Assembly: GCA_900315995.1 (NCBI GenBank)
Contig: ONBF01000003.1
Location: forward strand, 1-46,618
Source of the DNA: an uncultured Eubacteriales bacterium
GTDB lineage: Bacteria > Bacillota > Clostridia > Christensenellales > RUG350
Length of the DNA stretch: 46,618 nt
Reading direction: 5' to 3'
The number at the start of each line of letters is the position of its first letter. Position 1 is the first letter of the stretch. The notes beneath the pieces were generated by a model. It was not told the origin of the DNA. It worked only from the letters and a program-made list of their open reading frames with translations, and did not search any database. The position numbers were made by a program, and so were the translations under genes. Positions 1 through 46,618 of this stretch are shown one piece after another.

Positions 1-14
1 GAAATGCTTCCGCA

Positions 15-44
15 ATTATAGCGCATAACCGACTATATCGGCAA
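15..44 (-). promoter_or_regulatory. Possible promoter reading off the left edge
   Basis: On the minus strand a TTGCCG hexamer (39-44) is followed after 18 bases by a perfect TATAAT (15-20). It would drive a gene beyond the left edge. The rest of 1-112 is AT-rich, with short repeats of AATACTATA near 80-105, and I see no gene there. Confidence 0.2.
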
Positions 45-112
45 CAGCGTTTTAATCAACGTTGTCATTGATAATGTTTAATACTATAATACCATAATAC
101 TATAAATATATT

Positions 113-299
113 TTATTTTATCGATTCGTATATTTCTTCGCAAGCGGACAAAAAAAGATCCGACGCTTGCGAATTCGGCTTGTAGTCAAACACCGCCAAC
201 TGATTTAACGTCGCTTCCGAGATCGCCGTCAATTTCTTTAACAGAGTGTTGTACGAAAATATATCATATTTTTCAACGATTTCTTTCAATTGCGCAACT
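113..299 (-). pseudogene. 3' part of a small ORF split by the IS element
   Basis: Reading leftwards from 299, an open frame gives 61 residues (beginning VAQLKEIVEKYD, ending EEIYESIK) and stops with TAA at 113-115. It has no start of its own and begins exactly where the right end of the IS200/IS605 element stops. Joined to the open frame at 1731-1774 it restores a continuous reading frame through an ACA codon, giving about 76 residues from an ATG. The product is not recognised. A weak resemblance to the C-terminal helices of DNA polymerase III delta (HolA), whose gene often lies near lepA/hemW in Firmicutes, cannot be confirmed. Confidence 0.55.
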
Positions 300-450
300 G
301 ACTTACTCCCACGATTAAAATCGTGGGGTTCTGCTCAAGCCCTGCCTACACAGAGTTTAACGAGCAACGAGAAAGTCCTTCCCGTTCTATGTTTATTGCC
401 GCATTCAAATCTCTATCGTGTTTTGTATGACACTTCGGACAAGTCCATTT
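300..450 (-). ncRNA. Predicted TnpB guide RNA (omega/reRNA)
   Basis: TnpB proteins of IS200/IS605 elements use an RNA that overlaps the 3' end of tnpB, runs through the right-end hairpin and continues into flanking DNA, which becomes the guide. Here tnpB stops at 346 and the perfect hairpin lies at 308-327, so the scaffold would end near 300. The guide would be the minus-strand flank starting AGTTGCGCAATTG. The position is inferred from family architecture; the 5' end and exact right end are not determined. Confidence 0.35.
308..327. repeat. IS right-end hairpin
   Basis: CCCACGATTAAAATCGTGGG is a perfect 20-base palindrome located just past the tnpB stop codon. Right-end hairpins of this kind are recognised by Y1 transposases and form the 3' part of the TnpB guide RNA scaffold. 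Confidence 0.8.
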
Positions 451-1461
451 CCTTACAGCAAGGTTTTTGACTTTTTCGTTCTTATGTCCGCAAACACTAC
501 AAGTTTGACTACTTGCAAAAAACTTATCCATTTTAACAACTCTATCACATTTGTATTCAAGAAATTCTACAAACATTGACCACCCGCAATCGTTTATTGC
601 CTGTGCTAATCTATGGTTCTTTTCCATATTCTTAACTGACAAATCTTCTATGCAAACTATGGAATAGTTATTTGCTATTTCTCTTGATACCTTATGACAG
701 AAATCCTCTCGTTGAAAAGCAATATGTTCGTGAAGTTTAGCAATTCTTTTCATAGCCTTTTTCCAATTATTGCTTTGTTCTTCTCTCTTCTTACCTTTCT
801 TGTATTTGCGAGATGCCGACCTTTGCAACACTCTTAATTTCTTTAAGTTGGATTTGAGATACTTTTGGTTTTCAAATATCTTTCCGTCACTTAATGTTGC
901 AAATGTCTTAATACCCAAATCTATACCTACACTCTTACCGTTATTCAACTCCTTTTTATCTTCACACTCATACAAAACGGAAATGAAATATCTATCTGTT
1001 GAAGTACATCTGATTGTGTATGATTTAATCTTGCCTTGAATTTCCTTGTTATGACCCTCATAGACTTTCACTTCACCTATCTTTGCAATCTTGACAATCC
1101 ATTTGTTGAAATCAAATTTGCAAGGAACAGGAATGCGAAAACTATCATTTGAGCCTTTCTTCTTGAACTTTGGAAATCCATTGTGCTTTTTGAAAAATGC
1201 TTTATATGCACTATCCATATTGAAAATTGCTTGTTGCAAAGATTGAGAAGGAACATCCTTTAAGAATGGTTTTTCCTCTTTCAATTCAACAAGTTTGTCC
1301 ATCAATTCATAGGAACTCAAATTTGTCTTGTCTTTCTTGTATGCTTGTATCTTTCTGTCAAGCATAGTGTTATAGACGAGCCTACAACATCCGCAAGTCT
1401 GCTTTATCAGTTCTCTTTGAGATGAATTAGGTTTAAGTTCGTATTTAATCGCTCTCAACAT
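346..1461 (-). CDS. tnpB: RNA-guided endonuclease TnpB (IS605 OrfB)
   Basis: The protein of 371 residues has the full TnpB layout. It has an N-terminal helix-turn-helix region starting MLRAIKYELKPN, a central beta domain with the GFPKFKKKG motif near 95-103, and a RuvC nuclease. The three RuvC acidic residues are visible: D181 in GIDLGIKTFA, E272 in VCIEDLS, and D351 in DRDLNAAINI. A zinc finger with C321/C324 and C341/C344 sits before the last RuvC motif. The length is near the family norm of 370-400 and no disruption is seen, so the nuclease is probably functional. Established biology: TnpB cleaves DNA next to a TAM, guided by RNA from the element's right end, and helps retain the element. 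It starts four bases after the tnpA relic stops. Confidence 0.93.
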   Translation of the reverse strand: MLRAIKYELKPNSSQRELIKQTCGCCRLVYNTMLDRKIQAYKKDKTNLSSYELMDKLVELKEEKPFLKDVPSQSLQQAIFNMDSAYKAFFKKHNGFPKFKKKGSNDSFRIPVPCKFDFNKWIVKIAKIGEVKVYEGHNKEIQGKIKSYTIRCTSTDRYFISVLYECEDKKELNNGKSVGIDLGIKTFATLSDGKIFENQKYLKSNLKKLRVLQRSASRKYKKGKKREEQSNNWKKAMKRIAKLHEHIAFQREDFCHKVSREIANNYSIVCIEDLSVKNMEKNHRLAQAINDCGWSMFVEFLEYKCDRVVKMDKFFASSQTCSVCGHKNEKVKNLAVRKWTCPKCHTKHDRDLNAAINIEREGLSRCSLNSV

Positions 1462-1464
1462 ATC

Positions 1465-1692
1465 TCACACATTCTTTTGGTTTTCAATATACTTCTCAAT
1501 GGTTTCTTCACTAATGCAACCTATGGTTTCACAATAGTATGACCTTGTCCAAAGATTAGGAAGTCTGCTTTTGAGAGTTGGAAATTCATCTCTCAATATA
1601 TTGCCAATCTTTCCTTTTAGGTTTTTCACTATCATAGCATATCTGATTAGTTTTTGCAAGTCTTAACTATTGCTAACATATCGTGCTTTCAT
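1465..1692 (-). pseudogene. tnpA: Relic of Y1 transposase TnpA
   Basis: An ATG at 1692 opens MKARYVSNS and is followed in frame by TAA (1663-1665). The same frame then continues with 64 residues matching the C-terminal part of IS200/IS605 TnpA: a helix with NLKGKIGNILRDEFPTLKSRLP, then LWTRSYYCETIG, and the tyrosine helix EETIEKYIENQK. The catalytic tyrosine region remains, but the HUH metal-binding segment is missing. Normal TnpA has about 130-150 residues, so at least half of the gene has been lost. The product cannot be an active transposase. Confidence 0.8.
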
Positions 1693-1725
1693 CCAACCAT
1701 TAAAATGGTTAGCTTTCCCGCACGA
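1681..1725. repeat. IS left-end hairpin
   Basis: AACCATTAAAATGGTT (1695-1710) forms a perfect inner hairpin. It is flanked by TCGTGC (1681-1686) and GCACGA (1720-1725), which pair with each other and extend the structure. It lies immediately upstream of the tnpA relic start, where the left-end recognition hairpin of IS200/IS605 elements is expected. Confidence 0.7.
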
Positions 1726-1730
1726 AGTTC

Positions 1731-1774
1731 GTAAAACTCATTTCGTTTAACGCGCCGAAAACGTTTCGTAACAT
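1731..1774 (-). pseudogene. 5' part of the IS-interrupted small ORF
   Basis: An ATG at 1774 opens MLRNVFGALNEMSF, and the frame runs to the inferred left end of the IS element at 1731. The frame is open back to a TGA at 1823-1825, so a slightly longer product with a non-ATG start is possible. Joined to the segment at 113-299 it gives about 76 residues. It lies shortly downstream of hemW on the same strand. No family is recognised. Confidence 0.45.
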
Positions 1775-1866
1775 ATACGCGTTATTTCTCTTGACGATTT
1801 CGTTGCATATAAGGCGCGGTTTTCAATACTTAATTCAATAAATTATAAAATCCGACGCACGTTATG

Positions 1867-2973
1867 TCAAACGTCTTTCGGTTTCAGAAGTTCCGCAATA
1901 ATCGCATTGCCGACGTAAACGTATTCGTCCGAAATTTTAACCCGTTCGTTCGATATATCCAAACATTTGTTCAAACGTTTGAGTGCGTCTTCTCTGCCGT
2001 TTGCGAAATCTATTCCGAATAACTCTTTGAATTTCTTGAACGGTAAGCCTTCGTCAAGCCTTAACGAAAGCATTATAAATTCGTTTTCCGCATCAGTAGC
2101 CGTCCGCTCGATTACCGTACGCGGTTTGCCGTCGATATAATCTTCAATACAATCCGTTTCCGCGTATCTTATACCATTACAGTAAGAGTGCGCCGCCACG
2201 CCCAGTCCCAAATATTCGTCCATCTTCCAATATTTGAGATTATGCCTACACTCGTATCCCTTCCGCGCGAAGTTGCTGACTTCATATCTGTTAAAACTTT
2301 TATTTGCAAGAGTTTCGCGCGTCGCATCGTACATACTTCGTTCAAGGTCGTCGTCCGTCACATAGCCCGATTTTCGCATAGGCGTATTATCTTCAACCGT
2401 CAACGCGTACGCCGATATATGCTTTACTTTATCCGCTAAGTCGTTAAGCGTATGTTCAACGTCCGCAAGCGTTTCGCTCGGTAAATCAAGCATAATATCC
2501 GCGCTGACGTTATCCGTCACGAATAAAGACGTTTCAAGCGCGCGTAAAGCAGTATCTCTATCGTGTAACCTGCCGATACGTTTAAGCGTCGTATCGTTCG
2601 TGCTTTGCACGCCGAAACTCAATCTCGTAACGCCTATACCTTTAAGTTCTTCGGCTTTGTTCTCGAAACTTTCGGGGTTGCACTCGACCGTAAACTCAGA
2701 TAAATTCAAGTTGAAACAGTCTTTGATACGATTGATTATACGCGTTAAATCTCCACTCTGCAAAGACGTGGGCGTTCCGCCGCCGATGTACATCGTGTCC
2801 ACCGTATAATCGCAAAACTCAAACGCACGATTCGGAATTTCTTCAAGCAGTGCGTCAATGTACGCGTCTCTCAAAGATAAATCCGCAGTCGATACGAAAT
2901 TGCAATAAGCGCACCGCGCTTTGCAAAACGGTATATGAATATATATGCCTAAATTCTTATTTGTCACCGTCAA
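1867..2973 (-). CDS. hemW: Radical SAM heme chaperone HemW (HemN-like)
   Basis: The protein of 368 residues has the radical SAM cluster motif C17-x3-C21-x2-C24 within [15 protein letters not shown], followed by the SAM-binding GGGTPT motif at 65-69. It continues with the NPES, LSFGVQS and DLPSE segments typical of HemW, and the C-terminal HemN_C-like region. HemW binds heme and helps insert it into respiratory proteins; it is not the coproporphyrinogen oxidase HemN. The gene overlaps the end of lepA by 17 bases. The possible starts are TTG (2973) or GTG (2967), with no clear Shine-Dalgarno, so translation may be coupled to lepA. lepA-hemW is a common Firmicutes pair. Confidence 0.92.
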
Positions 2974-4765
2974 ATTTGAGAATCGTCATAAACGCTTCGC
3001 TCGGCACTTCGACCGTACCTACCTGACGCATACGCTTCTTACCCTCTTTCTGCTTTTCGAGAAGTTTCTTTTTACGCGTTATATCGCCGCCGTAACACTT
3101 GGCAAGAACGTCCTTTCGCATCGCTTTAACGGTTTCGCGCGCAATAACCTTTCCGCCTACCGCCGCCTGTATCGGCACTTCGAATAATTGTCTCGGAATA
3201 ACGTCCTTTAATTTTTCGGCAATGTTTCTGCCCCGCGCGTAAGCCTTGTCTTTATGCACTATGATACTGAGCGCGTCGCAAATATCACCGTTCAACAACA
3301 TATCGAGTTTGACGAGTTCGCTCGGCTCGTAACCTTTGATTTCGTAGTCCAAACTCGCATATCCTCTCGTTTTGCTTTTCAGTGCGTCGAAAAAGTCGTA
3401 AATTATTTCGTTAAGCGGCATATTGTAGTCGAGTTTTACTCTCGACGAATCGATATAAGTCATATTGACAAACTCGCCGCGACGGTCTTTACATAATTCC
3501 ATTATCGTGCCGACGTACTCTTGCGGAGTGTATATCTCGGCTTTTACCATAGGCTCTTCCATATGGTCGATTTCGCCTGCGGGCGGTAACTTACTCGGAT
3601 TGGATACTTCTACGACGTCACCGTCTGTCTTATATATTTTGTACGATACCGACGGAGCCGTCGTTATTATATCAAGATCAAATTCTCTTTCGAGCCGCTC
3701 TTCTATTATCTCCATATGCAAAAGTCCCAAAAATCCGCATCTGAACCCAAAACCCAAAGCCGTTGACGTTTCCGGCTCAAAACTCAAAGCCGCGTCGTTT
3801 AAGTTAAGTTTTTCAAGTGCGTCTTTAAGGTCGTCGTACTTCGCGCCGTCTGCGGGGTATATTCCGCAGTACACCATAGGCGTTACTTTCTTATATCCCG
3901 GCAACGCTTCCGCGGCGGGATTGTCAACGTTGATTATCGTATCCCCGACAGCCGTATCGGATACGGTCTTGATACTCGCCGCAATGTATCCGACTTCACC
4001 TGCGCCGAGTATTTCAACGGGAACGGTCTTAGGAGTAAATACGCCGACTTCGGTTACGTCAAATTCTTTACCACTCGACATCATACGTATGCGATCGCCT
4101 ACTTTTACCGTACCGTCAACGACGCGAACAAAACTCAAAGCGCCCTTATAGTTATCGTATACGGAATCGAATATAAGCGCCTTTAACGGTTTATTATCGT
4201 CGCACTTCGGCGCGGGTAAACGTTTGACGACTGCTTCAAGCAGTTCGTCGATACCTATGCCTTCCTTTGCCGAAACAAGTACGGCATTGTCGGTCGGCAA
4301 ACCTATGACTTCTTCTATCTCACGCTTCGTCCCTTCAACGTCCGCGCTTGCCAAATCTATCTTGTTGATTGCTATAAGTATTTCGAGATCGTGTTCAAGC
4401 GCAAGATAAACGTTGGTGAGCGTCTGCGCTTCAACGCCTTGCGTTGCATCCACTACAAGTATAGCGCCCTCACACGCGGCAAGACTTCTTGATACTTCGT
4501 ATGTAAAGTCCACGTGTCCCGGAGTGTCGATTAAATTAAGCACATATTCTTCACCGCCGTAATTATAAAACATACGGACGGGCTGTAACTTAATCGTTAT
4601 ACCCCTCTCGCGCTCTATATCCATACTGTCCAATAACTGCTCTTCCATATCGCGCGACGATACGGTGGACGTGCGTTCGATAAGTCTGTCCGCAAGAGTA
4701 CTCTTGCCGTGGTCTATATGCGCTATTATACAAAAATTGCGAATTCTGTCTTTATTCGTTGTCAT
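2957..4765 (-). CDS. lepA: Elongation factor 4 (LepA)
   Basis: This translational GTPase of 602 residues is the usual LepA length. The P-loop AHIDHGKST (15-23), switch segment [13 protein letters not shown] (80-84) and NKID (134-137) are intact. The EF-G-like domains follow, then the LepA-specific C-terminal domain ([34 protein letters not shown]). It acts on the ribosome during translation elongation or biogenesis. A candidate extended -10 on the minus strand (TGTTAGAAT, with TAGAAT at 4796-4801) lies about 30 bases upstream of the ATG; no convincing -35 is visible. hemW overlaps its 3' end. Confidence 0.97.
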
Positions 4766-4843
4766 TGTTTATCCGATTATTTATTTAATATGAATATTCT
4801 AACATACGTTATTGAGTTTTGACACCGTTTGAGCGCAATTTAC

Positions 4844-4871
4844 AAAAAGGATTCGGCTGAGCCGAATCCTT
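4844..4871 (-). terminator. Intrinsic terminator after the zinc-ribbon gene
   Basis: A perfect stem formed by AAGGATTCGGC and its complement (4847-4871) is followed on the minus strand by a run of T. It lies seven bases after the stop of the acidic zinc-ribbon gene and ends the ftsH transcript before lepA. Confidence 0.85.
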
Positions 4872-4877
4872 AATCAA

Positions 4878-5420
4878 TCACTTTTTGCTTTTCTTCGATT
4901 TCTTCGGTTTGATTTCTTCTTCGTCGTCAAAGTCGTCTTCGTTGTCCGGCTCTTCAAGATCAGCTTCACTTAACGACTTTGTCGCCTCTTCCACTTCGTC
5001 AAATTCGGCATCCAAATCGTCCTTGCGCTTTTTGTCATATTCGTCTTCGTCGTCGAAAGACTCTTCGTCCCAATCGGCTTCGTCCGCTTCTATTTGCGAA
5101 AGCGATACAAGCTCGATATCGTCTTCTTCTCTCGACGATAATTCGCCTTCTTGATCGCCGAATTGTTCGGGTTCCATTTCGCTGTCGTCGTTCTTATCGC
5201 CTTTATCCGCACGTTCGGCTATGCACTGTTCACACATTTCTTCGCCGGGACCGATGTAATTGACTTTACATATCGGACAAAGTTGAACTTCTTCAAACGC
5301 CATATCGCCGTCCATTTCGTCGCTTATCCCCGCAAGCTCTTTCTTGCAAACTTCACAAAGATCTTCGTTCTCTTTAATATAATTAAGCTCGCATCTCGGA
5401 CACTTCTTGTATTTGCCCAT
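4878..5420 (-). CDS. Acidic protein with two N-terminal zinc ribbons
   Basis: The product has about 180 residues. The N-terminal third carries two treble-Cys modules: CPRC...LCEVC and CPIC...MCEQC, each a pair of CxxC knuckles about 15 residues apart. The rest is very acidic and low in complexity (DEESFDDEDEYD, DEEEI) and ends in a lysine-rich tail, KPKKSKKSKK. I chose the ATG at 5420, not the upstream TTG, because AAGGGG lies seven bases before it. It follows ftsH by 14 bases and shares its terminator, so it is co-transcribed with the protease. The function is unknown; the zinc ribbons suggest a nucleic-acid or protein adaptor. Confidence 0.8.
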   Translation of the reverse strand: MGKYKKCPRCELNYIKENEDLCEVCKKELAGISDEMDGDMAFEEVQLCPICKVNYIGPGEEMCEQCIAERADKGDKNDDSEMEPEQFGDQEGELSSREEDDIELVSLSQIEADEADWDEESFDDEDEYDKKRKDDLDAEFDEVEEATKSLSEADLEEPDNEDDFDDEEEIKPKKSKKSKK

Positions 5421-5434
5421 ATTCAATCCCCTTA

Positions 5435-7426
5435 TTATTCCGACTTTTTACCGTCGCCGGTTTTATCGTCGGTATCTTTTATTTCTTTTTCGATTTTAAC
5501 GTCGGACACTTCCGCATCTTCTGTCTTATTAAGCGGTACGGACGTTTCGCTCTCTGAGTTTTTTTGCGGTTTTTCTTCGATTTCGTCAAGACGTTTATCG
5601 GATAAAACTTCGCTTGCGGTTGCGCCGCCCATCAACGCTTCGACTTCCGCGGTATAAATCGTTTCTTTCTCATACAATACTTTAACCATATTGTCAAGTA
5701 TGGAACGATTTTCTTTAAGCAATTTTAATGCCGTACTATATGCTGTGTCAAGTATTTTTTTAATCTCGGCGTCAATTTTTGTAGCCATATTTTCGGAATA
5801 GGTGTGCTGCGCCTGATAATCGCGTCCGATAAACACTTCGTGACTGCCGCCTAAAAAGAACGTGCCGACTTCTTCGCTCATACCCCACTCGGTAACCATT
5901 TTACGCGCCATCTCGGAAGCGCGCTGTATATCGTTGCTTGCACCCGTGCTTATATCTTTAATAACTATCTCCTCAGCCGCACGTCCGCCGAGCATCATGG
6001 CTATATCGTCCAAAAGTTCGTTTTTGGTAACGTGATTGTCGTCCGTTTCGGGACGTGATAAAGTATAGCCCGCTGCCGCGCCTCTCGGAATAATGCTTAC
6101 TTCCTGCACCTGATCGCAATGCGGTAAAAGTTTTGCGACAATCGCATGCCCCGACTCGTGATAAGCGGTTATTCTCTTATCCGATTCCGTTACAAGCCTG
6201 CTTGTTTTACGCGGTCCGGCTATTACTTTATCTATACCTTCGAGTATATCGTGCATCACTATAACTTTTCTGTCGTCACGCGCCGCAAAAATCGCAGCTT
6301 CGTTCAAAAGGTTTTCTATATCGGCACCCGTAAAACCGCTTGTCATACGCGCAAGCACCTTAAAGTCTATGTCGTTACCGAGCGGTTTGTTACGGCTGTG
6401 AACTTTGAGAATAGCTTCTCTGCCACGAACGTCGGGCGCGTTGACGTAAATCTGTCTGTCGAATCTTCCCGGACGTACCAACGCGGGATCCAAAATGTCC
6501 GCGCGGTTGGTAGCTGCCATTACGATAATGCCGTCGTTGTTGGTAAAACCATCCATCTGAACGAGTAATTGATTAAGCGTTTGCTCGCGTTCGTCGTGTC
6601 CGCCGCCCAAGCCCGTTCCGCGCTGACGTCCCACCGCATCTATTTCGTCGATAAAGACGATACACGGCATATTGTTTTTAGCTTGATCGAACAAGTCTCT
6701 CACACGAGACGCGCCGACGCCTACGAACATTTCGACAAAATCCGAACCGCTTATGCTGAAAAACGGCACTCCCGCTTCGCCTGCAACCGCTTTCGCAAAC
6801 AACGTTTTACCCGTTCCGGGAGGACCTACCAAAAGTACGCCTTTCGGTATTCTCGCGCCAACGTCCGTGAATTTCTTCGGACTTTTGAGAAACTCCACGA
6901 TTTCTCTTAATTCTTCCTTTTCTTCTTCGGCTCCCGCAACGTCAGTAAACCTTACCTTTGAAGCGTTAAGCATCCGCGCTTTCGTTCTGCCGAACCCCAT
7001 CGCTTTATTGTTGGCACCCATACTCTGACGGAACATTACGAATAAAAGCACTCCGAGCGCCACGAGCCCCAATATCGGTAACAGCGAAAATATCCAACTG
7101 CCTTGATTGGGGTCATTGTAAATAACGGCTACATTTTTGCCTTCCGTTATAGCTAAAACGCTTGCGCGGTTGGCTATATAACAGTACGCATCGTATTTCG
7201 ACGGAAAACGTTCTGCCGATGATATACTTGAATTCTTATACAAAACTCTGCAAGTGTAATCTCCGCTTATATAAATTCGGTCTACTTCACCGGCATTGAT
7301 TTTTTGCTGCAACGTCGAATACTCTATCTCTTGCGCCTTGTTTGTCAATTTATCGAATAGTATAATCCCTCCGACAAAAAGCGCAATCACCAAGAGTACT
7401 GTAATTATTGTCTTCGAAACTTTCAT
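5435..7426 (-). CDS. ftsH: ATP-dependent zinc metalloprotease FtsH
   Basis: This membrane-anchored AAA+ protease has 663 residues. TM1 is at about 7-24, followed by a short extracytoplasmic domain and TM2 at 111-132. The AAA domain has Walker A GPPGTGKT (201-208), Walker B IVFIDE (256-261) and the second region of homology with its RPGRFDR finger near 318-324. The protease motif HESGH is at 423-427. It degrades unassembled membrane proteins and regulatory proteins. The C-terminus is a charged tail rich in Glu/Asp/Lys. A good promoter lies directly upstream, so it is transcribed separately from the tilS-hpt group, although those genes lie in the same direction upstream. Confidence 0.98.
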
Positions 7427-7477
7427 ATTTTCTTTTTCCTCCGTGGATAAATAAGTATCCGCTATTCTTGAAAAATA

Positions 7478-7505
7478 ATTATAGCATAATAATCGTATAT
7501 TACAA
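7478..7505 (-). promoter_or_regulatory. ftsH promoter
   Basis: On the minus strand TTGTAA (7500-7505), a 16-base spacer and TATAAT (7478-7483) with an extended -10 (TGCTATAAT) lie about 50 bases upstream of the ftsH ATG. The site sits immediately after the stop codon of the upstream VanW-like gene. Confidence 0.65.
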
Positions 7506-7507
7506 AA

Positions 7508-8821
7508 CTAATTTCGCATTAATGTGTAATATACAAATAATTTTGCCGTTTTATCAAAGTAATTTCCGATTTCGTCGTCATTTTCGAACGTTCTTTGTTT
7601 GGTTCCGCGCTTAATAACCCCTGCCGACGTGCCGTACTCATCGCGCCTTATGCGCTTTCTCTCTATTAATCTCCCGTCTTTATATTTCGATAAATACGCT
7701 TCGCTTACGTATCCGTAATGCGCATTTACGACGGTTTCTTCGTCTCCCGTAAACATTTCGTCCGAATATATGATTTCGGGTGAGGGCGGCTTGATAACTT
7801 TCAAAATTTTACTGTCAACTTTATATTTGACGCCGTCGTCCATATAACCGTATACCGAAACGGTCAATACCTTGTCTTTTACAGTAGTTTCGATATATAC
7901 TTTACCGCCCGTATCGTTAATGAATCTCAAATCACTCGACGTACTGACCATAGCGTCCGTAGACGGCGGAACGTAACTTGCGGCAAGCGTATGCGCATTA
8001 ACGGACGTTACTGTCAACCCCGCTCGCAAAACCGCATTGTAAAGCGTGGTCGACACTTGACATACTCCGCCGCCTATACCTTTCACATATACTCCGTCTT
8101 TAATTATATTCGCTTCTTTATATCCACGCTTCGCACTTCGCTCTCCTACCGCTTCGTTAAACGAAAATATCGCTCCTTCGTCCAATACAGTACCGTTAAC
8201 CGCTTTGGACGCAAGCGAAATATTGGTGCTTCGCGACGCGCCCGACGTTTTGAACGAAGTCGAAAACTCGCCTATCAAACGCGTTTTCCTTTCAAGTTCT
8301 GCGCGCGTTACATTCGGCTTTAATTCGTTAAACACGATTTCAAGCACGCTGTCGGGCGCGCTTAAAGTCTTGACAAAATCGGTAAAAAATTTCATCTCGT
8401 CGACTTCTCTGCCGCTCGATTCTTTTTCATACGTGAATTTATTTGTTTCGCGCGCGTGAAAATACGCCTTTGCGTCCTTTGCCGATACATACAAAGAATC
8501 AATCAGCTTCTTTACGTCCGCCCCGAGTCCGTTGTACATATGATCAAGTACGGTATAGCGTTCTACGCCGTTATTGACATATTCATAATATACGTCGGTC
8601 AAACCGTATGCGTCGGATAAATATAATTTCATTTGCGGATTTTCTTCGTATGATTTCGATAAAAGCACATCGTCCCCGCTTTTGATAACCACGCGTCTTA
8701 AAACCGTTACTTCTTCGGTATCGCGTCCAATCGCCCAACTCGCGCTTACGCATAATATCGAAAACGTGAAAATCGCCGAAATTATAAATACTTTCGCAAA
8801 TACCTTAAAGTAATCTTTCAT
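7508..8821 (-). CDS. VanW-like family protein, membrane anchored
   Basis: The product has 437 residues with one N-terminal membrane segment (about 8-30) and a long extracytoplasmic part. The centre carries the VanW signature: FNEAVGERSAKRGYKEA, then GGGVCQVSTTLYNA and the following VNAHTLAASYVP. The C-terminal region after about 350 resembles a G5-like beta module. VanW domains occur in Gram-positive envelope proteins, often next to peptidoglycan-binding or G5 domains; their biochemical role is unclear. Vancomycin resistance should not be inferred, because no vanA/vanH/vanX genes are present. It is the last gene of the metF-metH-tilS-hpt unit, 17 bases after the PHP gene. Confidence 0.85.
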   Translation of the reverse strand: MKDYFKVFAKVFIISAIFTFSILCVSASWAIGRDTEEVTVLRRVVIKSGDDVLLSKSYEENPQMKLYLSDAYGLTDVYYEYVNNGVERYTVLDHMYNGLGADVKKLIDSLYVSAKDAKAYFHARETNKFTYEKESSGREVDEMKFFTDFVKTLSAPDSVLEIVFNELKPNVTRAELERKTRLIGEFSTSFKTSGASRSTNISLASKAVNGTVLDEGAIFSFNEAVGERSAKRGYKEANIIKDGVYVKGIGGGVCQVSTTLYNAVLRAGLTVTSVNAHTLAASYVPPSTDAMVSTSSDLRFINDTGGKVYIETTVKDKVLTVSVYGYMDDGVKYKVDSKILKVIKPPSPEIIYSDEMFTGDEETVVNAHYGYVSEAYLSKYKDGRLIERKRIRRDEYGTSAGVIKRGTKQRTFENDDEIGNYFDKTAKLFVYYTLMRN

Positions 8822-8838
8822 ACGGTATTAGGTATTTG

Positions 8839-9654
8839 CTATTTTTTCAAAATTATTTGCAACGCGTCTTCGTCAAGCACACCGTCGCCGTCACCGAGTT
8901 TTACTGCCGACGCGTCCGTATGGAAATCGCTACCGCCCGTTTTGACGAGATTGTAACGCGTCGCGTATTCCGTAATAATTCGACGCATATCGTCATTATG
9001 CGACGGATAATAAACTTCAAGTCCCATAAGTCCCGCGTGCGTAAGTTCGGGCAGAATCGCATTAAGTTCGTCCGCGTCGCAAGTGCGCAATGGATGCGCG
9101 AATACGGGTACTCCGCCCGCGGATTTTATTATGCGAACGGCGTCAAGCGTATCTGCGCGCACAGCGTCGACGTATGCTTTTCCGTTCTTGCCGAGCCATT
9201 TGTCAAACGCTTCGTTGACGGTTTCAACGTACTTTGCGTTTTTAAGCATATACGCAACGTCTACCCTGCCGCGCGCGCTTTTTTTCTTTTCTTCGTCAAA
9301 CTCGATGCCGTTATCTTTGAGTTTATCGAAAATCTTCGCTATTCGCTCTTTGCGTAAATTCTTAATCTTAACGAGTTCCGACTTAAACGCTTCGTCGTCA
9401 ACGTTTATTCCGTATCCCAATATATGTATTTCTCCGAAACCTTTCTTATAAGAGCTAATCTCTATTCCGTCAATAAACGTTATGCCGTACTTAATTGCGG
9501 CGCACTTCGCTTCTTCGAGCCCCGACACAGTGTCGTGATCCGTAATCGACGCAATATATATTCCGCTCTCCTTTAATCGACGCATTATTTCGGATGGGGA
9601 CAACGCGCCGTCACTGTACTTTGAGTGAATATGCAAATCACAACGACTCATCAT
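8839..9654 (-). CDS. PHP-domain phosphoesterase (TrpH/RNase AM-like)
   Basis: PHP metal-binding motifs are clear: CDLHIHSKYSDG near the N-terminus, SITDHDTVSG, GIEISS, FAHPLRT and the late GGSDFHTD. The order and length (about 270 residues) fit the family that includes 3',5'-nucleoside bisphosphate phosphatase and RNase AM; the substrate cannot be read from sequence. The start MMSRCDLHIH at 9654 is preferred over the upstream start at 9696, because a GGAG lies ten bases before it and family members begin just ahead of DLHIHS. The start overlaps the 3' end of rmuC by 17 bases, suggesting coupled translation. Confidence 0.87.
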   Translation of the reverse strand: MMSRCDLHIHSKYSDGALSPSEIMRRLKESGIYIASITDHDTVSGLEEAKCAAIKYGITFIDGIEISSYKKGFGEIHILGYGINVDDEAFKSELVKIKNLRKERIAKIFDKLKDNGIEFDEEKKKSARGRVDVAYMLKNAKYVETVNEAFDKWLGKNGKAYVDAVRADTLDAVRIIKSAGGVPVFAHPLRTCDADELNAILPELTHAGLMGLEVYYPSHNDDMRRIITEYATRYNLVKTGGSDFHTDASAVKLGDGDGVLDEDALQIILKK

Positions 9655-10915
9655 AACCGTCGTTCTCCGTCGCGTCGGTTTCAAAGCCGCTTTCAATTCC
9701 TATAAGCTCGTCCGCTTCAACTCCCGTGATTGTTTCCACCGAACTCAATTTCTCTCGTATCTTATTCGCTCTACTACTCGTTTCGTCGATTGATCTCGAT
9801 ACCATACTTATCTGTTTTTGCGTTTTGGCAAGCAAATCGGTAAAGCGTATGAACTGTCCCTTAAACGCACCGAATAACTTTTGAATCTCCTTGCTGTGCT
9901 TTTCAATCGCAAGCGTCTTAAAGCCCATTTGCAAACTGTTGAGAAGCGCTGCAAGCGTCGTCGGTCCCGCCACTATCACTCTGTACTTATTTTGCAATTC
10001 GTCCGCAAGTCCCGTTCGCCGAATAACTTCCGCGTACAATCCTTCGATAGGCAAATACATTATCGCAAAATCAGTAGTCTTCGGCGGTCTTATGTAATAA
10101 TCTCTTATTGAAGCCGCTTCGTCTTTTATGCGTGCGTTAAGAGACTTAACCGCAATATCAACCGCGTTTGTATCGCCCGTTTCAGACGCTTCGACAAGTC
10201 GCCTATAATCTTCAAGCGGAAATTTTGAGTCTATCGGCAGCAACACCTTTTCGTTATCTTTACCGGGCATTACCACGGCAAAATCAACCATCCTATCTTC
10301 ACCGTCGGTCTTCGACAACTTTACGCTGCGTGCATATTGCTCGGGTGCCAAAATCTGACTTAGCATACTGTCAAGCGCAACTTCGCCCCACGTTCCGCGC
10401 GTTTTGACGTTTGTCAAAACTTTCTTTAAGTCGCTTACGCCCGACGCCAAAGTCTGCATTTCCCCCAACCCCTTATATACCGCTTCGAGACGTTCGCTTA
10501 TAACGCTGAAATTCTTGGCTAAACGCTGCTCCAAATTTGCGCTTAACTTTTCGTCTACAATATTGCGCATTTGTTCGAGACTCTTTTCGTTGCTTACTCT
10601 TAATTCGTTGACTTTCGCGTCTAAATTAAGTCTTATTTGCGCAAGCGTATTGTTAACCCTTGCGTCAAGTTCAACCATTTGCCGTCTTATAAGTTCCAAG
10701 CGTTCCGTTTCGGTCTGTCTCGACATCTGCATTTCGTGGCTGAGCCCCGCGCGGTAACTTTCGAGACTTCCGTGAAGACGATTAAGTAACATTATCGTCT
10801 CTCCGTCTTTTACGTTTCCGCGGTTGTCGTTTTTTCGCGCGAAAATCACCGTAAGCAAAACAACCGTCAATACGAGATTAAGCGCGGATATTATCGTCAA
10901 TACCGTTAAATCCAC
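9638..10915 (-). CDS. rmuC: DNA recombination protein RmuC
   Basis: The protein has 425 residues. One N-terminal membrane helix (about 5-27) is followed by a long coiled coil (about 45-140, rich in Glu/Arg/Leu/Gln) and the RmuC nuclease-like domain. Typical blocks are TRGTWGEVALDSMLSQILAPEQY, DSKFPLEDY, PPKTTDFAIMYLPIEGLYAEV and RVIVAGPTTLAALLNSLQMGFKTLAIEKHS. RmuC limits DNA inversions and rearrangements in E. coli. The gene starts with GTG, preceded by AAGGAG at seven bases, and lies 16 bases after hpt. Confidence 0.94.
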   Translation of the reverse strand: MDLTVLTIISALNLVLTVVLLTVIFARKNDNRGNVKDGETIMLLNRLHGSLESYRAGLSHEMQMSRQTETERLELIRRQMVELDARVNNTLAQIRLNLDAKVNELRVSNEKSLEQMRNIVDEKLSANLEQRLAKNFSVISERLEAVYKGLGEMQTLASGVSDLKKVLTNVKTRGTWGEVALDSMLSQILAPEQYARSVKLSKTDGEDRMVDFAVVMPGKDNEKVLLPIDSKFPLEDYRRLVEASETGDTNAVDIAVKSLNARIKDEAASIRDYYIRPPKTTDFAIMYLPIEGLYAEVIRRTGLADELQNKYRVIVAGPTTLAALLNSLQMGFKTLAIEKHSKEIQKLFGAFKGQFIRFTDLLAKTQKQISMVSRSIDETSSRANKIREKLSSVETITGVEADELIGIESGFETDATENDGYDESL

Positions 10916-10931
10916 AATAAAACTCCTTAAC

Positions 10932-11474
10932 TTATTTCATATACACATGCGGAGCAAGTATCTTTACGTCTTTTAAGTTTCTGTATTTTTGATCGTAGTC
11001 AAGCCCGTATCCCACTAAAAATTCGTCCGGCACTTCAAACCCTATATAGTCCGCTTCAAACGGGACTTTCCGTCTGCTCGGCTTATCGAAACACGCGCAG
11101 AATTTAAGACTTGCGGGATGACGCGCCCCGAGTAATTCCTTCATATAGGTAAAAGACCTACCCGAATCGACTATGTCTTCGACAAGTATTACGTCGCGAC
11201 CGACAAGCGGCTTGTTTATATCTTTGACAAGTTTGACTTCGCCGCTCGAAACGCTTGAATTTCCGTAACTTGCTATCGCTATAAAGTCTATCTCAATCGG
11301 AAGGTTTATCTCCCTTATCAAGTCGGCGTAAAATACGGACGCGCCTTTCAAAACGCATATAACAAAAGGTTCTTTGCCTTTATAATCTTCCGTTATTTGC
11401 GCACCCAATTCTTTGACGCGAGCTTTAAGTTCGCTTTCCGTAAACAGCGTACCGCTGTAATCGCTTTCGTCCAT
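10932..11474 (-). CDS. hpt: Hypoxanthine phosphoribosyltransferase
   Basis: The 180-residue protein is the normal size for the family. The PRPP-binding motif VILVEDIVDSGRSF is at 95-108, with the CVLKGASVFYADL loop near 40-53 and a C-terminal DEFLVGYGLDYDQKYRNL segment. It salvages hypoxanthine/guanine to IMP/GMP in the cytoplasm. A strong GGAGG precedes the ATG. It follows tilS by 16 bases; tilS-hpt is a conserved Firmicutes pair, normally followed directly by ftsH. Here rmuC, a PHP gene and a VanW-like gene lie between hpt and ftsH. Confidence 0.96.
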   Translation of the reverse strand: MDESDYSGTLFTESELKARVKELGAQITEDYKGKEPFVICVLKGASVFYADLIREINLPIEIDFIAIASYGNSSVSSGEVKLVKDINKPLVGRDVILVEDIVDSGRSFTYMKELLGARHPASLKFCACFDKPSRRKVPFEADYIGFEVPDEFLVGYGLDYDQKYRNLKDVKILAPHVYMK

Positions 11475-11490
11475 CTTTTGTCCTCCGCGT

Positions 11491-12789
11491 TTAATTATAA
11501 TATATTGTAAAACTTACGATACGTTTCGTATCTTTATCTACTTTGACGGATTTACTTATCTCGACTCCGCCGATAACAAGTACTTCGTTTCCGCGAGCAA
11601 TAATCGGAATTTCATCTCTCAATCTCAACGGTATCTTTTTATCCGTAAAATAATCGTTCAACGATTTGGTGCCACCGCCGAATTTTGTGAAAACGTCCCC
11701 GTCACGACGCGTTCTTATTACCGCGTTTCTGACTTTATCGACGTCAAAACACAGTTTGCCGTCAATACGCTTTGTCTCCGACTTTACGGTAGCGGTATAA
11801 CGTCCTATGCGAGTTACGCCGATATTCGCATACGTTTCGTCCGTACACTTTACGGACGGTACGAACAATGCAATGGATAAGTTTTCGTATTCCGCTTTAA
11901 CTCCGTACGGCATATCGAGAACGTCCCCGTTATCGCCGTTTCCGGCAAGTTCGAGCAGTAAGTTGATATGTCTTTCTTCAATGTCGGCGAAAACGCCGAG
12001 CGCGTTAAACGCGCCGTATATCGCGCGTTTGAAAAGCACGGGTGTACATACAAGTTCAACGGGAACGAGATACGCGCCGTTGTCAAACGTAACGCACCCG
12101 TTTACTATATCTTCAAAGTACTCTTCGTTCTCAACTGCCGCTCTCGACAGTTTTGAAAAAGCCGCGCCCGTATTGAAACGCTCGTTGAGTTTATTGAATA
12201 TTTCACATCGCAAAAAATTGCGCGTGTAATCCGTATCGGTATTGGTTTCGTCGATAACGTAACTTAAATTATTCTCTTTAACGTAATCTTCAATCTCTTT
12301 GCGCGACGTATAAATCAACGGTCGAATATAGTTTCCCCTGCGCCTTGCTATTCCGCATAAACCTTTGAGCCCCGTACCGCGTAAAATTCGCATTAAAATC
12401 GTTTCCGCGTTATCGTCCGAATTATGCGCCGTCGCAATCTTAACGCCTTCCTTTTCGATTAACTCGTCGAAAATTTTATATCGCAATATACGTGCCGCCT
12501 GTTCGAGAGTTAAGTTATTGTCTTCCCTATACTTTACGGCGTCTACCGAAAAACACTTGCAATCGACTTTTAACTCCCGACAAAACTTTTTCACAAATTC
12601 CGTGTCGGACTTTGACGCGTCACCGCGTATTCCGTGTTCGACGTTTACCGCACTAAGTTCGATTTTAAGTTCGTTTTTGTGCGTCGAAAAAAAGTGCAAC
12701 AAAGTTACGGAATCAATGCCACCGCTGACGGCAACGCATATTTTGTCGCCTGCGTTTATAATATCTTTAACGCCGTCAACATCTGTCAT
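11491..12789 (-). CDS. tilS: tRNA(Ile)-lysidine synthetase TilS
   Basis: The 432-residue protein has the N-type ATP pyrophosphatase loop SGGIDS (22-27), the TAHNSDDNAETILMRILRGTGLKGLCGI segment that defines TilS, and a C-terminal domain ending with the KIPLRLRDEIPIIARGNEVLVIGG region. It converts cytidine-34 of tRNA-Ile(CAU) to lysidine, which is essential for reading AUA. Its ATG overlaps the metH stop by four bases (ATGA), so translation is coupled to metH. TilS and Hpt together are reported to activate ftsH in Bacillus; here ftsH also lies downstream. Confidence 0.95.
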   Translation of the reverse strand: MTDVDGVKDIINAGDKICVAVSGGIDSVTLLHFFSTHKNELKIELSAVNVEHGIRGDASKSDTEFVKKFCRELKVDCKCFSVDAVKYREDNNLTLEQAARILRYKIFDELIEKEGVKIATAHNSDDNAETILMRILRGTGLKGLCGIARRRGNYIRPLIYTSRKEIEDYVKENNLSYVIDETNTDTDYTRNFLRCEIFNKLNERFNTGAAFSKLSRAAVENEEYFEDIVNGCVTFDNGAYLVPVELVCTPVLFKRAIYGAFNALGVFADIEERHINLLLELAGNGDNGDVLDMPYGVKAEYENLSIALFVPSVKCTDETYANIGVTRIGRYTATVKSETKRIDGKLCFDVDKVRNAVIRTRRDGDVFTKFGGGTKSLNDYFTDKKIPLRLRDEIPIIARGNEVLVIGGVEISKSVKVDKDTKRIVSFTIYYN

Positions 12790-15083
12790 CCCAATACCTC
12801 CCGCGCAATCTTTACGCTTGCGTTGGCGTCTTTCGCATAATAGTCCGCACCTATCTCGCGCGCAAATTCGGGCGTTATTACCGCACCGCCGACCATAATC
12901 TTACAGTCGATACTCAACTCTCTTATATGCTTGACGGTCTCTTTCATATTAACCGCGGTAGTCGTCATCAGCGCCGACAAACCGAGCAGTTTCGCGCCCG
13001 TTTCTTTAAGCGCGTCGGCGACTTTCGCTTCGTCTACGTTTTTGCCGAGATCAACGACTTGATAACCGTAATTCGACAATACCGCTTTAACTATATTTTT
13101 ACCTATGTCGTGTATATCGCCTTTGACGGTCGCAATGACTATAACTCCTTTATCCGAGCTTTCGGGCAGTACCTTACGGACTTCGTCGAACGCAAGTTTG
13201 GCGACTTCCGCCGACATTATAAGTTGCGGTAAATATAATTCGCCTTTTTCGTACAAATCGCCCACTTTATCGAGCGCAGCCGTCAGTATTTCGATAACTT
13301 CCAAAGGTTTGTGTTCCTTCAAAAGTTCTTTCGTTTTATCAACGCCCGACTTTTTAAGTCCTTCTCTTATACAGTCGTTTATATCAAAACCTTCGGCGTT
13401 TTCGTCCGAAACACCTTTTATATTGACTTTTGCGTTAAACACACCCGCAGCCTTTCCGCCACGTGCGTCCACAACCGCTTCCATCATTGATACGACGTTG
13501 GGATTGATTATAGCAAGCGTTAAACCTGCGGCTGCCGTCGAGCGTAAAAACTCCGCGTTAATCTTCTCTCTGTCGGGCATACCGAAAGAGATGTTGGATA
13601 TACCGAGTACGGTCTTTATCCCTTTTGCCTTTAACGCTTTAACCGTATCTATCGTCACCTGCGCATTGTCGGCGTCCGTCGCTATCGTCAAAGTAAGCGG
13701 ATCGATTATTACGTCGTTCCGACTTATTTCGTATTCTTCACACGCTTTCAAAATGCGTTCGGCAATCGTAAGTCTTCCTTGTACCGTATCGGGAATACCG
13801 TTTTCGTCAAGCGTAAGACCCACGACCATCGCACCGTACTTTTTAACAAGCGGCAATATATTGTCGAGTACTTTACGTTCGCCGTTAACCGAGTTGACAA
13901 TCGCACGTCCGCAGAATATGCGCAACCCTTTTTCGACCGCGTCTTTGTTGTTACTGTCGATTTGTAAAGGCAACGCGCATACGTCGCTGACGCGCTTTAC
14001 TATCGTTTCGATAACTTCGGGTTCGTTGAGTTCGGGAAGACCGCAGTTAATATCAAGCACGTCCGCGCCCGCCATACGTTGCTCGATTGCTTGTTTTATA
14101 ACGTAATCATAGTCGTGCGCGTACAGCGCGGCTTTCATAAGTTTCTTACCTGTCGGATTGATACGTTCGCCGATAACGGTCAGTTTCTCAAACGTGACGA
14201 CTTTGGTCGCCGAACATACGGCGGTAGATAAAGTGCGCTTGTGCGGAACGTAACTTTTCGTTTCGATAAGTTTGTTAAGTTTAGCAATATATGCGGGCGT
14301 AGTACCGCAACAGCCACCGACTATACTTACGCCTTTATCGATAAGTTTGCCGTATGCATCGATAAATTGGTCGGGCGTTATATCGTAACTTCCGTTGCTG
14401 TCGGGCATACCTGCGTTTGCTTTGATAATAACGGGTTTATCGGTCGCGGATAATAACCTTTCCGCAATAGGTATCAAGTCAAACGGTCCGACAGAACAGT
14501 TTGCTCCGAGCGCGTCAACGCCCAAAGAGTCCGCAACGAGCGCGAAACTTTCGGGCGTACACCCCGTAAAAGTCGTCCCGCCCGATGTAAACGTCATAGT
14601 TGCGAATACGGGCAGTCCCGTAGTTTTAGCGGCAAGAATTGCCGCACGCATTTCTTGTAAATCGGCTACCGTTTCTATAACTATTATATCCGCGCCTGCT
14701 TTTGCGCCCGCTTGAACGGTCGTTAAAAACACGTCGTATGCCTTATCGAACGTAAGACTTCCGATAGGCTCTATCATTTCGCCCAAAGGTCCTACATCGA
14801 GTGCAACGAGCGCTTTGTCCTGCGCCGCTTCCTTTGCAATCTTCACGCCGCGCTCAATAAGTTCTTCCGTCATTGCTCCCGTTTTCAAAACGTTTGCGCC
14901 GAAAGTGTTGGTATATATAATTTGCGCGCCTGCGTCAACGTACGCTTTGTGTACGGACGCTATAAGTTTACCGTTCGTGATATTGAGAAATTCGGGCGAG
15001 GAACCGACGGGATACTTGCCGTCGAGACTTGTCCCCATCGCTCCGTCCGAAAGTATTAATCTGTCATTAAAATCAATCTTCAT
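12786..15083 (-). CDS. metH: B12-dependent methionine synthase without reactivation domain
   Basis: Domains in order (765 residues from the ATG at 15083): homocysteine-binding barrel with the zinc cysteines GANCSVG and GGCCGT; methyl-THF (pterin)-binding barrel with GERINPTGKK and DINCGLPE; cobalamin cap; and B12-binding domain with GDIHDIGKN, whose His is the lower cobalt ligand. The C-terminal AdoMet activation domain of E. coli MetH is absent; that activity lies in the preceding gene. An upstream in-frame TTG at 15098 was rejected, because the ATG at 15083 gives a typical four-base ATGA overlap with that gene. With MetF it makes methionine from methylene-THF. Confidence 0.95.
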   Translation of the reverse strand: MKIDFNDRLILSDGAMGTSLDGKYPVGSSPEFLNITNGKLIASVHKAYVDAGAQIIYTNTFGANVLKTGAMTEELIERGVKIAKEAAQDKALVALDVGPLGEMIEPIGSLTFDKAYDVFLTTVQAGAKAGADIIVIETVADLQEMRAAILAAKTTGLPVFATMTFTSGGTTFTGCTPESFALVADSLGVDALGANCSVGPFDLIPIAERLLSATDKPVIIKANAGMPDSNGSYDITPDQFIDAYGKLIDKGVSIVGGCCGTTPAYIAKLNKLIETKSYVPHKRTLSTAVCSATKVVTFEKLTVIGERINPTGKKLMKAALYAHDYDYVIKQAIEQRMAGADVLDINCGLPELNEPEVIETIVKRVSDVCALPLQIDSNNKDAVEKGLRIFCGRAIVNSVNGERKVLDNILPLVKKYGAMVVGLTLDENGIPDTVQGRLTIAERILKACEEYEISRNDVIIDPLTLTIATDADNAQVTIDTVKALKAKGIKTVLGISNISFGMPDREKINAEFLRSTAAAGLTLAIINPNVVSMMEAVVDARGGKAAGVFNAKVNIKGVSDENAEGFDINDCIREGLKKSGVDKTKELLKEHKPLEVIEILTAALDKVGDLYEKGELYLPQLIMSAEVAKLAFDEVRKVLPESSDKGVIVIATVKGDIHDIGKNIVKAVLSNYGYQVVDLGKNVDEAKVADALKETGAKLLGLSALMTTTAVNMKETVKHIRELSIDCKIMVGGAVITPEFAREIGADYYAKDANASVKIAREVLG

Positions 15084-15691
15084 TTTCTTGCAATACAATA
15101 TTTAAGTTTACAGTCCGCGCACGACTTGCACGGAACGTCCGCAAACGCCGTTACCGATTTCATAGGCGTCAAAAGATAACTGCTCGATACGCTTACGCCG
15201 ATAAGTTTCGTTGCGTTAAGCAATTTGATTATGTCGCTCTGATAACTTATATCAAGATCACCGTAACCTGCGCTGAAACGTCCCGAAATCTCTCCGTCGC
15301 CTATAATTTCTTTCTGTACTTCATCGGTATACGCTTCGATTGCGGCAGTCGCCGCGCCGTCCAAACATATTGCGTACGCGGGTTCGGTCAGTGAATATTC
15401 GCTAATTGATTTATCTATTTCGTAGCCGAGAGTTGTACACAGTAAAACGGTACTTTGCTTGTCCTTAAACAACGCCGACAGGTCGCGACTTTTCATAACA
15501 AGTCCGCCTGCGTTAACCGTTTCACCGTCCGTCGTAACGCTTAAAATTTTATGGATAGCACGCGGCTTTATCGTACTTAACACTTCGCTTATTGCGCGCT
15601 CGACGAGTAAATCGAGTTTATTGTCGTGCGCGCCCTTAAATCCCGCATAACGTTTGACTTCGTCTACGTCAATGTTAAACGTCGTTTTCAT
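15080..15691 (-). CDS. Stand-alone methionine synthase activation-domain protein
   Basis: The 203-residue protein resembles the AdoMet-binding activation domain of MetH. The segment GRFSAGYGDLDISYQ (138-151) corresponds to the RxSxGY-type AdoMet motif, and SSSYLLTPMKSVTAF follows it. In cobalamin-dependent MetH this domain binds SAM during reductive methylation of inactive cob(II)alamin. Here it is a separate gene between metF and metH, overlapping both (17 bases with metF, 4 with metH). It ends in a compact cysteine cluster, C188-x2-C191-x2-C194-x4-C199, which could bind zinc or an Fe-S cluster and perhaps receive the reducing electron; that last role is inference. Confidence 0.82.
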   Translation of the reverse strand: MKTTFNIDVDEVKRYAGFKGAHDNKLDLLVERAISEVLSTIKPRAIHKILSVTTDGETVNAGGLVMKSRDLSALFKDKQSTVLLCTTLGYEIDKSISEYSLTEPAYAICLDGAATAAIEAYTDEVQKEIIGDGEISGRFSAGYGDLDISYQSDIIKLLNATKLIGVSVSSSYLLTPMKSVTAFADVPCKSCADCKLKYCIARK

Positions 15692-16562
15692 TAACGTTTC
15701 TTATTACCGACTTTACGTTTTCGGTTATTTTACGCGCTGTCTCCGTGTTGTTCATCATATAAAGGTGTATACCGTCCACTCCGCTCGACACAAGGTCGAT
15801 TATCTGTTCCGTCGCATACGCTATCCCCGCCGCCGCCAACGCTTCCGGGTTATTGCTGTGCTTATAAATCATTTTACTGAAATCAGCAGGATACTCGACA
15901 CCTGCGAGCGACATCGTGCGCTCTATCTGCACGGTCTTTACGATAGGCATAATTCCTACTTGTATCGGAATATTTATCCCCGCTTTACGCACCCTATCCA
16001 AAAATCTGTAAAAGTTGCCGTTTGAAAAACACATCTGACTGTTTAAGTGCGTCACGCCTTGATCGACCTTGAATTTAAGATAATCGAGATCGGCTTCGAG
16101 TGACACGCTTTCGGGGTGACCTTCGGGACAGCAAGCCGCCGATATATCAAATCTGCCGTCTTCTTTCAAAAATTTTATAAGATCGCTTGCGTAACGAAAC
16201 GAGACGGATAACTTTCTGTCGGGATTGATATCTCCGCGCAAAGCAAGCACGCTGTGCATATCCGCTTCATTGAGTTCTTCAAGATAAGCAATAATATCTT
16301 CTTTTTCAGAGTGTATAGCCGTAACGTGTACGAGCGGTAATATACCGTACTCGTTTTTGAGCCGTTTCGCAAGATTAAAAGTCGCGTTACCCATAACTTC
16401 GCTTCCGCCGGCACCGCACGTAATACTAACGTAATCGGGATTAAGACACGCTATTCCGTCCAAAACGCGCTCTATGCTTTCGAGCATACTCGTCGGTTTC
16501 GGCGGAAATATTTCAAAACTGTAAACAGCTTTTTTTTGTTTGAAAATTTGACTTACTTCCAT
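15675..16562 (-). CDS. metF: 5,10-methylenetetrahydrofolate reductase
   Basis: The 295-residue TIM-barrel flavoprotein is the usual bacterial MetF size. It has the N-terminal SFEIFPPKP motif, YVSITCGAGGS, PLVHVTAIHS, LRGDIN and the CCPEGHPES segment. It reduces methylene-THF to methyl-THF, the methyl donor for MetH encoded two genes downstream. It is the first gene of a long minus-strand unit. The leader is only about 40 bases, too short for a SAM or cobalamin riboswitch, and I see no such structure. Confidence 0.96.
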   Translation of the reverse strand: MEVSQIFKQKKAVYSFEIFPPKPTSMLESIERVLDGIACLNPDYVSITCGAGGSEVMGNATFNLAKRLKNEYGILPLVHVTAIHSEKEDIIAYLEELNEADMHSVLALRGDINPDRKLSVSFRYASDLIKFLKEDGRFDISAACCPEGHPESVSLEADLDYLKFKVDQGVTHLNSQMCFSNGNFYRFLDRVRKAGINIPIQVGIMPIVKTVQIERTMSLAGVEYPADFSKMIYKHSNNPEALAAAGIAYATEQIIDLVSSGVDGIHLYMMNNTETARKITENVKSVIRNVNENDV

Positions 16563-16609
16563 ATTCTACCTACTTTACAAACACTCTGCTTAATGCAAAG
16601 TATGACAGT

Positions 16610-16638
16610 ATTATAACATATAAAAAAACGGCTGTAAA
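16610..16638 (-). promoter_or_regulatory. metF promoter embedded in the gyrA terminator
   Basis: On the minus strand TTTACA (16633-16638), a 17-base spacer and TATAAT (16610-16615) preceded by TGT make a near-consensus extended promoter. The -35 bases are part of the left stem of the gyrA terminator (16629-16638). Transcription would start near 16603. Confidence 0.7.
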
Positions 16639-16664
16639 ATAATGTTTTCCTTAATTTACAGCCG
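16622..16664 (-). terminator. gyrBA terminator
   Basis: A perfect ten-base stem, CGGCTGTAAA (16629-16638) with its complement TTTACAGCCG (16655-16664), is followed on the minus strand by seven T. It lies 18 bases after the gyrA stop codon. Confidence 0.9.
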
Positions 16665-16682
16665 AATTTATTAAGTTAAACT

Positions 16683-19208
16683 TTACTTGTTTTCGTCAGA
16701 CGTTTCAACGGTCGCAGTTATACTTTCCGCTTTTTCTTCCGCATTGACCGCTTCGCCGTCTTCGTCCGACTTCGGAACGACAGCTACGCTCTTTACGGCG
16801 TTCTTATCCTTAATCTTCATAATACGAACACCTTTGGTCGCTCTGCCTATACGTCTTACTTCGTCGACACCGATACGAATCATAATGCCGTTATCCGTAA
16901 TAAGCATCAAATCGTCTTCTTCGGATACTTGTTTAAGGTTGACGAGTTTACCTGTTTCTTCATTGAATATGCCTGCTTTTACTCCTAAGCCCGCTCTTCC
17001 TTGCTGTCTGAATTCGTCTATACTCGTACGCTTGCCGAAGCCCTTGGACGATATAGTCAAAACTTCTTTGGTTTCATCGACTACAAGCATATCCACTACT
17101 TTATCGTCCGATTTGAGTTTCATACTTCTTACCCCGCGCGCCGTACGTCCCATCGGTCTTATAGCGGTCTCCGCAAAACGTATGCATTTGCCGTCGTTAC
17201 TTGCAATCATAAGGTCTTCGTTGCCCGATAAGAAATGTACGGAGATAAGTTCGTCGTCTTCGTCAAGCGCAATCGCTATCTTGCCGTTCTTACGGATGGA
17301 ATCGAATTCGTGTACGTCCGTCTTCTTGATATAGCCGTTACGCGTCGCGAATACGATGTAACCTTCCTTGATTTCGTCGGGACGAGCAAGTAACGCCGTA
17401 ATCTTTTCCCCGTCTTCAAGCGGTAAAATATTGACGACGGCTCTGCCACGCGTTGTGCGTTCGCCCTCGGGTATCTCGTAGCCTCTTATAACGTATACCT
17501 TGCCTTTGTTACTGAAAAAGTACTGATCAACGTGTGTGTTCGTTATAAGCATCTCTTCCACAAAGTCCGCGTCCTTGGGCTTATGCGCCGTAACGCCCAT
17601 ACCGCCTCTGTGCTGACTCTTGTATTCCGTAAGAGATATACGCTTGATGTATCCTAAGTGTGTAAGCGATACCACGATGTCTTCACGTTCGATTAAATCT
17701 TCGTAATCTATATTACTCATATCAAGAGTTATTTCACTCTTTCTTGCTGTCGCATACTTTTGCTTGATTTCCGTAAGTTCGTCTTTAAGAATTTGAGCAA
17801 TACGTTCGGGCTTCGACAATATATCTTTGTACTCCGCAATCTGCTTTTCGATTTCGAGACGCTCTTCCTTAATCTTCTCGACTTCCAATGCGGCAAGACG
17901 TCTTAACTTCATTTCAAGAATTGCGTTGACCTGTTTTTCCGACAAGTTGTAGTTTGCCATAAGAGTTTGAGCGGGCGTATCGTCAAAACGTATAATCTTG
18001 ATTACGTTGTCGATGTCGTCGAGAGCCGTAACCAAACCGACCAGAATGTGATCTCTCTCTTCCGCCTTGTTGAGATCGTACTTCGTACGTCTCGTGATAA
18101 TTTCGTTTTGGTGCTTAATGTATGCGCCGAGCATATCTTTAAGCCCTATAATGCGCGGAACGTTATCGACGAGCGCAAGGAATATGATACCGAATTTAAC
18201 TTGCATTTCGGTATGTTTGAAAAGTTTATTGAGAACGACTTGCGCGGACAGTGTGCCTTTCTTGATTTCGATAACGATGCGCATACCTTTACGGTCCGAC
18301 TCGTCGCGAATATTGCTGATACCTTCAATCTTCTTGTCTTTAACGAGTTGCGCTATGTTTTCGATAAGTTTAGCTTTATTCACCTGATAGGGTAGTTCCG
18401 ATACTATAATGGTTTGCTTACCGTTTGCGTGTTCTTCTATTTCGGTCCTTGCGCGGATAAGCACCGAGCCTCTGCCCGTTCTGTATGCTTCGGCAATAGT
18501 CGGTTGCGACATAATAATACCGCCGGTCGGAAAATCGGGCGCGGGAATATACTTCATAAGTTCGTCCGCTTCGAGTGCGGGCTCGTCAATGAGAGCAAGC
18601 GCGCCGTCTATCACTTCACCTAAATTGTGGGGCGGAATACTCGTAGCCATACCAACCGCTATACCGTCGCTGCCGTTGACGAGTAGGTTCGGGAAACGGG
18701 ACGGCAATACTACCGGCTGTTCGAGTGAATCGTCGAAGTTCGGATACATATCGACGGTATCTTTATCGATGTCTCTGAGCATTTCGGCACTTATTTTCGA
18801 AAGTCGCGCTTCCGTGTACCTGTACGCCGCGGGCGGATCTCCGTCTACCGAACCGAAGTTGCCGTGTCCGTCTACGAGAGGCATATTAATCGAAAAGTCC
18901 TGCGCAAGACGAACGAGCGCGTCATATACCGAGCTGTCGCCGTGCGGATGGTATTTACCGAGAACGTCGCCGACTATACGCGCGCACTTCTTATACGGTG
19001 CGTTCGAGAACAGATTCATTTCGCTCATTGCATAAAGTATACGTCTGTGAACGGGCTTTAAGCCGTCTCTTACGTCGGGGATTGCACGCGAAACGTTAAC
19101 CGCCATTGCGTAAGCAATGAACGACTTCTTCATTTCGTCTTCAACGCCTACTTTCATATATTGGGTTTTATCTTCTATAAATTCGTAATCTTTATCTTTC
19201 TCAGACAT
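16683..19208 (-). CDS. gyrA: DNA gyrase subunit A
   Basis: The 841-residue protein has the DNA-cleaving core followed by the six-bladed beta-pinwheel. The active-site tyrosine is Y131 in [12 protein letters not shown]. The quinolone region reads [10 protein letters not shown], with Ser at the E. coli position 83 equivalent (S92) and Asp at the 87 equivalent (D96), so no classical resistance change is seen. A GyrA box QHRGGMG near residue 550 supports gyrase over topoisomerase IV. One oddity is Tyr129 where most GyrA proteins have Met (AAMRYTE). It lies 18 bases after gyrB with a GGAGG before its ATG. Confidence 0.97.
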
Positions 19209-19226
19209 TGTAGTACGTCCTCCGCA

Positions 19227-21195
<1,969 letters not shown>

Positions 21196-21253
21196 AACAT
21201 TTTAACCTATTTTATCGTAACACTGAATTTCACCGATAATTCACACGCCTATT

Positions 21254-21814
21254 CTAATTTCGTCCGTAAAAGTTTTTAATGTTTTTACATTTGCGTTTTG
21301 CGTATAAATACGCTAATCTCGTTCCCGAATCGGGCTGATAATATGTTAAATCGGACTTAAATCGCTTTCTTTTGTTCGGACGGTAGTTTTCGTCATAATA
21401 AAAAACGCAAAAATCGCTGTCGTCAATCATCGCTCGGTTTCGCTCGATATATGCGGCTCTCCCCGACGTAAACTTTGTTTTGTGCGCGTATTCTGCGTCA
21501 AAACTGACAAATTCCGTATCTCTACCGCATACGATTGAAAACGCTCTGCGCATATTGTCTTTATCCCGCTCCAAAATCGCGCTTTCGTGCCTGCAAGTAT
21601 AAAAAACTCTTTCTATATTCGGATATTTCTTCTTTAACTTATCAACCGCTTCGTGACAAAGACGATTAAATTCGCTCCTACTCCCAAATAAAAAACGTTT
21701 TACGTTGTGATTGATTATCAAATCTTCAACGTATTCGTATATCCGACTTTTCAATTCGTCGGACACGACTATCGTACGATGTCCTATAAAACAGCATTGT
21801 TTATGTTTTTCCAT
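21254..21814 (-). CDS. SLOG-family (YspA/DUF1273-like) nucleotide-binding protein
   Basis: The 186-residue protein begins with the hydrophobic strand QCCFIGHRT, followed by RFLFGSRSEFNRLCHEAV, an ERNRAMIDDSDFCVFYYDE strand-loop and SGTRLAYLYAKRK. This order (N-terminal GHR, central GSR, then ERN..M...SD and SGT) is that of Rossmann-like SLOG proteins, which are thought to bind nucleotide-derived ligands. The exact ligand and role are unknown. It is divergent from the XRE gene at 21989, with about 175 AT-rich bases between them that hold an operator-like repeat. SLOG genes are often found near phage-related or defence genes, but nothing here proves such a role. Confidence 0.7.
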   Translation of the reverse strand: MEKHKQCCFIGHRTIVVSDELKSRIYEYVEDLIINHNVKRFLFGSRSEFNRLCHEAVDKLKKKYPNIERVFYTCRHESAILERDKDNMRRAFSIVCGRDTEFVSFDAEYAHKTKFTSGRAAYIERNRAMIDDSDFCVFYYDENYRPNKRKRFKSDLTYYQPDSGTRLAYLYAKRKCKNIKNFYGRN

Positions 21815-21921
21815 AATAAAAAAAGTTAAATTGGCAAAAAATATATGCTTACAGTATTCATTATAGCATAATTTATGTTTTTACGTATTCATATTTGAGT
21901 TTTTAATAAAAATTTATGTAT

Positions 21922-21959
21922 ATGAGTTTAATATTCATTATAACTCATTAATTTATAAT
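21922..21959 (+). promoter_or_regulatory. XRE promoter with operator-like inverted repeat
   Basis: ATGAGTT (21922-21928) and AACTCAT (21942-21948) form a perfect inverted repeat with a 13-base spacer. A TATAAT -10 (21954-21959) starts six bases later, about 30 bases before the XRE start codon. The geometry suits autoregulation by a dimeric HTH protein and possibly control of the divergent SLOG gene. Confidence 0.45.
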
Positions 21960-21988
21960 TATTGTATAGACAGTTTTGAGTTAAGTTT

Positions 21989-22288
21989 ATGGATATTAAA
22001 GAAATATTATCAAGAATAGGTTACGTCAGAAATACGGCGAATCTCTCGGCAAGAGAAGTTAGTCTGCGTATCGGTATGAGTCCGCAATATGTTGCTCAAC
22101 TCGAAAGCGGAAGAATAGTTTTGACGGTTGAAAAATTACTGCAAATACTTGAAGTTTGCAAATTTCCGATAGAAAGATTTTTCAACGCGGATATTGCAGA
22201 CTACAACGTCAATACGGAATTGAACCGTTTAATAGAAAGTTTGCCGACTGATAAAAAGAAAAATATTATCGAATTTATCAAAAAATAA
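21989..22288 (+). CDS. XRE-family transcriptional regulator
   Basis: The 99-residue protein has an N-terminal HTH_3 domain (about 7-60): YVRNTANLSAREVSLRIGMSPQYVAQLESGRIVLTVEKLLQILEVCKFPIERFF. A short C-terminal tail ends PTDKKKNIIEFIKK. The recognition helix is around SPQYVAQLESG. It is divergent from the SLOG-like gene and probably binds the inverted repeat in its own promoter. The Shine-Dalgarno site is weak. There is no ligand-binding domain, so any signal must act through oligomerisation or a partner. Confidence 0.85.
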   Translation: MDIKEILSRIGYVRNTANLSAREVSLRIGMSPQYVAQLESGRIVLTVEKLLQILEVCKFPIERFFNADIADYNVNTELNRLIESLPTDKKKNIIEFIKK

Positions 22289-22357
22289 TTTTACAATAAC
22301 AACGACTGAAAATATAAGCATAATATGCGCGAAAATATTAAAAATTGCTCGACGAAT

Positions 22358-22376
22358 TATAAAACAGCATTGTTTA
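22358..22376. repeat. Second copy of a 19-base repeat (relic of a SLOG gene start)
   Basis: TATAAAACAGCATTGTTTA occurs exactly at 21785-21803 inside the SLOG-like gene (where it encodes KQCCFI on the minus strand) and again here. Just outside this copy an ATG on the minus strand (22382-22384) would start MFTKQCCFI in the same relative frame, but the sequence then diverges. It appears to be a truncated second SLOG gene start, placed divergent to the regulator at 22455. Confidence 0.5.
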
Positions 22377-22424
22377 GTAAACATTTTTATCTCCGAATAC
22401 ATTATATGTTATCATTTTAGATAA
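22371..22424 (+). promoter_or_regulatory. Operator-like palindromes and promoter before the double-HTH gene
   Basis: TGTTTAGTAAACA (22371-22383) is a perfect 13-base palindrome. Downstream, an extended -10 (TGTTATCAT, TATCAT at 22410-22415) is embedded in a second small inverted repeat, TTATC/GATAA (22409-22424). This suggests a repressor-controlled promoter for the next gene. Confidence 0.4.
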
Positions 22425-22454
22425 TCATTTAATTAACTGAAAAACGATGTGGTT

Positions 22455-22880
22455 ATGAAAGACTTTTTGACAATAATTCAATCGGTTTTGGAAGAACAAA
22501 ACAAATCAACGAAAATTCTATTTGAAGATGGCGTCATTTCAAAAAATACTTTTTATAAATACAAACAACAAAATCCGAACTTAAAAACTCTGATTAAACT
22601 TGCCGACTACTTAAAAGTAAGCATCGACTATATGTATGAATTGAGCGACGAAAACAAGTATAGAAAATATTCCGATAATCAAACCGATTTTTATAATAAA
22701 TTAATAACGCTTATCAATTCCGCCGGAATATCTCAACGTAAATTTTGCAAAGATTTACATTATGCGAAAAATAATATATCAAGATATAAAAACGGAGTAA
22801 TACCAAACATACAGACTTTACTCGAAACAGCAGAGTACTTTGGTTGTACGATAGACGACTTATTGACAAAAGAAGACTAA
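22455..22880 (+). CDS. Regulator with two tandem XRE-type HTH domains
   Basis: The product has about 141 residues from the ATG at 22455; a GTG two codons upstream is less likely. The first half (FLTIIQSVLEEQNKSTKILF...ISKNTFYKYKQQNPNLKTLIKLADYLKVSIDYMYELSD) and the second half (FYNKLITLINSAGISQRKFC...AKNNISRYKNGVIPNIQTLLETAEYFGCTIDDLLTKED) each form an XRE-like HTH with the same ending, L.LA.Y....ID.... It therefore looks like a covalent pseudo-dimer. No effector domain is visible. It is followed by a bidirectional terminator. Confidence 0.8.
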   Translation: MKDFLTIIQSVLEEQNKSTKILFEDGVISKNTFYKYKQQNPNLKTLIKLADYLKVSIDYMYELSDENKYRKYSDNQTDFYNKLITLINSAGISQRKFCKDLHYAKNNISRYKNGVIPNIQTLLETAEYFGCTIDDLLTKED

Positions 22881-22942
22881 TGTCGTAATTATTGATATGA
22901 ATACCGAAGACGCGTATTAATATACTTAATACCTTAATATCG

Positions 22943-22970
22943 AAAAGGCACTCCGTGAGGAGTGCCTTTT
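22943..22970. terminator. Bidirectional terminator
   Basis: AAAAGGCACTCC pairs with GGAGTGCCTTTT around a four-base loop. The stem carries A on one side and T on the other, so it can end both the plus-strand regulator transcript and the minus-strand lipoprotein transcript that converge here. Confidence 0.88.
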
Positions 22971-22986
22971 AGTTTAATCTTTCGGC

Positions 22987-25900
22987 TTAGTCCTTAAATT
23001 TGTTTGCGTCGTTGTTTTTGTTTTCAGATTTAGCGGTCTTGTTAGTTCTGTCGTAACTTGCTTTCTTAACGTTAACCGACTTACCTTTTCCGCCACCGTT
23101 CCTTGTCTTTCTTACAAAGAAAACGACGAGAACGACAATGAGAGCAATCGAGAGCAATCCGCTTGACGCAATAAGCGCAATCATATAAGCGGTTATTTGT
23201 ACACCGTCGTTTGAGGACGCTGAACTCGACGCAGACGACGCGGAAGCCGTAGCCGATGCGGAAGCCGTATCTTCGGGAGATACGAGATTTACTATCTTAA
23301 CCGTATCCCCTTCCGTCGCAGCCGCATATTCGGTTTCCGTAATCTTAGTGAACAATACGTCGTCGAATCCGACGTATCCCGTTGCGTAATTATCGGTTAC
23401 GCCTAAGCCGAGTTGTACGTACGCCGCAAGCGACGTCTTATAATCTTTGGTCGAAATAAAGAACGTGTATTGCGTCCAATTCGATGCGTCTAAGCCGGTG
23501 AACGCGTATTCTTCATCATCACCGAGCGTCAATTTGACGTTGGCTTTCCCGCCCGTAACGTTATACGTCTTTACCCAAACGGATAATTTGTAATAGTTAC
23601 CCGACGAAAGACTGCGCGAACTCGACGTTTTGAAAGAGTAGCCCGTACCCGTATATCCGTCGTCCGTACTCGGCTTATTGTAAATAATCAAGAAATCGTT
23701 GCCCGAAATTCCATATCCCGCGGTATTGAACTTCGTGATGTCAAGTCCGTCAAACGTATTGACGAGATCGGTATCGAAATTATCGTAATTGATTATACCG
23801 CCTTGCGTACGATCCGTACCCGTAGGCGCGGAACTGTCCGTAGTGCTTCCCGTCCAGTTGGTAGGCGTTACGGGGTAAGACGGATCGTCGCCGATAAGCT
23901 CAAAGTCGTCCGTCATATAAGAAACCTTTCCGACCGTATCGCTTTCAACCGCGGCGTTATATGCGTCTTCGTCAATAGTAAACAAACTTACGTTATCGTA
24001 ATAAACAACGCCCTGCGCTTTCGCATCGTCTTGTCCGAGATATAACTGAATACTCGTCGTTACAGAATACATACCGGTCTCGATAAATACAGTATATGTC
24101 TTCCACGTTGCGCTCGTATTGATGTTCTTAAACTCAACAGGTTGTCTTGCCGCTACGAGCGACGAACCGTTGTTGCTCAATATAAACGCTGCGCCCTCGT
24201 TATCCACGACTATATTGTCAGTATATACGTCAACCGTCAATTTGTAATAGGTGTTGGCACTCATTGACTTCGTGAGTTTATATCCGCCGTATGTTACATC
24301 TTTGTTCCAAATCATTAACGCATTAGGTCTGCCGTCAAGCTCCGTCGCGTCCGCGTCATACGGGAACGTTGCCGTAAAGCCGTCGGTTCTCAACTTATCA
24401 ATCAAAGCCTTATTGACTATACCCGATACCGTATCGTCGTTCTCGTTGATTACAGTCCAGTTTGACGGCGCGGCGGGCGACGTTAAATCACCGTCTTCGT
24501 CGATATGCGTCGAACTTGAATCGTAATCTATCGAATCAAAGTTACCGTTACTTAAAGACGCCGTATTGCTTATAAACGACTTTTTCTTGATATACGTTCC
24601 GCTTGTCGCGTCCGTATATTCGTCGTAACTTACGCGTTCGAGATACGGATTGCCGATAAACGCGTATCCTTCGAGTAAAGATTCGATATTTATCTTCGTG
24701 CCGCTACCTAACTCAACGGACAGTGAAACGTTTTCGTCTTTGGTCGTTCCGCCTTGGATATAGAAGACCACTTCCTGCCAACCGTTGTTGCTCGTGACTT
24801 CCGCGGTATTGACGGCGGTTACCGACGAAAGCGTCGAAGACTTACCGTCTTTAAGCTGCGTTAAGTATACGTTTACGCCCTTTGAAGTATCGACTTCGGC
24901 AGTCTTTATCCATACAGATAATCTGTAAGTTTTGTTCTTACGAATTAAAATTACGTCGGACGTTATTTCTCCGTCTTCGTTGATATTCGAAGTCGAATAC
25001 TTGTACGCACCCAAATCTTTATTGTAAATCATAAGCGCATTGTTATTACGGTTAGCAAGTGCCTTAACGTCGTTCTCGCTCAGATTAATCTCTTCGGTTA
25101 TATCTTTGTCGGTAGCCTTATCGAAAATGCGTCCGTCTTTCAACAGAACTTCTCGGCTGTCGATACGTTCCGCCGCCGCGTCGCCCAAAGACGTATATCC
25201 TTTCCATGTATCCACGTCTCCGATTTCGTTATTGCTAACAAGGCTGAATTGAGTTCCGCTGTTTACATCATACGCCGCATACGCCTCTTCCCACGCCGTC
25301 TTATCAGCAAGCGTTTCGAGTTTCAAATCGTCAAAGTACGCTACGCCCGTTAAAAGATCGCCACTACGCCCGAGCCACATTTCAAACGTGAACTCCTTGG
25401 TCTGCGTAGCACCCATCTCGATAAAGAACGCATACTGCTTCCACTCGCCGTTCGTATTGATAGACTTTACGCTTTGATTCGACGCTCCCGATAAATAAAT
25501 GCCCGCGCCTTTGTCGGCTTCTATATTGTCCGTGCGTACCCATACGGATAATTTGTAATACGTTCCCGACCGCAAATAAATCTTTCTGCTCGCTTTGTAT
25601 CCCGCGGCAGTCGCCTGCTTGTTGCTTATCATTAAAACATTGTTACCGAGTGCGCCGTCGTGTTTACCCGGATTAACAAGACTTTCGCCGTATGACGCTT
25701 TGTCCTTTTCCCAAGACTCGTTATCCACGCTTATTATACCTTTTGCAAGATATGAAGTACCCGTACTGCCTTCGCTGTACGTCGTGTAGTGTACGGGCGA
25801 CTTCGGATAGTACGTCGTGGTGCTGTAATAGTCAAAGCCCGCATCGGGAATTTGCATATCGTACTTAAAAGTGTTACTTCTCGAATATACGCCGTTGTCA

Positions 25901-26694
25901 ACGTTGACTTCGGCTTCGTTTTCGGTAACTCTTACCGCATCATACTCGCTCTGCTCTATTATATCAACGTTAATACCATCTATAAATAAATAACCTTTAA
26001 CGTGCGTCTGCTGTCCCGTAGCCGAATTGTCTCCGTAACCGAGCCAAAATTCCGCCGTGAAACTGCGCGCTTCGGACTTGTTGGACTGAATATAAGTCGT
26101 GTACGTCTTCCACTCGCCGTTGGTATTTACGTTGATAAATTCGGAATATGCACCGCTCTTGATATACAAATTTGCGCCCAAACCTTTCGCCGCGCTGTCG
26201 CTGTCTATCAACGTCTTTACGGTCGCAGTCACTTTATAATACTTGTCCGCAGCCGCCGAAAAAGAAGTCGCTGAATAGTATGCCGCGGTATTGTTTTTGT
26301 TCCAAATCATAAGTACGTTACTGTTGTCCGACTTGACTTTACCCGGATTGTCGATACCGCCGATCGTATCTTTTATCTTAGCGTATTCCGCGTCCGATAC
26401 ATCGATTACACCGTTGAGAATATTGTCCGTCCCGTTCGGCGCGGCGTTATTGCCTGACCCCGATGTATTGAAAGTCCAACCGGACGCCGTCTTCGGATAC
26501 GAGTCGCCCGTAACTTTGTTGATATCACCGTTATTTATTCCCGTTGAGGCGGAAGCACTCTCGTCTGCCGACGGTAGTACGCTTGCGGACGGTTCACTGT
26601 CTCCGCTGCACGCAATACAGCCGAATATCACAAAACAGCATAAGCACATTACGATAAATATCCTGCCGAAAATCTTAACTTTGCCAGTATTCAT
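22987..26694 (-). CDS. Large modular surface lipoprotein with five repeated domains and a C-terminal membrane anchor
   Basis: The 1235-residue protein has a signal sequence with a lipobox-like end (FGCIAC, residues 24-29), then a Ser/Ala-rich linker. Five similar modules of about 200 residues follow, roughly 60-255, 275-470, 485-695, 715-930 and 940-1135. Each repeats the same blocks: a Trp-containing start (SGWTF, SNWTV, TNWTG), NxLMIWNK or similar, YYKLSVWVKT, N-x-NGEWKxYTxFI, a WLG or LG strand, and a GYxxFDDV/L end. The pattern suggests jelly-roll carbohydrate-binding folds. After a SASATASASS linker comes a membrane helix (about 1166-1193) and a basic cytoplasmic tail. A glycan-binding function is inference. 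It is a single-gene unit. Confidence 0.8.
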   Translation of the reverse strand: MNTGKVKIFGRIFIVMCLCCFVIFGCIACSGDSEPSASVLPSADESASASTGINNGDINKVTGDSYPKTASGWTFNTSGSGNNAAPNGTDNILNGVIDVSDAEYAKIKDTIGGIDNPGKVKSDNSNVLMIWNKNNTAAYYSATSFSAAADKYYKVTATVKTLIDSDSAAKGLGANLYIKSGAYSEFINVNTNGEWKTYTTYIQSNKSEARSFTAEFWLGYGDNSATGQQTHVKGYLFIDGINVDIIEQSEYDAVRVTENEAEVNVDNGVYSRSNTFKYDMQIPDAGFDYYSTTTYYPKSPVHYTTYSEGSTGTSYLAKGIISVDNESWEKDKASYGESLVNPGKHDGALGNNVLMISNKQATAAGYKASRKIYLRSGTYYKLSVWVRTDNIEADKGAGIYLSGASNQSVKSINTNGEWKQYAFFIEMGATQTKEFTFEMWLGRSGDLLTGVAYFDDLKLETLADKTAWEEAYAAYDVNSGTQFSLVSNNEIGDVDTWKGYTSLGDAAAERIDSREVLLKDGRIFDKATDKDITEEINLSENDVKALANRNNNALMIYNKDLGAYKYSTSNINEDGEITSDVILIRKNKTYRLSVWIKTAEVDTSKGVNVYLTQLKDGKSSTLSSVTAVNTAEVTSNNGWQEVVFYIQGGTTKDENVSLSVELGSGTKINIESLLEGYAFIGNPYLERVSYDEYTDATSGTYIKKKSFISNTASLSNGNFDSIDYDSSSTHIDEDGDLTSPAAPSNWTVINENDDTVSGIVNKALIDKLRTDGFTATFPYDADATELDGRPNALMIWNKDVTYGGYKLTKSMSANTYYKLTVDVYTDNIVVDNEGAAFILSNNGSSLVAARQPVEFKNINTSATWKTYTVFIETGMYSVTTSIQLYLGQDDAKAQGVVYYDNVSLFTIDEDAYNAAVESDTVGKVSYMTDDFELIGDDPSYPVTPTNWTGSTTDSSAPTGTDRTQGGIINYDNFDTDLVNTFDGLDITKFNTAGYGISGNDFLIIYNKPSTDDGYTGTGYSFKTSSSRSLSSGNYYKLSVWVKTYNVTGGKANVKLTLGDDEEYAFTGLDASNWTQYTFFISTKDYKTSLAAYVQLGLGVTDNYATGYVGFDDVLFTKITETEYAAATEGDTVKIVNLVSPEDTASASATASASSASSSASSNDGVQITAYMIALIASSGLLSIALIVVLVVFFVRKTRNGGGKGKSVNVKKASYDRTNKTAKSENKNNDANKFKD

Positions 26695-26817
26695 TAAATA
26701 ACCACCTTTGAATTATTGCATATAAACATTATGCCATTATTTTCATATTGTAATATAAATATTATTTTTTTGCAAATAAATCAGTATGTATTTTCGGCTT
26801 TTTCGCAAACTATCCGT

Positions 26818-27198
26818 ATGTCGTATCCTTTATCGAAAACTTCTCCGCTCGTTAAACCTTTGCTTATCGTCGGCGGACTCGTTACCGGCGCACTGACGGG
26901 CTTTTTCGGCGGTGGCGGAGGTATGCTCGTCGTACCCGTCCTTACGGGCGTACTGTCCCTTAACGAAAAAGAGGCTCACGCGACGGCAATCGCCGTGATT
27001 TTACCGATTTCTCTCGTCTCCGCTATGGTTTATATGTTTCACGGCGGATTTAACGTGAATTTCGGTTTTTATACTATGTTCGGCGTGATTTTCGGCGGTA
27101 TTTTAGGCGCAGCGTTACTCAAAAAAATAAAGAATAAAATACTTGCTTTTATATTTTATACCCTTATGATTACTGTCGGAATACGACTTGCCGTCTGA
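26818..27198 (+). CDS. TauE/SafE-family permease, N-terminal half
   Basis: About 126 residues with four membrane segments. It contains the family's glycine-rich first loop, GALTGFFGGGGGMLVVPVL, and the following AHATAIAVILPISLVSAMVY. The ATG at 26818 is chosen because the region before it is AT-rich and not protein-like, but no good Shine-Dalgarno is visible, so the start is uncertain. Full-length TauE/SafE carriers are about 240-270 residues with two homologous halves; this gene covers one half only and the next gene covers the other. Confidence 0.75.
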   Translation: MSYPLSKTSPLVKPLLIVGGLVTGALTGFFGGGGGMLVVPVLTGVLSLNEKEAHATAIAVILPISLVSAMVYMFHGGFNVNFGFYTMFGVIFGGILGAALLKKIKNKILAFIFYTLMITVGIRLAV

Positions 27199-27199
27199 T

Positions 27200-27577
27200 A
27201 TGTTCGCTTTGTTCGTTGCCGTCGGAATAATCGGCGGAATCATAGGCGGTCTCGGTATGGGCGGCGGAACGCTCCTTATTCCCTTGCTTACGATGCTTCT
27301 CGGAGTAAATCAATACGAAGCGCAGGCAGTAAATCTCATTTCGTTTATTCCGATGTCGATAGTCGCACTGATAATTCATAGAAAAAACAATCTCGTTAAA
27401 ACGGATAAAATCGCATATATCATTATACCCGCATTGATTTCGTCGGCAGTTCTCGGAAACATCGCCTCGACAGTCGATACTTCCGTATTGAAACGCGCGT
27501 TCGGAATTTTCCTTGTTCTTCTCGGAATCTTACTGCTTATCAAAAGTTTATTCGCGGACAATACCGACGAAGATTGA
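27200..27577 (+). CDS. TauE/SafE-family permease, C-terminal half
   Basis: About 125 residues, four membrane segments, with GGIIGGLGMGGGTLLIPLLTMLLGVNQYEAQAVNLISFIP, the second TauE/SafE half-motif. The ATG lies one base after the stop of the preceding half gene, so the two are translated together and probably form one carrier as a heterodimer. The family exports sulfite or organosulfonates, or moves other small anions; the substrate here is unknown. Paired half-size members are known in Clostridia, so this is more likely a natural arrangement than a recent frameshift. Confidence 0.8.
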   Translation: MFALFVAVGIIGGIIGGLGMGGGTLLIPLLTMLLGVNQYEAQAVNLISFIPMSIVALIIHRKNNLVKTDKIAYIIIPALISSAVLGNIASTVDTSVLKRAFGIFLVLLGILLLIKSLFADNTDED

Positions 27578-27579
27578 AT

Positions 27580-27608
27580 TTGACTTTACTTTATAATTGC
27601 AATATGTT
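27580..27608 (+). promoter_or_regulatory. Candidate rnf operon promoter
   Basis: TTGACT (27580-27585), a 17-base spacer and TATGTT (27603-27608) precede rnfC by about 65 bases. The -10 is weak, and a TATAAT at 27613-27618 lacks a correctly spaced -35. Confidence 0.35.
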
Positions 27609-27674
27609 ATTTTATAATCTGTTAATATGATTCGAATATAATAATATAAGGTAAGGTTTAAGGTTTCGAAAAAT

Positions 27675-28961
27675 ATGATTTTTCGTTTCAGGGGCGGTAT
27701 ACATCCGAAAACAAATAAACTCACTCACGACTCTCACACGGTCGCTTTTCCGCTACCCGAAAAACTTTTTATCCCGTTATCTCAACATATAGGCAAACCT
27801 GCCTTTCCTTGCGTGAACGCGGGAGATATCGTGAAAAAAGGCTCGCTTATCGGAATTGCCGACGGCGACTTTTCGGCAAATGTCTATTCGTCCGCTTGCG
27901 GAACAGTCGAAAATATCGTAACTATGCCCTTGTCGAACGGCAACGCGTGTAAACACGTTGTAATAAAAGTAAACGGCAACGACGAATATACAAAACTCGA
28001 ACCGCTCGTCAACCCCGACGCACACCGAATAATCGAACGCATCAAAGAAGCGGGTATCGTCGGTATGGGCGGCGCGACTTTCCCGACACATATAAAACTT
28101 GCACCGAAAAATCCCGTGGATACGCTTATTATAAACGGCGCGGAGTGCGAACCGTACATTACTTGCGACTACCGCGTGATAATCGAACATATCGAAGACT
28201 TTATCGGCGGAATACTCATAGAAGCCGAAACTCTTAATGTTAAACGTATTTTAATAGGCATAGAGAGAATAAACGCGGAAGCCGTCAAAGTTTTGAGAGC
28301 CGCAACTGCCGACATCCCCGAAATAAGCGTCGCCGCTCTACCCGTAAAATATCCGCAAGGATCGGAAAAACAACTTATCTACGCCTTGACGAAACGCGTT
28401 GTACCGCAAGGCAAACTGCCGTCCGATGTAGGCGTTGCGGTAAGTAACGTACAAACGGCGTACGCTATCAAAAGAGCGGTATCGTACGGCGAACCGCTAA
28501 TCGAGCGCGTCGTTACGATTTCGGGAGATATAGACGACGACAAACGCGGAAACTACATAATTCCTACGGGCGTTACCGTAAAAGATATAGCCGATTATGT
28601 TTCGGCGAACAATTACAAAAAAATAATTTCGGGCGGACCTATGATGGGCTTCGCGCTCTCGAATATGAGCGTTGCCGTCACAAAAGGCTCGTCCGCAATA
28701 CTTTTCTTTAACGAAAATAAATTGTTGAGCAAACCGTCGCCGTGCATTAACTGCGCGCGTTGCGCTCGCGCGTGTCCCCTGCGCCTTATGCCTATGTATA
28801 TCGACGCGTACGCGTCCGCAGGAGAACTCGACAAAGCGTTAAAATACGGCGCTATGGACTGCTTCGAGTGCGGATCTTGCGCGTATGTCTGCCCTGCAAA
28901 GCGTCCGCTCGTTCAGGCTATACGGCTTGCAAAGAAAACAATCAAGGAGAAAAAGCAGTAA
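27675..28961 (+). CDS. rnfC: Rnf complex subunit RnfC
   Basis: The 428-residue peripheral subunit has the start FRGGIHPKTNKL typical of RnfC, the NADH/FMN-binding GMGGATFPTHIKL and NGAECEPYITCDYR, and two ferredoxin-type motifs near the C-terminus (CINCARCARACPLRL and CFECGSCAYVCPAKRP) for two [4Fe-4S] clusters. In the Rnf complex it exchanges electrons with NAD(H) on the cytoplasmic side. It is the first gene of rnfCDGEAB, in the order usual for Clostridia. Confidence 0.96.
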   Translation: MIFRFRGGIHPKTNKLTHDSHTVAFPLPEKLFIPLSQHIGKPAFPCVNAGDIVKKGSLIGIADGDFSANVYSSACGTVENIVTMPLSNGNACKHVVIKVNGNDEYTKLEPLVNPDAHRIIERIKEAGIVGMGGATFPTHIKLAPKNPVDTLIINGAECEPYITCDYRVIIEHIEDFIGGILIEAETLNVKRILIGIERINAEAVKVLRAATADIPEISVAALPVKYPQGSEKQLIYALTKRVVPQGKLPSDVGVAVSNVQTAYAIKRAVSYGEPLIERVVTISGDIDDDKRGNYIIPTGVTVKDIADYVSANNYKKIISGGPMMGFALSNMSVAVTKGSSAILFFNENKLLSKPSPCINCARCARACPLRLMPMYIDAYASAGELDKALKYGAMDCFECGSCAYVCPAKRPLVQAIRLAKKTIKEKKQ

Positions 28962-29938
28962 TGAATCTCAGCGTTTCTTCTTCACCGCATATTACTTCTT
29001 CCCTTACAGTGCGTAGAATTATGCTTAGGGTAATGATTGCGCTCACGCCCGTCATTATTGTCGCCGTCTGCTTGTTCGGTTTCTATGTGCTTATAATGCT
29101 CGGCGTTTCCGTAGGCGTCGCCGTATTAAGCGAATACCTTTTCAACAAAATCACAAATCGTCCGCAAAGTACAGGCGACTGTTCGGCAGTGGTTTCGGGC
29201 GCAATATTCGCGCTTAATTTACCCGTAACCGCGCCGCTCTATCTTGTTGTCGTAGGCTCGGCGTTCGCTATCGTCATCGTTAAAATGCTTTTCGGCGGAA
29301 TAGGTAAAAACTTCGCCAACCCCGCCGCGACCGCAAGAATATTCGTAACGCTTGCTTGGGCGTCCGCTATGAGCGCGTTCGTACAACCGGTCGATTATTC
29401 GGGCGGATTCTCCGCGTTCTTTTCGACAATGCAATATGCGTTGAACGGCGCGGGCGTCGAAGCCGTTACGTCGGCAACTCCGCTTGCGGACAACTCGATT
29501 TCGACCCTTAACCTATTCTTCGGCAATCACGCAGGCTCTTTGGGCGAAGTATGCGCGCTTGCAATACTTTCAGGCGGAATATTCCTACTCGCCACAAGAA
29601 CGATTGACTTCAAAATTCCGCTCGTGACGCTTGCGTCGTTTTCACTGTTTACTCTTATTTTATGCGGTGCGGATAAAATTCTGCCGTCTTTGTTATCGGG
29701 CGCAATTTTGTTCGGCGCGTTCTTTATGGCGACCGACTATTCGTCGTCTCCGAACTCAAACGTCGCTATCGTTATATATTCGGTAGGTATAGGGTTTTTA
29801 TCGGTCATTATAAGAGTATACGGCAATTATCCCGAAGGCGTATCTTTCTCGATACTCTTAATGAATATCTTATCGCCTCTACTTGACCTTCTCATTATTC
29901 CGCGCGCGTTCGGCAAACGCAGAGAGGTAACGAAATGA
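28961..29938 (+). CDS. rnfD: Rnf complex subunit RnfD
   Basis: The 325-residue integral membrane protein carries the covalent-FMN site EAVTSATPLADN, matching the S/T-G/S-A-T pattern of RnfD/NqrB, plus several hydrophobic helices and the FGGIGKNFANPAATARI segment. The ATG overlaps the rnfC stop by one base; a longer in-frame extension upstream runs inside rnfC and was rejected. AAGGAG lies upstream. It forms part of the membrane electron path. Confidence 0.95.
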   Translation: MNLSVSSSPHITSSLTVRRIMLRVMIALTPVIIVAVCLFGFYVLIMLGVSVGVAVLSEYLFNKITNRPQSTGDCSAVVSGAIFALNLPVTAPLYLVVVGSAFAIVIVKMLFGGIGKNFANPAATARIFVTLAWASAMSAFVQPVDYSGGFSAFFSTMQYALNGAGVEAVTSATPLADNSISTLNLFFGNHAGSLGEVCALAILSGGIFLLATRTIDFKIPLVTLASFSLFTLILCGADKILPSLLSGAILFGAFFMATDYSSSPNSNVAIVIYSVGIGFLSVIIRVYGNYPEGVSFSILLMNILSPLLDLLIIPRAFGKRREVTK

Positions 29939-30567
29939 ACGGCGTGGTGAAAACAGTACTCGTACTTACGCTTATAGCGTTCTTTGCGGGACTGTCGCTC
30001 GGTCTCGTATACGGTTTGACCGCAAAGTCCGACAGCCTGCCAGACAAAAAAGCTCTCGTTAAACTCGTAGAAGCAAGCGACTACAAAGAGTTAAAATTGA
30101 ACGGCGAAACAAAACTCGAATTCGGCACGATAAAGTGCGTTTGCGTTCCTGTCGATAATAACGGCGTGCCTATCGCCGATTCCGTTATCTTCCTGTCCGA
30201 CGGTAACGGCGGATTCGACGGAGCCGTAAGTATGCTCGTATATATCAAAAACGCAAAGGTCGAAAACATTATTTGTTATGAAAACTCCGAAACGCCCGGC
30301 GTAGGTTCAAACGCTTTGACGGATAAATATCTGAAACGCTATATCGGTCAAGACGTTTCGTCCGATTTCGAGTTAAAAAGTTCGGACAACGATTATTGGT
30401 CAAAACCAGTAAAACAAAGCGGTCACGAGGACGATGCGTCTCAAATAGAAGGTTATACGGGCGCAACGCGTACGTCCACCGCCGTAGTCAACGCTTTGTC
30501 CGCAATTCATACCTATTATGTAAATAATTTATCCGACTTGACGGAACAATTAAAAGAATTGAAATGA
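29935..30567 (+). CDS. rnfG: Rnf complex subunit RnfG
   Basis: The 210-residue protein has one N-terminal membrane helix (about 6-28) and an extracytoplasmic FMN-binding domain. The flavinylation motif is GYTGATRTSTAV, in which the Thr after GATR is expected to carry FMN. The ETPGVGSNA segment is also typical. It overlaps rnfD by four bases. Confidence 0.95.
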   Translation: MNGVVKTVLVLTLIAFFAGLSLGLVYGLTAKSDSLPDKKALVKLVEASDYKELKLNGETKLEFGTIKCVCVPVDNNGVPIADSVIFLSDGNGGFDGAVSMLVYIKNAKVENIICYENSETPGVGSNALTDKYLKRYIGQDVSSDFELKSSDNDYWSKPVKQSGHEDDASQIEGYTGATRTSTAVVNALSAIHTYYVNNLSDLTEQLKELK

Positions 30568-31184
30568 AAAAGAGAGAAATAGCGCTTAACGGAATACTCA
30601 AAAGCAACCCGACTTTCAGACTGGTACTCGGCACCTGTCCGACGCTTGCCGTCACAACTACCGCCGTAAACAGTCTTGCAATGGGGCTTGCCGTCACTTT
30701 CGTACTGGTATGCTCGAATATGATGATAAGCCTTTTACGAAAAGTTATTCCCGATAACGTGCGTATAGCGGCGTTTATCACCGTAATAGCCACTTTCGTT
30801 ACGATACTTCAAATGTTGATGAAATCTTTATTGCCCGACCTTTATTCCGCGCTCGGAATATTCTTGCCGCTTATTGTCGTAAACTGTATTATTCTCGGTC
30901 GCGCGGAAGCGTTTGCTTCCAAAAACGGCGTCGCAGATTCGATAACGGACGGGTTTTCGATGGGAATCGGGTTTACCGCAAGTCTTACGCTGATAGGCGT
31001 TATACGCGAGCTTTTGGGAAGCGGTTCGTTTTTTTCTTTAAGTCTCGGAGTGCGCTCTCCGATGTCGGTGTTCGTTCTCCCCGCGGGCGGTTTCTTCGTG
31101 TACGGTATACTGATGGCTGTCATTAATCACATAACTTATAAATCGGAAAAATCAAGACTTCTCAAAAAGGAAAGGGCGGAATAG
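30564..31184 (+). CDS. rnfE: Rnf complex subunit RnfE
   Basis: The 206-residue integral membrane protein with about six helices carries LGTCPTLAVTTTAVNSLAMGLAVTFVLVCSN, the RnfE version of the conserved cysteine-containing first helix that pairs with the RnfA counterpart. It overlaps rnfG by four bases and is followed by rnfA after three bases. RnfA and RnfE form the inverted membrane pair that binds an Fe-S cluster between them (known from the family). Confidence 0.95.
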   Translation: MKKREIALNGILKSNPTFRLVLGTCPTLAVTTTAVNSLAMGLAVTFVLVCSNMMISLLRKVIPDNVRIAAFITVIATFVTILQMLMKSLLPDLYSALGIFLPLIVVNCIILGRAEAFASKNGVADSITDGFSMGIGFTASLTLIGVIRELLGSGSFFSLSLGVRSPMSVFVLPAGGFFVYGILMAVINHITYKSEKSRLLKKERAE

Positions 31185-31187
31185 CGT

Positions 31188-31766
31188 ATGGAATATCTGA
31201 TTATCATAGTTTCAGCCGTATTCGTCAATAACTTCGTTCTAAGTCAAATTCTCGGAATTTGTCCTTTCCTCGGAGTCAGTAAAAAGATAGATACGTCCGT
31301 AGGTATGGGTATAGCGGTAACGTTTGTTATGGGCGTGGCGTCCGTGTTTACCTACGCTCTCAACGCATACGTTCTTACGCCGCTCAATCTCGAATATATT
31401 CAGACGATAGTTTTTATACTCGTTATCGCCGTACTCGTTCAAATAGCGGAAATAATAATCAAACGTTTCAGCTCAACGCTCTACAATGCGCTCGGCGTAT
31501 ATCTTCCGCTTATCACAACAAACTGCGCCGTGCTCGGCGTCGCTCTCATCAATGTAACTCCGTCGCTTAATTATAATTTGTTGAGTGCGTTCGTAAACGG
31601 CGTCTTCTCGGGCGTAGGCTTTACGCTCGCTCTCGTGCTTATGGCGGGTATACGCGAAAAGACGGTTACGTCCGACGTTCCACGCGCTTTCAGGGGCTTC
31701 CCGATTGCTCTTATTACCGCAGGTATAATGAGTATGGCTTTCCTTGCGTTCAGCGGTATGGTGTGA
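31188..31766 (+). CDS. rnfA: Rnf complex subunit RnfA
   Basis: The 192-residue integral membrane protein has FVNNFVLSQILGICPFLGVSKKIDTSVGMGIAVTFVM, the diagnostic RnfA/NqrE first helices, and LPLITTNCAVLGVAL, with the second cysteine site. It is similar to RnfE but longer in the loops. It lies in the middle of the operon with short spacing on both sides. Confidence 0.96.
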   Translation: MEYLIIIVSAVFVNNFVLSQILGICPFLGVSKKIDTSVGMGIAVTFVMGVASVFTYALNAYVLTPLNLEYIQTIVFILVIAVLVQIAEIIIKRFSSTLYNALGVYLPLITTNCAVLGVALINVTPSLNYNLLSAFVNGVFSGVGFTLALVLMAGIREKTVTSDVPRAFRGFPIALITAGIMSMAFLAFSGMV

Positions 31767-31773
31767 GGTTAAT

Positions 31774-32568
31774 ATGAATTTGTTAAACGTTTTGCTCCCC
31801 GCAATAATTCTTATATCGCTTGCAATTATTTTCTCCGCAATACTTGCCGTTTTATCCGAAAAACTCGCCGTTAAAGAAAACGAGAAAATCAAAGAGATTC
31901 AATCACTCCTTTCGGGCGCAAACTGCGGCGCGTGCGGATATGCCGGATGTAAAAGTTTTGCGGAAGCTCTCGTTTCCGGCAAAGCCGATATTAATACATG
32001 TAATGCGACTTCAATCGAAAACAAAAAGAAAATAGCCGAAATACTCAATATCACGAGTTTTTCGACAAACGAAACGATAGCGGTCGTCGCTTGCAACGGC
32101 GGCAATAATACAGAGAATAAATTCGACTATCAAGGCTTTACGGACTGCAAAAGCGCGGCTCTTGTATCGGGCGGTTACAAAGCGTGCGCATACGGATGTT
32201 TGGGCGGCGGAACGTGCGCAAACGTTTGCAACAGCGACGCGGCTTCGATAAATTGTCAAAATATCGGAGAAATCAATCGCTCGCTTTGTGTAAAATGCGG
32301 ACTATGCGTAAACGCCTGTCCGAAACGTATTATAAAATTTATCCCCGCGTCCGCAAAAGTTTACGTTAAATGTTCAAATCACAACAAAGGCGCAGCGGTT
32401 AAAAACATTTGCTCGAAAGGGTGTATTGCGTGCGGTTTGTGTGCAAAAATTTGTCCCGAAAATGCCGTCACTTTAATAGATAATTTACCCGAAATAGATT
32501 ATACTAAGTGCGTTGGGTGCGGACTGTGCGCACAAAAATGTCCTACGGAGGTAATTACGCAGTTATGA
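31774..32568 (+). CDS. rnfB: Rnf complex subunit RnfB (ferredoxin-oxidising)
   Basis: 264 residues from the ATG at 31774; an upstream in-frame ATG at 31744 lies inside rnfA and lacks a suitable site. It has an N-terminal membrane helix, then the RnfB four-cysteine motif CGACGYAGC...C, then three CxxCxxC...CP ferredoxin motifs (CVKCGLCVNACP, CIACGLCAKICP, CVGCGLCAQKCP). It takes electrons from ferredoxin and feeds the ion-pumping complex. Its TGA overlaps the malQ ATG by four bases. Confidence 0.95.
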   Translation: MNLLNVLLPAIILISLAIIFSAILAVLSEKLAVKENEKIKEIQSLLSGANCGACGYAGCKSFAEALVSGKADINTCNATSIENKKKIAEILNITSFSTNETIAVVACNGGNNTENKFDYQGFTDCKSAALVSGGYKACAYGCLGGGTCANVCNSDAASINCQNIGEINRSLCVKCGLCVNACPKRIIKFIPASAKVYVKCSNHNKGAAVKNICSKGCIACGLCAKICPENAVTLIDNLPEIDYTKCVGCGLCAQKCPTEVITQL

Positions 32569-33948
32569 GACAATGCGGAATTCTTCTTCACATTACGTCG
32601 CTTCCATCCGATTACGGCATCGGCTCTTTCGGTCTTTCGGCTTATAAATTCATAGATTTTCTTCACGAGGCGCGCCAAACGCTTTGGCAAGTTCTTCCTT
32701 TATCGCCGACAAGTTACGGTAATTCACCGTATCAATCTTGTTCGACCGTTGCGGGTAACGAATATTTCATAGATCTCGATATGCTTAAAGCGGACGGACT
32801 TTTAACCGACGAAGACCTTGCGCCTTATAAGGTTAAACACGACAGAATAGATTACGGATATATTTACAATACGAGATTTACCGTTCTTAATATCGCTTTT
32901 GAAAATTTCAAAAAGAATAAAGCTTATAACGAATTTATCGCCGACGGCAAGTTTTATAACTACGCCGTTTTCCGCGCGCTTAAAGACAAGTTCGATAAAC
33001 CGTGGTACGAGTGGCCGATTGAATATTCTTCGCCGTTGTCAAAAGCGGTCGTCGAGTTTATATACCGCATACGATTCGGTCGAAATGTGGGAAAACCCCG
33101 AACTCTTTCTCGTCAAAAACGGAAAGCCTACTCTCGTTGCGGGCGTTCCCCCCGATTATTTCTCGAAAACGGGGCAGCTTTGGGGCAATCCTTTATATAA
33201 TTGGACTTATCACAAAAAAACAAACTTCGATTGGTGGATAAAACGTCTTGCGCATAACGCGGAGTTGTTCGATACCGTTCGTATCGACCATTTCAGAGGT
33301 TTCTCGGCTTTTTGGGCTGTGCCTTACGGCGACGAAACGGCAGTAAACGGTAAATGGCTCAACGCGCCCGGTACAGAGTTATTCGATACGGTTAAGGAGC
33401 GTATACCCGATTTGTCGATAATAGTCGAAGATCTCGGCACGCTCGATAATCGGGCAAGACATCTTATTACTCACGTCGGCTATCCGAATATGAAAATCGC
33501 ACAGTTCGGCTTGACGGGAGATCAAAATAACGAACACTATCCGTTAAATTATCAAAAAAACTGCGTCGCATATACGGGTACGCACGACAACAATACGACT
33601 GTCGGATTCTTACGCACACTCAGAAAAAATAACCGTAATAATTTGATAAACAACATCAACCGACTTATCGACGTTTATAAACTCAAAAAACTTCCCGGCG
33701 CTCCGACGTCAAAAGACTTTGCAAATTCGATAGTCGCCGCACTGCTTATGTCAAACGCGGATACGGTTATAATTCCGTTACAAGATTATATGTTGCTCGA
33801 TGCATCCGCACGCATTAACACTCCGTCCACATTATCGGCTCTGAATTGGAGTTTTGTTATCGACGAAAGAGTATTCGACGATTTTGATTTATCCGATAAA
33901 ATAGGCGTCTTAACGATACGTTCCGACAGAAATATTCAGCCTTCGTAA
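32565..33948 (+). pseudogene. malQ: 4-alpha-glucanotransferase, disrupted by an internal deletion
   Basis: The first frame from the ATG at 32565 encodes about 166 residues of a GH77 protein (LLHITSLPSDYGIGSFG, WQVLPLSPTSYGNSPYQS). At about 33055-33068 the match jumps to the next frame, which continues with YDSVEMWENPELF, GVPPDYFSKTGQLWGNPLY, the nucleophile region RIDHFRGF, VEDLG and YTGTHDNNTT to the stop at 33948. Compared with family members, roughly 35-45 residues are missing at the jump, including the strand that normally reads like GDxPI. So this is a frameshifting deletion, not a simple indel. The gene overlaps rnfB by four bases. Either it is a recent pseudogene or the assembly is wrong here. 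Confidence 0.85.
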
Positions 33949-33966
33949 ATAAACGTGATAAATAAT

Positions 33967-33996
33967 AAAATGCAGACCGTATCGGGTCTGCATTTT
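33967..33996 (+). terminator. Terminator of the rnf-malQ unit
   Basis: AAAATGCAGACC and GGTCTGCATTTT form a 12-base stem around a short loop and end in TTTT. It starts 18 bases after the malQ stop. Confidence 0.88.
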
Positions 33997-34117
33997 ATTA
34001 TAAACAAGTTGCGGATTAAAAAACTTTTTCTATCGTTTAATCGCAATCAATCGTCTTGTTATAAAGAGATAGAAAGGAAGCGTTTGTTTCAATACTCGTC
34101 CGCACAAAAGTAAAATA

Positions 34118-35776
34118 TTAAGTCGTTTCGTTATAATATTGATATACTCTTACATAGTCGACAAACATTTCGGCGTACTCAAAGTCACTTGATGGTTTTT
34201 TCCCATTAAGATAATTGCCGCCGACCGCAAGATTAAGAACAATATAAAAATTCTTATCAAACGGCGCACTTGCCGCATCGCTTCCGTCCGTCCACCACGT
34301 ATCCGCGCTTACAGTATATACTTTAACGTCATCAATATACCAATCTATCGTTTCGGCTTTCCACTCAATCGCGTATACGTGATAATCAGTGATATCAGAA
34401 ACGCTGTTTGTATTCGCTACATACGTGTTATACGGCCACGTTTTGCCGTAGTGCAATGCGCAAGTGGTTTGATTAACGTTAGCACAATTTGCTTCCATTA
34501 TATCGATTTCGCCACTCGCAGCCCACGTACCGTAAAAAGACGATACCGGCATAAGCCAAAATGCAGGCCACAGTCCCTGTCCTGACGGCAATTTGATTCG
34601 TGCTTCAAATCTGCCGTACGTCTGCCCGAAACTTTCTTTTGTGTTAATACGAGCCGACGTATAATTTTTAGTCCTTACTGTCTCAGCCATGGCGGTAATA
34701 ACCAAATTCCCGTCGTCAATTCTCGCGTTATCTTTCAAATAATACTCCAGTTCGTAGTTCCCCCAATCGGTTAAACCGTAGTTGGAGCCTGTACCGTTTT
34801 CACAGTACCATACATCAGTATCAAGAGCGTCGCCGTCAAACTCGTCACTAAATGTCATAACGTATTTATTACCGTTAATGTTGACAATCGACGGAAGCGG
34901 TGTATTTGTCGCGTTAGTCCCATCATATTGCCCGCCGACCGCAAGATTTAATATTATATAAAAGTCCTTATCAAATGGCGCGGACATCGAAAAACCTCGA
35001 CTTTGATAATATGATGTATTCCATTGAGCCGATGTCATAGTGCTGATACACGTTTCGTCTACGTAAAATTTAATTTCCGTTTTATTCCACTCCACCGCAT
35101 ATACGTGCCAATCTTTTATACTTTCGATATTTGCGACTTTATTCGTATCCGTCCATATATCTCCACCGTTTCCGTCGGCGCGATGTAAAGTGCTCTCTGT
35201 TGTGGTAGGCACTCTGCCTCTTGCTTCCATTATATCGATTTCACCGTTTTTAGGCCAACCGCCGTAGTCCGACTCCGACTCGGGCAAAAGCCAAAACGCA
35301 GGCCACAGTCCCGTTACCGCAGGCATTTTAATACGCGCTTCAAATCTGCCGTACGTCTGTGAAAATTTTCCTTTCGTATTAATTCTCGCGGAAGTGTAGT
35401 CTTTGGTAACGCGCGATTCCTTTCGCGCGGTTATTACAAGATTTCCGTCCGATACTTCGACGTTGTCGCTTGTATAATACTGCTTTTCTTCGTTCCCCCA
35501 ATCGGTTAAACCGTAGTCGGAGCCTGTACCGTTTTCACAGTACCATACATCAGTATCGAGAGTGGCACCGTCAAACTCGTCGTTAAACGTCAATACGTAA
35601 TCGTTACCGTTGATAACCGTATGCGTTGGAATCGAAGACGCACTTGGATCGGTACTATCCGAAGAAGGCGTGTTTGAATTCGTATTTTTGGAATTAAAAT
35701 TACACCCCGACATAAATAAACCCGATATAATCATAACCATTAATAACAATACACCGATTAATTTTGAATTTCCCAT
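34118..35776 (-). CDS. Lipoprotein with two tandem GH16 glucanase domains
   Basis: 552 residues from the ATG at 35776, which has GGAGG just upstream; a GTG four codons earlier is rejected. A signal peptide ends in the lipobox MSGC (C25), followed by a Ser/Asn/Thr linker. Domain 1 (about 55-290) and domain 2 (about 305-552) are both GH16 and clearly paralogous: each starts LTFNDEFDG/MTFSDEFDG and has LWPAFWL. The catalytic motif GEIDIMEA supplies E179/D181/E184 in the first and E423/D425/E428 in the second. Such enzymes cut beta-1,3- or mixed-linkage glucans such as laminarin; the exact substrate is inference. It is anchored at the outer face of the membrane. Confidence 0.92.
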   Translation of the reverse strand: MGNSKLIGVLLLMVMIISGLFMSGCNFNSKNTNSNTPSSDSTDPSASSIPTHTVINGNDYVLTFNDEFDGATLDTDVWYCENGTGSDYGLTDWGNEEKQYYTSDNVEVSDGNLVITARKESRVTKDYTSARINTKGKFSQTYGRFEARIKMPAVTGLWPAFWLLPESESDYGGWPKNGEIDIMEARGRVPTTTESTLHRADGNGGDIWTDTNKVANIESIKDWHVYAVEWNKTEIKFYVDETCISTMTSAQWNTSYYQSRGFSMSAPFDKDFYIILNLAVGGQYDGTNATNTPLPSIVNINGNKYVMTFSDEFDGDALDTDVWYCENGTGSNYGLTDWGNYELEYYLKDNARIDDGNLVITAMAETVRTKNYTSARINTKESFGQTYGRFEARIKLPSGQGLWPAFWLMPVSSFYGTWAASGEIDIMEANCANVNQTTCALHYGKTWPYNTYVANTNSVSDITDYHVYAIEWKAETIDWYIDDVKVYTVSADTWWTDGSDAASAPFDKNFYIVLNLAVGGNYLNGKKPSSDFEYAEMFVDYVRVYQYYNETT

Positions 35777-35817
35777 AAGCTCCTCCACCTATTTTACTCA
35801 CAATATGTTCTGTTTAT

Positions 35818-35846
35818 ATATTATCATTTTTATTAAAGCAAGTCAA
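35818..35846 (-). promoter_or_regulatory. Promoter of the GH16 lipoprotein gene
   Basis: On the minus strand TTGACT (35841-35846), a 17-base spacer and TAATAT (35818-35823) lie about 40 bases before the start codon. Confidence 0.5.
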
Positions 35847-35907
35847 TTCCTTTGAAATTCAAAACGGTTTATTATTTTATATCGATATCATACCTCACTT
35901 AATAATA

Positions 35908-37026
35908 CTATTTCAGATTTTCGGGATTCAGGCATTCGAGTTCTTTCAAAATAAACCTTCCGTCCTTACGTATAAGTACGTTATCAAACCAAATTTCTCC
36001 GCCGCCGTATTCGGGCGTTTGTATAAGCACTAAGTCCCAATGCTCCGCGCTCACGTTACCGTTATACGCATCGTCATAACACGCACCCGGCGTGAAGTGA
36101 ATAGAACCGCTTATCTTTTCGTCAAACAGTATATCCCCCATAGGTTTGTTAATATAAGGATTTACGCCGAGAGCAAACTCTCCGACGTATCTTGCGCCTT
36201 CGTCTACGTCGAGAAACTCATTTAACTTGTCCGTATGGTTGGACGTCGCTTCGATTATCTTGCCGTCCTTAAATAACAAACTTACGTTTTCAAACTTAAT
36301 TCCTTGATTAATCGACGGAGCGTTATATGTTATACGACCGTTTACCGAATTTTTTACCGGTGCCGTGTATATCTCGCCGTCAGGTATGTTCATATGTCCC
36401 GAACACTTAACTGCCGGTATATCCTTAATGGAAAATGTGAGATCGGTATCGGGTGCGACTATACGCACTTTGTCAGTCTTGTTCATAAGTTCACGAAGCG
36501 GTTCAAACGCCTTGTCCATCTTGCAATAATCAAGGTTACACACATCAAAGTAGAAGTTCTCAAAGTCTTCGGTAGGCATATTCGCAAGTTGACTCATACC
36601 CTGCGTCGGATAGCGAAGTATTACCCACTTCGTCTTTTTGACGCGTAAATCGTGATGCACCGGGTGACTGTAATCGGATGAATAAATATTCATATTTTCT
36701 GTCGGAACGCTCGATAACTCAAAACTGTTTTCTCCGCCACGAATACCGATGTATGCGTCCATTTCTTTCATCCTATACGACGCGTATTTTGCCATATCCC
36801 GCGCAAGATCTTTATCAAGTCCCATCAATATTTCTTTCTGGACGCGTTTATCGGATATGTCAACAAACGGCTTACCGCCACGCCCGTAAACTTCACGAAC
36901 AATCTGCGCAACAATTTGATAGTCTACTCCCGACGCTTCTATAAGTACTCTTTCACCTTTCTTGACATCGCAACTGTAACATACTAAGTTATGTGCAAGT
37001 TTTGTAATTCTTTCATCAATAAGCAT
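35908..37026 (-). CDS. M29-family aminopeptidase
   Basis: The 372-residue cytosolic metallo-aminopeptidase is of the thermophilic aminopeptidase family (AmpS/AmpT/PepS). Visible family blocks are CSGHMNIPDGEIYTAPVKNSVNG (first metal-binding Glu), GARYVGEFALGVNP (second Glu), SIHFTPGACYDDAYNG (His and Tyr) and SAEHWDLVLIQ (His and Asp). The length is slightly shorter than the usual 400-410. A GGAGG precedes the ATG, and a good extended -10 (TGCTATAAT, TATAAT at 37059-37064) lies upstream. It is a single-gene unit, divergent from fba. Confidence 0.93.
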   Translation of the reverse strand: MLIDERITKLAHNLVCYSCDVKKGERVLIEASGVDYQIVAQIVREVYGRGGKPFVDISDKRVQKEILMGLDKDLARDMAKYASYRMKEMDAYIGIRGGENSFELSSVPTENMNIYSSDYSHPVHHDLRVKKTKWVILRYPTQGMSQLANMPTEDFENFYFDVCNLDYCKMDKAFEPLRELMNKTDKVRIVAPDTDLTFSIKDIPAVKCSGHMNIPDGEIYTAPVKNSVNGRITYNAPSINQGIKFENVSLLFKDGKIIEATSNHTDKLNEFLDVDEGARYVGEFALGVNPYINKPMGDILFDEKISGSIHFTPGACYDDAYNGNVSAEHWDLVLIQTPEYGGGEIWFDNVLIRKDGRFILKELECLNPENLK

Positions 37027-37153
37027 ATTTGCCTCCGAGTTTGAAGTTTCCTTAAAGAATTATAGCACAAATTTCGTAAAAGTAACTATCGTTATAAAAA
37101 AATATAAAATTTTATAATCTTATCCACTTTTAGTAGCAAGTTTCGCAATTATT

Positions 37154-37162
37154 TGTTATAAT
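37154..37162 (+). promoter_or_regulatory. fba extended -10 promoter
   Basis: TGTTATAAT (TATAAT at 37157-37162) is a perfect extended -10; no strong -35 is seen at the right distance. GGAGGG follows before the fba ATG. Confidence 0.55.
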
Positions 37163-37192
37163 ATTCACGATTAAATAATCGGAGGGATATTT

Positions 37193-38128
37193 ATGCCATT
37201 AGTTACATCTAAAGAAATGTTCGAAAAAGCCCAAAAGGGCGGATATGCTATCGGCGCTTTTAACGTCAATAACATGGAAATTATTCAAGGTATCGTAGAA
37301 GCCGCTACCGAAGAACGCGCTCCCCTTATTCTCCAAGTGAGTTCGGGCGCAAGAAAGTACGCTAATCAAACTTACCTTGTTAAACTCATTGAAGCCGCTA
37401 TAATAGAAAGCGGTCTTCCTATTTGTCTCCATCTCGATCACGGCGACAGTTTTGAACTGTGCAAGAGTTGCGTAGACGGCGGATTTACTTCCGTTATGAT
37501 CGACGCTTCTCACCACAGCTTTGACGAAAATATCAAAATAACGAAACAAGTAGTTGAATACGCTCACGATCACGGCGTTGTCGTTGAAGCGGAACTCGGA
37601 CGTCTCGCAGGTATCGAAGACGCGATTAATGTTTCGGCAAAAGACAGCTCTTACACAGATCCCGATCAAGTTCAGGAATTCGTTCAAAAGACCGATGTCG
37701 ACTCACTTGCGATAGCAATCGGTACGAGCCACGGCGCATACAAATTCAAGCCCGGCACTCCCGTTGCTCTCCGCTTCGATATACTTGAAGAAGTCAGTCG
37801 CAGACTTCCCGGCTTCCCGATCGTATTGCACGGTGCAAGTTCCGTTCCGCAAGAGCTCGTAGCTCAAATCAATAAATACGGCGGAAATATGCCCGGCGCG
37901 CAAGGCGTACCTGAGGATATGCTTCGTAAGGCGGCAAGTATGGCTGTTTGTAAAATCAACATCGACAGTGATCTTCGTATGGCTGTTACCGCGACTATCA
38001 GAAAGTATTTCTACGAAAACCCCGCGCACTTCGATCCGCGTCAATATCTCGGACCGGCGCGTTCTGCCGTTAAAGAGGTCGTAAAACATAAACTTATCAA
38101 CGTCCTCGGTTGTGCAGGTAAGGCATAA
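37193..38128 (+). CDS. fba: Class II fructose-bisphosphate aldolase
   Basis: The 311-residue zinc-dependent aldolase has the catalytic Asp and zinc His in LHLDHGDS (D82, H83). Further metal and phosphate-binding blocks are VVEAELGRLAGIED, AIGTSHGAYKF and VLHGASSVP, with the KINIDSDLRMAVT segment near the end. It cleaves fructose-1,6-bisphosphate in glycolysis. The codon choice is biased toward a few codons, as expected for a highly expressed gene. It has its own promoter and a strong terminator. Confidence 0.97.
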   Translation: MPLVTSKEMFEKAQKGGYAIGAFNVNNMEIIQGIVEAATEERAPLILQVSSGARKYANQTYLVKLIEAAIIESGLPICLHLDHGDSFELCKSCVDGGFTSVMIDASHHSFDENIKITKQVVEYAHDHGVVVEAELGRLAGIEDAINVSAKDSSYTDPDQVQEFVQKTDVDSLAIAIGTSHGAYKFKPGTPVALRFDILEEVSRRLPGFPIVLHGASSVPQELVAQINKYGGNMPGAQGVPEDMLRKAASMAVCKINIDSDLRMAVTATIRKYFYENPAHFDPRQYLGPARSAVKEVVKHKLINVLGCAGKA

Positions 38129-38163
38129 CAATTAAGAATTAAATTAAAACAGTTTTTTGAAGC

Positions 38164-38209
38164 GTACCCCGAAGTTATATAAAATTAAAAACTTTCGGGG
38201 TACATTTTT
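38164..38209 (+). terminator. fba terminator
   Basis: GTACCCCGAAGTT (38164-38176) pairs with AACTTTCGGGGTAC (38190-38203), with one bulged T, followed by TTTTT. Confidence 0.88.
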
Positions 38210-38381
38210 ATTACAAAAAAATAATTCAGTTATCGAAAATAACGATTAAATAAAATTTCGCAATATACGCAAACGTATAACGTGTACTTAAAATATCCCG
38301 TTCCGAAAAATGCAACGCAAAAAATAAAAACGATATTATTATCCGACTTTTCGGATACGCTTCATATCGGCAGAAATCTTT

Positions 38382-39140
38382 TCATATTACCTTCAAGTTG
38401 CCTTTTTTGTCGATTACGTTCCAGCTACCGTCAAGTTTTACCCGTGCCGTCCCATTCTCAAAAGCGGTCGCCGTATCAAACCGATAATCGATAACTACTT
38501 TTCCTTCTTTGTCGATATATCCGCACTTGCCGTCCTTTGTAACGCTTGCAAATCCTTCACTGAAACTCATCGCGCACTCAAACTGCGGCTCAATAACCAC
38601 GTTACCTTCTTTGTCGATATATCCGAAATCGCCATGCTGCTCAAAACACGCATAACCTTCTTTGAATCTGAATATCTCGTCATACACGGGTTGAATACGT
38701 ACACTGCCCGTTAAGTCCTTAAAGCCGAACTTGTTATTGACCGAATACTTTATCCACTCTTCCGGTTCGCCCGGTCCCTTTGGCTTTTGAAACTCTTCTC
38801 GTTGATATTGCGGTCTGCCGTTCTGTCTGTTTTGTTCCGCTTTAATGCTTTGCGAAGATTGTTTTACGAGTGAATCGGGCTTAAAACTCAAATCTCGCGC
38901 GTTAAGCATTTTTCTTACGTCTTCCAAATTCTTCTTGTTGAAATTCTGACAGCGATACATATCGTGTTCCGTACGTCTCAATATATCTCCGAGAGTCGCT
39001 ATCCGCCCTTTTAAGAGCGTTTTTTTCGTCCTATCGGTAAGTTCCAATTCATTAACGCTTATAGCTTGCGTTTGCGCGTCGGCTTGCGGTTCGTAATCAT
39101 CGCTTATGAATTTTTTCGTTCGGTGTTTGAAATAGGGCAT
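38382..39140 (-). CDS. RNA polymerase alpha-CTD-like domain fused to WG repeats
   Basis: The 252-residue protein has three parts. Residues 27-86 (ISVNELELTDRTKKTLLKGR, then IATLGDILRRTEHDMYRC and NFNKKNLEDVRKMLNARDLSF) match the C-terminal domain of RNA polymerase alpha, with an Arg (37) at the place of E. coli DNA-contact R265. E. coli N268 and G296 correspond to Lys and Asn here. A polar linker (87-130) follows. Residues 131-252 form about four WG/KWG-type repeats with the pattern GYIDKEGNVVIEPQF. There is no signal peptide or membrane segment, so it is probably cytoplasmic. It is not the rpoA gene itself. Its function is unknown; a DNA- or transcription-linked adaptor is a reasonable guess. 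It is monocistronic with a near-consensus promoter. Confidence 0.85.
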   Translation of the reverse strand: MPYFKHRTKKFISDDYEPQADAQTQAISVNELELTDRTKKTLLKGRIATLGDILRRTEHDMYRCQNFNKKNLEDVRKMLNARDLSFKPDSLVKQSSQSIKAEQNRQNGRPQYQREEFQKPKGPGEPEEWIKYSVNNKFGFKDLTGSVRIQPVYDEIFRFKEGYACFEQHGDFGYIDKEGNVVIEPQFECAMSFSEGFASVTKDGKCGYIDKEGKVVIDYRFDTATAFENGTARVKLDGSWNVIDKKGNLKVI

Positions 39141-39195
39141 CGTTATTGATTCCTTAATAGTATTTTCATAGTTTCATATTTACGACTACGTAATA

Positions 39196-39224
39196 ATTAT
39201 AACTTTATATTCGCGTATAGTCAA
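39196..39224 (-). promoter_or_regulatory. Promoter of the alpha-CTD/WG gene
   Basis: On the minus strand TTGACT (39219-39224), a 17-base spacer and TATAAT (39196-39201) lie about 55 bases before the ATG, close to consensus. Confidence 0.75.
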
Positions 39225-39289
39225 CAAACAAGATAATCGTATTTTTTTTGCCAAATTTTACCTATTACCCGATAAATATCATTTAGATA

Positions 39290-39317
39290 TTGACAGATAC
39301 TAAATTCGTGATATCAT
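39290..39317 (+). promoter_or_regulatory. Promoter of the candidate small RNA
   Basis: TTGACA (39290-39295), a 16-base spacer and TATCAT (39312-39317) preceded by TGA form a strong-looking extended promoter. There is no plus-strand gene for about 1.6 kb downstream. Confidence 0.6.
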
Positions 39318-39323
39318 AAGTTT

Positions 39324-39406
39324 ATACAAAAGAAAAAAATACGTACGGAAGATTGAGATACCAAAGAAATTGTCCGCTCGGAATTACCGAGCGGACTTGT
39401 TTTTTG
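39324..39406 (+). ncRNA. Candidate small RNA of about 80 nt
   Basis: A near-consensus promoter and an intrinsic terminator (39372-39406) on the plus strand are only about 55 bases apart. The transcript would be about 80 nt: an A-rich unstructured 5' part, then the terminator stem. No credible reading frame with a start site exists in it. The RNA is divergent from the alpha-CTD/WG gene, and its terminator end abuts the stop codon of a convergent lipoprotein gene. No known RNA family is recognised. Confidence 0.45.
39372..39406 (+). terminator. Terminator of the candidate small RNA
   Basis: GTCCGCTCGG (39372-39381) and CCGAGCGGAC (39387-39396) form a perfect ten-base stem with a five-base loop, followed by TTGTTTTTTG on the plus strand. 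On the minus strand the U-tract is poor, although the hairpin also follows the lipoprotein stop codon. Confidence 0.8.
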
Positions 39407-39409
39407 TTA

Positions 39410-40789
39410 TTATTTGGCGGTCGCCGAAGAAGACGCGGAGGCTTTTGCCGATTCATCGGCTTCACTCATAATACCTATCATTTTGCCTTCTTTGTCGCCT
39501 ATCTTCGCAACGTAACAATATTTGTAGTCGTCGCTCTTAATATAGTACACGTTCTCGCCGATAAGCGTCGGATACAAAAACGTTGTGTCGAACGTATCTT
39601 TGATAAGCGGTTCGACGACTTTCGTTCCGTCGAGTTTGTATCTGTACAACTTTTGACTGCTTCCCGTATAATAGACGTATCCGTCTTTAATATTGTTGAG
39701 TTTCGTTATCGTTGCAAAACTGTCTTCTTTATTCAGTTTATCATACGTTGCCGCCGTTGAGTCGTATATATACATATCGGACGAGTCGGCTAAAAGATAT
39801 TTGCCGTTTTCCATCGGATATATCATCGAATAATTTATCGGCGTTATTTTCGTTTCTCTGCTCGCTTCGTACGCAGCGTCCGCACTCATAAAATCTTTGA
39901 AGTTATAAGCGTACGTTCCCGCGGTCGTACTTTCACCGTTTGCCGTGTAACTTTTCACAAAGTAAAGTACGTCGTCGGCGTATCCCGAAATACTTAAAGT
40001 GTAGCACTTGGTATAATCGTTGCCCTTATCATAAGTATCGAAGGTTATTAATTTAACTTTAATATTTCCGTCCGCCGTAACCGCATAGAGCGAATTATAC
40101 GTTTTACTGCTTTTGTCGTCTTCGGGCTTGTTTTCGATAAAATAAACGAGATTATCGGCATCGGTAATCTTGCTGTCGGCTTTGTTGACAACTTTCGGTA
40201 TATAGTAAGAACTTACGGTTTCGCTTATTACGGTTTCTTTCTTATTCTCACAGTTAATCGAAACGAGTTTATTGTCCGAGTAATACACGAGAAATCCGTT
40301 AATAAACGCATATTGCGTCGAATTGCCTTCTATTCTTTTAATAGTTTGCGTTCCGGTTCCGTCAACTTTGGTACGCATAAACTCGATATAGTCGGTAAGC
40401 GTCTTACCGCTTGCGCTTGAAACTTCCGACGGCGTTACGTAATATATCCAGTCGCCGTATACGTAAATTCCGGCTCCCGCGTAACTTGAAAAAACTTTTT
40501 TCGGGACTATCGTCACTGGGTCGCCCGTTATATTGTCTTGTTCGTCAAGGGTATATCTCATAATTGCGCCTTTTACAACCGCGCCTATCTTATTGGAACT
40601 CGTATAATCTGATACGCCGTTGACAAAATAAAGATATTTACCTTGCTTTACCGCAAGTCCGCCGTTGCCGACAACGTCCGCTTTTGAATAGTCTTCGTGC
40701 TCGATTGGTTTCGGATTGTATCCGCAGGCGCATAACGCAAAAATCGAAATCAAAAGAGACGATATTACAATCAATAATTTTTTAGCCAT
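39410..40789 (-). CDS. Lipoprotein with repeated beta-strand readout motifs (DUF5050-like)
   Basis: 459 residues from the ATG at 40789; longer in-frame starts give an implausible N-terminus and lie upstream of the promoter. The signal peptide MAKKLLIVISSLLISIFALCAC ends in a lipobox at Cys22. The mature part repeats short units such as GKYLYFVNG, YGDWIYYVT, NGFLVYYSD, DNLVYFIEN, DDVLYFVKS, DGYVYYTG and ENVYYIKSD about every 40-50 residues. This is the pattern of a beta-propeller-like DUF5050 domain. It ends in an acidic then Ser/Ala-rich tail (DESAKASASSSATAK). The ligand is unknown. It is a single gene with its own promoter. Confidence 0.8.
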   Translation of the reverse strand: MAKKLLIVISSLLISIFALCACGYNPKPIEHEDYSKADVVGNGGLAVKQGKYLYFVNGVSDYTSSNKIGAVVKGAIMRYTLDEQDNITGDPVTIVPKKVFSSYAGAGIYVYGDWIYYVTPSEVSSASGKTLTDYIEFMRTKVDGTGTQTIKRIEGNSTQYAFINGFLVYYSDNKLVSINCENKKETVISETVSSYYIPKVVNKADSKITDADNLVYFIENKPEDDKSSKTYNSLYAVTADGNIKVKLITFDTYDKGNDYTKCYTLSISGYADDVLYFVKSYTANGESTTAGTYAYNFKDFMSADAAYEASRETKITPINYSMIYPMENGKYLLADSSDMYIYDSTAATYDKLNKEDSFATITKLNNIKDGYVYYTGSSQKLYRYKLDGTKVVEPLIKDTFDTTFLYPTLIGENVYYIKSDDYKYCYVAKIGDKEGKMIGIMSEADESAKASASSSATAK

Positions 40790-40831
40790 TTTATACTCCT
40801 TATAGGTCAACTCAGTGTCAACACACGCATA

Positions 40832-40860
40832 ATTATATATTATTCGAAATATTAAATCAA
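40832..40860 (-). promoter_or_regulatory. Promoter of the DUF5050-like lipoprotein gene
   Basis: On the minus strand TTGATT (40855-40860), a 17-base spacer and a perfect TATAAT (40832-40837) lie about 43 bases before the ATG. The leader contains two GTTGAC repeats five bases apart. Confidence 0.7.
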
Positions 40861-40882
40861 ATAATATTGCAAGAAATGTTAA

Positions 40883-40891
40883 TGCTATAAA
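40883..40891 (+). promoter_or_regulatory. Candidate promoter for the small ORF and murG
   Basis: An extended -10 TGCTATAAA (TATAAA at 40886-40891) sits divergent to the lipoprotein promoter. The expected start near 40898 leaves a leader of about 50 bases before the ATG at 40949. Confidence 0.4.
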
Positions 40892-40948
40892 GGGTAAAGT
40901 ATGAAATTTTTCAGCGCATTTCCGAATTTTACGAAAAAAAGGGGGAAT

Positions 40949-41161
40949 ATGAATACGCAAAATATTCCGTTCGATACTCTTTTGACTCAAACGGAAAATG
41001 CCGATTCAAAGATACCCGCTACGGCGACGGTTACGCCCGAAAATGAATCCGACATCGTAAATTCACATATAAAACAAAACGATACCGCGGCAACCGCCGC
41101 CTATCTTAAATTCGTGAAATCGCACGACAACAGAGTAAACTCTGTCAAAAAACGTAATTAA
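40949..41161 (+). CDS. Small hypothetical protein upstream of murG
   Basis: A 70-residue ORF, MNTQNIPFDTLLTQTE to VNSVKKRN, starting at an ATG with a GGGGG-type Shine-Dalgarno three bases upstream. It ends nine bases before the murG ATG, so the two are co-transcribed. An in-frame ATG at 40901 would be almost at the transcription start and is less likely. The product is hydrophilic, Asn/Thr/Ala-rich, with no signal peptide or membrane helix, and ends in a basic tail. No family is recognised. Conservation is not testable here. Confidence 0.6.
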   Translation: MNTQNIPFDTLLTQTENADSKIPATATVTPENESDIVNSHIKQNDTAATAAYLKFVKSHDNRVNSVKKRN

Positions 41162-41170
41162 AGGAGCCGT

Positions 41171-42172
41171 ATGAAAATAGTTTTAACGGGCGGCGGCACG
41201 GGCGGACATATTATCCCCAATATCGCGCTTCTCCCAAATCTTAAAAAATATTTCGACGAAATAATCTATATCGGCAGCGAAACCGGTATGGAAAAAACTT
41301 TATTGAAACCTTACGGTATTACGTTCTTTTCCGTCGATTGCGTAAAGTTTGACAGAAGCCGACTGTTCAAAAATCTGAAAATTCCTTTTCTTCTTTCGCG
41401 TTCGGTGCGCAAAGCCCGCGCGCTTCTTAACAAAATCAATCCAAACGTAATATTTGCAAAAGGCGGTTTCGTCTCTCTCCCCGTCTGCTTTGCGGCATAC
41501 AAAGAAAAAATTCCTTTCGCTATTCACGAATCGGATTACACTTTCGGTCTCGCAAACAAATTATTACTCAAAAAAGCAAACATCGTTATGACAAATTTCG
41601 ATATGAAAAACACAAAATACTTGCACGTCGGTATGCCGCTTCGAGACGAACTGTTCAAATTCAATAAATCGCATTTCACGCGCCCCGTAATTCTGTTCAT
41701 CGGCGGTTCGTCGGGCGCAAAGTTTATAAACGATCTCGTCAGACAGTCTATCGAAAAACTGACCGAAAAGTATTACGTCGTACACGTATGCGGAAAAGGC
41801 AATTCGATTAAGTGCAATAATCAATATTACAAACAAATCGAATATACGAACTCCATAGGGAAATTGTATGTTGACGCCGACGCGGTAGTGGCGAGAGCAG
41901 GCGCCACCGTTGCCGCCGAACTTATGGCTCTCGATAAAAAAACGGTGTTTATTCCGCTTGAAAAACGTGCGTCACGAGGAGACCAGATACTGAACGCCCG
42001 CGACTATGAAAAACTCAACCTCGCATTTGTGTTAAGAGAAAAATACGCAAATACGAATACTCTTGTTACAACGATTGAAAAAGCTCTCGAAACGCAACGT
42101 CCGAACACGTCTGAACATAACTCAGCAAACGAGATAATCGTTACGCGTCTTTACAATATCGCAAAAAAATAA
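41171..42172 (+). CDS. murG: MurG, UDP-GlcNAc:lipid I N-acetylglucosaminyltransferase
   Basis: The 333-residue GT28-family protein has the N-terminal GGGTGGHIIPNIAL loop and FAKGGFVSLPVCFAA for lipid-side binding. The C-terminal UDP-GlcNAc site is VILFIGGSSGAKFIND, with VVARAGATVAAELMALDKKTVFIPLEKRASRGDQILNA. It makes lipid II at the inner face of the membrane for peptidoglycan. Here it stands outside any division/cell-wall cluster, behind a small unknown ORF. The Shine-Dalgarno AAGGAG is good. At 333 residues it is slightly short compared with the typical 355-370, so a paralogous glycosyltransferase of the same family is a minor alternative. Confidence 0.9.
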   Translation: MKIVLTGGGTGGHIIPNIALLPNLKKYFDEIIYIGSETGMEKTLLKPYGITFFSVDCVKFDRSRLFKNLKIPFLLSRSVRKARALLNKINPNVIFAKGGFVSLPVCFAAYKEKIPFAIHESDYTFGLANKLLLKKANIVMTNFDMKNTKYLHVGMPLRDELFKFNKSHFTRPVILFIGGSSGAKFINDLVRQSIEKLTEKYYVVHVCGKGNSIKCNNQYYKQIEYTNSIGKLYVDADAVVARAGATVAAELMALDKKTVFIPLEKRASRGDQILNARDYEKLNLAFVLREKYANTNTLVTTIEKALETQRPNTSEHNSANEIIVTRLYNIAKK

Positions 42173-42181
42173 AAATAAGTA

Positions 42182-42210
42182 TTTACTTTATATACTTTTT
42201 GTTGTAAAAT
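42182..42210 (+). promoter_or_regulatory. Promoter of the XRE-cupin gene
   Basis: TTTACT (42182-42187), a 17-base spacer and TAAAAT (42205-42210) precede the start codon by about 22 bases. Confidence 0.6.
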
Positions 42211-42231
42211 AGTTATATAGGAGAGACGCTT

Positions 42232-42798
42232 ATGAATAATATGAAAATAAACGAAATAGCCGAACGTATCAAAGCTTTACGCGAAATACTCGATATCACC
42301 CCCGAAGAAATGGCGGAAGTAACCAAACTTCCGATTGAAGAATATCTCGCGTACGAAAACGGAGAACGTGATTTCAGTTTTAATTTCCTTTATAACTGCT
42401 CGGTAAGATTCGGCGTTGACTTAACCGAAATCATAACGGGTGAAAACCCGAGACTTAATCTTTACTCTTTAACGCGCGCCGGCAAGGGTTTACCGCTTGA
42501 ACGTCGTCAAGGATTCAAATATCTACATATGGCACCTATGTTCAAAGAAAGAAAATCGGAACCTTTTATCGTAACTGCTCCGTACAAAGAAGAAGAACAA
42601 GATAAAGAAATCGTTCTTAATTCTCACGACGGACAAGAACTCGATTACATAATCAAAGGTTCACTTAAAGTCAATATTGACGGACATATCGAAATTATGA
42701 ACGAAGGCGACCTTATATATTACGACAGTTCGCACCCACACGGTATGATAGCCGTCGGCGGACAAGAGTGCGTGTTCATGGCGTTTATTCTTAAATAA
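42232..42798 (+). CDS. XRE-family regulator with C-terminal cupin domain
   Basis: The 188-residue protein has an HTH_3 domain at about 5-70 (IAERIKALREILDITPEEMAEVTKLPIEEYLAYENGERDFSF) and a cupin_2 beta-barrel at about 105-188 (HDGQELDYIIKGSLKVNIDGHIEIMNEGDLIYYDSSHPHGMIAV). Proteins of this build bind DNA through the HTH and sense a small molecule in the cupin. In many Clostridia this type precedes an acyl-CoA ligase gene, but none follows here. GGAGAG lies six bases before the ATG. No targets can be named. Confidence 0.92.
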   Translation: MNNMKINEIAERIKALREILDITPEEMAEVTKLPIEEYLAYENGERDFSFNFLYNCSVRFGVDLTEIITGENPRLNLYSLTRAGKGLPLERRQGFKYLHMAPMFKERKSEPFIVTAPYKEEEQDKEIVLNSHDGQELDYIIKGSLKVNIDGHIEIMNEGDLIYYDSSHPHGMIAVGGQECVFMAFILK

Positions 42799-42929
42799 CC
42801 TATCATAAAACAATAAAAACGTTAAACATATCGCGAAAGTCGGATAAAACGAAAAGCTTTCGGAAATGTAATTCATTTAACGACAAACCTTTTCGATAAT
42901 GTTATAAATATCGGAGATGAATTGTCAAA

Positions 42930-43306
42930 CTAAATACAACACTCAGAGATAAAAAAGTTAAATAGATCTACGGGTTTTTGATAATGTAGAACCTTTTTAG
43001 GTCCGGCGTTAATTAACGCCGGATTTTTTAATGTTTTTTCTGAAACTCTTTCAAGATTTCTTCCTTCGGGATAAAACTCTCTTAAAAGTCCATTTGGATT
43101 TTCGTTTGTTCCTTTTTGCCCAGCACAATACGGATCGGCAAAATACATATTACAATGTAACTCTTTTTCTATTCTGCGCCAACACGCAAACTCACTGCCA
43201 CGGTCGCAAGTTATTGTTTTTACCGCATCTTTTGGATAATGTGATAATGCTTTTATTACTGCTTCGGACATCGATTCTACGCTTCTTTTGTGGCTAAATT
43301 TATTTT
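42930..43306 (-). pseudogene. IS30-family transposase, C-terminal remnant
   Basis: The fragment encodes NKFSHKRSVES, then TCDRGSEFA (second catalytic Asp) and ADPYCAGQKGTNENPNGLLREFYPEG (catalytic Glu), and ends KVLHYQKPVDLF, all diagnostic of IS30 transposases. The N-terminal HTH and the first Asp are missing; the frame is closed by a stop just before 43306. It is therefore a dead fragment of roughly one third of the gene. It lies directly downstream of the large GLUG gene. Confidence 0.88.
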
Positions 43307-43370
43307 TTCATAGATTTATAAACTGTTTTATTTTTGCCTTACCGTTGCACTTAACAATATAATTCAACGA

Positions 43371-46300
43371 CTATTCGTCTGATAATATTGTAACGGTTTC
43401 ACCATAAGACGAAAACGTTACAATATTGTCGTAACTGTGCGTCGAATAACGGAAGACCAAGCCTTCGTTATACAGTTTCCGGCTCAGACCGTTCTCTTTG
43501 GCCATCGGATAAACGTTTTCAGCCACCAAACTCCAAAGTTTCAATGCATACTCCGTTGAACCAACCATATACGTAGGATGTTCGTTTACGTATTCATTAA
43601 GCTTGTATATAAGACTGTTAATATTATCAGAATCACCTTTAATATCCGATTCATTCATTTGAGTAGCCGTACCCGTATAAGTTGCGCCTTGATCTTCAAC
43701 GTTTCTCCCGAGAGCGTCAACTATGTTATCGAGATAGTATACATTATCTACCACCAACGTGCCGAAATTCAGTCCGACTATGCCACCAATAATATCTGTA
43801 CCTATAATTTCGCCCGCATTGTAGCAGTTCGATACCGTTACCTTAGCATTGTGCTGCTCAATCGCACCCAATATCCCCCCTATTCCAAAACAGTTTTGAC
43901 TTGTATATAAGGTGCCAACGTTATAAGAATTACATATCACTACTGCGCCTTCATTAACGCATCCGACTATGCCACCGATTTGGTTTCGACCGCTTATTCC
44001 GGCTGTATTATTGCAATTAATCAGCAGAAAGTCAATATCATTATTTGCCAAACTCCTAATAACGCCTGCTATTCCGCCGACGCTACCGTCAGTTCCAGTT
44101 ACTTCACCGCTGTTGGTTACGTTTTCTATCTCGCCATTACATTCTCCCGCTATACCACCGACACTGTATATACCGCTTACCGCTCCGCTGTTTGTCGCGT
44201 TTTTTATCGATACTCTACCATAAGCCCCGCCGGTACAGCCAAGTATACCACCGACACAATAAGTACCGCTTATATTCGCATTGTTAGTTACGTTTTTTAT
44301 CGACAACAAAGCATCATTAACATTACCTACTATTCCGCCGACACAATTTTTACCGCGCATTGTTCCGTTGTTGATTACGTTTTCAATATTTGTATTATTA
44401 ATGCTGACTTCACCAACTATACCGCCAACATTATTTGCTGTCGATATTACAGAACAGCTCGAATCGAGAATTACGTTTCTTATCGTTGCTCCTCTACCCA
44501 AACCGAACAAACCCGCATTATCATCGTTTGTTCTAACTATCATATTACTTATCGTATACCCTTGTCCGTCGAATGTACCCGCAAAATAATAAACGTAATT
44601 ATTACCGATAGGCGTCCACTTATGCCCGTTAAGATCGATATCATCACCGAGTTTTATCGTTTTGCCGTTAAACATCTTAATATCGTTATTATCGTTATTA
44701 ACGAGATACGCTAAACCCGCAAACTGTGCAGGCGTAGTCAAAATATATTCCGTATCGCTTTCGTTTCCGACATACCAAGATGTATCATAATAGCCCATAT
44801 CAGTCCAGTATGTCGCTATTACGGTTAAATTCATTTTAGCCTCTCGTCCATTATATTTAACCGTTACTTCATATTGTCTCTCTTCATCGAATACGTAATT
44901 GAAAAAATCCTCAATTTCCGCTTTGTCTACCCAATACGATACATTTTCATTATCAGTCGATACCGTTTCCGTACTGTCGTCACTGTATGTTGCGATTATT
45001 TCTATCTTGTCGCATTGTATCTTTTCATCTTTGAAGATAACCCCGCCGTTATAATTTACGGTTATTCCCGTCAATATAGGCTCGACTACCGTTATATTCA
45101 TTACGGCTTCATATCCCTGATATTTTACCGTTACGGCTATCGTACCCATTGTGTTAAATCTGTAAGCAGCAGGTTTGTCAAGAATTTTTTTACCTAACCA
45201 ATACGATATATATTCATCACCGGGTGAAATCCACCTCGTACTGTCGTCGCTATACATTGCGGTTATTTGTATATAAGGACCTTGCATCTTATTGCCCTTG
45301 GCTATATCCCCGCCTGTATAATTTGCGGTTATTCCCATCAATATCGGATTTACTACAATTAAATTCATTACGGCTTCTTGTCCGCTGTACTTTACCGTTA
45401 CGGCTATAATACCTAATTTGTTAAATATGTAATCGGCAAAATTCTCAATTTGCTCTCTGTCTATCCAATACGTCACGTTTTCGTCAGTTGCCGATACGGT
45501 TGACGTACTGTCGTCACTGTACGTTGCGGTTATTCCGATATTGTCGCTTTGTATATTATGGTTTCTATAGATAACACCGCCGGGATACGTTAATGCTATT
45601 CCCGTCAATATAGGCTCTACTACCGTTATATTCATTTCGGCTTCTTGCCCGCCGTATTTAACTGTTACGGCTACCGTCCTTACTTCGTACATAAATCTGT
45701 GGGTTGTAATATCGGCGATAGGAGTTTCGTCTATCGAATACGTAACGCTTCCGTCGGTTGCCGATACAGTCGCCGTAGTATCGTCACTGTACGTTGCCGT
45801 TATTACTATATCATCACCTTGTATCTTATTGCCCTTTGCTATATCTCCGCCGTTATATGTTACCGCTATTCCGATTAAATGATAATTATCGCCTAACGTC
45901 GGATAATTGTTATTCGTTACGTTCCAAAGTTTTAACACATAATCAGTCTTACCGAACGTATACATAAAATGCTTATTTACATATTCATTAAGCACATATG
46001 CAATACTGCTACTTACGTCAACCGCACCTTTCATATTTGCGTCTGTCATTTGAGTTGCCATAATTGAAGAAGTCGCGCCTCGATCTTCAAAGTTTATTCC
46101 GAGAGCGTCAGCTATGTTATCGAGATAATATGCATTGCCTATCGTCAACTTTCCATAGTTTACTCCGACTATTCCACCTTTATAGCGGTTACCTGTAATT
46201 CCGCCCGCATTGTAACAATTCACTATATTTGTCGTAGCATTGTTCGGTCCGACCGCACCCAATATGCCTCCTGAACCCAAATCGCCTTTACTTGCATATA

Positions 46301-46618
46301 CTGTTCCTAAGTTATAAGAATTGCATATCACCGTCGTGTTCTCATTGACATAACCGACTATGCCTCCTACGATTTCCAATCCACTTATCGTTCCACTATT
46401 ACGGCAATTAAATGTTCCGACCGAAGCAGCCGCTGTACCGATTATACCGCCGACATTATTACTATTCCTCCGATGTTGTTGTTTACTCCGATTACGTTAC
46501 CGTAGTTAAATGAGTTCTTTATCGACACATTGCCGACAATCAAACCCGCTATCCCGCCAACATTGTATTTGTCATTTCCCGTTCCCGTTACGCTACCGTT
46601 ATTTGTTACGTTTTCAAT
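43371..46618 (-). pseudogene. Giant GLUG/Ig-like surface protein, partial and frameshifted at its 5' side
   Basis: The main open frame (43371-46379 and slightly upstream) encodes about 1000 residues. A first GLUG array (VGGIVG-type units) ends in a block with VYYLDN..NEYV..LKLW..YPTL. Four bacterial Ig-like modules of about 87 residues follow (NYNGGDIAKG..ITATYSDDST..AVTVKYGGQEAEMNITVV), then a second, longer GLUG array ending in a copy of the same VYYLDN-NEYV-LKLW block. At 46442-46618 the upstream GLUG array is read in a different frame that ends at TAA (46442-46444), so the coding sequence is broken near 46455-46470. The signal peptide must lie beyond the window. Such proteins are cell-surface or secreted and probably adhesive; this is inference. 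Confidence 0.8.

Follow-up and report, generated by a model that had tools for sequence, protein, structure and literature searches.

In E. coli, Arg265 and Asn294 of the C-terminal domain of the RNA polymerase alpha subunit (alpha-CTD) enter the minor groove of DNA and Lys291 and Lys298 contact the phosphates (PMC7822876); R265 and N268 are both critical for DNA binding by the domain (PMC11434276). The WG-repeat proteins (Pfam PF14903) are the second group of interest here, and many of those we compared are long and carry signal peptides. Alpha-CTD-like domains also occur outside RpoA, since secondary matches to the alpha-CTD profile (PF03118) are present in several of 118 genomes of the class Clostridia, in open frames of 73–1096 aa, so that detached domains of this kind are not unprecedented as such. 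In the literature library searched we found no paper that combines WG repeats with an alpha-CTD.

The protein described here joins the two, and its gene lies in a 46,618 nt stretch of DNA (contig ONBF01000003.1, from an uncultured bacterium of the order Christensenellales; “the window” below). It resembles the RpoA CTD in its full-length domain match, its fold-defining hydrophobic positions, K298, E302 and a basic residue at 291 (E. coli numbering), and differs from it in being fused without an alpha-NTD, in not maintaining R265, N268, N294 and K271 across the family, in its reversed net charge and in its conserved R284 and Y/F290. With the WG-repeat proteins it shares three WG repeats, a strong profile match and a propeller-like model, but it is short, has no evident signal peptide and carries the alpha-CTD-like domain. 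Unlike the other alpha-CTD-like proteins outside RpoA, it has a WG partner domain, a pairing that was not found in our samples from outside the order. The features of the locus are listed in Table 1.

Table 1. Features of the fusion gene and of the adjoining DNA, in window coordinates
Feature	Positions	Strand	Basis
CDS, alpha-CTD/WG fusion protein, 252 aa	38382..39140	−	ATG start; ORF list
N-terminal tail, residues 1–18	39087..39140	−	Alignment A1; charges
Alpha-CTD-like domain, residues 19–88	38877..39086	−	PF03118; PDB RpoA matches
Polar linker, predicted disordered, residues 89–128	38757..38876	−	Low pLDDT
WG repeat domain, beta-propeller-like, residues 129–252	38385..38756	−	PF14903; pLDDT; propeller matches
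Shine-Dalgarno-like AAGGA, 10 nt 5′ of ATG	39151..39155	−	Read from sequence
CDS promoter, sigma-70-type, TTGACT-17-TATAAT	39196..39224	−	11/12
Divergent promoter, TTGACA-16-TATCAT	39290..39317	+	11/12
Candidate small RNA, about 80 nt (83 predicted)	39324..39406	+	Promoter/terminator scan; folding
Terminator hairpin, 10-pair stem	39372..39396		Scored on both strands; best T-tract on +
Neighbour CDS, lipoprotein-type signal sequence, no clear Pfam family	39410..40990	−	ORF list; Pfam

Domains of the fusion protein and the setting of its gene

Pfam RNA_pol_A_CTD (PF03118) matches residues 19–80 of the fusion protein (E = 1.2e-11; 44.5 bits, cut-off 23.8) over profile positions 5–66 of 67, which places the domain in the alpha-CTD family, and Pfam WG_beta_rep (PF14903) matches three stretches (E = 4.5e-35, 119.8 bits), which places the protein in the WG-repeat family as well. 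No alpha-NTD match was found in it, so it is not RpoA as that protein is defined (alpha-NTD plus alpha-CTD); a separate, normal full rpoA is present in the same genome on contig C15. The first-pass annotation had recognized the alpha-CTD from the sequence alone, and a generic helix-hairpin-helix domain or a chance match is now ruled out: when the PDB sequence set was queried with the fusion protein, 45 of the 47 matches, including the best, were RNA polymerase alpha subunits, and 15 of 17 orthologues match PF03118 at E ≤ 0.01, against one that matches HHH_5. All 17 match PF14903.

The N-terminal tail is basic in most orthologues and is followed by a YxPPxD-like motif (alignment A1), and the linker has a median length across the family of about 93 aa. 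In the family the protein as a whole is basic, its median pI being 9.3; tail, CTD and linker are rich in K/R and the WG part is slightly acidic. A cytosolic location seems probable because no signal peptide is evident. AlphaFold2 modelled the WG domain with a pLDDT of about 96, and Foldseek and VIA-align matched this model mainly to beta-propellers, half-propeller fragments among them, with Z values of about 8 that are within the range of common arrangements. The WG part is confidently modelled, and at this Z value its reading as a beta-propeller-like module is suggestive; that two such modules pair into one full propeller is speculation. The CTD was poorly modelled (the folding alignment contained no CTD relatives, and a scan of viral contigs for RpoA found none), and its single-sequence model, one long helix, was discarded.

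The fusion gene appears to be monocistronic in the window, and it has the near-consensus promoter of its own that had been assigned to it. Its convergent neighbour was identified by eye as a fructose-bisphosphate-aldolase-like gene, 3′ of which (38160–38215) lies an inverted repeat followed by T residues, a likely terminator that our scan missed because of its larger loop. In other families the fusion gene is often divergent from a gene for a secreted SH3-domain protein (570–830 aa at loci L037, L040, L041, L046 and L048 of families f3 and f6), and gpr, rpsT and the glutamate racemase gene lie nearby in non-operonic arrangement. No conserved operon partner was found across the orthologous loci compared.

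Distribution of the fusion and comparison with RpoA

A search of 297 genomes of the order with the 17-member alignment A1 as query gave a near full-length two-domain fusion in 89 of them (among the matches listed, counted by hand). All 89 carriers fall in seven families (labelled f1, f3, f6, f8, f13, f16 and f24), within which absences can be counted only incompletely, since genomes without matches are not all listed. Orthologues share 32–48% identity and come from many genera. Outside the order, only the WG part was matched in the genomes sampled from the class (391) and the phylum (398), and the fusion was not found there. In the RpoA tree the carriers all lie on one side of a single branch (72/70, moderate support), and the fusion CTDs group together, apart from the RpoA CTDs (SH-aLRT 99, on few columns); together these fit one origin followed by vertical descent. 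The pairing of alpha-CTD, polar linker and WG repeats, first noticed in this one sequence, is a real, conserved and lineage-specific architecture. An assembly chimera is rejected because the architecture recurs in 89 genomes. An origin on a phage or plasmid was also considered and set aside: phages, plasmids and viral contigs gave mainly WG-part matches, and PHROGs and PADLOC gave no match.

In an alignment of 74 fusion proteins and 29 RpoA CTDs from the order, the two groups were compared residue by residue in E. coli numbering. R265, N268, N294, G296, K298, S299 and E302 are invariant in RpoA (29/29), whereas among the fusions R265 is present in 8/74, N268 in 7/74 and N294 in 25/74; position 265 is acidic (D/E) in 22/74, and at 299 the seven most frequent residues do not include S. 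The family as a whole does not conserve the R265/N268/N294/K298/S299 set by which a DNA-binding (UP-element) alpha-CTD is recognized. Basic residues (K/R) are kept at 291 (65/74), 297 (71/74) and 298 (71/74), and E/D at 302 in 68/74. Two residues are signatures of the fusion: R284 (66/74, as against 12/29 in RpoA) and Y/F290 (70/74, where RpoA has L/M/I). At the protein-contact positions, 261 is mostly G in the fusions and D/E in RpoA, 287 has changed from D/E to K/R, the acidic 258/259 pair is partly retained, and E286 is found in 41/74. The net charge of the domain, within approximate borders, has a median of +3 in the fusions and −3 in RpoA, and fusion CTDs are ~31% identical to the RpoA CTD of the order, compared with 70% among the RpoA CTDs themselves.

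Read against the E. coli contact roles, these counts indicate that the specific contacts have been lost as a family trait and that the electrostatic ones remain. It had been proposed that the domain could bind UP elements; as a family function this is unsupported, because R265, N268 and N294 are not maintained in the 74 orthologues and are invariant in the RpoA of the order. The accompanying observation that R265 is kept was right for the window protein, in which Arg37 aligns with it, and misleading for the family. Of R265, N268, N294, K298 and S299, three (R265, N294 and K298) are kept in the window protein, its position 291 is also basic, and its changed DNA-contact residues include N268K, C269T, K271L, G296N and S299N; since R265, N294 and the two basic positions are retained, it may be closer to RpoA than its relatives are in the way it binds DNA. 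Judged from these alignments, most members lack the residues for promoter-DNA recognition and are probably re-purposed adaptors rather than promoter binders.

The divergent promoter-terminator unit and other features of the window

A small RNA with its own promoter and terminator had been proposed on the strand opposite the fusion gene. Both signals are present, and a promoter of at least 11/12 that has a terminator with 9 or more pairs within the following 150 nt is seen a single time in the window and in none of 60 dinucleotide shuffles. The predicted folding energy of the candidate RNA (−25 kcal/mol, z = −5.5) derives wholly from the hairpin of the terminator with the A/T tracts on either side of it, and the 5′ part is A-rich and unstructured. 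What did not hold was conservation, the lack of which had been named beforehand as a refuting observation: DNA similarity over the small-RNA region in 40 relatives is at background level only, Rfam gave no match at gathering (the best match by E-value scores 14.1 bits where 98 are needed), and a divergent promoter-terminator unit lies upstream of only 4 of the 73 other orthologues, at other distances. The unit at 39290–39406 is beyond chance and unconserved, a separate local candidate, and the Rfam, DNA similarity and upstream-region comparisons gave no sign of a connection with the fusion protein.

The stop codon of the neighbouring minus-strand CDS comes about 14 bp before the hairpin, which may therefore act as a bidirectional terminator, and we give an even chance to the reading that 39324–39406 is that gene's terminator plus a promoter-like match and not a functional small RNA. 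The scoring of both strands, the confinement of structure to the terminator, the empty Rfam search and the want of conservation all agree with this; the better T-tract on the plus strand and the comparison with shuffled sequences speak against it, and the relatives are so diverged in DNA that a lack of similarity is not decisive. The neighbour CDS itself stands apart from the fusion-protein system.

A second promoter and terminator pairing is seen at 22863–22970 (+), where it overlaps the end of a small helix-turn-helix-like ORF (22449–22880). By eye, a malQ-like 4-alpha-glucanotransferase at 32508–33948 (+) is split over the overlapping ORFs 32508–33200 and 32899–33948, suggesting a frameshift or an assembly error. 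Also by eye, 346–1461 (−) is a TnpB/IS200-605 OrfB-like ORF, and a short ORF at 42930–43271 (−) looks like a C-terminal fragment of an IS30-type transposase.

Possible roles of the fusion protein

Building on the direct results above (domain identity, conservation, distribution, residue losses and gains, charge shift and the WG fold model), the reading that we prefer, though only tentatively, is a cytosolic single-gene adaptor. Within a single lineage of the order, an RNA polymerase alpha-CTD would have been recruited, once, to a WG-repeat protein; it would have retained the sequence features that frame the fold, together with a basic patch facing the backbone (291, 297, 298, Arg284 and the new aromatic at 290), and abandoned minor-groove recognition along with the usual regulator-contact residues. 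With these given up, sequence-independent contact with nucleic acid, or contact with an acidic partner belonging to the apparatus of transcription or translation, would be its most likely activity. The long cationic linker would act as a tether, and the propeller-like WG module would recruit a second partner, a protein. However, proteins and RNA are also possible ligands of a basic patch, the window protein has not lost R265, N294 or the basic character of positions 291 and 298, and there is no conserved operon partner to suggest a process. The narrower version, in which the detached, charge-reversed alpha-CTD docks the propeller through a flexible tether to the transcription machinery or the chromosome, as a lineage-specific transcription or nucleoid factor, is possible but more doubtful.

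Other roles would account for part of the evidence. The domain of RpoA is a hub for regulators (PMC11434276), Spx being one that works with it (PMC2801614), and a fusion that mimicked it might modulate transcription by binding sigma region 4, NusA or activators in its place, titrating or bridging them; the partly kept acidic 258/259 and the E286 of 41 members would suit such a mimic, but with the changes at 261 and 287 and the low identity to the RpoA CTD it appears rather unlikely. We consider it unlikely, too, that the protein associates with RNA or the ribosome, its basic tail, helix-hairpin-helix domain and cationic linker binding rRNA or mRNA and its WG part a partner. The charge distribution along the protein would favour this, as would the position of the gene near rpsT in some genomes, but that proximity is not operonic and no RNA-binding family is matched. 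Genuine binding of UP-element promoter DNA, at least in the window species, is quite improbable: the residues that the window protein retains speak for it, and its five substitutions, together with the rarity of R265 and N268 and the frequent acidic residue at 265 among its orthologues, speak against it.

Whichever role applies, a core polymerase domain has been detached, altered by the loss of recognition residues and the gain of new ones, and fixed vertically in a large lineage, and its comparison with RpoA within the same genomes names the residues worth testing. Should the fusion protein prove to contact RNA polymerase or the chromosome, it would count as a new regulator that spans the clade.
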